Shown here piece by piece: positions 1-36,328 of a stretch of 36,328 bases of DNA (position 1 is the first letter of the stretch; each line of letters opens with the position of its first letter). Origin of the DNA: a virus; the IMG/VR virus record IMGVR_UViG_3300042397_000239, positions 1 to 36,328 of that record. One strand, given 5' to 3'. Position numbers and translations under genes: made by a program. The notes beneath the pieces are model-generated. The model was not told where the DNA came from. It saw nothing but the letters and a program-made list of their open reading frames with translations, and ran no database searches.

Positions 1-104
1 CGAACGCTCATATGCGTTAGCCGACTTGTTACCAGTGAACGAACGAGTCGCTACTGCCAAGTTGCCAGCCATGCCGTTGTAATCGCGGCTCGACAAAGCA
101 AGGT
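1..104. repeat. Left copy of the 104-bp terminal direct repeat (circular closure)
   Basis: Bases 1-104 are repeated at 36225-36328 with a single difference (A at 100, G at 36324). A repeat of this kind at the two ends of an assembled sequence is expected from a circular or circularly permuted genome, as made by headful-packaging P22-like phages. The closed unit would be 36,224 bp. The difference is silent: both codons in the coat gene read Leu. Confidence 0.9.
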
Positions 105-594
105 AACGATCACCAGCCATAACACCCTGTTCGTTCATGATGCTGTCGCAAAGCGCGATGTCATCATAATCGCCAGCGGCGGTAGCTACGTCAACAACAA
201 GCGTACCTTGAGCAGCAGCCAAATCCATAACGGAAAGGTTGATGTCCGAAGCGAGCTTTTGCTTTGCGGAATCGCCCAAGCGACCTTCTTGCAACGCATC
301 ACGCAGTTCCAGTGCGTTCATCTGCCAAGCAGAGCACTTGTTGAAACCGAGAGTCGATGGAACCGAAAGCTGAGTCATCGTCGAAACGTCGCCAGCAATC
401 GATGTGCCTACAACGCGGTCGAATGACTGAGCGATGTAAGGTTGTGGACGCCAGATGGTGTCGCGTGCGCGCTCCATCGTTACGCCGTTGGTGTTGTATA
501 CGTTGATGTTCTTTGACAGGATCAAAGCATCGTTGAAGCCTTCAAGGATGTCCTCAAATGCAACAATTTCTTCTTTTGAAAAGGCGTTAGCCAT
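1..594 (-). CDS. Major capsid (coat) protein, P22 gp5 family, N-terminal part
   Basis: Forms the procapsid lattice with the scaffold encoded just upstream. Reading from the ATG at 592-594 gives 198 codons without a stop to the window edge, beginning MANAFSKEEIVAFEDILEG. It has a GGAG ribosome-binding site about 9 bases before the ATG. Joined across the terminal repeat to the part ending at 35544, the protein is 424 residues, close to the 430 of P22 gp5. Position directly after scaffold and the sequence pattern (NVYNTNGVTMERARDTIWRP near residue 35, a typical gp5-family N-arm) support the call. Partial only because the circle was opened here. Confidence 0.9.
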   Translation of the reverse strand, partial: MANAFSKEEIVAFEDILEGFNDALILSKNINVYNTNGVTMERARDTIWRPQPYIAQSFDRVVGTSIAGDVSTMTQLSVPSTLGFNKCSAWQMNALELRDALQEGRLGDSAKQKLASDINLSVMDLAAAQGTLVVDVATAAGDYDDIALCDSIMNEQGVMAGDRYLALSSRDYNGMAGNLAVATRSFTGNKSANAYERS

Positions 595-612
595 TATATT
601 AACTCCAAAAAA

Positions 613-1467
613 TTAGGTTTTCTTTTTGTTACGCTTGTAAGCCATGACCTTTGATAAGTCTCCGGTCTTCAAGGCTTCAGCGCGTAACCGCTCAAGTTGT
701 GAATCAATGGAGCCAGACACACGACCACCGCTGGTGATTGTACGTTCTGGCGTGGTTGATGCCCTACGGTTAGTTACTTTCAACTGAGTCTCCAGTTTAG
801 CTACCGCAAAGGCAAACTTCACGGGGTCGGTGATTGCTGCAAGTTCCTTTGCTCGCTTGGTGCTTTTGCCAATTGCGTAGATAAGCAAAGCGGGGTTATC
901 AGAGCCTTGTAGAACGATCCCTTGTTGCGTTACGTCAAACGTATCTAAAGCCGTAGCTTCAGCTTCGTCATAGTCCCGCACCTTCAGCGATGCTTTCGCC
1001 TTCGCATAGGAATCAAGCTTGTCCTGCCATGCTTTCGACTCAGCATCTCGCTGGGCCGCTACATTGGCTTCGGCTGCATCGTATTCGCGTTTATGCTCAT
1101 ACCAAGCAGCAAGCTTTTGTTCGTACTCGTCGGAATCGTAATCGCAACTTTCAAGCGTTGGCTTTGCTACCAAGGCGAACGGCTTGTTCTCAGTCGCTGT
1201 CGTATTCAGCTTTGCTTCAAGTTCGCGTATCTTCCGCTCTTTTTCCCGATTTGATTTACGCAATTCACGCACCCAAGCAGGCGCACGAACTTCTTCATCT
1301 TGAGGTGGCGATTCCTCTCCGATAGATATTACGACTTCATCTTCGTCATCTTCGTCATCTTGAGCATCGTCGATGGCATTGGTCTCATCATCCGATTGCT
1401 CGTTAAAATCAGTGTCGATGTCTATTGTGTCGATGTTGTCGTTATCATCCAATTCTGCCGTTTTCAT
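613..1467 (-). CDS. Scaffolding protein (P22 gp8-like)
   Basis: Internal scaffold that guides coat assembly and leaves the procapsid before DNA fills it. The protein is 284 residues (P22 gp8 is 303). It is very acidic over residues 1-60 (runs of D and E), then has a charged helical/coiled-coil stretch (about 65-160), and ends in a basic tail (YKRNKKKT), the usual place for the coat-binding helix-turn-helix. It sits between portal and coat, the canonical location. The call rests on position and composition more than on sequence identity. Confidence 0.85.
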   Translation of the reverse strand: MKTAELDDNDNIDTIDIDTDFNEQSDDETNAIDDAQDDEDDEDEVVISIGEESPPQDEEVRAPAWVRELRKSNREKERKIRELEAKLNTTATENKPFALVAKPTLESCDYDSDEYEQKLAAWYEHKREYDAAEANVAAQRDAESKAWQDKLDSYAKAKASLKVRDYDEAEATALDTFDVTQQGIVLQGSDNPALLIYAIGKSTKRAKELAAITDPVKFAFAVAKLETQLKVTNRRASTTPERTITSGGRVSGSIDSQLERLRAEALKTGDLSKVMAYKRNKKKT

Positions 1468-1484
1468 GTTTTAACCCCATTAAC

Positions 1485-3557
1485 TCACCCTAATTGTGTG
1501 GAGGGTGGAACCACATTCGTACTGGGTCGCAATGCTTCCCCAATCTTTTCAGCAGTCTCAATAGCCGACTTGCGCTGGTCAATGTCGATGTTTGAGATAG
1601 TCTCTGCTGTCTTGGCCTTCGTTTCTTCCGATCGAGCCAAGGTGTATTCAGTGTTAGCCTGTGCTTGGATAGCTTGAGCCTGTGACTTAGCGGCTTCAGC
1701 AAGCAAGTAAGTGGTCTGTGCGTCTTGTTGCACGTTTGCTTGCGCTTCCATCATCTGCTGCTGTTCTTCTTCCGTTGGCTGCATAACGCCCATCTGGACT
1801 AGCTGCTTGCGGAAATATTCCTTGATGTCGCCAATGCCTTCGCCTTCCATGTTCATGATAGCCATAGCTTGCAGAACCTGTTGGGTTGTCGGATCGGTTG
1901 TGACTTGCATCATGCCTGTAAGCGCACGCACTGTTGCGTCACGGCGGCTCGATGACGATGGGCCAACGTCAACGGCAACGTCGAACAAAGCATCTCCTAG
2001 GTTGTTCTCGTAAATCAGTTCGCCTGTTTCTTCGTCGATCTGTGGCTTCATCAGTTCGATTGAACCAACTTCTTCCATAGCGCCGACGGTTTTCATCTTG
2101 CGCTTTTCTTCAACATAGATGTCTTTCGACATTGACAGCCATATCTCACCACAGCGCCGCACAGCCTTCGCCATGTTGCTCATGTAGATGAACGTCTGCA
2201 TATCCAAGCGGGTCTGGATAAGCTCAACAGCCTTGCCACTGATGCCACTGACCATCTTGTCGGCTTGCTGGTTGCTTCCCAGTATCTCAGCCATGTCTTG
2301 TTCAGTGATTTGAAGCAGTGCTGCCATCGCTGGTGGAATCGCTGCCGACTTGGTGTAAGCAACTGGGCCAGCGGCTTGAGTCTCGCCGTTTGGCCCTGTG
2401 ATTGGGTTGACCAACAGATAAGGATAGTTCCGAAGGTTGTCCTCTGCCCACATGACTTGATGGCCTGAGACTTGTTCAGGTAGCAGGATTGGCTTTTCAA
2501 TGGACGAAAGCGCACTGATTTCACCCAGCTTCGATAGCTGCATATTCTTCAGGCGCTGTGGGTCTTTGGCTAGGCGCACATGGCCCATGCAACGCTCGAC
2601 GTTATCGACGAACCAACGCTTGCCGTAAACAGGAACGATAGGGATGTTCTTGCCAGCGATGTAGCCCTGATCTTCAAGGATGCCGCCGCCGCTCATGATA
2701 TACTTGCGGACGCGCTTACGCTTCACGCGCTTCTGGCGTACCTCAACAGTGCCAACAGCGGCTAGTGTTTCTTCCAGCGTTTCGTCAGCGTCAAAGTCTG
2801 CTTGCGTGTAGCGTTCTTCTTCGCCTTGGATTGTCAGGAAGATGCGAACAGTCTCGCGGGTTTCTTCAACGCGGTAGTATTCAGCGACGAACACAACGTC
2901 AGGCGTATCCCAGTCGAACTCATACTGGTGAACTTCTTTAGGCCATGTAGTTGGGTCATCATTCCATTCAGCTTTGTAAGCGTCATAGGTCATGGAATAC
3001 AGAACGAAGCAATACTTTGCGTCGGCTTTGTCCTGGCGCTTTGCGTCAAGGTCGAAGAACACAGAGCTGTCAGCATCATAGATTGGTTCTATGCGGATGC
3101 GCTGGCGTTCGTCCTCGTCGTTTTCCTCATCTTCGTATGCCGTGCGTAAACGCCATGCGCCATAGCCACCGCCCACAGCTTCTTCAAAAGCGTTGTCGTA
3201 TGCTTCTTCTGCGCCGCTGTCCCGTTCGTCTGCACGATAAAGACCGTTGCAAGTCTCAGCTAGTTTTTCATCTGTGTCGCCATCTTTGCTCACAAAGTCC
3301 ACAGCGATGCGGTTGTTACGGTATTCGTTGATGATACGAATGACGCTCAGGTGAATCTTGTTTACCTCAAAGCGCGGTTTGTTTTCGTATTGCTCACCAA
3401 GTGGGCCTTCCCATTGCGCTCCAGCGATGGAGTAGAAGCGTCTATCCTGAAGGCACTGCAGGCGCTCATCACGAACTGAGGATTGAACACGATCGAACTC
3501 TGTCAACGCCTGTTGATGGATGTTCGTGAACCTTTGTTCTTTATTCAGTCGAGCCAT
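1485..3557 (-). CDS. Portal protein (P22 gp1-like)
   Basis: Dodecameric ring at the unique vertex through which DNA enters and leaves. At 690 residues it is near the 725 of P22 gp1. The N-terminal part has family-typical stretches (RFEVNKIHLSVIRIINEYRNNR near residue 65). The C-terminal third is Gln/Ala-rich and helical (about 590-670), matching the barrel helices of long podoviral portals. It starts immediately after the large terminase stop (TAAATG), so the two are probably translationally coupled. Neighbours: terminase before, scaffold after. Confidence 0.93.
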   Translation of the reverse strand: MARLNKEQRFTNIHQQALTEFDRVQSSVRDERLQCLQDRRFYSIAGAQWEGPLGEQYENKPRFEVNKIHLSVIRIINEYRNNRIAVDFVSKDGDTDEKLAETCNGLYRADERDSGAEEAYDNAFEEAVGGGYGAWRLRTAYEDEENDEDERQRIRIEPIYDADSSVFFDLDAKRQDKADAKYCFVLYSMTYDAYKAEWNDDPTTWPKEVHQYEFDWDTPDVVFVAEYYRVEETRETVRIFLTIQGEEERYTQADFDADETLEETLAAVGTVEVRQKRVKRKRVRKYIMSGGGILEDQGYIAGKNIPIVPVYGKRWFVDNVERCMGHVRLAKDPQRLKNMQLSKLGEISALSSIEKPILLPEQVSGHQVMWAEDNLRNYPYLLVNPITGPNGETQAAGPVAYTKSAAIPPAMAALLQITEQDMAEILGSNQQADKMVSGISGKAVELIQTRLDMQTFIYMSNMAKAVRRCGEIWLSMSKDIYVEEKRKMKTVGAMEEVGSIELMKPQIDEETGELIYENNLGDALFDVAVDVGPSSSSRRDATVRALTGMMQVTTDPTTQQVLQAMAIMNMEGEGIGDIKEYFRKQLVQMGVMQPTEEEQQQMMEAQANVQQDAQTTYLLAEAAKSQAQAIQAQANTEYTLARSEETKAKTAETISNIDIDQRKSAIETAEKIGEALRPSTNVVPPSTQLG

Positions 3558-4781
3558 TTACCATTTACTCACAGTTGCCAAAGGTTGAACGTCGAAAGCC
3601 TTTGGTGGGACTGCTCGACGTATGGCCTCGCACGCATAACGTAGCGCGTCTATAAGGTGATTATCACGATCAGCAAGGATTGGCAAGATAGTGCCTGTCA
3701 AGGGGTCTGTTTTGTAACTGTAGCACGTTAATTCGTCAATCGTATGCTGGCAGCGTGGATGAACAACGATGTCGTATGACTTCAGCCATTCAACGCCTTC
3801 CTCCACAGACTTCGGCCCTTTGACTGCTGCCATAATCTTTGGGAAGCCGTGCTTTCTCATGTGGCTGATTGTTTCAGGTCTTGCGCTATCAGCAACGATG
3901 GGCCACTTCTCAGACTCCGGCACAGTGAAGAATAGGTCAGGCGTGTCCATAATCTCACAGCCAACGCGATAAGCTTCGTGGTCGACATAGATTGTGCGGC
4001 CAACAACATGGCAGCGGATTAGAACAGTCGGGTCAGATGCAAAGCCCCAGTCAGCGCCGAAGCGGTGCGTTGCTTCGTCTGGCGTTTCGAAGTCCTCAAT
4101 CTTCCAGTTACGGAATACTCGCGCTTCGCTGTTCGATGCGTAGCTTCCCAGCCAAACGTGCTTGTATTTGTCAGGGTCGCGATCCCTATCATATTCCATC
4201 TCTGCTTTGAGAACATCAGGGAACCAAGGGTTGTCTCGATAGTTTACCTGAGCAACGATTGAATCAGGTGGTGGGCTTTCGCCACGCAGCAGCATATCAA
4301 TCGGGTCAGTGCTGTTCAGCGGGTTCCATGTGAACCATAGCTCGGACTCTGGCTTTCGGATTGTCGGACGCAATAGGTCAAGCGAGCGTTGCGATAGCGT
4401 CTGCGATTCTTCAACCCAAGCGCAGTCATAACCTTCTAGCGACTTAATGGAATCGGCTGTGTGGTTCTGCATCCCCTGGAAGATGATTAGGCCATCGCCA
4501 TGAACGGATTTGATTTGGCTCTCTTGAACCTCAAAGTAATCCTGAACGCCAAGCTGTTCGATCTTTAGCTCCAGCAAACGCTTGACCGATTGGCTCAATG
4601 ACTTCTGTATCTCACGAACGCAAACGGTTCTGCGCCGCTGATCCATAACGTGCGCTTCGATAACCATTTCCGCAAAAGCATGACTCTTTCCGCTTCCCCG
4701 TCCGCCATGAGCGCCTTTATAGCGACTAGGCTTTAGGAACGGCTTGAACCAGCGCGGGGTTTTAATCCTTAGCGTTGTCAT
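3558..4781 (-). CDS. Terminase large subunit (packaging ATPase/nuclease)
   Basis: Motor that cuts concatemeric DNA and pumps it through the portal. 407 residues from the ATG at 4781; a TTG six bases upstream is also open but less likely. Walker A GGRGSGKS is near residues 26-33 and a Walker B-like YDCAWVEES near 120. RNase H-fold nuclease signatures follow: FGADWGFASDPT (~225), VADSARPE (~280) and DRDNHLIDALRYACE near the C-terminus, giving the acidic triad. It overlaps the small terminase gene by 20 bases. Confidence 0.95.
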   Translation of the reverse strand: MTTLRIKTPRWFKPFLKPSRYKGAHGGRGSGKSHAFAEMVIEAHVMDQRRRTVCVREIQKSLSQSVKRLLELKIEQLGVQDYFEVQESQIKSVHGDGLIIFQGMQNHTADSIKSLEGYDCAWVEESQTLSQRSLDLLRPTIRKPESELWFTWNPLNSTDPIDMLLRGESPPPDSIVAQVNYRDNPWFPDVLKAEMEYDRDRDPDKYKHVWLGSYASNSEARVFRNWKIEDFETPDEATHRFGADWGFASDPTVLIRCHVVGRTIYVDHEAYRVGCEIMDTPDLFFTVPESEKWPIVADSARPETISHMRKHGFPKIMAAVKGPKSVEEGVEWLKSYDIVVHPRCQHTIDELTCYSYKTDPLTGTILPILADRDNHLIDALRYACEAIRRAVPPKAFDVQPLATVSKW

Positions 4782-5160
4782 CTGCAACTTCGCGTATGAT
4801 GCGAGTAACCATGCTTCCAGTGATGTTTAGCTTTGAGGGCTCGTTGTATCCGTGCATCGCGTTTAGCTCTTTGACTGCTGATACCTTCACAGCGCCAGAG
4901 CCTTCACGATAAGCTTGTACAAGTGCTTTGACAGACATTTCACGAGACCAGAGTTGCTTCTCAGCTACCTGTGCTTTCAATTCAGCAACCCTTGCCGCAA
5001 CCTTTCCGTCACTCATAAGCACAGATGCTTTGGAATAAATGGTGTTATCCTTCATCCCTTCAGCGTCATAAGCCATCCGATAAGCGTCTGCCTGTCCTAA
5101 TCCGTCAGCTATTCCCTGAGCGAACGCTTCCTGCTTTGCTGTTAGTTTATCTTGAGCCAT
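4762..5160 (-). CDS. Terminase small subunit
   Basis: DNA-recognition partner of the large terminase, likely binding the pac site. About 132 residues. The N-terminal KLTAKQEAFAQGIADGLGQADAYRMAY is the typical helix-turn-helix of Terminase_2-type small subunits, followed by a helical oligomerisation region and a short C-terminal tail. Of the tandem start codons at 5163 and 5160, the second has the better spacing (6 bases) from AGGTGG. The gene overlaps the end of the Mom-like gene and the start of the large terminase gene. Confidence 0.9.
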   Translation of the reverse strand: MAQDKLTAKQEAFAQGIADGLGQADAYRMAYDAEGMKDNTIYSKASVLMSDGKVAARVAELKAQVAEKQLWSREMSVKALVQAYREGSGAVKVSAVKELNAMHGYNEPSKLNITGSMVTRIIREVADDNAKD

Positions 5161-5848
5161 CATTAACCACCTGAGTTTGGAGCGTGTGGGTCGGAGTCTC
5201 GCCGCCCAGTTCAGAAGGGTGTTCTGAGTCCTGATCTTTCACACGCTTAGGGTAAGGTTTTGACAGTGGTAAAATACGCTGTTTTATATCTGCGTCAAGG
5301 GGCATGAGATAACGATGCTTTTGCGCCCCTCTGACAATTTGCAATCCCTTATTCATATAATTTAAGTGAGAGCCGTGCGACTTTCTAAAAGCGCGACCAT
5401 GCCATCTTTTGCCCTTATAAAGATACTCATCCGCAGAATTTGTTAAGCCGTCATAAATCCAGTTTGTCGCTTGATATATTCCGCCATGATGACCTACTTC
5501 GGTATCGGCAAACGATACTACAAGTTTAATTTTCTCGTTTGTTTTTTTAAGCCATTTCAAAGCAAACGACATAATCTTGCTAACTGGCGTTATGTGTGAC
5601 GTTAAAGCTATGCGAACCAATTCACAGCTTTCAGTCTGATCGCACCCGTATGGCTCACCGAGTGATTTGTTTGCGCCCCTACCAAAAAGAACAACGCCTA
5701 TAAATTTGCCGTTTTCCCATGCGCCCACCTTAACCAACTTCCCAACGGGCAGGCAGCCGCTGTAGTGCCAATTTACGCAAGCATACTTTGCAGCTTCGTG
5801 CGTTGCCCAATCTATTTTAAGCTGTGGCTTCACGACTATCGAACTCAT
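5147..5848 (-). CDS. Mom-like DNA adenine modification protein
   Basis: 233 residues resembling phage Mu Mom, a GNAT-fold enzyme that converts adenine in DNA to N6-carbamoylmethyladenine and so shields phage DNA from host restriction. Family-like stretches are PVGKLVKVGAWENGKFIGVVLFGRG (35-60), DQTESCELVRIAL (78-90) and VSFADTEVGHHGGIYQATNW (about 115-134). The C-terminal tail is basic and variable. It overlaps the ParB-like gene by 32 bases and the small terminase gene by 17, so it belongs to the packaging transcript. The modification chemistry is inferred from the family. Confidence 0.82.
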   Translation of the reverse strand: MSSIVVKPQLKIDWATHEAAKYACVNWHYSGCLPVGKLVKVGAWENGKFIGVVLFGRGANKSLGEPYGCDQTESCELVRIALTSHITPVSKIMSFALKWLKKTNEKIKLVVSFADTEVGHHGGIYQATNWIYDGLTNSADEYLYKGKRWHGRAFRKSHGSHLNYMNKGLQIVRGAQKHRYLMPLDADIKQRILPLSKPYPKRVKDQDSEHPSELGGETPTHTLQTQVVNDGSR

Positions 5849-6338
5849 GTTGACATTTAGGACAGGTTACCATCTTAGGTTCAAGCTGGTCTAACTTGCC
5901 TTGGTCATCTTCAGTGCCAGCATCAAAATTAGGCTCATCTAATATCTTCTGCAAAGTGCTATCGTCAAAGCCAAGAATTTCTAATTCAAAGCCCTCGATG
6001 TTCAATGTCTCAATTTCAGCCTTGAGCATATTCATATCCCACCCTGCGTTTAGGGCAAGCTGGTTATCTGCGATCACAAGGGCGCGTTGCTGTGACTTAC
6101 TCAGATGATCTAGAACAATCACTGGCACTTCTTCAAGGCCAAGCTTTCTTGCTGCCAGTAGGCGTCCGTGTCCTGCGATGATACTGTTATCACCAGAGAC
6201 AAGGATTGGGTTAGTCCAGCCAAACTCTTTAATGCTTGCCGCGATTTGCGCCACCTGTGCGTCGCTGTGCGTGCGGCTATTCGCTGCATATGGAATCAGC
6301 TTTGCAATGCTGCGTTGTTCGATCTTAACGCTCATCAA
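5817..6338 (-). CDS. ParB/sulfiredoxin-fold protein with C-terminal zinc half-site
   Basis: 173 residues. The N-terminal ParB-like domain shows KLIPYAANSRTHSDAQVAQIAASI followed by GHGRLLAARKLGLEEVPVIV, where GHGR corresponds to the GxxR nucleotide-binding motif. The C-terminus ends in CPKCQHEF, half of a zinc ribbon. ParB-fold proteins of this kind are common in phages beside DNA methylases and modification enzymes and are not partition proteins there. Here it overlaps the mom-like gene, suggesting a shared task (DNA or cofactor handling), but its activity is unknown. Confidence 0.8.
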   Translation of the reverse strand: MMSVKIEQRSIAKLIPYAANSRTHSDAQVAQIAASIKEFGWTNPILVSGDNSIIAGHGRLLAARKLGLEEVPVIVLDHLSKSQQRALVIADNQLALNAGWDMNMLKAEIETLNIEGFELEILGFDDSTLQKILDEPNFDAGTEDDQGKLDQLEPKMVTCPKCQHEFDSREATA

Positions 6339-6520
6339 TAGCCTCCGTTATTAGTGCGCTTGTCGGCACTTTCGCCAACCAAGGTGAATGATTTCGTTGT
6401 CACTTCCCTTGTTCCCCAAGAATGCATCTTATCGCCACATCTTTGACAATCAGGTGCACTTCCCTTTCCTTCGCATTGAAATCCGCAATAGCAAGAGAAT
6501 TTTGTTACAATCTCAATCAT
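6335..6520 (-). CDS. Small zinc-ribbon protein
   Basis: 61 residues with CYCGFQC near 10-16 and CQRCGDKMH near 25-33, a plausible four-cysteine zinc site. It overlaps the genes on both sides by a few bases. Phage Mu encodes a zinc-finger protein of nearly the same size, Com, that switches on mom translation. The location two genes upstream of a mom-like gene invites the comparison, but the sequence is not obviously homologous. Confidence 0.65.
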   Translation of the reverse strand: MIEIVTKFSCYCGFQCEGKGSAPDCQRCGDKMHSWGTREVTTKSFTLVGESADKRTNNGGY

Positions 6521-6878
6521 CTGTTTCCGCTTTCACTTGGTCATAGCCTTCCAGCCAATCTTTGCTGCGTCGAGCGTCCCGTGTTAGTCCGCACATTGCA
6601 GCCTCACGACTAGCTTGAAATTGTAAAATGCTTTCGGCCATAGATTTTGCGTTGCCTTCTATCTCAATAAGCTTGGCCAGATAGTGCTGGCACTTTTCTA
6701 AATCCTGCGTGCCGTTCTTATCTTTATACCGAGCGAGGTATTTAATGCAGTTGCCTAGCAGATAACCAGCGAACGCCTCTTTGCTCATCCATGATTCCAT
6801 TGCGTCCCAGGGCTGCACTTTCTTTGATGCGTAGTGGTTTCCGCCTACCTGATAGCTATTCGGTTGATTCATGTTCAT
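6513..6878 (-). CDS. DUF3310 protein (SaV-like, possible nucleotide-metabolism role)
   Basis: 121 residues. The first 75 carry the DUF3310 pattern: GGNHY near residue 12, VQPWD near 21, then GNCIKYLARYKDKNGTQDLEKCQHYL. The family is widespread in phage early regions and often annotated as nucleotide-kinase-like, although no activity is established. The remaining ~45 residues are charged and unassigned. It overlaps its downstream and upstream neighbours by short stretches, consistent with a single tightly packed operon. Confidence 0.85.
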   Translation of the reverse strand: MNMNQPNSYQVGGNHYASKKVQPWDAMESWMSKEAFAGYLLGNCIKYLARYKDKNGTQDLEKCQHYLAKLIEIEGNAKSMAESILQFQASREAAMCGLTRDARRSKDWLEGYDQVKAETDD

Positions 6879-7509
6879 CCCTCACTTCATAATCAGATGC
6901 ACGTTCTAAGCGTTTGCGACAGGGCGCTATCCATCGCAATCTTGTATCAACATCATCTAATGCTGGAAACCAAATAAGCCAGCAATAAGAAGTTGCGGTC
7001 GATATGTTTGGATCGATCCTACCTTTGCACATTGGCGCACGTTCAACAAATTGCAGAATATACGCTGGTGGCGTATTTTTGAATAAGTTTTCGTATCGCG
7101 CCTTGCCTTCCAGAAATGCGCTACGTACAATGACAGCTACACCTTCCATGCTGCTTTCTAATGCTCGCTGTATAAATTGTTCCGCCAATCTGAATGGTGG
7201 ATTGGTTATTGTCCAGTCGTGCATTTCAGGTAACGGCCCCCACAGATAATCAGCAACTGGATAGCCAACCCCATAGTCATGAACATCAGATGGTTCAACG
7301 TGAGCAAAGTATTCAGATAGTGGCTTAACCATGTGACCACGGTTGGCTGCTGGCTCTCTTACAGTCATTGCGTGCATTGGTTCATCTTGATTATCACGCA
7401 ACCACTCACACAAAGCTCTAGTTGCCCAAGGTGGTGTTGGAAAGTCATCCAAGCTATCGTGAGGCTCAGACCGTTGCTGCATTACAGCACTAGAACGATT
7501 CTGAGTCAT
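6856..7509 (-). CDS. N6-adenine DNA methyltransferase-like protein
   Basis: 217 residues from the ATG at 7509, chosen over one at 7530 because GGGG lies 8 bases before it. FPTPPWATRAL near 23-33 is typical of phage adenine methylases. REPAANRG is a motif-I-like S-adenosylmethionine loop, and NPPF (in TITNPPFRLAEQF) is catalytic motif IV. With the Mom-like and ParB-like genes nearby it completes a modification block. Target sequence unknown. Confidence 0.8.
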   Translation of the reverse strand: MTQNRSSAVMQQRSEPHDSLDDFPTPPWATRALCEWLRDNQDEPMHAMTVREPAANRGHMVKPLSEYFAHVEPSDVHDYGVGYPVADYLWGPLPEMHDWTITNPPFRLAEQFIQRALESSMEGVAVIVRSAFLEGKARYENLFKNTPPAYILQFVERAPMCKGRIDPNISTATSYCWLIWFPALDDVDTRLRWIAPCRKRLERASDYEVRDEHESTE

Positions 7510-7708
7510 AATCATCCCCAAACGGATCATATCCCTTCAGCATTGCATCGACTGCAACCATAATAGGCCCACTGATACGCACCTTGCCAGATTCCATCTT
7601 GCGTATGCTTGTTGCGCCGTTGTCTGGCGATAGACGGAGAGCGTCAGCCATTTCTGTTACGCTGTAGCCCATGCGGTGACGGGCAAGCTTTAACTTTTCA
7701 GGTGTCAT
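7490..7708 (-). CDS. XRE-type helix-turn-helix regulator
   Basis: 72 residues. LKLARHRMGYSVTEMADALRLSPDNGATSIRKMESG is an Xre/Cro-type HTH with the usual spacing, followed by a short acidic tail (DPFGDDYDSESF). Too small for an added dimerisation or cleavage domain, so a Cro-like repressor or transcriptional modulator is likely. Its start overlaps the stop of the DnaA-like gene by four bases (ATGA). Confidence 0.8.
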   Translation of the reverse strand: MTPEKLKLARHRMGYSVTEMADALRLSPDNGATSIRKMESGKVRISGPIMVAVDAMLKGYDPFGDDYDSESF

Positions 7709-7938
7709 GCCTCTGCTCTGCTTTTTTGAAGCGATGTAACAATGGTGCTGTGATCGCGATTCATAATCCTGCCTATCTCTGTGGTGGAATAGCCCTTCTC
7801 ACGCAGCATGACAACGCACTTGCGCCTTACCTTAACTAATGGCCCAAACCTATTTTTGCCTAAAATATCTTCTAAAGTGAAGCGATGCTCTTTGGCGATG
7901 GCTTCAATGTCATCTAAATTCTTTTGCCGTGGCGTCAT
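7705..7938 (-). CDS. Free-standing DnaA domain IV-like DNA-binding protein
   Basis: 77 residues that align to the C-terminal DnaA-box-binding domain of the bacterial replication initiator. A helix LDDIEAIAKEHRFTLEDILG (8-27) is followed by RRKCVVMLREKGYSTTEIGRIMNRDHSTIV, in which EIGR..xRDHSTIV matches the DnaA signature loop. The AAA+ domain is absent, so it can bind DNA but not melt it. Possible roles: competing with host DnaA or regulating phage promoters. A perfect DnaA box lies at 11106-11114. Confidence 0.85.
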   Translation of the reverse strand: MTPRQKNLDDIEAIAKEHRFTLEDILGKNRFGPLVKVRRKCVVMLREKGYSTTEIGRIMNRDHSTIVTSLQKSRAEA

Positions 7939-8129
7939 GTAAAGGTTTCTTCCGATTCAGTCGTGTCAATGTTCAGCGCTTCACTAAGCCATGCCATTGC
8001 GATGCAAATATCTCCCCATTGCTCGTCGTACATAGGGTCGCCCTCTGGTATGCAATCTTCTCTTACCATTTCTAATGCTTTCCAAATGGTTTCGATCCAT
8101 GATTTTTGATTGTAAGCAGTTAAAATCAT
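7935..8129 (-). CDS. Hypothetical small acidic protein
   Basis: 64 residues, acidic, with a strong GAGGGG ribosome-binding site about 8 bases before the ATG at 8129. Contains WIETIWKALEMVREDCIP and ends in TTESEETFT. No family recognised. It overlaps the DnaA-like gene by four bases (ATGA), so it is probably co-translated with it. Confidence 0.65.
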   Translation of the reverse strand: MILTAYNQKSWIETIWKALEMVREDCIPEGDPMYDEQWGDICIAMAWLSEALNIDTTESEETFT

Positions 8130-8140
8130 TTAATATCCCC

Positions 8141-8443
8141 TCAAAGTTCCAACAGTTTATTGCTACGCATTTCTTCGTAGCGATAGTCTGCTTCATCGTC
8201 GCTGTGGTCGCAGTCCGCTTGCCATATCAGCTCTTGCAATGTGCCAGCAGGGTCTTCGTCATATTCAATTATGGCTGTCAGCAGTTCAATCTCCTGAGAA
8301 TCGCTAATACCGAACGAATTGCTATTAAGGACTGCTGCGTAACCCGATTGCTGCCATTTTTCCTTTTGGCGCTTATGTTCTTCGGTGTAAGCGTTTAGTG
8401 CGTCGATAGCGTCTTGCGCTAGTTGCGTGAGTTTCTTGCTCAT
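8141..8443 (-). CDS. Hypothetical protein, helical and acidic
   Basis: 100 residues. A helical N-terminus (LTQLAQDAIDALNAYTEE) leads into an acidic second half rich in D/E (IIEYDEDPAG, DHSDDEADYRYEEM). Starts at an ATGA overlap with the preceding gene. No family recognised; membership of the leftward early-to-late operon is clear from the spacing. Confidence 0.65.
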   Translation of the reverse strand: MSKKLTQLAQDAIDALNAYTEEHKRQKEKWQQSGYAAVLNSNSFGISDSQEIELLTAIIEYDEDPAGTLQELIWQADCDHSDDEADYRYEEMRSNKLLEL

Positions 8444-8685
8444 GCGTCTTGCTCCACAAAATCAGGGCATAGCAATGCCTGTGTTACGATGGCGGCAGCG
8501 CAATCTTCTGCGCTTGCATAGCGTTCTGTAAATTCACGGCCCAGCGCGTCAGCACAAGCATCTAGAAGAATGTTGCTGGTGATGATGTATTGGCGCGGAT
8601 CAGCGCACGTTTCAAATTGGCCAGCGCGAATCTGCCTTGTTAAAAGACCGTCGATGCGTTCAAATTGAGATAGGGTAATACTCAT
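8440..8685 (-). CDS. Hypothetical protein, first gene of the leftward modification/morphogenesis operon
   Basis: 81 residues preceded by AAGGAGA eight bases before the ATG. Moderately helical (ERIDGLLTRQIRAG; SNILLDACADALGREF) with three cysteines. No family recognised. It is the first gene after the promoter at 8730-8758 and is coupled to the next gene by an ATGA overlap. The AAGGAGA also pairs over seven bases with the candidate RNA at 10490-10541. Confidence 0.7.
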   Translation of the reverse strand: MSITLSQFERIDGLLTRQIRAGQFETCADPRQYIITSNILLDACADALGREFTERYASAEDCAAAIVTQALLCPDFVEQDA

Positions 8686-8703
8686 ATCAGTCTCCTTGTT
8701 GGC

Positions 8704-8716
8704 GGGGAAAATCCCC
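8704..8716 (-). promoter_or_regulatory. Small hairpin in the 5' leader of the leftward operon
   Basis: Perfect 5-bp stem with a 3-base loop (GGGGA-TTT-TCCCC on the transcribed strand), between the predicted start of transcription near 8723 and the ribosome-binding site. May stabilise the leader; no further evidence. Confidence 0.4.
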
Positions 8717-8729
8717 TTGCTGATGCCCT

Positions 8730-8758
8730 CTTATAATCTTGGCAGATTTATATGTAAA
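8730..8758 (-). promoter_or_regulatory. Sigma70-type promoter of the leftward modification/late operon
   Basis: On the minus strand TTTACA (8753-8758) and TATAAG (8730-8735) are separated by exactly 17 bases, five of six matches to consensus in each. Expected start of transcription is near 8723. It stands between a minus-strand terminator (8788-8825) and the first gene of a run that goes through modification and packaging into the structural genes. A TTATATGTAA motif (8748-8757) overlaps the -35 box. Confidence 0.75.
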
Positions 8759-8787
8759 GCGCATTTTTCAATAAAATGTTATACGCA

Positions 8788-8825
8788 AATAAAAAGGCTG
8801 GACGCGTTGCACCGCAATCCAGCCT
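8788..8825 (-). terminator. Rho-independent terminator of the leftward early operon
   Basis: On the minus strand AGGCTGGA (8818-8825) pairs perfectly with TCCAGCCT (8795-8802) around a 15-base loop and is followed by TTTTTATTT. It ends the replication-gene transcript before the next promoter. Confidence 0.85.
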
Positions 8826-8903
8826 CAAGAGCGTCACGAAGCTTGGCAGCGAAGTAACAAATAATTTTGTAAACCAAAGCGATACTGGTGGCAATCATCT
8901 TTC

Positions 8904-9065
8904 TTAATTTTTCTGTCGTTTTGCGTGTTCAATGGCTTCTATCGCCCAGGCTTCGGGTGCGCCTTTGTATCGCCCCTTAGCCCAGTTCTTTCGTATATCA
9001 TCCAATGATATGCTTCCGAGGTCATATTTAATCAGGTCGCACATCAATTTTGTCGCAGCGCTCAC
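8904..9065 (-). CDS. Hypothetical 53-residue protein
   Basis: Opens with a GTG whose last bases form the TGA of the upstream gene (GTGA overlap), the coupling style used throughout this genome. It reads MSAATKLMCDLIKYDLGSIS... and ends EAIEHAKRQKN. Charged and helical, with a GAPEAWAIEAIEHAKR segment near the C-terminus. It is the last gene of the early leftward operon before the terminator. No function recognised. Confidence 0.65.
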   Translation of the reverse strand: MSAATKLMCDLIKYDLGSISLDDIRKNWAKGRYKGAPEAWAIEAIEHAKRQKN

Positions 9066-9643
9066 CTGACTGTAAATTCCCCGTCAACCTTTCGAAGGTA
9101 TCCTCGTTCTTCAGCAATACGCAACCAACGCTCTGGCTTGTCAGATAGATCGACAGGCTCACCGCAGCGAAGCGACATAATAAATTCTTCGAACCTTGCC
9201 TCTGCGTTATTCAAACAGATGCGAAGCGCCTTGTCCTTTTTCGTCGTTCGTGGAGTGTAGCCTTCCAATATCTCTAAGCACTGGCGAGGCGTTGGGAACC
9301 AATCCAGCTCCTTGCAGACGCGCTCAGTCATGTAGCTAAGGGCTTCCTTCGTGTAGCCTCCAAGAATCCGCGCATAGACTGCTGTCCGCATTTGTCCTCT
9401 TTGCTCGTCGGTGTTCTTGCTTGGCAGGGTTGCCTCAATGAATTGCAATTGCTTGGCAAGCTCGTGTGTTTCGACTGGCACGTTCTCGATTGGCATCGCT
9501 AGGGCAAGTGACCTTAGCTCATCGCACTCTGATACTGTAAGCTCAGAACGGGTCATTAGGTCGTCCATCCGCGACATATCGAAGTGCTGCGGCAAAGCCG
9601 TTTTCGTTTCTAGGGTTACCAGTTGTCCGATTTGCTGCGCCAT
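9062..9643 (-). CDS. Probable helicase loader / replication P-like protein
   Basis: 193 residues encoded directly after the replication initiator, where lambda P-type helicase loaders lie. All-helical look, with WFPTPRQCLEILEGY near 115 as in phage proteins of this position and ERWLRIAEERGYLR near the end. The ATG at 9643 has a strong AGGGAAA site, so the gene really begins inside its upstream neighbour and overlaps it by 101 bases in another frame. Function rests on synteny. Confidence 0.6.
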   Translation of the reverse strand: MAQQIGQLVTLETKTALPQHFDMSRMDDLMTRSELTVSECDELRSLALAMPIENVPVETHELAKQLQFIEATLPSKNTDEQRGQMRTAVYARILGGYTKEALSYMTERVCKELDWFPTPRQCLEILEGYTPRTTKKDKALRICLNNAEARFEEFIMSLRCGEPVDLSDKPERWLRIAEERGYLRKVDGEFTVR

Positions 9644-10283
9644 TTTTCTTTCCCTCTACCCATGTTGCTTTAAAACCCTGCCATCCTCGTTCAATAGCTT
9701 CCGTGATAGCAGCCTCCAACGTCCATCCTGCCAACGCAGCTTCACGCTCAATGCCCTTCAATGCCGTTTCAGTGAAAGCTGCTTTCCGATGGTTCTTCCA
9801 ATCTTTCCAAAGCTGGTCACAAAATCCATCAGGTTTAGCAGCGGAAACGCTCCTGCGTTTTGCTGTTAATACGTTAGTATTAACTTCTGTATCTGTATCT
9901 GTATCTGTATCTTGGCCCGTTACTGAAACGTTTCTCTCCCGTTTCATAGCGTTATGCTGCTGTTTTTCCCTGTATTTTTTTACACGATTTGTGCTGTTAT
10001 CGCTTTTGTATTGCAGTTCATCCCAAGCAACTGGTGACAGGTTTTCATCCACCAAATTGACCTCTTGCAATCGCCTTCCAATCTCATCTAGTTCACGCAA
10101 CTGGACGCCTAACTTGACGGCAATTTTACGCGATCTGAGATTATCATTTGGCGTGTCTAGAAGGCCATCAGCCTTTAGGCAGCATAGAGCAACAAAGTGC
10201 CAGCGATCCTCAAAAGCTAACAGGCGCAGCTTTTCGTCATCAACTATTCGGTGATATAGTCGGAACCATTGTAAGCCACTCAT
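9543..10283 (-). CDS. Replication initiator, DnaD/DnaT/O-like with N-terminal winged helix
   Basis: 246 residues. The N-terminal ~100 (WFRLYHRIVDDEKLRLLAFEDRW...) have the winged-helix pattern of phage replisome organisers. A low-complexity linker follows (~115-145) with four Asp-Thr repeats encoded by (CTGTAT)x4. The C-terminal part includes LWKDWKNHRKAAFTETALKGIEREA, resembling helicase- or primosome-interacting domains of phage initiators. A 14-bp hairpin and a candidate RNA gene lie upstream. An origin may lie inside the linker, as in lambda O. Confidence 0.72.
   Translation of the reverse strand: MSGLQWFRLYHRIVDDEKLRLLAFEDRWHFVALCCLKADGLLDTPNDNLRSRKIAVKLGVQLRELDEIGRRLQEVNLVDENLSPVAWDELQYKSDNSTNRVKKYREKQQHNAMKRERNVSVTGQDTDTDTDTEVNTNVLTAKRRSVSAAKPDGFCDQLWKDWKNHRKAAFTETALKGIEREAALAGWTLEAAITEAIERGWQGFKATWVEGKKNGAANRTTGNPRNENGFAAALRYVADGRPNDPF
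9865..9910. other. Candidate replication origin: palindrome plus iteron-like hexamer repeats
   Basis: A perfect 8-bp inverted repeat (GTTAATAC at 9865-9872, GTATTAAC at 9877-9884, 4-base spacer) is followed two bases later by four perfect tandem copies of CTGTAT (9887-9910). They lie in the linker-coding part of the initiator gene. In lambdoid phages the origin, with iterons and AT-rich DNA, occupies the same part of gene O. The repeats could alternatively be a simple-sequence tract coding Asp-Thr. Confidence 0.45.
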
Positions 10284-10360
10284 GACGCAAACCCTTGCGC
10301 GATGGTTCTGTGGCGTGTATTACTCAACATAGCAGTGCCTTTCATAGCTAGGCGTTGTTA

Positions 10361-10402
10361 GAGCGGGTTGAGTGCCTTTCCTCTCTTGGGCACTCCCCGC
10401 TC
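10361..10402. other. Strong bulged hairpin upstream of the replication initiator gene
   Basis: GAGCGGG (10361-10367) pairs with CCCGCTC (10396-10402), and GAGTGCC (10370-10376) with GGCACTC (10389-10395). That makes 14 pairs interrupted by a 2-base bulge and closed by a 12-base loop that is pyrimidine-rich on the plus strand. No T-tract follows on either strand, so it is not an ordinary terminator. It could be a leader structure of the initiator mRNA or a single-strand initiation/origin element. Confidence 0.55.
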
Positions 10403-10454
10403 GCTCTTACATAACTCAAAACGCGCATTAGTAAAACATAATTTTTGCGACTGA

Positions 10455-10484
10455 TTGACCAGCCATAGGCTATCAGCGTATCTT
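10455..10484 (+). promoter_or_regulatory. Candidate promoter of the small RNA
   Basis: TTGACC (10455-10460) and TATCTT (10479-10484) are separated by 18 bases, five and four of six consensus bases. The expected transcript start is about 10490-10492. No rightward protein-coding gene follows; instead a terminator appears about 50 bases later. Confidence 0.5.
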
Positions 10485-10489
10485 GCGCG

Positions 10490-10541
10490 GATTGGTATCT
10501 CCTTACCGAACGAACTGGGTGGCTTCGGTCACCCTTTTTTT
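10490..10541 (+). ncRNA. Candidate ~50-nt small RNA with anti-Shine-Dalgarno seed
   Basis: From the predicted start the RNA would begin with a small hairpin (GGTA/TACC) exposing UCUCCU. After an unpaired linker it ends in a textbook terminator: GGGTGGC, a TTCG loop, GTCACCC, then seven T. Bases 10493-10504 are perfectly complementary to 11165-11176, the ribosome-binding site of erf. The same seed pairs with the ribosome-binding sites of the HTH gene at 12368 (GATTGG/TCTCCT, with two bulged bases) and of ssb (8 bases). Expression has not been shown; the call rests on promoter, terminator and complementarity. Confidence 0.5.
10517..10541 (+). terminator. Rho-independent terminator with UUCG tetraloop
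   Basis: 7-bp stem (one G-U pair) at 10517-10523 and 10528-10534 closed by TTCG, followed by seven T. It can act only on rightward transcription, yet no rightward gene precedes it for more than a kilobase. That is why an RNA gene is proposed. Confidence 0.85.
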
Positions 10542-10884
10542 ATTTGGTCTCACGAAGCTGGTGGTAAGGGAATAGCGCAATAAAGACAGCGCGGCGCAAG
10601 GGCCAGTCTCTGACAACGACTCCCTTCACATCTTCTGTGATTTGGATTCCGTTTTCGATGTATTCGAAGTCAGATTTGTAACCAACGCGTCGGCCATTAC
10701 CGTGCTTTAGCTGGCGACCGTTGATTACGAACCAGTATTGCGGGTGAATGATTAGGTCACTGATAGCGCCAGCCGCTTGCAGATCATGTAGCTCGTTGCA
10801 CCTAATAGCCTCTCGCTTGCTGTCATGAGTGTGACCAGACCTGCATTGCGATTTAACAGCGCGGTATTTGCCGAAGCGTTTCAT
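10540..10884 (-). CDS. DUF1064 protein (nuclease-like, recombination/Holliday junction candidate)
   Basis: 114 residues. The DUF1064 pattern is clear: KYRAVKSQCRSGHTHDSKREAIRCNEL at the N-terminus, GAISDLIIHPQYWFVINGR, then KSDFEYIENGIQITEDVKG. That gives the acidic/lysine cluster (D..E..EDVKG) of a PD-(D/E)XK-type nuclease fold. Phages often carry it next to replication genes. Coupled by an ATGA overlap to the upstream HTH gene. Confidence 0.8.
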   Translation of the reverse strand: MKRFGKYRAVKSQCRSGHTHDSKREAIRCNELHDLQAAGAISDLIIHPQYWFVINGRQLKHGNGRRVGYKSDFEYIENGIQITEDVKGVVVRDWPLRRAVFIALFPYHQLRETK

Positions 10885-11087
10885 GTGTCAAGTTTCTGCT
10901 GCACCAGGCGTTGAAGTGCTTCATTAGCCAGTAGCCATGCACCAAGAGTCGGTTCGTTGCGTTTGCTTTTCCAGTTAGACAAAGTGACGCGGGTCAGCCC
11001 AGCTTCGTTTGCTATCTGGTAAGCCCTGATCTTGTGCGCCCTAGCAAGGTCGTAAAACTCTGCAATCGCTTGGTCTACATTGGTCAT
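10881..11087 (-). CDS. Cro/CI-like HTH regulator
   Basis: 68 residues, nearly all HTH: ARAHKIRAYQIANEAGLTRVTLSNWKSKRNEPTLGAWLL. First gene of the leftward early operon and divergent from erf, the position of Cro- or CI-type proteins in lambdoid phages. It has no C-terminal dimerisation or RecA-sensitive domain, so a Cro-like role is more likely than a classic lysogeny repressor. Confidence 0.8.
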   Translation of the reverse strand: MTNVDQAIAEFYDLARAHKIRAYQIANEAGLTRVTLSNWKSKRNEPTLGAWLLANEALQRLVQQKLDT

Positions 11088-11178
11088 ATTAAACTTTCTT
11101 TCGATTGTGGATAAAAAACGCTTTTAATCTTCTACGGATTAGTTACAAGGGGTTTGGCAAATAAAAGGAGATACCACA
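11088..11178. promoter_or_regulatory. Divergent early control region with a DnaA box
   Basis: The 91-bp gap between the HTH gene (left) and erf (right) must hold promoters for both. It contains TGTGGATAA at 11106-11114, the exact complement of the consensus DnaA box TTATCCACA. An overlapping 14-mer AAAAAACGCTTTTA (11113-11126) recurs at 14193-14206 upstream of the second rightward cluster. The AAGGAG site of erf ends the region. I could not assign confident -35/-10 boxes. Confidence 0.65.
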
Positions 11179-11739
11179 ATGCCAGTTCATAAAAAGATTA
11201 ACGAAGCGCGGATTGCCTTCCACGCATTACCTCTGAAAAAGTCCGGCCATAACACCTTTGCTGGATACAAATATTTCGAGCTTTCCGACTTTGTGATTCC
11301 AGCCCTTCGCATCTTTAACGATGTTGGGCTTTGCGCGATCATCAGCTTTTCGGAAACCACAGCATCGATGCACATCGTCGATGTCGAAGATGGTAGCCAA
11401 GTCATCATTCACAGCCCAATGGGTTCAGCCAATCTTAAAGGCTGTCACGAGATACAGAATATTGGCGCGTGTGAGACTTACTCAACCCGCTATCTCTGGA
11501 CAGCGGCCCTTTGCATTGTCGAGCATGACGCACTGGATGCCACCACAGGCAAGAGTGAGCCAGCGCCACGGGTTAAGTTTATCAGCGACGAACAGTTTGC
11601 TGAATTGCAAGCTTTGGTAGACCAGACCAAGACCGACTTGGCTTTGCTCTGCAAACATTACAAAATCAGCGCACTCAAGGAATTGCAGGAAACCCGCTTT
11701 GATGCGGTCAAGGCTGCATTAGAAAAGAAACTCGCATGA
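11179..11739 (+). CDS. erf: ERF-family single-strand annealing recombinase
   Basis: 186 residues. The ERF core is plain: INEARIAFHALPLKKSGHNTFAGYKYFELSDF (8-39), then ETYSTRYLWTAALCIVEHDALD (~98-120). It anneals complementary strands at recombining ends and can circularise the linear DNA after entry, as P22 Erf does. The C-terminal ~50 residues look like the small helical domain seen in other members. An AAGGAG site sits 8 bases from the ATG. It overlaps the exonuclease gene by four bases and starts the rightward operon. Confidence 0.92.
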   Translation: MPVHKKINEARIAFHALPLKKSGHNTFAGYKYFELSDFVIPALRIFNDVGLCAIISFSETTASMHIVDVEDGSQVIIHSPMGSANLKGCHEIQNIGACETYSTRYLWTAALCIVEHDALDATTGKSEPAPRVKFISDEQFAELQALVDQTKTDLALLCKHYKISALKELQETRFDAVKAALEKKLA

Positions 11740-12371
11740 CAGACGCAGCAATCATTCAACGCAGCCCTGAATGGTATGCAGCACGTTGTGGGAGCCTTGG
11801 TGCTTCCCAACTAGCAGACGCCCTAGCCAAGACAAAATCAGGCTGGGGAGCGTCACGCGCCAACCTTCGTGCAACCCTTGTGGTCGAACGGCTCACAGGC
11901 CAGCAGGAGGAAGGATTCATCCGCAGTGCAGCAATGCAGTGGGGAGTTGACAAGGAAGAAGAAGCCAGAATCGCCTACAGCTTCATGACAGGCCATGATG
12001 TGACTGAGGTTGGACTATATAAGCATCCTACCATTATAGGCACTCACGCCAGCCCTGACGGGCTTGTGGGTGATGATGGCTGCATTGAGATTAAGTGCCC
12101 TAATTCTGCCACGCATATAGAGGTGCTCAAAACTAATCAAATCGCGCACAAATATATACTCCAGATGCAATGGCAGATGGCTTGCGCTAATCGTCAATGG
12201 TGCGACTTCGTGAGCTTTGATCCACGGATGCCAGACCATCTAATGCTTTACATTGCACGGGTGCAGCGCGACAACGATATGCTGGCGACTTTGGAATCAG
12301 AAGTTACCGCATTTCTTGCAGAAGTTGATGAAGACGTAAAAGCGTTATCAAAACTAGGAGACCAATCATGA
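11736..12371 (+). CDS. YqaJ-type exonuclease (lambda Exo-like)
   Basis: 211 residues. RSPEWYAARCGSLGAS at the N-terminus, then HASPDGLVGDDGCIEIKCP near 104-122, supplying the D...ExK of the PD-(D/E)XK nuclease, and a helical region with YILQMQWQMACANRQWCDFVSFDP as in YqaJ/lambda Exo. It resects double-strand ends to give substrate for the Erf protein encoded just before it, a standard phage pair. ATGA overlaps on both sides. Confidence 0.9.
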   Translation: MTDAAIIQRSPEWYAARCGSLGASQLADALAKTKSGWGASRANLRATLVVERLTGQQEEGFIRSAAMQWGVDKEEEARIAYSFMTGHDVTEVGLYKHPTIIGTHASPDGLVGDDGCIEIKCPNSATHIEVLKTNQIAHKYILQMQWQMACANRQWCDFVSFDPRMPDHLMLYIARVQRDNDMLATLESEVTAFLAEVDEDVKALSKLGDQS

Positions 12372-12589
12372 CACAGAACGAAAGAGTTTTCGATCACTTG
12401 CGTAGCGTTGGGCCAATCCGCCCAATGACAGCATTAAATGACCTTGGCATCTATCGCCTTGCATCGCGCATTAATGATCTGCGAAAGATTGGGCATAAGA
12501 TTAAAACCAAGAAGGTCGAGGTGGTCAATCGCTGGGGCGAATCATCTTACATTGCTGAGTATAGCCTGGAACTTGAAGATGCTGCCTAA
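12368..12589 (+). CDS. Winged-helix/HTH small protein
   Basis: 73 residues: FDHLRSVGPIRPMTALNDLGIYRLASRINDLRKIGHKI is the pattern of the phage helix-turn-helix family that opens with 'start with a rule for residues grouped in a DNA-binding winged helix', followed by a strand pair and an acidic end. Its ribosome-binding site AGGAGACCAATC (12356-12367) pairs with the candidate RNA at 10490-10503 if two bases bulge. Coupled to the exonuclease gene by ATGA. Confidence 0.75.
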   Translation: MTQNERVFDHLRSVGPIRPMTALNDLGIYRLASRINDLRKIGHKIKTKKVEVVNRWGESSYIAEYSLELEDAA

Positions 12590-12911
12590 TCGCATCGCTA
12601 AGAAGCCTAAGCGCACTGCACGGTGGCGGTCACAGGGGCACATGAACTTCATTCGATCGTTTCATTGCTGCATCAATGGCTGTCAGGATATGCCTATCGA
12701 AGTCGCACATATCAGGATAGGCAGCGGTGCAGGCATGGGGCAAAAGCCGGATGACTGGCGCGTTGTTCCTTTGTGTAGAGAGCATCATCGTGAACAGCAC
12801 ACAGTTGGTGAGCAGACGTTTTGGAAAGGTGTTGACATTGAGGCTTTGATTGAAGCCTTTTGCAAAGCCAGCCCAAAGGCGCGTGAGATTAAAGAGGCTC
12901 AAGACAAGTGA
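12579..12911 (+). CDS. DUF968-like HNH/Ref-type nuclease
   Basis: 110 residues from the ATG at 12579, which overlaps the previous stop; longer upstream starts run through that gene. After a basic N-terminus comes CCINGCQDMPIEVAHIR, then PDDWRVVPLCREHHREQH: the Cys pair, the AH and the CxxHH expected of an HNH ββα-metal fold, as in DUF968 and P1 Ref-type recombination-associated nucleases. The neighbours (Erf, exonuclease, NinB) support a recombination role. Confidence 0.8.
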   Translation: MLPNRIAKKPKRTARWRSQGHMNFIRSFHCCINGCQDMPIEVAHIRIGSGAGMGQKPDDWRVVPLCREHHREQHTVGEQTFWKGVDIEALIEAFCKASPKAREIKEAQDK

Positions 12912-13285
12912 CGCAGACCGTATGGCTTCGTGGTGAATATCAAAGGCGATTGGCTCACCAGTTAATCGACAAGGCTCCACAAGATGCAGTCGTTAAGATC
13001 AGCGCAGCCAAGCGCAGTGACGATCAGAACGCAAAGATGTGGGCCATGCTGTCAGACATCAGTCGGGCAGCGCCAGAAGATAGGCATCACATACCAGAAG
13101 TTTGGAAGTGCATATTTATGGCAGCATTAGGGCATGAAGTGATGTTCACAATGGGCCTAAACGACCAGCCTTTCCCAGTAGGCTTTAAAACATCAAAGCT
13201 AACTAAGGCCCAGATGTCAGATTTAATTGAGTTTGTGTATTCGTATGGGGCGCAACACAACGTAAAATGGAGTGAAGAAATATGA
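12908..13285 (+). CDS. ninB: NinB-family recombination protein (lambda Orf-like)
   Basis: 125 residues starting at a GTG that overlaps the previous [28 protein letters not shown] and [40 protein letters not shown] are typical NinB/Orf sequences. Lambda Orf is a recombination mediator that helps load the annealing protein onto SSB-coated DNA, which fits the erf and ssb genes in this operon. Confidence 0.9.
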
Positions 13286-13515
13286 GTGATAATACAGACG
13301 ATATGCTGCGCCTTTTGATTGAGCGCATCGAACGCCAAGAAGAAGAAAAGAAGGTTGTGGCGGATAGCATTAAGGAAATTTACAGCGAGGCAAAATCTCA
13401 CGGTTACGATGTTAAAATCCTTCGCGCTGTGATTCGCCTTCGCAAGATGGAAAAACACGAACGAGCAGAATACGAAGTCCTGCTTGAAACATACATGAAC
13501 GCACTAGGCGGTTAA
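13282..13515 (+). CDS. GapR-like (DUF2312) DNA-binding protein
   Basis: 77 residues: [44 protein letters not shown], a long helix pair with the DUF2312 signature, and a C-terminal [15 protein letters not shown]. GapR in Caulobacter is a nucleoid protein that senses overtwisted DNA. The family is almost confined to Alphaproteobacteria and their phages, so this is the best host clue in the window. Starts by ATGA overlap with ninB. Confidence 0.92.
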
Positions 13516-13526
13516 GGAGAGAGAGA

Positions 13527-13895
13527 ATGCAAAATATTACTATATCAGGGAACATTGGCAAGGATGCTGAGTTACGCGACACCCGCGACAGCAAGGTTCT
13601 TAGCTTCAACGTCGGCGTCAAAAACGGATTCGGCAAAGATGCTGGCAGCGTTTGGTATCGCTGCAGCTTGTGGGGCAAGGCAGCGGAAGCATTTGCTGGC
13701 GGCCTTACCAAAGGCACGAAGGTATTCATCACAGGCGAACTGACGCATGACGAATATGAGGGCAAGCCACAGTTCAACGTGCGGGTCGGCAGCATCGACA
13801 CAGGGCCACGCGCTCAAGCTGAAGCATCAACACCAGTAAGCCAGAACCAACATACTACGTTTGAAGATGATATTGACTCGGAAGTTCCATTTTGA
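13527..13895 (+). CDS. ssb: Single-stranded DNA-binding protein
   Basis: 122 residues. OB-fold start MQNITISGNIGKDAELRDT, central VWYRCSLWGKAAEAFAGGLTKGTKVFITGEL, a short linker, and the acidic tip DDIDSEVPF that recruits repair and replication proteins. Shorter than bacterial SSB (about 170), as usual for phages. Its strong TAAGGAGA site (13513-13520) pairs over eight bases with the candidate RNA at 10490-10541. Confidence 0.93.
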   Translation: MQNITISGNIGKDAELRDTRDSKVLSFNVGVKNGFGKDAGSVWYRCSLWGKAAEAFAGGLTKGTKVFITGELTHDEYEGKPQFNVRVGSIDTGPRAQAEASTPVSQNQHTTFEDDIDSEVPF

Positions 13896-13912
13896 CTCAG
13901 GGCAGATACACA

Positions 13913-14140
13913 ATGGATCGAGCGCCGAAATTTAACTTTGAACACAGGAGGAAGCACCAGGCATCCGTTCAAATGGAATGGATCAGTAAGAGATATACTG
14001 ACAGCACAGCAGAAGCCAGTCGCGCATTGCTAAAGGCACAGCTTCTTGCAGGGCAGCATACACTGGATAAGAAGCGTTTTGTGGATGTTGCCAAGCATCA
14101 TGGCTGGCTTTTGCAGATACCACAGCGATTGCTGTTATAA
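13913..14140 (+). CDS. Hypothetical basic protein at the end of the recombination operon
   Basis: 75 residues from the ATG at 13913, which has AGGG about 9 bases upstream. A TTG at 13892, overlapping the ssb stop as TTGA, would add seven residues and is also possible. Basic and helical (FEHRRKHQASVQMEWISKRY; SRALLKAQLLAG). Nothing recognised. The terminator follows within 10 bases. Confidence 0.6.
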   Translation: MDRAPKFNFEHRRKHQASVQMEWISKRYTDSTAEASRALLKAQLLAGQHTLDKKRFVDVAKHHGWLLQIPQRLLL

Positions 14141-14148
14141 CGGAAAAG

Positions 14149-14181
14149 GGCGGGTGTGCATTATGCAGCCCGTCTTTTTTT
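14149..14181 (+). terminator. Rho-independent terminator of the recombination operon
   Basis: GGCGGG (14149-14154) pairs with CCCGTC (14169-14174), the inner TGCAT/ATGCA extends the stem, and seven T follow. Begins nine bases after the preceding stop codon. Confidence 0.9.
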
Positions 14182-14192
14182 ATGCGTAATGA

Positions 14193-14230
14193 AAAAAACG
14201 CTTTTATTTATTATTTATCGCGTTTATAGA
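14193..14230 (+). promoter_or_regulatory. Putative promoter/operator of the micro-gene cluster
   Basis: Contains the 14-mer AAAAAACGCTTTTA (14193-14206), identical to 11113-11126 in front of erf, and a TATAGA at 14225-14230 that could be a -10 box. The spaced -35 is poor (TTTTAT). The shared 14-mer just upstream of both rightward clusters suggests a common regulator. Confidence 0.4.
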
Positions 14231-14276
14231 ATCAAGACCAACCAAGGGGCCATGCCCCGCCAAATAAGGACGTAAA

Positions 14277-14372
14277 ATGACTAAGATAACAAAAATTCAA
14301 TTATGCTTCGCCCTGATGTGGCTAGGGCTTGTTGCTTATGCTTTCCTTACAGAAATGCCAGAGTGGTCATGA
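14277..14372 (+). CDS. 31-residue predicted membrane micro-protein
   Basis: ATG with AAGGA seven bases upstream. One hydrophobic stretch, LCFALMWLGLVAYAFL, flanked by basic N-terminal residues (MTKITKIQ), so probably a single transmembrane helix. Overlaps the next gene by four bases (ATGA). No family recognised. Confidence 0.6.
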   Translation: MTKITKIQLCFALMWLGLVAYAFLTEMPEWS

Positions 14373-14506
14373 TTAAGCCAAAACAAGCAGCCCCGATGGG
14401 CAAGAAGTATCGCGTTTCGTCAGAAAGCGCATGGCCTGTGCGTAATGCGGATGGATTGACCTTTGCAGAAGCCAAGCGCCTCAGGGAACAGGAGCAAAGC
14501 AAATGA
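14369..14506 (+). CDS. Hypothetical 45-residue basic protein
   Basis: Begins at the ATGA overlap with the preceding micro-gene; a longer frame open from 14303 would run through that gene and is less likely. Basic, with MGKKYRVSSESAWPVRN and a helical LTFAEAKRLREQEQSK end. Function unknown. Confidence 0.6.
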   Translation: MIKPKQAAPMGKKYRVSSESAWPVRNADGLTFAEAKRLREQEQSK

Positions 14507-14772
14507 CAGACGATAAGCACGTTTCAGCGGACATAATGGCCGCAGCACTTAAAGCATCCAATCCTGATCCGCTATCAAGGTGGCAAAAGGGATTCAACTC
14601 AGGCGTCGAAGCTGCCGCATCCGCCTTAGAAGTTGACGCCAAGCTATGTGACTGCGCTGCACGGGAAGAGCGCGAGTGCGGCTGTGGCGCATGGTGCGAG
14701 TGGAAAAGCATTACATCAGCGAGGGCGATTGAGATTGTCCGTGCACTTGTTAAAGAAACGCCATTTTCTTAA
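14503..14772 (+). CDS. Hypothetical Cys-rich protein
   Basis: 89 residues. Helical start (SADIMAAALKASNPDPLSRWQKGF), then CDCAAREERECGCGAWCEW near 48-66, five cysteines within 18 residues that might bind a metal. Coupled by ATGA to the gene before. No family recognised. Confidence 0.65.
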   Translation: MTDDKHVSADIMAAALKASNPDPLSRWQKGFNSGVEAAASALEVDAKLCDCAAREERECGCGAWCEWKSITSARAIEIVRALVKETPFS

Positions 14773-14883
14773 CATGACAATGTTTTTCTGGTTCGTCTGC
14801 ATCATAAAACACGATTTTTGTTACAACATAAAATACGGGATAGGTGCTGCATGACAATGTTTTTCTGGTTCGTCTGCATCATA
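14773..14883 (+). repeat. 34-bp perfect direct repeat, period 77 bp
   Basis: 14773-14806 and 14850-14883 are identical over 34 bases, beginning CATGACAATGTTTTTCTGG. They contain the start codons and first 11 codons of the two 26-residue micro-genes. Confidence 0.9.
14774..14854 (+). CDS. 26-residue membrane micro-peptide, copy 1
   Basis: Begins MTMFFWFVCII, a hydrophobic helix, then diverges to KHDFCYNIKYGIGAA. Its stop overlaps the start of the second copy (ATGA). The first 11 codons are identical to those of the next micro-gene because of a 34-bp direct repeat, so one of the two probably arose by duplication. No strong ribosome-binding site is visible for this copy. Confidence 0.45.
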   Translation: MTMFFWFVCIIKHDFCYNIKYGIGAA

Positions 14884-14931
14884 GGCGTGGCTTACATATT
14901 CGGAGAGGATAACGGGATACATCCACATTAA
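14851..14931 (+). CDS. 26-residue membrane micro-peptide, copy 2
   Basis: MTMFFWFVCIIGVAYIFGEDNGIHPH: a continuous hydrophobic helix of about 17 residues and a polar tail, more convincing as a membrane protein than copy 1. Same length and same first 11 residues as copy 1. Last gene before the convergent terminators. Confidence 0.5.
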   Translation: MTMFFWFVCIIGVAYIFGEDNGIHPH

Positions 14932-14941
14932 AACGTGTCAC

Positions 14942-15024
14942 TTTTCTAACAAAGAAACCGCAGCTTACATATAAGTTATAAAGGTAGTTATGGCTTATAT
15001 GTAAGTTTTTCTAACAAAGAAACC
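14942..15024. repeat. Inverted repeat bracketed by 18-bp direct repeats
   Basis: TTTTCTAACAAAGAAACC occurs at 14942-14959 and 15007-15024. Between them a perfect 12-bp inverted repeat, CTTACATATAAG (14964-14975) and CTTATATGTAAG (14994-15005), has an 18-base spacer. The layout looks like a terminator embedded in a duplication. Confidence 0.85.
14964..15010 (+). terminator. Terminator of the rightward micro-gene cluster
   Basis: The 12-bp AT-rich stem at 14964-15005 is followed by five T (15006-15010), 33 bases after the last rightward stop codon. The stem is weaker than usual because it is AT-rich. Confidence 0.6.
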
Positions 15025-15056
15025 CCGCAAACTAGCGCATGGCTTAGGTTTGCGGG
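15007..15056 (-). terminator. Terminator of the leftward lysis/late transcript
   Basis: On the minus strand CCCGCAAAC (15048-15056) pairs perfectly with GTTTGCGGG (15024-15032), followed by the T-rich GTTTCTTTGTT. Twenty bases after the metallophosphoesterase stop, facing the rightward terminator. Confidence 0.75.
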
Positions 15057-15075
15057 ATATGTGCTTCAAACAAAA

Positions 15076-16254
15076 TTAAGCTACCTCTAGCATTTCAGTT
15101 GTCACCATCACGCGACCGACAGCGCCGTACTTTTTATGATACGTTATGGCCCAAGCCGCACGATCAGCAATCCATCCACCACGCGCAGCATAAGCATCCC
15201 TAGCCGCCAAGGTTGGATGCTGAACCACCGTTACACCGTTATACTCTTTCTCGTCCCTGTGGTGGCGATGTCCGCAGTGGATCTCGCGTCTGGTAGTCCT
15301 GCCCCACTCTTGCGGGAACTGTGCCGCAAACAGCAGCGGTAGGCTCTCGTTCTTGACCTTATGGCCATGATGAATGCCTAGCATCGTATTACCCCATTCC
15401 AGCACATAGAATGGAAGCACGCTGTCATTGACAGTTACGCGAGGCTCATCCTCGTAATGCACTGCAAATAGGTCAGCCAGCCATCCGGCGCTTTCTTCGT
15501 CGTGGTTGCCTTCAGCTATAATCAGATGCACTTCTTGGTGGCGAAGCAAAGACATTGTTACCAGTGATCGAATGATGCGAATCGCAGCACGGCGTATCTT
15601 AGGGAATCGGCTGTCAGCATCTAGAACGTGCTTTGACGCTGGCGTTACTGGTGTCTTACCATCCGTATGCAGGAAGTCGCCCTGGATGTTAATAACTGCA
15701 GTATGCGCTTTAGGGCTTTGGTCAATCATCTTTGCTAGTGCTGCAATGATGGTTTGCTCAGCGATTGAGATGTTCCAATCCGATCCGCCCTCTTTATGCC
15801 ACGCCAGCATCCCAAGGTGGTAATCAGTAAAGGTGTAAAGGTTGCACAGATGCTCCTCAGAAGCGTCAGGAGCAACGATAACGCTTGAGGGTGGTATGTC
15901 ATCCTTAAACCCGTCGATTGTCTCTCTAATCGCGTCCACGAGCGCCTGATGGCTCATTGACGCTTTAACCCATTGCCCAGATGGTTTGCCTTCAGCGTTG
16001 TAGTAGGTGCTGACGCCCTTAGCTACATAGCCATCAGGGACAGGGCGGGTGAAGTCATTATCTGGTGCGTAGCCTTGCAGCGCCGCCTTCTTTTTGACAG
16101 CGATATAGGCATCACTTGCGCCGCCGACGTTAATGCCCATTGCGATGGACGCAGCTTTAGCGCCACCGTGCAGTTCAATCGCCTCAAGAATTTGCTTCTG
16201 GCGAGGTGTACAATATTTGTACAACTCTGCGTCGATATGTATGGTTGCTGGCAT
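15076..16254 (-). CDS. Calcineurin-like metallophosphoesterase with N-terminal HTH
   Basis: 392 residues. Residues ~15-60 look like a helix-turn-helix. The phosphoesterase core has all metal-ligand motifs: D144-x-H146 (TDYHLGM), G192-D193, GNHDE with N250 H251 D252, H296-x-H298 (HHGH), and CGHRH around 327-331. It could hydrolyse phosphodiesters in nucleic acids or nucleotides; the substrate is unknown. Last gene of the leftward transcript, after the spanins. Confidence 0.88.
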   Translation of the reverse strand: MPATIHIDAELYKYCTPRQKQILEAIELHGGAKAASIAMGINVGGASDAYIAVKKKAALQGYAPDNDFTRPVPDGYVAKGVSTYYNAEGKPSGQWVKASMSHQALVDAIRETIDGFKDDIPPSSVIVAPDASEEHLCNLYTFTDYHLGMLAWHKEGGSDWNISIAEQTIIAALAKMIDQSPKAHTAVINIQGDFLHTDGKTPVTPASKHVLDADSRFPKIRRAAIRIIRSLVTMSLLRHQEVHLIIAEGNHDEESAGWLADLFAVHYEDEPRVTVNDSVLPFYVLEWGNTMLGIHHGHKVKNESLPLLFAAQFPQEWGRTTRREIHCGHRHHRDEKEYNGVTVVQHPTLAARDAYAARGGWIADRAAWAITYHKKYGAVGRVMVTTEMLEVA

Positions 16255-16488
16255 TTATTTGCCTTTCGGACAATCATCCTCACAAAGACAAATCAAGACG
16301 CTATTGTGCAGCTCTATCTCCGCTACTGTTTCAGGCGTGTCTTGCGTTGCGTCATAGGTGATAGGTTTTGCAATAGCGCAGTAGCTATTTACGGGAGCGG
16401 TCGAAACGGTCGCGCAGCCGCTCAGTGCGCTCAGGATCAGGGACGATAATAGCAGCTTCGCCAAGTGCGATTTGCTCATTGATGGCAT
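16255..16488 (-). CDS. o-spanin, outer-membrane lipoprotein (Rz1-like)
   Basis: 77 residues with a lipoprotein signal: basic start, hydrophobic LLLSSLILSAL, then lipobox L-S-G-C with Cys25 as the lipidated residue, leaving about 53 residues in the periplasm. AGGAAA precedes the ATG at 16488. It overlaps the i-spanin gene by 104 bases in another frame, the Rz/Rz1 arrangement. The spanin pair fuses inner and outer membranes in the last step of lysis, implying a Gram-negative host. Confidence 0.85.
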   Translation of the reverse strand: MPSMSKSHLAKLLLSSLILSALSGCATVSTAPVNSYCAIAKPITYDATQDTPETVAEIELHNSVLICLCEDDCPKGK

Positions 16489-16597
16489 CGTTCATTTCCT
16501 TGATAGTTTCCTGACGCCCTTGCCGCTTCCAACGATGCTCCGCCCAAGCTCCCAACAGCTTGTCCAAAACACCCAGCAAGAGCGTCAGAAACTTCAT
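16385..16597 (-). CDS. i-spanin (Rz-like)
   Basis: 70 residues: an N-terminal hydrophobic segment (MKFLTLLLGVLDKLLGAWA) as membrane anchor, then a charged helical part (RWKRQGRQETIKEMNDAINEQI) that can form a coiled coil in the periplasm. Shorter than lambda Rz (153). Start shares a base with the holin stop (TAATG). Paired with the overlapping o-spanin gene. Confidence 0.78.
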   Translation of the reverse strand: MKFLTLLLGVLDKLLGAWAEHRWKRQGRQETIKEMNDAINEQIALGEAAIIVPDPERTERLRDRFDRSRK

Positions 16598-16779
16598 TAC
16601 TCTGCAGGTGCTTCTACAGGCTGCTTGCTGACAAACGACCAGACCGCAACGCCGATGGTTGCTACCGCACCAGCCAACAGGTCAACCGTCGCACCGTCGA
16701 TGAGACCTTTTCCTGCCAGATAGCCAAAGCCAGCCGCAGCAAGTGTACGAACGAGTCCAAATAATTGTTCCTTCTTCAT
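16597..16779 (-). CDS. Holin-like two-helix membrane protein
   Basis: 60 residues from the ATG at 16779 (AGGGGAAA upstream); an ORF open from 16878 overlaps the endolysin and is rejected. Two hydrophobic helices, about 9-25 (TLAAAGFGYLAGKGLI) and 31-48 (DLLAGAVATIGVAVWSFV), like the small Pam3-gp28-type holins. Makes holes in the inner membrane to time lysis. Lies between endolysin and spanins. Confidence 0.8.
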   Translation of the reverse strand: MKKEQLFGLVRTLAAAGFGYLAGKGLIDGATVDLLAGAVATIGVAVWSFVSKQPVEAPAE

Positions 16780-16780
16780 T

Positions 16781-17173
16781 TCATTTCCCCTTAGGATAAA
16801 TCTTCCAAGGCAGTTCCCAATGTGGGCCATCCTTAAAAGTTCGCCAATCGCCGCCCCAGGTAATTGGGACGTTCTCATCTGCCGCAGCAGCTTTTATAAT
16901 CTTAGCTAATCTATGGTACAAAGGCCAGTCCCACGATACCTTGCCATCAATCAACGGCGCTAGATCAACAGCGTGTCCAGTGATGTGCCGCGAGTTCAGC
17001 GTCTTTGATGCGCCTTGTGCCAGCAGCTTCCGTTGACGATCTAAGGTGCGTAAGCCTTCCAAGACGGTAAAGTCTAGGCTCGACATCGCAGCAGCCTTCT
17101 TTACCACACGCACTAAATCAGGATGGACTCCCTCAAGGCGTGATAAAGAACGGCTGCCAAGGATGATGCTCAC
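16781..17173 (-). CDS. Endolysin, M15 peptidase (L-Ala-D-Glu type)
   Basis: 130 residues from the GTG at 17173, which overlaps the upstream stop as GTGA; an ATG at 17236 would overlap the upstream gene by 67 bases. LEGLRTLDRQRKLL, then SRHITGHAVDL with zinc ligands H63 and D70, and GPHWELP with H118 form the M15C zinc site. Cleaves the peptide stems of peptidoglycan. No signal peptide, so it needs a holin, and holin candidates flank it on both sides. Confidence 0.92.
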   Translation of the reverse strand: MSIILGSRSLSRLEGVHPDLVRVVKKAAAMSSLDFTVLEGLRTLDRQRKLLAQGASKTLNSRHITGHAVDLAPLIDGKVSWDWPLYHRLAKIIKAAAADENVPITWGGDWRTFKDGPHWELPWKIYPKGK

Positions 17174-17352
17174 ACGCCACCCGTTTTCAGCACGCTTAAC
17201 AATATGCCAATCAATAGCATGATGATTGTGCCGCAAGCCGTAATGCCAAGGCTCTCGATCCGCTTCATCCGCGCACAGATACTTTCGTATCGAAACGCAC
17301 AGACCTGCTCGTGAGTGTTAAGTTGAGCTTGCGTCTCGTCTATGGTTGCCAC
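17170..17352 (-). CDS. XhlA-like membrane protein (second holin/antiholin candidate)
   Basis: 60 residues: a hydrophilic helical N-terminus (ETQAQLNTHEQVCAFRYESICARMKRIESL) and a C-terminal transmembrane helix (ACGTIIMLLIGILLSVL), the layout of the XhlA family, often encoded beside endolysins. Directly upstream of and coupled to the endolysin. Could be holin, antiholin or chaperone-like partner. Confidence 0.7.
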   Translation of the reverse strand: MATIDETQAQLNTHEQVCAFRYESICARMKRIESLGITACGTIIMLLIGILLSVLKTGGV

Positions 17353-17355
17353 TGG

Positions 17356-17709
17356 TCAAATGCCCTGACCAGGTGTGATGTAAAGCGTTTGTGCGCTTGC
17401 AGCTAATCCGCTGAAATAAGATTCCGCACTGAAGCGAAGAATCTCAACTGCGCCTGGAAGCAATGGGATGCCAGCGGCAGGGTTACCAGATGCAGCAGCT
17501 TCAGCATTAGCCTTTGCAGCAGCAACAGTTGGGCCAACGCCAAGATGCACAATTGCAGTTCCAGCATTGATAACGCGATACTGTCCGGTCGAGTGCGCTT
17601 TATTGCGCTCAGACACCAAAGCCTGAACGCCGTTAGGTGACGTTGCTGCAGCAGTTATAGCGATGGTCTCGCCAAGTGGTGCGAAAGCGATTTGTGAATT
17701 AGTGGCCAT
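17356..17709 (-). CDS. Small virion-associated protein, tail fibre accessory candidate
   Basis: 117 residues, Ala/Gly/Thr-rich and beta-prone: FAPLGETIAITAAATSPNGVQAL, YRVINAGTAIVHLGVGPT, LLPGAVEILRFSAESYFSGLAASAQTLYITPGQG. Such beta-sandwich-like proteins occur near tail and capsid genes of many phages. Function unknown; it sits between the spikes and the lysis genes. Confidence 0.6.
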   Translation of the reverse strand: MATNSQIAFAPLGETIAITAAATSPNGVQALVSERNKAHSTGQYRVINAGTAIVHLGVGPTVAAAKANAEAAASGNPAAGIPLLPGAVEILRFSAESYFSGLAASAQTLYITPGQGI

Positions 17710-17711
17710 GA

Positions 17712-18074
17712 TTAGACTCCAAGGTTACCGGCTAGAAGGAATGTATTTGCTACAGGGCAGATAGCTGAGATGACTGCGTATTGGCCCATAGTGCTAAACA
17801 GCGACGAATAAGAGACAAGCGTTTGTCCGCCAGCCGCTACAGTGACCTTGCCAGCGCCGCCCTGAATAATCGTGCAGGTAAAGCCAGCGCCAAGGCCAGC
17901 AGCGCACGTAATCGTTACCGCAGAGCCTGAGGTGCAATAGATGACCTTGCCGTTGTCCGCAGCCGAAAGCGTGCGTGTGGTTCCAGCTTCAGTAATAATA
18001 CCAGCCGCACTTAGGATAAAGGCGCTAGAATCCACCGTTGGGAAAACTGTTTGGTTTGGTGCTGCTTTTAACAT
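17712..18074 (-). CDS. Small beta-rich protein, tail fibre accessory candidate
   Basis: 120 residues. RTLSAADNGKVIYCTSGSAVTI followed by GAGFTCTIIQGGAGKVTVAAGG resembles the C-terminal modules of phage tail fibres in which a beta strand pattern wraps small residues. Downstream of the second spike and separated from it by 11 bases. Could be a detached tail-fibre domain; not certain. Confidence 0.6.
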   Translation of the reverse strand: MLKAAPNQTVFPTVDSSAFILSAAGIITEAGTTRTLSAADNGKVIYCTSGSAVTITCAAGLGAGFTCTIIQGGAGKVTVAAGGQTLVSYSSLFSTMGQYAVISAICPVANTFLLAGNLGV

Positions 18075-18085
18075 CGTTTATTCCT

Positions 18086-19984
18086 TTATAAATTGCCTTC
18101 TGACACCCAAGTGCCAGGCGTTCCGGCAACGGTGCAAGCCCATGACTTCGGTTGCCCAACGGCGGGGCTTTGGTTGTACACGCGGTCTCCGACAGCCCAC
18201 GTGTTAGTTGTCGGCGCGGCGGTTCCATACGTAATGGCTCGACCTAAAGTGCCGTAAAAATTTATCAACCGAGCGCCGCCAGTATTCAAAATAGTCGGGG
18301 TAGCTGCATACCAGCCATTTTCAACATATTCAGTGGCGGATGCAATTTCAGCTTTGAACGTAAGATTTTCATAGACAGGGTTTGCAACGTCAATACGGCC
18401 TGAGTTATCAAAATAAACAGATCGTGAATCTCCGACGATGCCACCCGCATTTCCGTAAAATGTTGGCGAAATAAGGCGAACGTCAGTTCCACCAAAATAC
18501 GCCATGTATGTGTTAAGACGGTTTGCTTTGAAAATATCGCTCGTACTGATAGTAAGGCCTATTGGGTTTCCAACGCAAGAAAATGCGTCGAATGCGCCAG
18601 CATGATACATATTTGACGTAGACATAAATTCATTGATTGAATATGTCGCCGCGCCATTATTTGTGAATACAAAAGCCTGAGCACTTCCGTTTGAAAGAAG
18701 TTGATTTCCGGTTAATGACAATGTGGTAATGCTGCACCCAGTAGCCGCAGATGAACGTGGCTGAATTAAAATGGAATTCAACGTTGAAATTATATAGTTG
18801 CCTTCGATAATCAGCTTAAACGTATTAAGGTTAACTTCTGTTGGAGCAACCCATATGCCGTAAGCACTTGAGCCAAGCGCAGATACGCGATTTCCTTTGA
18901 TGATATAATACGCGCTGGCTATCTCTTGAAAAATTAAGATGCCAGGTACGTCTGTTTCTGATCCATTAATAATGTTGTCAGAAATAATTGTGTTAATGCT
19001 AGAGCAGTTAATGCTGGATGCGATGTTGCCAATGACAACCGCCGTCTCTACGTTTCCGTGCAAATCAATGCAGCCCGTAAGGTTTTCAAGTGTGCTGCTG
19101 TGGCACGTATTGTTAGCGTATACAACTTCACGCAGAGGCTCAAACCCACCTCCAGAAATGGCGTGGCGTGCGTTATTGATTGTGTTGTTGACAACCTTTA
19201 CGCCTTGGCCTGTTCCAACGACAACGCCATAAGATGTCCCAGTAACAATACCGTTCCAAACATCATAGATAAAGTTGCTGTCTACCGTTCCGCCAAGGCA
19301 GTACCCTACATAAACACCAGCATAGCGCGAACCGTGAATTTTGCAGTTTTTAACGACAGGGCTGCGCGCATAAAGAATGGTAAGCGCAATCACATCGTCA
19401 TTGCACTTAATTTCCAAACCTTCAACGGTGATCTGCGGCATATTCAGCAAATGTACAGTTGTAGTCGCCGCTGTGTATCCGTCATAAAGCGGATTTGAAT
19501 TGGTGATTGTTGTGCCTACAATTTTTTCGACCAGCGCCAACTCGCCTTTTAAATATTCTGGACGCGTTGGGTTCCAAAGGTCGGTAGACGAAATAAGCAA
19601 AATACGGCCAGCAGTAATACCTGTTGCGCTGGTGACGGTAAATGTATCGGCATTTTTAATTACGTTTCCACCCAACGGTGTGCTGGATACACGACTTCCA
19701 CCAAGTTCAATAACATTCAAACTGCTAACAGCGGTTGCGTCAATTTTAGCGCCATAACCGCGAATTTTAATACTTATGCCATCTGCAAATGTTTTGCTTA
19801 TAGGGCTAGTAATTAGATATGTACCCGCAGGAAAAAGCAGTTCTCCGCCTGTGGTTGCAATCGCATCAACTGCCGCTTGTATTGCTGCCGTATCGTTAGA
19901 TATGCCATCGCCCACAGCACCGAAGTCCAGCACATTAATTGGTGCGCCGTCAATCATTGAGTAAGTTGCTTTAGTTAAAGTCAT
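18086..19984 (-). CDS. Second tailspike, pectate-lyase-type beta-helix
   Basis: 632 residues. A very short N-terminus goes straight into INVLDFGAVGDGISNDTAAIQAAVD, the Pectate_lyase_3 signature, then a long run of beta-helix coils (NSNPLYDG, VVKNCKIHGSRYAGVYVG and similar, 100-450). The end carries a module YGTAAPTTNTWAVGDRVYN...AGTPGTWVSEG seen in tail-fibre termini. With no P22-type head-binding domain it must attach through another protein, perhaps the fibre before it. Probable polysaccharide-binding or -cleaving enzyme. Confidence 0.82.
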   Translation of the reverse strand: MTLTKATYSMIDGAPINVLDFGAVGDGISNDTAAIQAAVDAIATTGGELLFPAGTYLITSPISKTFADGISIKIRGYGAKIDATAVSSLNVIELGGSRVSSTPLGGNVIKNADTFTVTSATGITAGRILLISSTDLWNPTRPEYLKGELALVEKIVGTTITNSNPLYDGYTAATTTVHLLNMPQITVEGLEIKCNDDVIALTILYARSPVVKNCKIHGSRYAGVYVGYCLGGTVDSNFIYDVWNGIVTGTSYGVVVGTGQGVKVVNNTINNARHAISGGGFEPLREVVYANNTCHSSTLENLTGCIDLHGNVETAVVIGNIASSINCSSINTIISDNIINGSETDVPGILIFQEIASAYYIIKGNRVSALGSSAYGIWVAPTEVNLNTFKLIIEGNYIISTLNSILIQPRSSAATGCSITTLSLTGNQLLSNGSAQAFVFTNNGAATYSINEFMSTSNMYHAGAFDAFSCVGNPIGLTISTSDIFKANRLNTYMAYFGGTDVRLISPTFYGNAGGIVGDSRSVYFDNSGRIDVANPVYENLTFKAEIASATEYVENGWYAATPTILNTGGARLINFYGTLGRAITYGTAAPTTNTWAVGDRVYNQSPAVGQPKSWACTVAGTPGTWVSEGNL

Positions 19985-19988
19985 TGCG

Positions 19989-21251
19989 TCACCTTTTGGA
20001 AAATGCTTGGGCTTCAGCGTTAGTTATTCTTTGCGGCCAATAACTTACCTGAGATACGTGTCCGTTAAGATATGCTGTTTCAGTTCCCGACGATCCTATA
20101 TTAAAAGCAGTAAGACCAGTGGGAACAGTTCCAGAAATATCGGGAGTACCCGCTATAGCGTTGCACGCTGCCTGAAAGCTATTAGCTTTGTATGCCGACA
20201 CACCTGTAAAAAAGGTATTGCTTGTTAGCAACGCTGACAAAGGTGTTATAAACGCTTGAGTCGTTGTATCTCGAACGAAAAATTGAAAATCAATAGCTGA
20301 ACCACCAGCTATGCGCTTACCCATAAATAAAGTAGTTGTGGCTGTGCCATAAACTTGTCCGAAAGGGTTCTTGGCTAACGAACCAGCGTCTAATAAATCT
20401 GCCCTAATCGAAAAAGTCCCCTCACTGGCATTATACCAATCGCTGAAGTTCGTTCCCGTCATGCTCACAACGTCAGCGTTGCGTGTCAGGCTGGTCGTAG
20501 TTGTGGGGATGTAGCTGGTAGCAAATGCGCCTGCTTCGAGTTGAGCGCCGTAAGCATCTGAATACTCGCCTGCTGTAACAGCTTGGCCAGCATATCCAAC
20601 ATAGGCAAATACTGAGTTTCCAGATGTAATGCCAGATGAAACAGCAATCTCAAGACGCCACCAACCATTGCCAGCGTTGCGAACAGTTACGCCCGTAGAG
20701 CCGTTAATATATGTCCAAACACCAGTTGAAAAGTTTAACCGGCCCAAAACCAAAGTGGTTGCAGTAGTTTGGTTACGCATACCGTAATAGTTTGACGTAG
20801 TTGCACCAGTTCCTTGGCGAACATAAATTGAAAATGTCGCTGCTGTCCCAGTGATTGCGTAAGCAGAAGTGTTGAAAATAGCTGTGCCGTTTGCCGTTGC
20901 AGCCACGCTATTGGCGTTGGCGGTTCCGTCCGGCGAATTAACCCCGCTAACAGTCCGCGTTATATTAGTGCGGCTCCAAACGCCGTTGCTTAAATCATTG
21001 CTATATGGAAGAAGGTTTGTTCTGCTTTCTTCAATCAGCAGTCCTTTAGGTGCAAGCGTTGCAGGATCATAGTCAAAGCGCGGCAGGTTTGCATTTACTA
21101 CCGAAATAAAACCACTACTGTTTACAGCCGTAGCAGTGTTGAGCGCACGAGTAACGGTAACGCGTGGATCAAGAGTTCCAGTTGTAAAATCCAACGCCAT
21201 ACGTGGTAAGACGCGCTCTGTGGCTGTCGGGCTGTATGCAGGAGTTATCAT
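19989..21251 (-). CDS. Tail fibre protein with LamG-like and head-spike-fibre modules
   Basis: 420 residues from the ATG at 21251, chosen because it avoids the 29-base overlap given by 21290 and has GAGG upstream. DPATLAPKGLLIEESRTNLLPYS is a signature of phage 'head spike fiber' or structural-repeat proteins. Two concanavalin-like beta-sandwich regions follow (about 75-245 and 265-415; the latter GTFSIRADLL...YLNGHVSQVSYWPQRITNAEAQAFS). Probably binds glycans. Confidence 0.75.
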   Translation of the reverse strand: MITPAYSPTATERVLPRMALDFTTGTLDPRVTVTRALNTATAVNSSGFISVVNANLPRFDYDPATLAPKGLLIEESRTNLLPYSNDLSNGVWSRTNITRTVSGVNSPDGTANANSVAATANGTAIFNTSAYAITGTAATFSIYVRQGTGATTSNYYGMRNQTTATTLVLGRLNFSTGVWTYINGSTGVTVRNAGNGWWRLEIAVSSGITSGNSVFAYVGYAGQAVTAGEYSDAYGAQLEAGAFATSYIPTTTTSLTRNADVVSMTGTNFSDWYNASEGTFSIRADLLDAGSLAKNPFGQVYGTATTTLFMGKRIAGGSAIDFQFFVRDTTTQAFITPLSALLTSNTFFTGVSAYKANSFQAACNAIAGTPDISGTVPTGLTAFNIGSSGTETAYLNGHVSQVSYWPQRITNAEAQAFSKR

Positions 21252-21261
21252 GCTACGCGCC

Positions 21262-23289
21262 TCACTTCGCTGTCCAAGTGGTGCTGCCACTTTCGTTCAC
21301 ATAAAACGTTGAGCCAGCTCCACCTCCAGTACGAAGATAAAGCGAACCTTTAGTAGCTGAAAATGTAGGTGCAGCCGAGCCTGAGAAAATTTGTGGCCCA
21401 GATACACCAACTTGAAGTTGGCCTACCGATACGTTTGATTGAGCACCACCAAGAATTACGTTTACGTTAGATACGCCGACGTTAATGTTTGTGCCGTCGC
21501 TCCAAATTGTGCGGCCAGTGCCACCCAACTGCACAAAAGAGCCAGTTGTCATGGCTATAGAGTTAGAACCAGAACCAGCAGTCAGAGTAATCTTGCTTGC
21601 CTGGATTCCGTTGGTATTATCTGATAAAAATTGCTGGTTGGTGCGAACGCCAAATGCACGATCCCACTGCCAAAGTGCCGCACCACCCGTCGCAGTAACG
21701 TCATCTGATAGAACGGGGGCTTCAGTTGCAAATGTCGGAGCAACTTGCACTGCTGAGTTGCCACTAATTGTTGCTGAAACGTAGTTCAGGAACCCTGAAA
21801 ACAGTCCGCCTTCAATCAGAAATGACTGCGTTGTCGAAGTGGAACGTGACTTTATGATGAAGCGCGATGCTGCGTCAGACGCAAAATACTCTCCGCCGAT
21901 GATAGAAACATAACGCGGAATGTTTCCTATAGCAACTTCAATCATGGCTTCGCTGGTGTTTGCAGCGGCAGTTTCCATGTAGCATCCATGAAACTCAATG
22001 TTTCCGCCGGTAGAACCACCAGTAATAGTTACCTCTGGGGAAGTACCATCACCACCGTTAGCTACCTGCCCATTGCCCTCAATACAAGCACCGATAAACT
22101 TGATATTAGGTGAACCAATAAGAACGCCCTCGCGTTCATTAGCCTCAATGCGCCCACCGAAGAACTGCGAGCCCTGTAAGTCAGAAACGGCTGGGTTAGT
22201 CGATGGATCGTAAACCCCGTAAGTGTTGTAACGAAGGTCTAGATTAATAAACGTATTAATAATGGACAGGCCACTAACCGTTAGACCGCCATGCCAGCCC
22301 CAGCAATAAATGCTATCCAATGTCGTTGTTGTGGCTTTTACAAAGCAAACGCCAGCCGAACCAATGGTTTTTGTGCCCGTGCCTAAAAAGCGAATGTCCC
22401 TTACTTTTACATTTAAAATTGCCGCTGCAACAGGAGTACCAGCATCATCTTGAGCGCCGATGTACAAGGCTGGCTTCCCAAGCCCCGCGTTCATAGTAAT
22501 TATTCCAGTACCAGCAAACTCTTGCCCATCGGACATCATATATAAAGAGTCTGTTATGAGGTATGTACCGTCAGGAAGAAAGACAGAGCTTGCAAAATTA
22601 AGCGCCGCCTGAATAGCTGCTGTATCATCAGCAACGCCATCGCCTATAGCGCCAAAGTCCTTGACGGAGACATATTGCTCTAGCTTAGTCTGAACGGTTT
22701 GTTGAACAGCACCAGGGGCTGTCAGAGTATAAGTGATTGCCGTAGCGTTACCGCCATTGATAACGCCAGTTTCATTGGTTATAATCTCAATGCTGGAACT
22801 CAGCGGGGGCGCAATGGAGAACGTGATAACATTTCCCAGAAGGCTGTAGCTATCCTTTTCCTGATACACGCCGTTGATGAATACGTTGGTAGCTAACTTA
22901 GTGCTTGGTGCAGAGGAAAGCGTAAAGTCTACCTCAACGCCATCGCCAATGAAGTCGTTCTTGACAACAGACGCAGATACAGCGGCAGGATCGAAGCCAT
23001 AGCCCACAGGACTGTAGAGAACGAACTCCTCGCGCTTATTGCGGATTGTAATCGAGAACTGGCTGGCAGTGTAAATCAGCGCAGGTGTGCCGTTACGATA
23101 AGCGTATCCGTTGCTTGTGCGGATAGGCTGAGTAGCTGCAATGGTTAGGTTGGCGTCCCAATAGACCTGAATCGGATTCTGTTCAGGGTCTTGGTTCACT
23201 TCGCCTATATACAGGTATCCGTCATCTAAAGGCGTACCGTCTAGATCAGTGAATATTGGATAAGGGCCGGTAACTTGAGTAAGTGCCAT
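21262..23289 (-). CDS. Tailspike with P22-type head-binding domain and beta-helix
   Basis: 675 residues. Residues 1-105 (GPYPIFTDLDGTPLDDGYLYIGEVNQDPEQNP... GYAYRNGTPALIYTA) match the P22 gp9 head-binding fold. A linker with VEVDFTLSSAPSTKLATNVFINGVYQ (~115-170) follows. Then VKDFGAIGDGVADDTAAIQAALNF opens the pectate-lyase beta-helix, and a beta-rich end (from ~560) may be a trimerisation or chaperone-like domain. Likely the main receptor-binding depolymerase. Confidence 0.9.
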   Translation of the reverse strand: MALTQVTGPYPIFTDLDGTPLDDGYLYIGEVNQDPEQNPIQVYWDANLTIAATQPIRTSNGYAYRNGTPALIYTASQFSITIRNKREEFVLYSPVGYGFDPAAVSASVVKNDFIGDGVEVDFTLSSAPSTKLATNVFINGVYQEKDSYSLLGNVITFSIAPPLSSSIEIITNETGVINGGNATAITYTLTAPGAVQQTVQTKLEQYVSVKDFGAIGDGVADDTAAIQAALNFASSVFLPDGTYLITDSLYMMSDGQEFAGTGIITMNAGLGKPALYIGAQDDAGTPVAAAILNVKVRDIRFLGTGTKTIGSAGVCFVKATTTTLDSIYCWGWHGGLTVSGLSIINTFINLDLRYNTYGVYDPSTNPAVSDLQGSQFFGGRIEANEREGVLIGSPNIKFIGACIEGNGQVANGGDGTSPEVTITGGSTGGNIEFHGCYMETAAANTSEAMIEVAIGNIPRYVSIIGGEYFASDAASRFIIKSRSTSTTQSFLIEGGLFSGFLNYVSATISGNSAVQVAPTFATEAPVLSDDVTATGGAALWQWDRAFGVRTNQQFLSDNTNGIQASKITLTAGSGSNSIAMTTGSFVQLGGTGRTIWSDGTNINVGVSNVNVILGGAQSNVSVGQLQVGVSGPQIFSGSAAPTFSATKGSLYLRTGGGAGSTFYVNESGSTTWTAK

Positions 23290-23347
23290 TAGAACTTAAT
23301 CCCTTGCGTCGTTAGGCTTATAGCCGAAATTATGTTGCAGTGAAAGG

Positions 23348-26300
23348 TCATTGTGGCATTACTACAGTTGGCGCACCGGATGGTGATTCAGGCTGTTGCT
23401 GCCCATCCATTTGCGGAGCTGCTGCGCTCAATGTAGAATTCAACCAAACCTTTGGATCATCGCTGATTCCAAATGCTTTTGCGTATGAACGGAAGCGTTG
23501 GTTCATCGATAATTTATTTACAGCAGCTTGAGATGGAGCGCCTTGTGATGCGCTTTGCTCTAAGGCATCCAAAAATGCTGGGTCTTTAAAGAGCTGTTGC
23601 GCGGCATCTAATTTATTTTTCCCAAGCTTGCTCATAGATTCAATAATGTCTGGAATTAACAAATCCACCCCAGGAATTTTTGAAGCAGTAAACGCAACGG
23701 CGCGTTTTGCCATACTTGAATTGAGGAAGTTTTGCAGCTTTCCTTGCGCCGCAAGTGACTTACGCAACTCGGCTTGTGTCGTTGCCCCAGTTCTCAAGCC
23801 TGAGACCGATCTAGCTTCAGTCATTCTTTTGGAAACGGTCAGCAATGAATTCATGGCCTTCACCCAGTCAGGCCCCATCTCTTTAGCAATCTTGCCAAAG
23901 ACTTCAGGGTTAGCGCGTAAGCCAGGGTAAAAATCACGGAACTCTGCAAAGCCAAATCCTTGCGATGCCTTAGAGCGTGTTGCTGATGCAATAGCGGTTG
24001 CCAAAGCTTCCTTGCGATACTCCTCAGGAACCGTTTTAATCAGTTTATTAAATTTGCGTGCTCCGCCTGCTTTGGATTCGCTTATCGCGCCAAGAAGCAG
24101 TGAATTTAAATCACCCTCAAGGTCACGCCCAAAAGCAGAAACCATGCGTTTGCCCAAGGCCCCTTGCTTTGCATACAGTAAGTTTGCAGCACGCAGATTG
24201 CGACGAGTTTCTTCGCCTGCCATACGCTCAACATTGTCTAACTGATCTTTTGTAAGAGCGTTTTCAAGACGCACTAATGAAGCTTCATCTAGAGAACCAT
24301 AAGGGCTTTCTTTGCCCTCTTTCGCTCGTCGGATAAGCCCCTTTTCTCGTATCAATCGACCATAAGTAATATCGCCTGTACCGGCTTCACCAGTTTGGAA
24401 AAGATCAAGCAGCTTTTTTTCTTGCTGATTTAAACCACCTTCACCAACTTCTGACACTACTTCCTGCAATGTTGTAAACAAATTATCAAGATCAACGGGA
24501 GCTTTCGCAGATACACCCTCATCAACTTTCTTATACAACGCTGAAGCTTGGCTTTTTAAAGCCTTTTGAGATTGTTCAAGGCCAGTTTTAATTTTCTGAG
24601 AAACCGCTCCGGTTGCTGGCACTCCCTCAATAAAGAAAGCGTCAAACTGCTGTGAAATATCATCCGCGTTATTAATAGCTTTACGAAGGGTAACATCCCA
24701 TTCGCCTTGGGCGGGGGTTCCAAATTGCGACCGTTCCAAGCCAAGCGCAGCCCTAATCTGAGGATTATCAGCATAGACATCAATCGGAAGCTCAAAGCCC
24801 AAGCTTTCAGCAGCGGCTTTAGCTTCAGGATTGATTTCGGCTAACTCAATGATTTTTTGCTGCGCTGCCTTACCCTGAGCACCTTTTTTGGTTGCTGTGG
24901 AAATAAGGTTATCAAGCTCTTCTGTGGGAATAAAACGAGATGGCGCAGCGGCTTCAGTCACAACCTCTTCTGCAACTCCAGCCATTGGTGCGGCAGTAGC
25001 TTGCGGAATCGGAGGTGGCTCAACAGCTCCGACCTTCATGTAGTCAGGTGTCTGCAACCAACGTAGGCGTCGAGAAACAGCAAGCGATTCTTGTTCAAGT
25101 TGTGGGGAGCCTGGGCCTACCTGTAATTCATTTTGAATATCGCGCAGCCTTTGCGAGAGAATCGCTTCTTCGCTAGTAGTAGATGCTGGTGTCGGCTCAG
25201 ACATAGGTAATGGTTCGCGTTGAGGCGCAACATAACCAGGTCGCATATATTCAGGAGTCTGAAGATCACGCAATTGACGAGAAAGAGCAAGTGCCTCCTG
25301 CTCCAACTCAGGAGAACCCATGCCCTCCCTTAACCGCGTTTGAATATCATATAGCCTTTGTCCTATTGCCGCTTCCTCGCTGGCAGTAGAGACAGGGGCC
25401 ATTGTGGGCACTTCTGGAGCCGATGGAACAGGTATAGCTTCTGGTAACGCTCCGGCTGGGCCTCTACGCAAATTGCGAACACCGGAAACAACCGCAGGAA
25501 TAGCTTCAGCAAGAAGTTGACCACCAGCACCACCAGCACCAGCAAGAGCAATTTCGGCAGGATCAAATGTTCCGCCAGCAGCAGCTTGTGTTGCCTCAAT
25601 TCCAGCCTGCGTTAATGCAGCACCACCAGCAGCGCCTGCAACCGTCCTAGCGGCTCCAGCAGGCGTAAATGCAAAAATACCACCAGCAGCACGCGGAATA
25701 TCGCTCCAGCGGAAACCTGGCTTAATGCCATATTCCTTGCCATCTTGCGAACGAAGGATGTAGTTACCCTTGGCATCTTGACGCACGTCAACGCCAGGAT
25801 AGTTGGCTTGAATAATCTGGACGGATTCTTCTGGGCTTGTGAACATTGTACCAAGAGCAGTTCCCGCACTAGCAAGAGAAAGCTCGTTTAACTCAGGCAT
25901 CGTTGTCCAATCAGGAGCAGCCTCAATTTCAGGGGTGCTGCGTTCTGAACCAGTTACAGTCTCAATAGCGCCCTCAATGAGGCCCATGTCTTTTGTGACA
26001 TCTTCCATTGGAGCGAGATATGGAACGAACTGCAGTTTACGATCGGTATCTTCTTGAAGCGCCTTAATTGTTTCAGGTGTTAGTGCTGAACCCACATTTC
26101 TCATTGAAATGGCGTTTAGTTCTTCAATAGATTTATTGGCCTGCCATGCCGCCTGCAATTCCCTTGCATTTTTAAGGTCTTGCTCCGCAACAACGCGATC
26201 ACCTGGACGCGCTGCAGCTAAACCAGCTACAGGAGTCTCGGCTGCACCCGCTGCAGGTGGAATGATTGGATTGCCCTGCTCATCAATGAACCCAAGGCTC

Positions 26301-26881
26301 TGCAAATTCTTATTGGCTTGCTCAAGACCATAAGGCCCAACTGCACTACCAAGGCCGAGTATGCTTAAATCTCTCTGCCTTCTAAGCGTATCCCGCTCTC
26401 TTACATCAGCACCTGCACCTGGAAAAAATATAGATATTTGGCTTGTGATTTCTTCAGGAGTAATGGCTGCTCCACTTTCACGACGCAATGTCGCCATAGC
26501 AAAATTCTTTGCAGCCGAACGATAAAGGCGACGGTCAGTATCCGAAAATCTATTAGCTAAATTAGGAGGCAGAACTTCTTGAGTAGCAAGTGCGATAAGG
26601 TCATCAGGCGCTAAATTTAAACGCTCAAGCTCAATCTGCGAACTGCGTGCGCGTTGATAAAAATCCAGAGCCTTAGATTGACCTTCCGTCAACTCTGCGG
26701 ATGACTTTTTGAATTTTTCTTCTTCGCGCTCTTCTGAGCGTTTTTTGATGAGAAGCTCTTCTGCCTGACGTTGTTCCTCAGCTATTTCCGCTTGTGACTT
26801 GGGTATAACTACCCCTCTAGGCGCACCAGGTGTGCCTTGCGAAGAAGCAACAGGAAGTTCCCAAGGATTAGTTTGCGCCAT
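23348..26881 (-). CDS. Large DNA-ejection protein (P22 gp16-like position)
   Basis: 1177 residues from the ATG at 26881 (GGAAATTAAT upstream); nearly twice P22 gp16 (609). Charged coiled-coil N-terminus (ELLIKKRSEEREEEKFKKSS), an Ala/Gly-rich hydrophobic stretch ~400-460 (GAARTVAGAAGGAALTQAG...), a tandem 69-residue repeat (about 494-622), and a helical C-terminal half. Ejection proteins leave the virion and form a conduit into the cell. Encoded after gp7- and gp20-like genes, before the tailspike. Confidence 0.78.
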   Translation of the reverse strand: MAQTNPWELPVASSQGTPGAPRGVVIPKSQAEIAEEQRQAEELLIKKRSEEREEEKFKKSSAELTEGQSKALDFYQRARSSQIELERLNLAPDDLIALATQEVLPPNLANRFSDTDRRLYRSAAKNFAMATLRRESGAAITPEEITSQISIFFPGAGADVRERDTLRRQRDLSILGLGSAVGPYGLEQANKNLQSLGFIDEQGNPIIPPAAGAAETPVAGLAAARPGDRVVAEQDLKNARELQAAWQANKSIEELNAISMRNVGSALTPETIKALQEDTDRKLQFVPYLAPMEDVTKDMGLIEGAIETVTGSERSTPEIEAAPDWTTMPELNELSLASAGTALGTMFTSPEESVQIIQANYPGVDVRQDAKGNYILRSQDGKEYGIKPGFRWSDIPRAAGGIFAFTPAGAARTVAGAAGGAALTQAGIEATQAAAGGTFDPAEIALAGAGGAGGQLLAEAIPAVVSGVRNLRRGPAGALPEAIPVPSAPEVPTMAPVSTASEEAAIGQRLYDIQTRLREGMGSPELEQEALALSRQLRDLQTPEYMRPGYVAPQREPLPMSEPTPASTTSEEAILSQRLRDIQNELQVGPGSPQLEQESLAVSRRLRWLQTPDYMKVGAVEPPPIPQATAAPMAGVAEEVVTEAAAPSRFIPTEELDNLISTATKKGAQGKAAQQKIIELAEINPEAKAAAESLGFELPIDVYADNPQIRAALGLERSQFGTPAQGEWDVTLRKAINNADDISQQFDAFFIEGVPATGAVSQKIKTGLEQSQKALKSQASALYKKVDEGVSAKAPVDLDNLFTTLQEVVSEVGEGGLNQQEKKLLDLFQTGEAGTGDITYGRLIREKGLIRRAKEGKESPYGSLDEASLVRLENALTKDQLDNVERMAGEETRRNLRAANLLYAKQGALGKRMVSAFGRDLEGDLNSLLLGAISESKAGGARKFNKLIKTVPEEYRKEALATAIASATRSKASQGFGFAEFRDFYPGLRANPEVFGKIAKEMGPDWVKAMNSLLTVSKRMTEARSVSGLRTGATTQAELRKSLAAQGKLQNFLNSSMAKRAVAFTASKIPGVDLLIPDIIESMSKLGKNKLDAAQQLFKDPAFLDALEQSASQGAPSQAAVNKLSMNQRFRSYAKAFGISDDPKVWLNSTLSAAAPQMDGQQQPESPSGAPTVVMPQ
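25015..25399 (-). repeat. Two-copy tandem repeat (period 207 bp, 69 residues) inside the ejection protein gene
   Basis: Copy 1 (25222-25399) encodes SEEAAIGQRLYDIQTRLREG... and copy 2 (25015-25192) SEEAILSQRLRDIQNELQVG.... Each ends in a Q-T-P-[ED]-Y-M motif, and corresponding codons are exactly 207 bases apart. Many substitutions separate the copies, so the duplication is old. Confidence 0.85.
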
Positions 26882-26882
26882 A

Positions 26883-27170
26883 TTAATTTCCAATCACAAC
26901 GTGCCAGTGAGGGCCAGTAGCAAATCTTGATGGGTTTTTCACCTCATCGCGTGCCTCAATAATTTTATAACCAGCATTACGAATAGTCGAAAGATACTGA
27001 TCAAATGTCACGCCAGCAATGGGAGCAATATCTACTGCCCCCTTAGTCCGAGCATGATATGACCTTGGATTCTTTTTAGACAACGGATCATTTGGCCCAC
27101 GATAGCCAGATGTTATCCTTGCATTAGGAAAAAGCTCACCAATCACAGCGCGGCCATTAGCGAAAGTCAC
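26883..27170 (-). CDS. Virion-associated M15-type peptidoglycan peptidase
   Basis: 95 residues, GTG start. ITSGYRG then SYHARTKGAVDIAP with H39 and D47, and GPHWHVVIG with H88/H90: the complete zinc site of M15 D-Ala-D-Ala carboxypeptidase-like enzymes. Being placed between two ejection-protein genes, it probably travels in the virion and opens the wall for DNA entry, separate from the lysis endolysin at 16781-17173. It overlaps the upstream gene by 14 bases. Confidence 0.85.
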   Translation of the reverse strand: MTFANGRAVIGELFPNARITSGYRGPNDPLSKKNPRSYHARTKGAVDIAPIAGVTFDQYLSTIRNAGYKIIEARDEVKNPSRFATGPHWHVVIGN

Positions 27171-28092
27171 CAGACGGCGCGTCCGTCTGACCTCCTTTTG
27201 GCTTTCTCCAGCTATCTGGGCTTCCAGTTACTGGCCCACCTACATATTCTTGACCGTTTACAATATCGCCTACCTTTAAGTCAGCAGGGATGGCAGTAAC
27301 ATTACTGAACACACGAGGCTTACCTGAAGGTGCAGCCTGACCGCCACCTTCCGGCGTGCCGTAGCGTGATAAATAATCTTGAAGCGTGCCAGTATATAAC
27401 TCGCCATCTGGAGTTTTTGCACCAGTTAAAAGAATTTGTCCTGCTTTATAAGCAATGTTACCAAGCAGTTCGCGTCCCTTGGCACTGTATGGATCAATTC
27501 CAGCACCACGCATTGCGGCAGCGGCATCACCAAAGCCAGTCATCTTATTGGCGGCTTCAGGGTCAGCAGCGCGAACCTGAAGGTCAATGATACCTTGAGC
27601 CAAGCGTGGGTCGGCATTTGGGTTACCAATCATTGTAGCTAGGTCGCGCAACTGTTTTTCTAAAACTGTATCACCACTTTCCTTAGCGGCATCAGCGCGG
27701 GTATTAAGCTTTGTAACAGCGCCCTGCACATTCACTGTGCCGTTTGCATCTGGAGATAATCCATAATACACGTCTCTGGCGGTTTCGAGAAAGAAGTTTT
27801 TCCGACCTTCATCTAGTCCCTTATAGTATGTTTGAATGGCAGACACATCTTCAGGTAGCTCTTGCATAGCTAAGTTACGTTGCTGAATGGTAGCACCAGG
27901 CCCAAGCAGTGTTTTGAAGATATTAACCTTCTTAGCAGCCTTATCAATTTCTGCCTGCACCTTTTCACGCTGCGCCTGCGCCTGCAAGCGCTGGGCTTCA
28001 ACCTGCTGCTGCTGCTGGCCTAATTGGACGGCTTTAAAAAACGTTTCTCCAGGCGATGGCGTTTTAAGTGTATAATCATAAGGCTGTACCAT
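27157..28092 (-). CDS. DNA-ejection protein (P22 gp20-like position)
   Basis: 311 residues. N-terminal coiled coil very rich in Gln (LGQQQQQVEAQRLQAQAQREKVQAEIDKAAKK), then a helical domain. The C-terminal third is disordered, rich in G/P/K (GGGQAAPSGKPR; PKGGQTDAPSGDFR). P22 gp20 is also helical and low-complexity. Call based on order gp7-gp20-gp16 and composition. Confidence 0.7.
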   Translation of the reverse strand: MVQPYDYTLKTPSPGETFFKAVQLGQQQQQVEAQRLQAQAQREKVQAEIDKAAKKVNIFKTLLGPGATIQQRNLAMQELPEDVSAIQTYYKGLDEGRKNFFLETARDVYYGLSPDANGTVNVQGAVTKLNTRADAAKESGDTVLEKQLRDLATMIGNPNADPRLAQGIIDLQVRAADPEAANKMTGFGDAAAAMRGAGIDPYSAKGRELLGNIAYKAGQILLTGAKTPDGELYTGTLQDYLSRYGTPEGGGQAAPSGKPRVFSNVTAIPADLKVGDIVNGQEYVGGPVTGSPDSWRKPKGGQTDAPSGDFR

Positions 28093-28100
28093 AAGTTACC

Positions 28101-28727
28101 TCAATATCCTCTGCCGATTGCCAAGCCAGCAAACTGTGCTGGTAGCGATAGCGATTGCTGCCAAGCGCTAGCAGAGCCTAGTTTTGCGCCAGCCCGTGCC
28201 GCTCCACCTTGAGCTAGGAGGTCTGCAATAGAACCAGCCGATTGCATACCAGCAGTCCCAACGCCAGCAGCCGATTGCTGACCAAGAGATGTCAATCCAC
28301 CCAAACGACCATACTGTTGCTCAAGAAACTGATTCAACAATTGAGGACGGAACTGGGCTAGTGCGCCCTGAATATTTCCGCCACGAAGCCCACCAGTTGC
28401 CGATGCGTTCTGCAAAAGAGCTTCCTCTTGCTGCCGCGCCAAAGATTGAAACATTGGGCTTTGCTCTTGGCCTGCAACATATTCTTGCTGCGCTTCTGGG
28501 CCAGCAAGACCTAAGGCTGCCATCTGCGCCTGAAGAGCAGGGCCACCAGCAGCTACATACGGCTGCAATAACCCACGCATTTCTTCACGAGCGGCCCTTG
28601 TTTCAGCGACACCAGCTTGGCTAGCATCATACTGTAGCTGCCCAGCGCTCTTTGCCGCTTTAGAACCCATAGCACTGCTTGCTAAAGATGTGCCACCAAC
28701 AATAAGTGCTGAGACTGGATCAGGCAT
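28101..28727 (-). CDS. DNA-ejection protein (P22 gp7-like)
   Basis: 208 residues. LIVGGTSLASSAMGSKAAKSAGQLQYDASQAGVAETRAAREEMRGLLQPYVAAGG and FRPQLLNQFLEQQYGRLGGLTSLGQQSAAGVG are typical of the phage DNA-transfer/gp7 family: glycine-rich hydrophobic start and Ala/Gln-rich helical repeats. P22 gp7 is 229 residues. It overlaps its upstream neighbour by 8 bases. Confidence 0.8.
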   Translation of the reverse strand: MPDPVSALIVGGTSLASSAMGSKAAKSAGQLQYDASQAGVAETRAAREEMRGLLQPYVAAGGPALQAQMAALGLAGPEAQQEYVAGQEQSPMFQSLARQQEEALLQNASATGGLRGGNIQGALAQFRPQLLNQFLEQQYGRLGGLTSLGQQSAAGVGTAGMQSAGSIADLLAQGGAARAGAKLGSASAWQQSLSLPAQFAGLAIGRGY

Positions 28728-29181
28728 CAGACATTTCCTTCATATATTCATCAAGGCTTTCGCCATAAAGTTTTAAGACAACGTGACCTATTTCCATTGC
28801 TGCTTGCGTGCCGTGAACCAACTGCACTGTAGCAAGGACAATATCATAATACCCAGCACGCCAAACAAAGCTAGTGGCGCACGCATTTCCAGCTAGCTCA
28901 ACCGTATCAGACGCCTTCCACTTCAGGATTGCAGTGCTAACGAGCGGCAGCAATACTAAAGCGTTAACTTGATAGAACGGATTCGACGGCAATCCTACCA
29001 ATGCCGCCCAGATTGCCATGTCAGCATCGTCGCGATCAATCTTGTCGCCATCAACAATGTCATCAAAAAGCTGAACAACTTGCCATAGGTCAATGAGCCA
29101 CTCAACGGCATCTTCGGGCAAAGCTAATGCTTCCGCAAAGTTCCGACGTAACCAGTATTCAGGCGTTCCGCTTTTAAGCAT
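28720..29181 (-). CDS. Internal virion protein candidate (gp14 position)
   Basis: 153 residues from the ATG at 29181. An ATG at 29250 would add a 23-residue non-native-looking leader (IVIWFCHRAF...) over a hairpin. YWLRRNFAEALALPEDAVEWLIDLWQVVQLFDDIVDGD and a helical remainder. The DDIVDGD looks like an isoprenoid synthase motif but nothing else fits. Position between needle region and gp7 corresponds to P22 gp14. Function uncertain. Confidence 0.6.
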   Translation of the reverse strand: MLKSGTPEYWLRRNFAEALALPEDAVEWLIDLWQVVQLFDDIVDGDKIDRDDADMAIWAALVGLPSNPFYQVNALVLLPLVSTAILKWKASDTVELAGNACATSFVWRAGYYDIVLATVQLVHGTQAAMEIGHVVLKLYGESLDEYMKEMSDA

Positions 29182-29246
29182 AGTAAGCTTTCTACTATTG
29201 AGCCACAGGCTGCTCTTAAAAGCTCTGTGGCAAAACCATATCACAA
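29182..29246 (-). other. Intergenic hairpin
   Basis: On the minus strand GCCACAG and CTGTGGC (7 bp) enclose a loop that contains the self-complementary GCTTTTAAGAGC. No T-tract follows. Might be an attenuator or processing site before the gp14-position gene. Confidence 0.4.
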
Positions 29247-29648
29247 TCAATCGTCAAATTCAAACTCTCGTTCCTCAAATGCTTGGCACGCTCTCATGTC
29301 ATGACAAATGAAACTGAATTTATGGCAATAGCCACGGAATCCAGCATCAACATCCCATTCATTCCAAGGTATCTTATCCATTTTTGCTTGCATCAGCGTG
29401 CTATTTTCAAAATATTCGCAGTTGGAGCAGCGACGGCGACGAGCTTCATCCTCATCTACTTGCCACGCCTTAGCTAGTGCTGACCAGTATTCAGGGTTTG
29501 CATCTCGCTCGTTACTGGGATTCTCAGGGCCAAGCATCCAGTCATCAATGACCATCTTGGTGTTCTTCTTGTTCTCAGCGGTGGTGATGAATGGTTCGCT
29601 CTCACGCAGACCAGCAAAGCCTTCAATAATCATCATTGGCTTTTTCAT
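29247..29648 (-). CDS. Cys-cluster protein of the tail gene block
   Basis: 133 residues. The C-terminal half has CSNCEYF, then RGYCHKFSFICHDMRACQAF: CxxC plus three more cysteines and histidines, enough for a zinc or iron-sulfur site. Proteins with this pattern occur in tail gene blocks of marine and alphaproteobacterial podoviruses. Acidic C-terminus (FEEREFEFDD). Start shares a base with the preceding stop. Confidence 0.65.
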   Translation of the reverse strand: MKKPMMIIEGFAGLRESEPFITTAENKKNTKMVIDDWMLGPENPSNERDANPEYWSALAKAWQVDEDEARRRRCSNCEYFENSTLMQAKMDKIPWNEWDVDAGFRGYCHKFSFICHDMRACQAFEEREFEFDD

Positions 29649-29983
29649 TATGCTATTTCCCGACCTGATGCGCGGATGTTAATGGCTGTCGCTGTTCCCG
29701 CAATAGTTGAAATAAACCCGCCAGCCGCAATTACCTGACCGACTAGCTCAGGAAACGTGTAGGTCTCCGATGGCTGAAGCGTCTTGGTCTTGACGATAAG
29801 GTTGTCATTTCCTGCGCTGCCAGACACTGCCACAAGGTTGACGCTGATTGTTGCAGCAGTTGCGGTGTAATTAGTCGCGGTGAACTTGTCGATGACCGTC
29901 GTGACGTTCGTCGCAGTGTATTGCGTTGTCTGCGTGTTCTCTGCAGTCTTTGCGGGGATCAGAACCCTTGTTGAAACAGCCAT
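29648..29983 (-). CDS. Small beta-sandwich virion protein candidate
   Basis: 111 residues, Thr/Ala-rich and beta-prone: TQYTATNVTTVIDKFTATNYTATAATISVNLVAVSG, then KTKTLQPSETYTFPELVGQVIAAGGFISTIAG. The alternating pattern suggests an immunoglobulin-like fold, as in many phage neck and tail decoration proteins. Follows the needle candidate by one base. Confidence 0.6.
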   Translation of the reverse strand: MAVSTRVLIPAKTAENTQTTQYTATNVTTVIDKFTATNYTATAATISVNLVAVSGSAGNDNLIVKTKTLQPSETYTFPELVGQVIAAGGFISTIAGTATAINIRASGREIA

Positions 29984-29984
29984 A

Positions 29985-30761
29985 TCAAGTCTCCATAGAA
30001 CTTATATTGTCAGTCACTGTTAAGATAACCGACGGGATTGATGGGTGTATACCTGTTGCCGCCTCTGCAAGCAACTCCACGGATGTATCGTCTACTTCCC
30101 ACATCAACTCAATGTAGTCGCCAGCGTTCAACTGGATGACGTAGTTCCACGCGGCAAGCGTTTCTCCGTCATTGCCTTGGATGCGGATTTGTCCAGTGCT
30201 GTCAGGCACGTTTGTGCCGTTCTTTCGTAACCATACATATACAAGCCCAACGCCGCCTGATGTCTTATGCACCTGCGCCGAAAACTGCACGTTATAGATA
30301 TTGGGCCGATCCACAAAGATGCGCGAAGTCGGACTGCCTCTAGTCACGCCAAACGACAAATCTGTTGTGTTAAAGGTCATTGGATACGCCGTGTTGATAA
30401 CGGCGGCGGTCTGCGTTGTCGTATCGTAAAACGAACCGTAGCGAGGTGTGCGATGCTGCTTAGGTGGTGGCATCTGTTGCAATGCCGTAATCTGTTCCTG
30501 CAACGCTGCAATCTGCTCTTGCGATGCCGCTGCTGGCGCTCGGTCAAGATACTCCAGTACAGACTTCATTACCTCAACAGAAGCTAATGCTTGATTTGCG
30601 GATGCCACTGCGTCGCCAGCCAAGATGGTGGCTTCCGTAACGCTAAAGGGAGCCACCTCATCGCTGACCACTTGAAATAGCCGTTCAAACTGCTTGATCT
30701 GCTCATGGTCTTGCAGAAACGATGCAAGCTGATCGCGGGTAAGGTTGAGCCTCTGAACCAT
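29985..30761 (-). CDS. Tail needle candidate with coiled coil and TNF/C1q-like knob
   Basis: 258 residues. Helical N-terminus, a heptad-like stretch with QEQIAALQEQITALQQM (~80-96), then RYGSFYDTTTQTAAVINTAYPMTF and a beta-sandwich (FVDRPNIYNVQFSAQVHKTSGGVGLVYVWLRKNGTNV ... AGDYIELMWEVDD) typical of phage C1q/TNF-like domains. In P22 the needle gp26 gene follows gp10, as here; phage Sf6's needle ends in a TNF-like knob. Coupled to gp10 by TAATG. Confidence 0.65.
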   Translation of the reverse strand: MVQRLNLTRDQLASFLQDHEQIKQFERLFQVVSDEVAPFSVTEATILAGDAVASANQALASVEVMKSVLEYLDRAPAAASQEQIAALQEQITALQQMPPPKQHRTPRYGSFYDTTTQTAAVINTAYPMTFNTTDLSFGVTRGSPTSRIFVDRPNIYNVQFSAQVHKTSGGVGLVYVWLRKNGTNVPDSTGQIRIQGNDGETLAAWNYVIQLNAGDYIELMWEVDDTSVELLAEAATGIHPSIPSVILTVTDNISSMET

Positions 30762-32170
30762 TAGTAAGCCAATGGCTCTATTTGTGCCTCTAGCCTAGCA
30801 AATGACATATGCGCGTCTGACGTGCCTTGGAATCGCTGTATACGCCAGTTACGCATCCAACCCTGCTGGAACCATACCAAGCGCTTTGCGCGTTGCCCCG
30901 TCTTGCCAGCATTGATAAACTTCTGCTGGCTGTAGGTCTGCCCGTCTATGGTGTAGCTAGTGTTTATTGTTGGGTCGATACCATAAGCGGCTGAACCAGT
31001 TAGGCCCACCAGCTCAAGGTTCTGAATGATTGCCCCACGACCTTCGTTGTAAACAATCGTCGTGCCAAACTCCCAGCGCACCTTTTGCCCATAATGGCTT
31101 GAGATGTTGCTAACCATGTAGCCTACAGATGTATTTGTTGGGTCGCCCACCAGCCACTTGTCATAGCAATACACAAGGTTCTGTGCGCGATACTTCGAGA
31201 AATCTACTAAGCTGCTTGTCAGAGTAAACCAAACTGGCTGGCCCAAGTCCTGCGTTGCTGATGCGTCAAATACAATCGTGCGATCGGGCAAGTGAATATA
31301 CAGATGCTCATGAGCCTTATCGTTACGCGCCTCCAGCTTGACCGTAGACAATTCGGCTTCGGTAAACTGAAGTAGGATTTGGTCTATCTCTTGCGTGCTG
31401 ATTTTATTCGATTTAGCATTGCCGCCAAGATAAATCCCTGGCGCTTCGTTAAAGCCGCTACCAAGGAATGCGATGTTTTCAAGGAACACGCAGCAAGCAT
31501 GAGTGCCGACAACGCCCTTTTCAATCTGTGCGCCTTCGATACGTTGAAACGGGAATAGGTCACCGCCTACGTTGTCAAAGACTTCAATCGTGTGGCGGTT
31601 GAGCGCGTAAATCTCATTGCGTAGCTTGAGCAGTGCGACAACAGGGTCAGGGTCAATTTCGGACGAACCATACTTTAGCGGATTAACCTGCGTCGGGTCG
31701 CTTAGTTCCGTAACAATAAGAAACTCGCCGTCAGTGGTCATGAAGTAACCATCTACCCAAACCACGTCCAGAACGATGCCAAGGTCAGGGTCGGTGACTT
31801 GAACAAGGCCAAGGCTAGGTGACCAGTAAAACAGGTCTTCATTCGACGCGATAGCTAGGCGGTCAAAGCTGTAATCCATCGTAACTAGCTGACCGTTGTT
31901 ACCAACATCACCAATCACCGTCACAACGCCTGTGCTGGACACTACGACGAGCTTAGAACCCATCACGCGATAGCAGACGCCATTCCAGTTAATACCACCA
32001 CGATCAATGCCAGGGCCAGTGCCATTAGATACCAAGCCATCAGCGGGACGCAAGAAGCCCTGACTTATGCCGTTATTCTTCGGCACTGGAATCATGTTGA
32101 CAGGATAAGACGTGCGAAAGTCCGGCCCATTGTCCGTGTAGATGCCACTAAGGATTGGAATCTGCGTCAT
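30761..32170 (-). CDS. Tail hub/DNA stabilisation protein (P22 gp10-like)
   Basis: 469 residues (P22 gp10 is 472). Beta-propeller look with family stretches SYPVNMIPVPKNNG (~18), CYRVMGSKLVVVSSTG, YALNRHTIEVFDNVGG, IEKGVVGTHACCVF and ELSTVKLEARNDKAHEHLYIHLPDRTIVFDAS. The ATG at 32170 overlaps the previous TGA (ATGA), which favours it over the GTG at 32176. Closes the tail tube below gp4. Confidence 0.88.
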   Translation of the reverse strand: MTQIPILSGIYTDNGPDFRTSYPVNMIPVPKNNGISQGFLRPADGLVSNGTGPGIDRGGINWNGVCYRVMGSKLVVVSSTGVVTVIGDVGNNGQLVTMDYSFDRLAIASNEDLFYWSPSLGLVQVTDPDLGIVLDVVWVDGYFMTTDGEFLIVTELSDPTQVNPLKYGSSEIDPDPVVALLKLRNEIYALNRHTIEVFDNVGGDLFPFQRIEGAQIEKGVVGTHACCVFLENIAFLGSGFNEAPGIYLGGNAKSNKISTQEIDQILLQFTEAELSTVKLEARNDKAHEHLYIHLPDRTIVFDASATQDLGQPVWFTLTSSLVDFSKYRAQNLVYCYDKWLVGDPTNTSVGYMVSNISSHYGQKVRWEFGTTIVYNEGRGAIIQNLELVGLTGSAAYGIDPTINTSYTIDGQTYSQQKFINAGKTGQRAKRLVWFQQGWMRNWRIQRFQGTSDAHMSFARLEAQIEPLAY

Positions 32171-32484
32171 TTCCACTTAACCTTATTCGACCAAAACGCC
32201 GCGCTCATTTTACCCTTAGCTATGTTCTTTGCGTGTCTAGCCTTGAATGATGCGCGGCGCTTCTTGTTGGATTCGCTTTCGCCTTTGCTGGCGGGTGAAC
32301 CCATTACGCCCTGCTGCCCGAAACGAATCGTCTTAACCTTGTCGCCTTCCTTAGCTACCACAACGTGTGACTTCTTCGGATGCGATGGTGTGCGCTTGGG
32401 CTTGTCAGCATGTTGACGAATCTTTGCATCGTCATAAGAGGCTTTCTCCAGTTCACGTTGAGTATCAATTAGAGTAGTATCCAT
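32167..32484 (-). CDS. Basic structural-block protein of unknown function
   Basis: 105 residues, strongly basic. KSHVVVAKEGDKVKTIRFGQQGV..SPASKGESES followed by KKRRASFKARHAKNIAKGKMSAAFWSNKVKWK is a pattern I recognise as recurring in tail and neck gene blocks of many phages, function unassigned. First gene after the foreign-looking segment at 32520-33560. Confidence 0.7.
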   Translation of the reverse strand: MDTTLIDTQRELEKASYDDAKIRQHADKPKRTPSHPKKSHVVVAKEGDKVKTIRFGQQGVMGSPASKGESESNKKRRASFKARHAKNIAKGKMSAAFWSNKVKWK

Positions 32485-32597
32485 GTTAGCCTCTGTATAC
32501 CTATATATAAATGAGTTTACCGGGGTGGGCTTCTATTGGTGGGGTTTGAGTTTGTCTACCCCCGATCTGTCTCGCTCAAATGCCTAGCACCAGCGTA

Positions 32598-32658
32598 GTG
32601 ACTCCACAAGTGTAATCCTTACGGTGGTAAAAAGGGGCTAAACCGTTGAAGTTAAGCC
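32598..32658 (-). promoter_or_regulatory. Hairpin plus 15-mer element, copy A (downstream of the orphan gene)
   Basis: On the minus strand GGCTTAAC / GTTTAGCC form a hairpin followed by CCTTTTT, a likely terminator for the orphan gene at 32652-33014. About 16 bases further comes CACTTGTGGAGTCAC (32598-32612), which matches copy B (33076-33090) at 13 of 15 positions. A terminator-then-promoter unit is the simplest reading. Confidence 0.55.
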
Positions 32659-33014
32659 ATTCCAACAGAGATGGACGGCATGACATACAGCCGCATCCGG
32701 TCTCCGTGTCTGGGAGGGGCGTAGTCAGGGAACGTCACCACCTCTTTCATCCGAAGCTGCTTGGTCTGGTGCTTCCATCCCAGCCGAGCTTTGATGTGGT
32801 CCCACCAGGTTAGAGGCCATTCCGCGACAACGCTGTTGTCCTGTAGCACCTGTGCGGGAGTGCGGAGTGTCATGCCAAGTTGGTATGCGAGGCGCTCAGG
32901 CAGAGCATGTACAAACCATTCTATGTCAGGTCCAAATTCGTCTACGATTGCAGCCGTGTTGAACTTCTGAATGGAAAGCTCAATAGTCCGAGCGTCTAAC
33001 TTAGAAGTGATCAT
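32652..33014 (-). CDS. Orphan gene in the GC-rich inserted segment
   Basis: 120 residues from the ATG at 33014 (AAAGG upstream); the frame is open back to 33149, but that would translate the hairpin of copy B. DARTIELSIQKFNTAAIVDEFGPDIEWFVHALPERLAYQL, then WPLTWWDHIKARLGW and FPDYAPPRHGDRMRLYVMPSI. No family recognised. G+C is higher than in neighbouring structural genes (34 of 60 in the line from 32761), and it is bracketed by related hairpin/15-mer units, like a moron. Confidence 0.6.
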   Translation of the reverse strand: MITSKLDARTIELSIQKFNTAAIVDEFGPDIEWFVHALPERLAYQLGMTLRTPAQVLQDNSVVAEWPLTWWDHIKARLGWKHQTKQLRMKEVVTFPDYAPPRHGDRMRLYVMPSISVGMA

Positions 33015-33075
33015 CTTAGAAATGCCTTTCTTGTCTTGAAATTGCTTACGTCGAAAATTCCCATACACTTCTGAG

Positions 33076-33142
33076 GTGACAACACAAGTGAAACATATCC
33101 ACAAATTAGAAGGGGCTAACCCGTTGAAAAGTAAGCCCCTTC
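33076..33142 (-). promoter_or_regulatory. Hairpin plus 15-mer element, copy B (upstream of the orphan gene)
   Basis: Perfect 9-bp stem GAAGGGGCT (33109-33117) / AGCCCCTTC (33134-33142); the whole hairpin resembles copy A (AAGGGGCTAA.CCGTTGAA..GTAAGCC). The minus-strand CACTTGTGTTGTCAC follows at 33076-33090, 18 bases away, almost the same spacing as in copy A. Probably the control element of the orphan gene. Confidence 0.55.
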
Positions 33143-33169
33143 GGGACATCGCGAACCGGACTTAACCCG

Positions 33170-33208
33170 GAATCAAAATCCACTGCCTTACCGCTTGGCG
33201 ACGCCCCA
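33170..33208 (-). other. 5' half of a tRNA-Gln(UUG), attachment-site or remnant
   Basis: The minus strand from 33208 reads like the acceptor 5' strand (TGGGGCG), D-arm (GCCAAGCGGTAAGGC) and anticodon arm with loop TTTTGAT (anticodon UUG) of proteobacterial tRNA-Gln. After GATTC the sequence departs: there is no matching T-arm or 3' acceptor strand, so no functional tRNA. Located 73 bases after the stop of an integrase C-terminal segment, where phage attachment sites commonly lie. Confidence 0.65.
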
Positions 33209-33252
33209 TCGCTTGAAATCGTTAGATAATTTCGGTTGGTTTAGATGTGAAC

Positions 33253-33282
33253 AGTGCCAACCGTGTCACTGCAAATGGCACT
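33253..33282. other. Inverted repeat just after the integrase-like reading frame
   Basis: AGTGCCA (33253-33259) and TGGCACT (33276-33282), perfect 7 bp with a 16-base spacer, overlapping the stop codon of the fusion gene. No T-tract; may belong to the attachment-site architecture. Confidence 0.4.
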
Positions 33283-33967
33283 ACGCCTCTAGTAGGTCAA
33301 TACCTTTTCTCAACTCGTTGACCCCGAGGTGCGTGTAGCGCCGAGTCATGTCCAGGGAGGAGTGACCCATCCATTGCTGGAGGCGCAGAGGATCGAGGTT
33401 GCCCTTGCCGAGACGGGTGGCGCAGGTGTGCCTGAGGATGTGCGGGACAACCTGCTTGTCCTTCTCCAGCCCTGCGTCAGCCTTCGCCTTGCGCCACTTC
33501 TTGATGAAGGTGTCGTAGGGGATGGATGCCCACGGCCTGTTGTAGCCTTGCGATACTGCGTTTGTAAGGCCATGAACGCCAGCACTTACCAGCTTTACGT
33601 CACCCGCATCATCGTCATAGGTAAGCGTTACAAAGGTAGCGGCTGGCTCGACAAGGCTAACAGGCTCAAGGCTACCGATTGTCAAAGGTGGGAAGTCACG
33701 CAGCGTTGGTTGAGCGCCTACGTCATATTGCGCTGTTGACTGAAGGCCGCTGGTGATACGCACAGTGCGATCAACAGGGTACGGGCCAAACATCTCTGCG
33801 CTGTTAGAAAGCGAAGCAATTTCAGTGTAATATTCGTAGCTCAATGGGCCGAGTGGCTCAAGCGAAACGGTTGTGGCATCGTTGCCTACATTGCCAATGC
33901 TGATATATTGACCAGCAGGAACAATTACATCTGTGATGGTCTGAGTTAGACCTGGTTGAATAATCAT
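33281..33967 (-). CDS. Fusion: truncated virion protein joined to tyrosine recombinase C-terminus
   Basis: 228 residues with a good GGGGAA site. Residues 1-~138 are a beta-rich virion-type protein (MIIQPGLTQTITDVIVPAGQYISIG ... TYDDDAGDVKLVSAGVHGLTNAVS). From ~140 on it is the end of a phage integrase: NRPWASIPYDTFIKKWRKA, H176-I-L-R179-H, G201-H202 and nucleophile candidate Y211 in RRYTH. The first catalytic Arg and the core-binding domain are missing, so it cannot be a complete integrase. The 3' part is GC-rich (76 of 120 in 33361-33480). The joint is near 33550. Confidence 0.8.
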   Translation of the reverse strand: MIIQPGLTQTITDVIVPAGQYISIGNVGNDATTVSLEPLGPLSYEYYTEIASLSNSAEMFGPYPVDRTVRITSGLQSTAQYDVGAQPTLRDFPPLTIGSLEPVSLVEPAATFVTLTYDDDAGDVKLVSAGVHGLTNAVSQGYNRPWASIPYDTFIKKWRKAKADAGLEKDKQVVPHILRHTCATRLGKGNLDPLRLQQWMGHSSLDMTRRYTHLGVNELRKGIDLLEA

Positions 33968-33993
33968 CTCAAAGTTCCCCTAATGAATTAGAA

Positions 33994-34320
33994 TTAGCCC
34001 ACAAACCAGCTAGTGCCGTTGCTGAACACTGGGACTTGGCTTGAACCACCACCAGCAGCGGCAGCGTTGAATGTGGTCGTGTTGCAGTTTGTGATGAATG
34101 CACGCGCACCCGCATTACCAACAGCATTCGGCAACTGGTCGAAGCGCACAGGTGTTGTCTGAACTGACATACAGGTAACAGCGCCGAAGTTTACCTGAAT
34201 GTATTCGATAAGGGTCGTAACAGAGCAACGACGAGCGTCACCTTGGTTGGTTACGAACAACGGCAACTGATCCCCACCGGAGACCTGAGTTACAGTCGGA
34301 AGCTGGTTAATGGTAGGCAT
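33994..34320 (-). CDS. Small tail/neck block protein
   Basis: 108 residues. MPTINQLPTVTQVSGGDQLPLFVTNQGDARRCSVTTLIEYIQ followed by FDQLPNAVGNAGARAFITNC and a Gly/Ser-rich end with VFSNGTSWFVG. The N-terminal pattern is common at the start of phage tail-fibre-like or decoration proteins. GGAG 8 bases upstream of the ATG. Exact role unknown. Confidence 0.6.
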   Translation of the reverse strand: MPTINQLPTVTQVSGGDQLPLFVTNQGDARRCSVTTLIEYIQVNFGAVTCMSVQTTPVRFDQLPNAVGNAGARAFITNCNTTTFNAAAAGGGSSQVPVFSNGTSWFVG

Positions 34321-34323
34321 GGT

Positions 34324-34803
34324 TTAACTCCAATCAAGGGGGCCATCAGGCCCAGCATCTACAGGGTCGGCAGGACGATTGACGAATGGGTTATCCCAGC
34401 GCCAAGGTTTATTGCCCTGTCCTAGTGGCATTGTATCAGGAAGCTGTTGTTCTAGCGGGAATGCTGCGCGTTGCAGCAATACATTGTAAGCGCCCTTAGC
34501 CGATACCTTGGTGTCAGGAGATACGGCCTTGCCGTACCCTGGGGCAATACGAATGGCTAGGTTTGTGATGATAGCTTCCCATGCGCTGTCAGGCACATTG
34601 GTTTCTGTATCAAGGTCGCTGTCCTGTGGGCTGCTTGGCATTGCGTATCCAAGGCGGATGCCAGCAGCGTTCCATTCAGCAATCATGGAATCTAAACGGC
34701 GCAAAGCGGCCTCAAGCTGTTCAGGCTGAAGGTCAAAGACGTAATCTGCCAAGCCTATTTCTTCAAAGGCTGACGTCACGAACTGGCGCTTTGTATAGCC
34801 CAC
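34324..34803 (-). CDS. Tail accessory factor, head completion (P22 gp4-like)
   Basis: 159 residues from the GTG at 34803, which has GGAGG seven bases upstream; a TTG at 34809 is too close to that site. YTKRQFVTSAFEEIGLADYVFDLQPEQLEAALRRLDSMIAEWNAAGIRLGY and AWEAIITNLAIRIAPGYG correspond to the helical gp4 family (P22 gp4 is 166). It binds under the portal and starts the tail. In P22 it also has peptidoglycan-cleaving activity; no proof here. Confidence 0.85.
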   Translation of the reverse strand: MGYTKRQFVTSAFEEIGLADYVFDLQPEQLEAALRRLDSMIAEWNAAGIRLGYAMPSSPQDSDLDTETNVPDSAWEAIITNLAIRIAPGYGKAVSPDTKVSAKGAYNVLLQRAAFPLEQQLPDTMPLGQGNKPWRWDNPFVNRPADPVDAGPDGPLDWS

Positions 34804-34805
34804 AA

Positions 34806-35138
34806 TCAATCCTCCAGTTTTTCCGCAATGCGTTCAGCTAGCTTCTTATCAGAAGTTCGCGCATTAAACGATACCTTTAATTCTTTAGCCTTCGCCTCAA
34901 GCTCATCGCGGGTCGCGTCTGATACTTCGTCAACGGCATCTTCAAAGGCTTCAGCAGATTCAATAATCTCTTTGGCGTCCTTGCCACCCTTGGCTTGCTC
35001 ATAAGACGCAGACCAGCCCTTGGCGATCAATGCGTCGAATGCCTCTTTGTCCGCAGCGGGACGAATAGCGTATGTGCCACCACGAGGCTTCTTAAATGGG
35101 CCAGGTATGCGGTAAACTATGGTTGGGAAGTCAGTCAC
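34806..35138 (-). CDS. HeH/SAP-like helical protein
   Basis: 110 residues, GTG start overlapping the previous TGA. A basic N-terminus (VYRIPGPFKKPRGGTYAIRPAADKEAFDALIAKGW) is followed by an acidic linker and DATRDELEAKAKELKVSFNARTSDKKLAERIAEKLE, a helix-extended loop-helix (HeH/SAP-type) module that may bind nucleic acid. Often found after coat genes in phages. Function unknown. Confidence 0.65.
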   Translation of the reverse strand: MTDFPTIVYRIPGPFKKPRGGTYAIRPAADKEAFDALIAKGWSASYEQAKGGKDAKEIIESAEAFEDAVDEVSDATRDELEAKAKELKVSFNARTSDKKLAERIAEKLED

Positions 35139-35311
35139 TTCTTTTTGCCTTTCACTGGCTTTGCAGTCTTTGCTGATGCGATGAAGTCAGCCTTTGTTGG
35201 CGCACCTTTGCTGCCGACCTTCTTCATGCGCTCTGGTGTCTTGCCAGCAGCCTTCTGCGCCTTGATGCGCTTACGCTTCGCATTGATGTTAGCGTATAAG
35301 CCCATCTTCAT
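35135..35311 (-). CDS. 58-residue Lys-rich protein
   Basis: MKMGLYANINAKRKRIKAQK..., about one third Lys/Arg, ends KPVKGKKK. Short basic proteins of this kind are common right after the major capsid gene of P22-like and related phages. Starts at an ATGA overlap with the gene before and ends in a GTGA overlap with the next. Confidence 0.7.
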   Translation of the reverse strand: MKMGLYANINAKRKRIKAQKAAGKTPERMKKVGSKGAPTKADFIASAKTAKPVKGKKK

Positions 35312-35481
35312 TTCTTTGCCTTCCGCTTAGGAGCCTTCGATGGCTTCCCTGCTTTCATTGCTGCATCGCGTGCAACGTTCAGCGCAATAGCGATGGCTTG
35401 CTTTTTAGGGCGACCAGACTTTTCTTCCATCTTGATGTTCTTGCCGATGGTTGCGCGGCTGTAACCTTTTTTCAATGGCAT
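35308..35481 (-). CDS. 57-residue Lys-rich protein (DUF6496-like)
   Basis: MPLKKGYSRATIGKNIKMEEKSGRPKKQAIAIALNVARDA and a basic tail KAPKRKAKK. The KSGRPKKQAIAIAL pattern recurs in small phage proteins beside structural genes. AGGGAG precedes the ATG. First gene after the coat gene and its hairpin. Confidence 0.7.
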   Translation of the reverse strand: MPLKKGYSRATIGKNIKMEEKSGRPKKQAIAIALNVARDAAMKAGKPSKAPKRKAKK

Positions 35482-35504
35482 TGGTTCACTCCCTAAAGAA
35501 GGTC

Positions 35505-35531
35505 GGGGGGGATGACTTCCAAATCCCCCCC
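35505..35531 (-). terminator. Strong G-C hairpin after the coat gene, possible attenuator
   Basis: Perfect 9-bp stem with seven consecutive G-C pairs (GGGGGGGAT / ATCCCCCCC) and a 9-base loop, 13 bases after the coat stop. Only a broken T-tract follows on the minus strand, so it may be a partial terminator or mRNA 3' stabiliser that keeps coat expression above that of downstream tail genes. Confidence 0.6.
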
Positions 35532-35543
35532 TTCCTATTAGAC

Positions 35544-36328
35544 TTACGTCTGGTTGAAAAGCAGGATGCCTGCCATTTCAGGGTTCGTCATGACCACACC
35601 ATACAGTGTGTCCAGCGTGTAGAGCGTCTGGAAGGTCAGTGGATCGAACTTCTTGGTCATGACCAATTCGATACCTTGATCTGTCGATGCACGAAGAACG
35701 TCAACGCCTGCGCCATCTGGAACAGCATAGCGGCCTGGGAGGAGTTCAATCGAATCCTTGCGCCAGAATGGGTTGATGTTCGAAGCCGCAACGTTCAAGA
35801 AGTTGATGCCAGCAGTTGCCGAGGTCGCTACTACTTCAACGTTCTGATACTGAAGTTCAGCGTCAGTTGGCGTTGAGTTAGCACCGATGATTGGAGGGCT
35901 GATAATCATCGAAGTGCCGTCTACAACTTCAATGACGCGGAACGTCTTGAGTTCGCCAGTCGAACGCTTCGTGATGTGGTGAACAGCTTCAATGCCATCG
36001 ATCGTGAACGCATCACCAGCAACAGTGCCAACTGTGGTGGACACAGTGACGGTCTGATAGCGGTTGTCTACGTTCAAGATGCCGCCAACGTTGTTTACAG
36101 TGGCTTTAGGAACGTAACGAACCTGTGCGCCATTGGTAGCAATCGTTGGAGTTGCAGCGTTAGCAGCACAACGGTTAGCATAGTCGAGCTTATAGGTCTG
36201 GAAGCTTGCGACTTCACCAACGAACGAACGCTCATATGCGTTAGCCGACTTGTTACCAGTGAACGAACGAGTCGCTACTGCCAAGTTGCCAGCCATGCCG
36301 TTGTAATCGCGGCTCGACAAAGCGAGGT
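35544..36328 (-). CDS. Major capsid (coat) protein, C-terminal part
   Basis: Continuation of the coat frame that enters at the right edge; in frame with 1-594 across the terminal repeat. Contains VGEVASFQTYKLDYANRCAAN and the stretch VDNRYQTVTVSTTVGTVAGDAFTIDGIEAVHHITKRSTGELKTFRV, matching the inserted I-domain region of P22 gp5 ([20 protein letters not shown]), and LNVAASNINPFWRKDSIELLPGRYAVPDGAG, also as in gp5. Stop at 35544. Confidence 0.92.
   Translation of the reverse strand, partial: LALSSRDYNGMAGNLAVATRSFTGNKSANAYERSFVGEVASFQTYKLDYANRCAANAATPTIATNGAQVRYVPKATVNNVGGILNVDNRYQTVTVSTTVGTVAGDAFTIDGIEAVHHITKRSTGELKTFRVIEVVDGTSMIISPPIIGANSTPTDAELQYQNVEVVATSATAGINFLNVAASNINPFWRKDSIELLPGRYAVPDGAGVDVLRASTDQGIELVMTKKFDPLTFQTLYTLDTLYGVVMTNPEMAGILLFNQT
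36225..36328. repeat. Right copy of the 104-bp terminal direct repeat
   Basis: Same sequence as 1-104 except position 36324. The coat reading frame runs continuously from one copy into the other, which confirms that the two ends join. Confidence 0.9.

Follow-up and report, generated by a model that had tools for sequence, protein, structure and literature searches.

A predicted small RNA gene of P22-like phages with an anti-Shine-Dalgarno motif displayed in a hairpin loop

To our knowledge, few small RNAs have been described from uncultivated phages, and the functions of phage RNAs come mainly from temperate enterobacterial phages and their relatives. The sar RNA of P22 blocks translation initiation. 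The oop RNA of lambda adjoins the replication genes, and its terminator overlaps the 3' end of the neighbouring gene. Both are short and are gene-specific antisense RNAs, oop being cis-encoded (PMC12197685). The c4 RNA of phages P1 and P7 is a further phage antisense RNA, whose loops act at the ribosome-binding site of the phage's own antirepressor (ant) mRNA through gene-specific complementarity (PMC12197685). DicF, PreS, and VpdS, of ~50-90 nt, derive from enterobacterial and Vibrio prophages or temperate phages and work in trans, either on messages of the host or on its sRNA network (PMC12197685).

Other trans-acting RNAs are chromosomal. AbcR1 and AbcR2 (alpha-r15) of Sinorhizobium meliloti, described with NfeR1, are 114-121 nt long, have metabolic targets, and carry two anti-Shine-Dalgarno (aSD) motifs; CUCC motifs in their loops are proven repressors of Shine-Dalgarno (SD) sites (PMC8844928). 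The alphaR8 RNAs of Alphaproteobacteria (SisA-D, MmgR) are Hfq-linked and share a conserved 10-mer with an anti-SD signature that addresses many messages (PMC12559287).

The locus described here lies in a 36,328-nt stretch of viral DNA (IMG/VR record IMGVR_UViG_3300042397_000239; the window). A first-pass annotation of the window had proposed a trans-acting RNA that represses the phage's own recombination operon. The independent sRNA gene and its anti-SD 5' domain were borne out by comparison with relatives; the operon as a dedicated target was not.

The locus and its neighbourhood

The window is a P22-like podovirus, with portal (phrog_156), terminase, scaffold, coat, and tailspike genes in one record. 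The sRNA cassette is flanked on one side by the leftward replication initiator (9543-10283) and on the other by a DUF1064-type, Holliday-junction-resolvase-like gene (10540-10884, minus strand), whose stop codon overlaps the terminator U-run. To the right of the latter are a leftward HTH gene and then a rightward recombination operon with the order erf, recE-like exonuclease, small HTH-like gene, HNH, NinB, and ssb. The heading gene, erf (11179-11739, plus strand), encodes an Erf-like single-strand annealing protein (phrog_155, E 1.4e-21).

The cassette is read on the plus strand. Its putative promoter has a -35 box TTGACC (10455-10460), an 18-nt spacer, and a -10 box TATCTT (10479-10484), and its intrinsic terminator (10517-10541) consists of GGGTGGC-TTCG-GTCACCC (10517-10534) followed by seven T (10535-10541). 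The predicted small RNA is ~51 nt long (10490-10541), with the 5' end at 10490-10492 taken from the -10 box and the 3' end from the U-run. The RNA begins with the hairpin UUGGUA-UCUCCU-UACCGA (10492-10509), where the loop shows anti-SD bases with a predicted unpaired probability of 1.0. Promoter and UUCG-loop terminator are present where the first-pass annotation had placed them, and its claim that no rightward gene lies between them also stands. The sole open reading frame there is a TTG-started 42-aa frame that overlaps the promoter and is broken in relatives by 1-nt loop indels. A consensus scan alone gave 4 promoter-like sites vs 6.4 expected and 7 terminators vs 5.8 expected; promoter and terminator are thus not beyond chance by consensus, and the case rests on the comparison with relatives.

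Divergent from the sRNA is the leader of the replication initiator (10281-10413, minus strand), with a promoter-like -10, a GC-rich hairpin, and a short leader ORF. The leftward promoter is conserved, with a -35-like TTTAC(A/T) (TTTACT at 10430-10435 in the window) and a -10 at 10408-10413 (minus strand). It stands back to back with the sRNA promoter, and an AT-rich 'UP' tract is common to both. The GC-rich hairpin is conserved within 10345-10435 (minus strand), as is the leader ORF at 10280-10330 (minus strand), which reads MLSNTRHRTIAQGFAS in the window, MSNTRHRTIAQDIAS in most relatives, and MNIITRHKTLVQGG in relative L184. In many relatives its SD is AAGGAGGCA. In the window, the stop codon of the leader ORF and the start codon of the initiator overlap (ATGA), which suggests translational coupling by analogy with plasmid rep leaders.

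At window positions 9884-10268, the replication initiator gene has 80.7% DNA identity (two pieces) to the initiator gene of Acinetobacter phage vB_AbaS_Silvergun, whose genome is otherwise unrelated to the window; this points to a recent gene exchange and may hint at a host. In part of the clade (window 10462-10484; L004, L018, and L036), the palindrome ATACGC-TATCA/TGATA-GCGTAT overlaps the sRNA promoter -10 and is a possible operator.

Conservation of the cassette and its loop

The cassette is found in ~70 related IMG/VR contigs, with 45 distinct transcript sequences. The neighbouring DUF1064-type protein, a query independent of the RNA, gave 70 viral loci, and in all but one the cassette follows this gene on the opposite strand, either directly or behind an inserted HNH gene. 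The sRNA pattern and an alternative-terminator pattern added further contigs. The consensus unit is composed of TTGAC, 17-18 nt, a TATNNT-like -10, TTGGT(A/G/T)-(0-2 nt)-CTCCT-TACC(R/A)A, a linker, a terminator hairpin, and a U-run. Conservation in ~70 relatives lifts this unit above chance.

Within the unit, TTGAC is present in 57-58 of 58 distinct upstream sequences and is near-invariant, whereas the promoter spacer has only 57% mean identity; the -10 reads TATCTT, TATTCT, TATTAT, TATTTT, and similar. Changes fall in the promoter spacer (mean majority 57%) and the linker (65%) and spare CTCCT together with the GG...C bases of the stem around it, in a comparison whose search pattern included the sRNA core. 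Among the sRNA-bearing DUF1064 loci, which were gathered independently via the neighbouring protein, CTCCT has no exception. The 5' hairpin helix is paired in 95.6% of cells (28 distinct sequences). As there is little variation in the stem, the clade shows only weak covariation, with 1 pair changed on both sides.

Loop length differs among relatives by 1-nt steps. Since these indels are single bases, the segment is non-coding, and a leader peptide or other coding function is ruled out. In ~10 records unrelated stems (GGGCAGTG.../GGGTGGTG... forms) take the place of the terminator stem and the U-run stays, which marks the plus strand as the functional one. Mimicry of 16S rRNA beyond the anti-SD was also considered. 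The 16S tail is GCGGCUGGAUCACCUCCUU; the window type resembles it (GCGGAUUGG-UACCUCCUU) and the type found in L184 does not, so the anti-SD alone is common to both and the wider mimicry was rejected.

Presence and absence point to a unit that is conserved independently of its neighbours. In L052, L081, and L089, an HNH gene stands between the sRNA and the resolvase-like gene, and the RNA is unaffected. Eleven relatives lack the sRNA. At the homologous junctions (L246, L285, L293, L308, and L044), the missing segment coincides exactly with the stretch that begins with the -35 box and ends with the U-run, and it lies between ..ATCA and the 3' end of the neighbour. A tree built on the neighbouring gene places phages without the unit both among carriers and at the base, and requires at least five changes, counting the L184-type variant. 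With its own promoter and intrinsic terminator and no coding frame, the cassette has the features of a trans-acting small regulatory RNA, and on this comparative evidence it is a discrete, independent gene for a predicted phage small RNA.

Two further observations concern insertions and terminators in the clade. HNH endonuclease genes have been inserted repeatedly in the stretch that separates the DUF1064-type gene from the replication leader/sRNA locus (L052, L081, L089, and L308). A longer replacement terminator hairpin with the element GTTTGGATTGGGCTTTCTCGGTCG occurs in L003, L010, L013, L029, L031, L056, L058, and L068; the element is tandemly doubled in L003 and L068.

A second version is found in a deeper lineage. 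In L184, whose erf is 69% identical, a promoter-like TTGCCA-17-TATAAT at the syntenic place is followed by the hairpin UGCGCG-UUUCCUCCUCCUCU-CGCGCA and a terminator; the counterpart in L338/L339 has TTGCCT-17-TATAAT, the hairpin UGCGCG-UUUUCCUCUCCUUC-CGCGCA, and a terminator. Stem and terminator have nothing in common with the window type, and the loop is again CUCC-rich and anti-SD. Shuffled sequence (608 million bases) contained this combination of promoter, CCTCC/CTCCT hairpin, and terminator 69 times (~1 per 9 Mb of strand), and 0.83 Mb (both strands) of other erf-relative loci contained it 0 times; because it is so rare, its syntenic occurrence is not chance. The exposed CUCC-type motif is invariant in the clade and recurs on another stem in L184 and L338, and this version is the strongest evidence, by sequence comparison, that selection acts to retain an anti-SD shown in a loop. 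The different-stem versions are convergent or deeply diverged.

A pattern search for L184-type stems found nothing beyond chance matches except L184 and L338/L339, and a covariance model (R1) run on distant erf relatives found nothing convincing, its hit in L219 scoring 20 bits with no hairpin context. In L315, the 3' flank of the DUF1064 gene (~3340-3440) has a hairpin ACGCAC-TGCCTCTTG-GTGCGT at the syntenic place. Its loop CCUCUU is the exact complement of the L315 erf SD, AAGAGG; this locus is without a U-run terminator, and its promoter is weak.

No Rfam covariance model matched the RNA at gathering score; weak hits fell far below the cut-off, e.g., PhrS at 13.7 vs 37 bits. That no such RNA is known from P22-like phages, as the first-pass annotation put it, agrees with this, and the openly available literature searched gave no phage RNA of the kind. 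In 84,980 species genomes, the sRNA pattern had 0 matches and erf alignment found no relative. Sequenced phage isolates and bacterial genomes gave no relative close enough to name a host.

Predicted partners and rival explanations

Bases 10493-10504 of the RNA (TGGTATCTCCTT) are a perfect 12-nt complement of the erf ribosome-binding site at 11165-11176 (AAGGAGATACCA, plus strand), as first reported. The other two matches are likewise as described, bulged at 12356-12367 and 8 bp long at 13513-13520. The extension of the pairing past the SD core had been taken to make chance less likely. CUCCUU/AAGGAG is indeed constant, but the complement is in part a matter of chance: the SD core makes up half of the 12 nt, and the rest is not kept in relatives. 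The GGUA portion of the 'seed' is accounted for by a stem within the sRNA itself, GGUA/UACC. Among members of the clade, the 5' segment of the RNA is GGTATCTCC, GGTACTCC, GGTACCTCC, GGTGCTCC, GGTTCCTCC, or GGTATTCTCC, and most erf leaders stay GGAGATACC. With sRNA variants TATCTCC, TACTCC, TACCTCC, TTCCTCC, TGCTCC, or TATTCTCC, the GGUA(U)/(A)UACC extension, which the sRNA stem half explains, is not maintained, and the conserved core pairing is 6-7 bp. With a dedicated erf antisense RNA, seed and erf leader would change together in related phages, and they do not: AAGGAG/CUCCUU alone is constant and the flanks drift.

By predicted pairing, the best phage partners are three candidates: erf, which reaches the top five in 13 of 16 records; ssb, which ranks high in several; and the 57-aa gene at 35308, with rank ~2 in 7 of 9. 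These genes rank best largely because few genes of these phages have AAGGAG, which is found in 2-13% of called genes in the clade. Dedicated phage targets other than erf (the 57-aa gene or ssb) were rejected, as no family has a consistent native-over-foreign preference. No depletion of GGAG was seen in the sRNA-bearing phages (0.18-0.40 vs 0.24-0.35, no clear difference with vs without the RNA). The 57-aa gene (35308-35481, minus strand) lies behind the coat gene, and its leader (TTTAAGGAGCGAACCAATG in relatives) resembles the sRNA reverse complement over the SD and ACCAAT.

The observations are a conserved, non-coding cassette, an invariant loop that recurs on another stem, and complementarity to SD sites. 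The reading that is probably correct is a minimal trans-acting anti-SD sRNA, encoded by an independent phage gene, that blocks messages with strong AAGGAG sites. A sigma-70-type promoter would drive a ~51-nt transcript ending at its own terminator, and the 5' hairpin would present CUCCU(U) in its loop. In the cell, this loop may pair in trans with AAGGAG-type ribosome-binding sites and so block ribosome loading and initiation. The selected element is a bare anti-SD loop and not an extended, gene-specific seed, so the RNA most likely acts on a set of messages. These may belong to the host and, in small number, to the phage, where erf, ssb, and the 57-aa gene (35308) are the best candidates. A broader version, in which the RNA is a ~51-nt decoy of the 16S anti-SD tail that occupies host AAGGAG sites generally and spares most of the phage's own genes, in which AAGGAG is rare, is possible but doubtful.

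A specific repressor of the phage's own erf mRNA, and thereby of the recombination operon, is unlikely. The 12-nt complement and the high rank of erf favour it, and the L338 loop, CUCCUUC, can pair over 7 bp with GAAGGAG at the erf site of that phage. The flanks show no co-change, however, and a swap test at erf leaders was flat, with a mean difference of +0.1 kcal/mol between own and foreign sRNAs and 51% of foreign RNAs at least as good; erf and its operon were therefore set aside as the dedicated target. In L001 and L002, the target has GACACC vs GGTATC in the sRNA. The SD itself leaves a faint hint for erf: AAGGAG is kept at erf in every sRNA-bearing locus compared and is AGGGAG in the sRNA-lacking L285, L293, and L308, which is probably one event, whereas the sRNA-lacking L246 and L044 retain AAGGAG, so that the correlation may be a single lineage event. 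One plausible target is still erf, and host messages are at least as likely. A sponge is improbable: here the CUCC loop would pair with GGAG-bearing host sRNAs, or the RNA would titrate Hfq, freeing host or phage messages. The phage-encoded sponges AgvB and AsxR (PMC12197685) and the anti-anti-SD sponge CrfA of Caulobacter (PMC12559287) are precedents, and the terminal U-run is compatible with Hfq; against this, the loop polarity is that of a direct SD binder.

The remaining alternatives make use of the position of the cassette. An RNA like lambda oop, acting in cis on the leftward mRNA of the neighbouring gene, would fit the transcription against leftward genes, the terminator that overlaps the DUF1064-type stop codon, and the adjoining replication genes. 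It is very improbable: cis-antisense action would not constrain the sequence, yet the loop does not vary, the HNH gene replaces the neighbour in L052, L081, and L089 with the RNA unchanged, and the replication leader begins beyond the promoter, so the transcripts do not overlap. A promoter-terminator gate like lambda pR'/6S, with the short RNA as a by-product and antitermination running into the erf operon, has only a slender chance, since a gated RNA would have no use for an anti-SD loop kept unchanged on two different stems, and read-through would be antisense to two phage genes. This holds even though the terminator directly follows the promoter, the erf operon lies ~640 nt downstream on the same strand, and no strong erf promoter stood out in the consensus scan. 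That the opposite strand is the active one can nearly be dismissed. In a leftward transcript, GGUA-AGGAGA-UACC would be a CsrA-type GGA hairpin or a relic ribosome-binding site, with AGGA in the loop of the reverse complement, but the plus-strand promoter and U-run are conserved alongside it, the U-run stays when the terminator stem changes, and no start codon follows the minus-strand AAGGAG.

The favoured reading, an anti-SD sRNA acting in trans, gives a simple and testable model in which ~50 bases of RNA could set the translation of many messages. The sRNA is defined by comparative genomics alone, which names the selected feature, the loop-displayed anti-SD. It would be a new Rfam-type family.

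Comparison with described systems

The first-pass annotation had placed the RNA like lambda oop. It does stand back to back with the replication operon, and the likeness is one of position only, as its sequence is kept when the neighbouring gene changes. It is not cis-antisense to a fixed neighbour, the neighbour having changed in L052, L081, and L089. The window RNA is short, like sar and OOP; unlike these gene-specific antisense RNAs, it keeps a loop of 5-6 nt only (PMC12197685). Like c4, it is a phage RNA with a loop proposed to act at ribosome-binding sites of phage mRNA, but it has its own promoter and terminator, and the SD core alone is kept (PMC12197685). DicF, PreS, and VpdS resemble it in size, phage origin, and proposed action in trans, and differ in sequence, locus, and seed (PMC12197685).

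In its anti-SD signature and proposed action on many messages, the RNA resembles alphaR8, which, in contrast, is not phage-borne (PMC12559287). It is proposed to act in trans, as AbcR1/2 and NfeR1 do, and differs from AbcR1/2 in its length of ~51 nt and its single aSD loop (PMC8844928). No sequence family relation to AbcR1/2 was found in Rfam; by analogy, the phage RNA is proposed to work like their loop aSD1.
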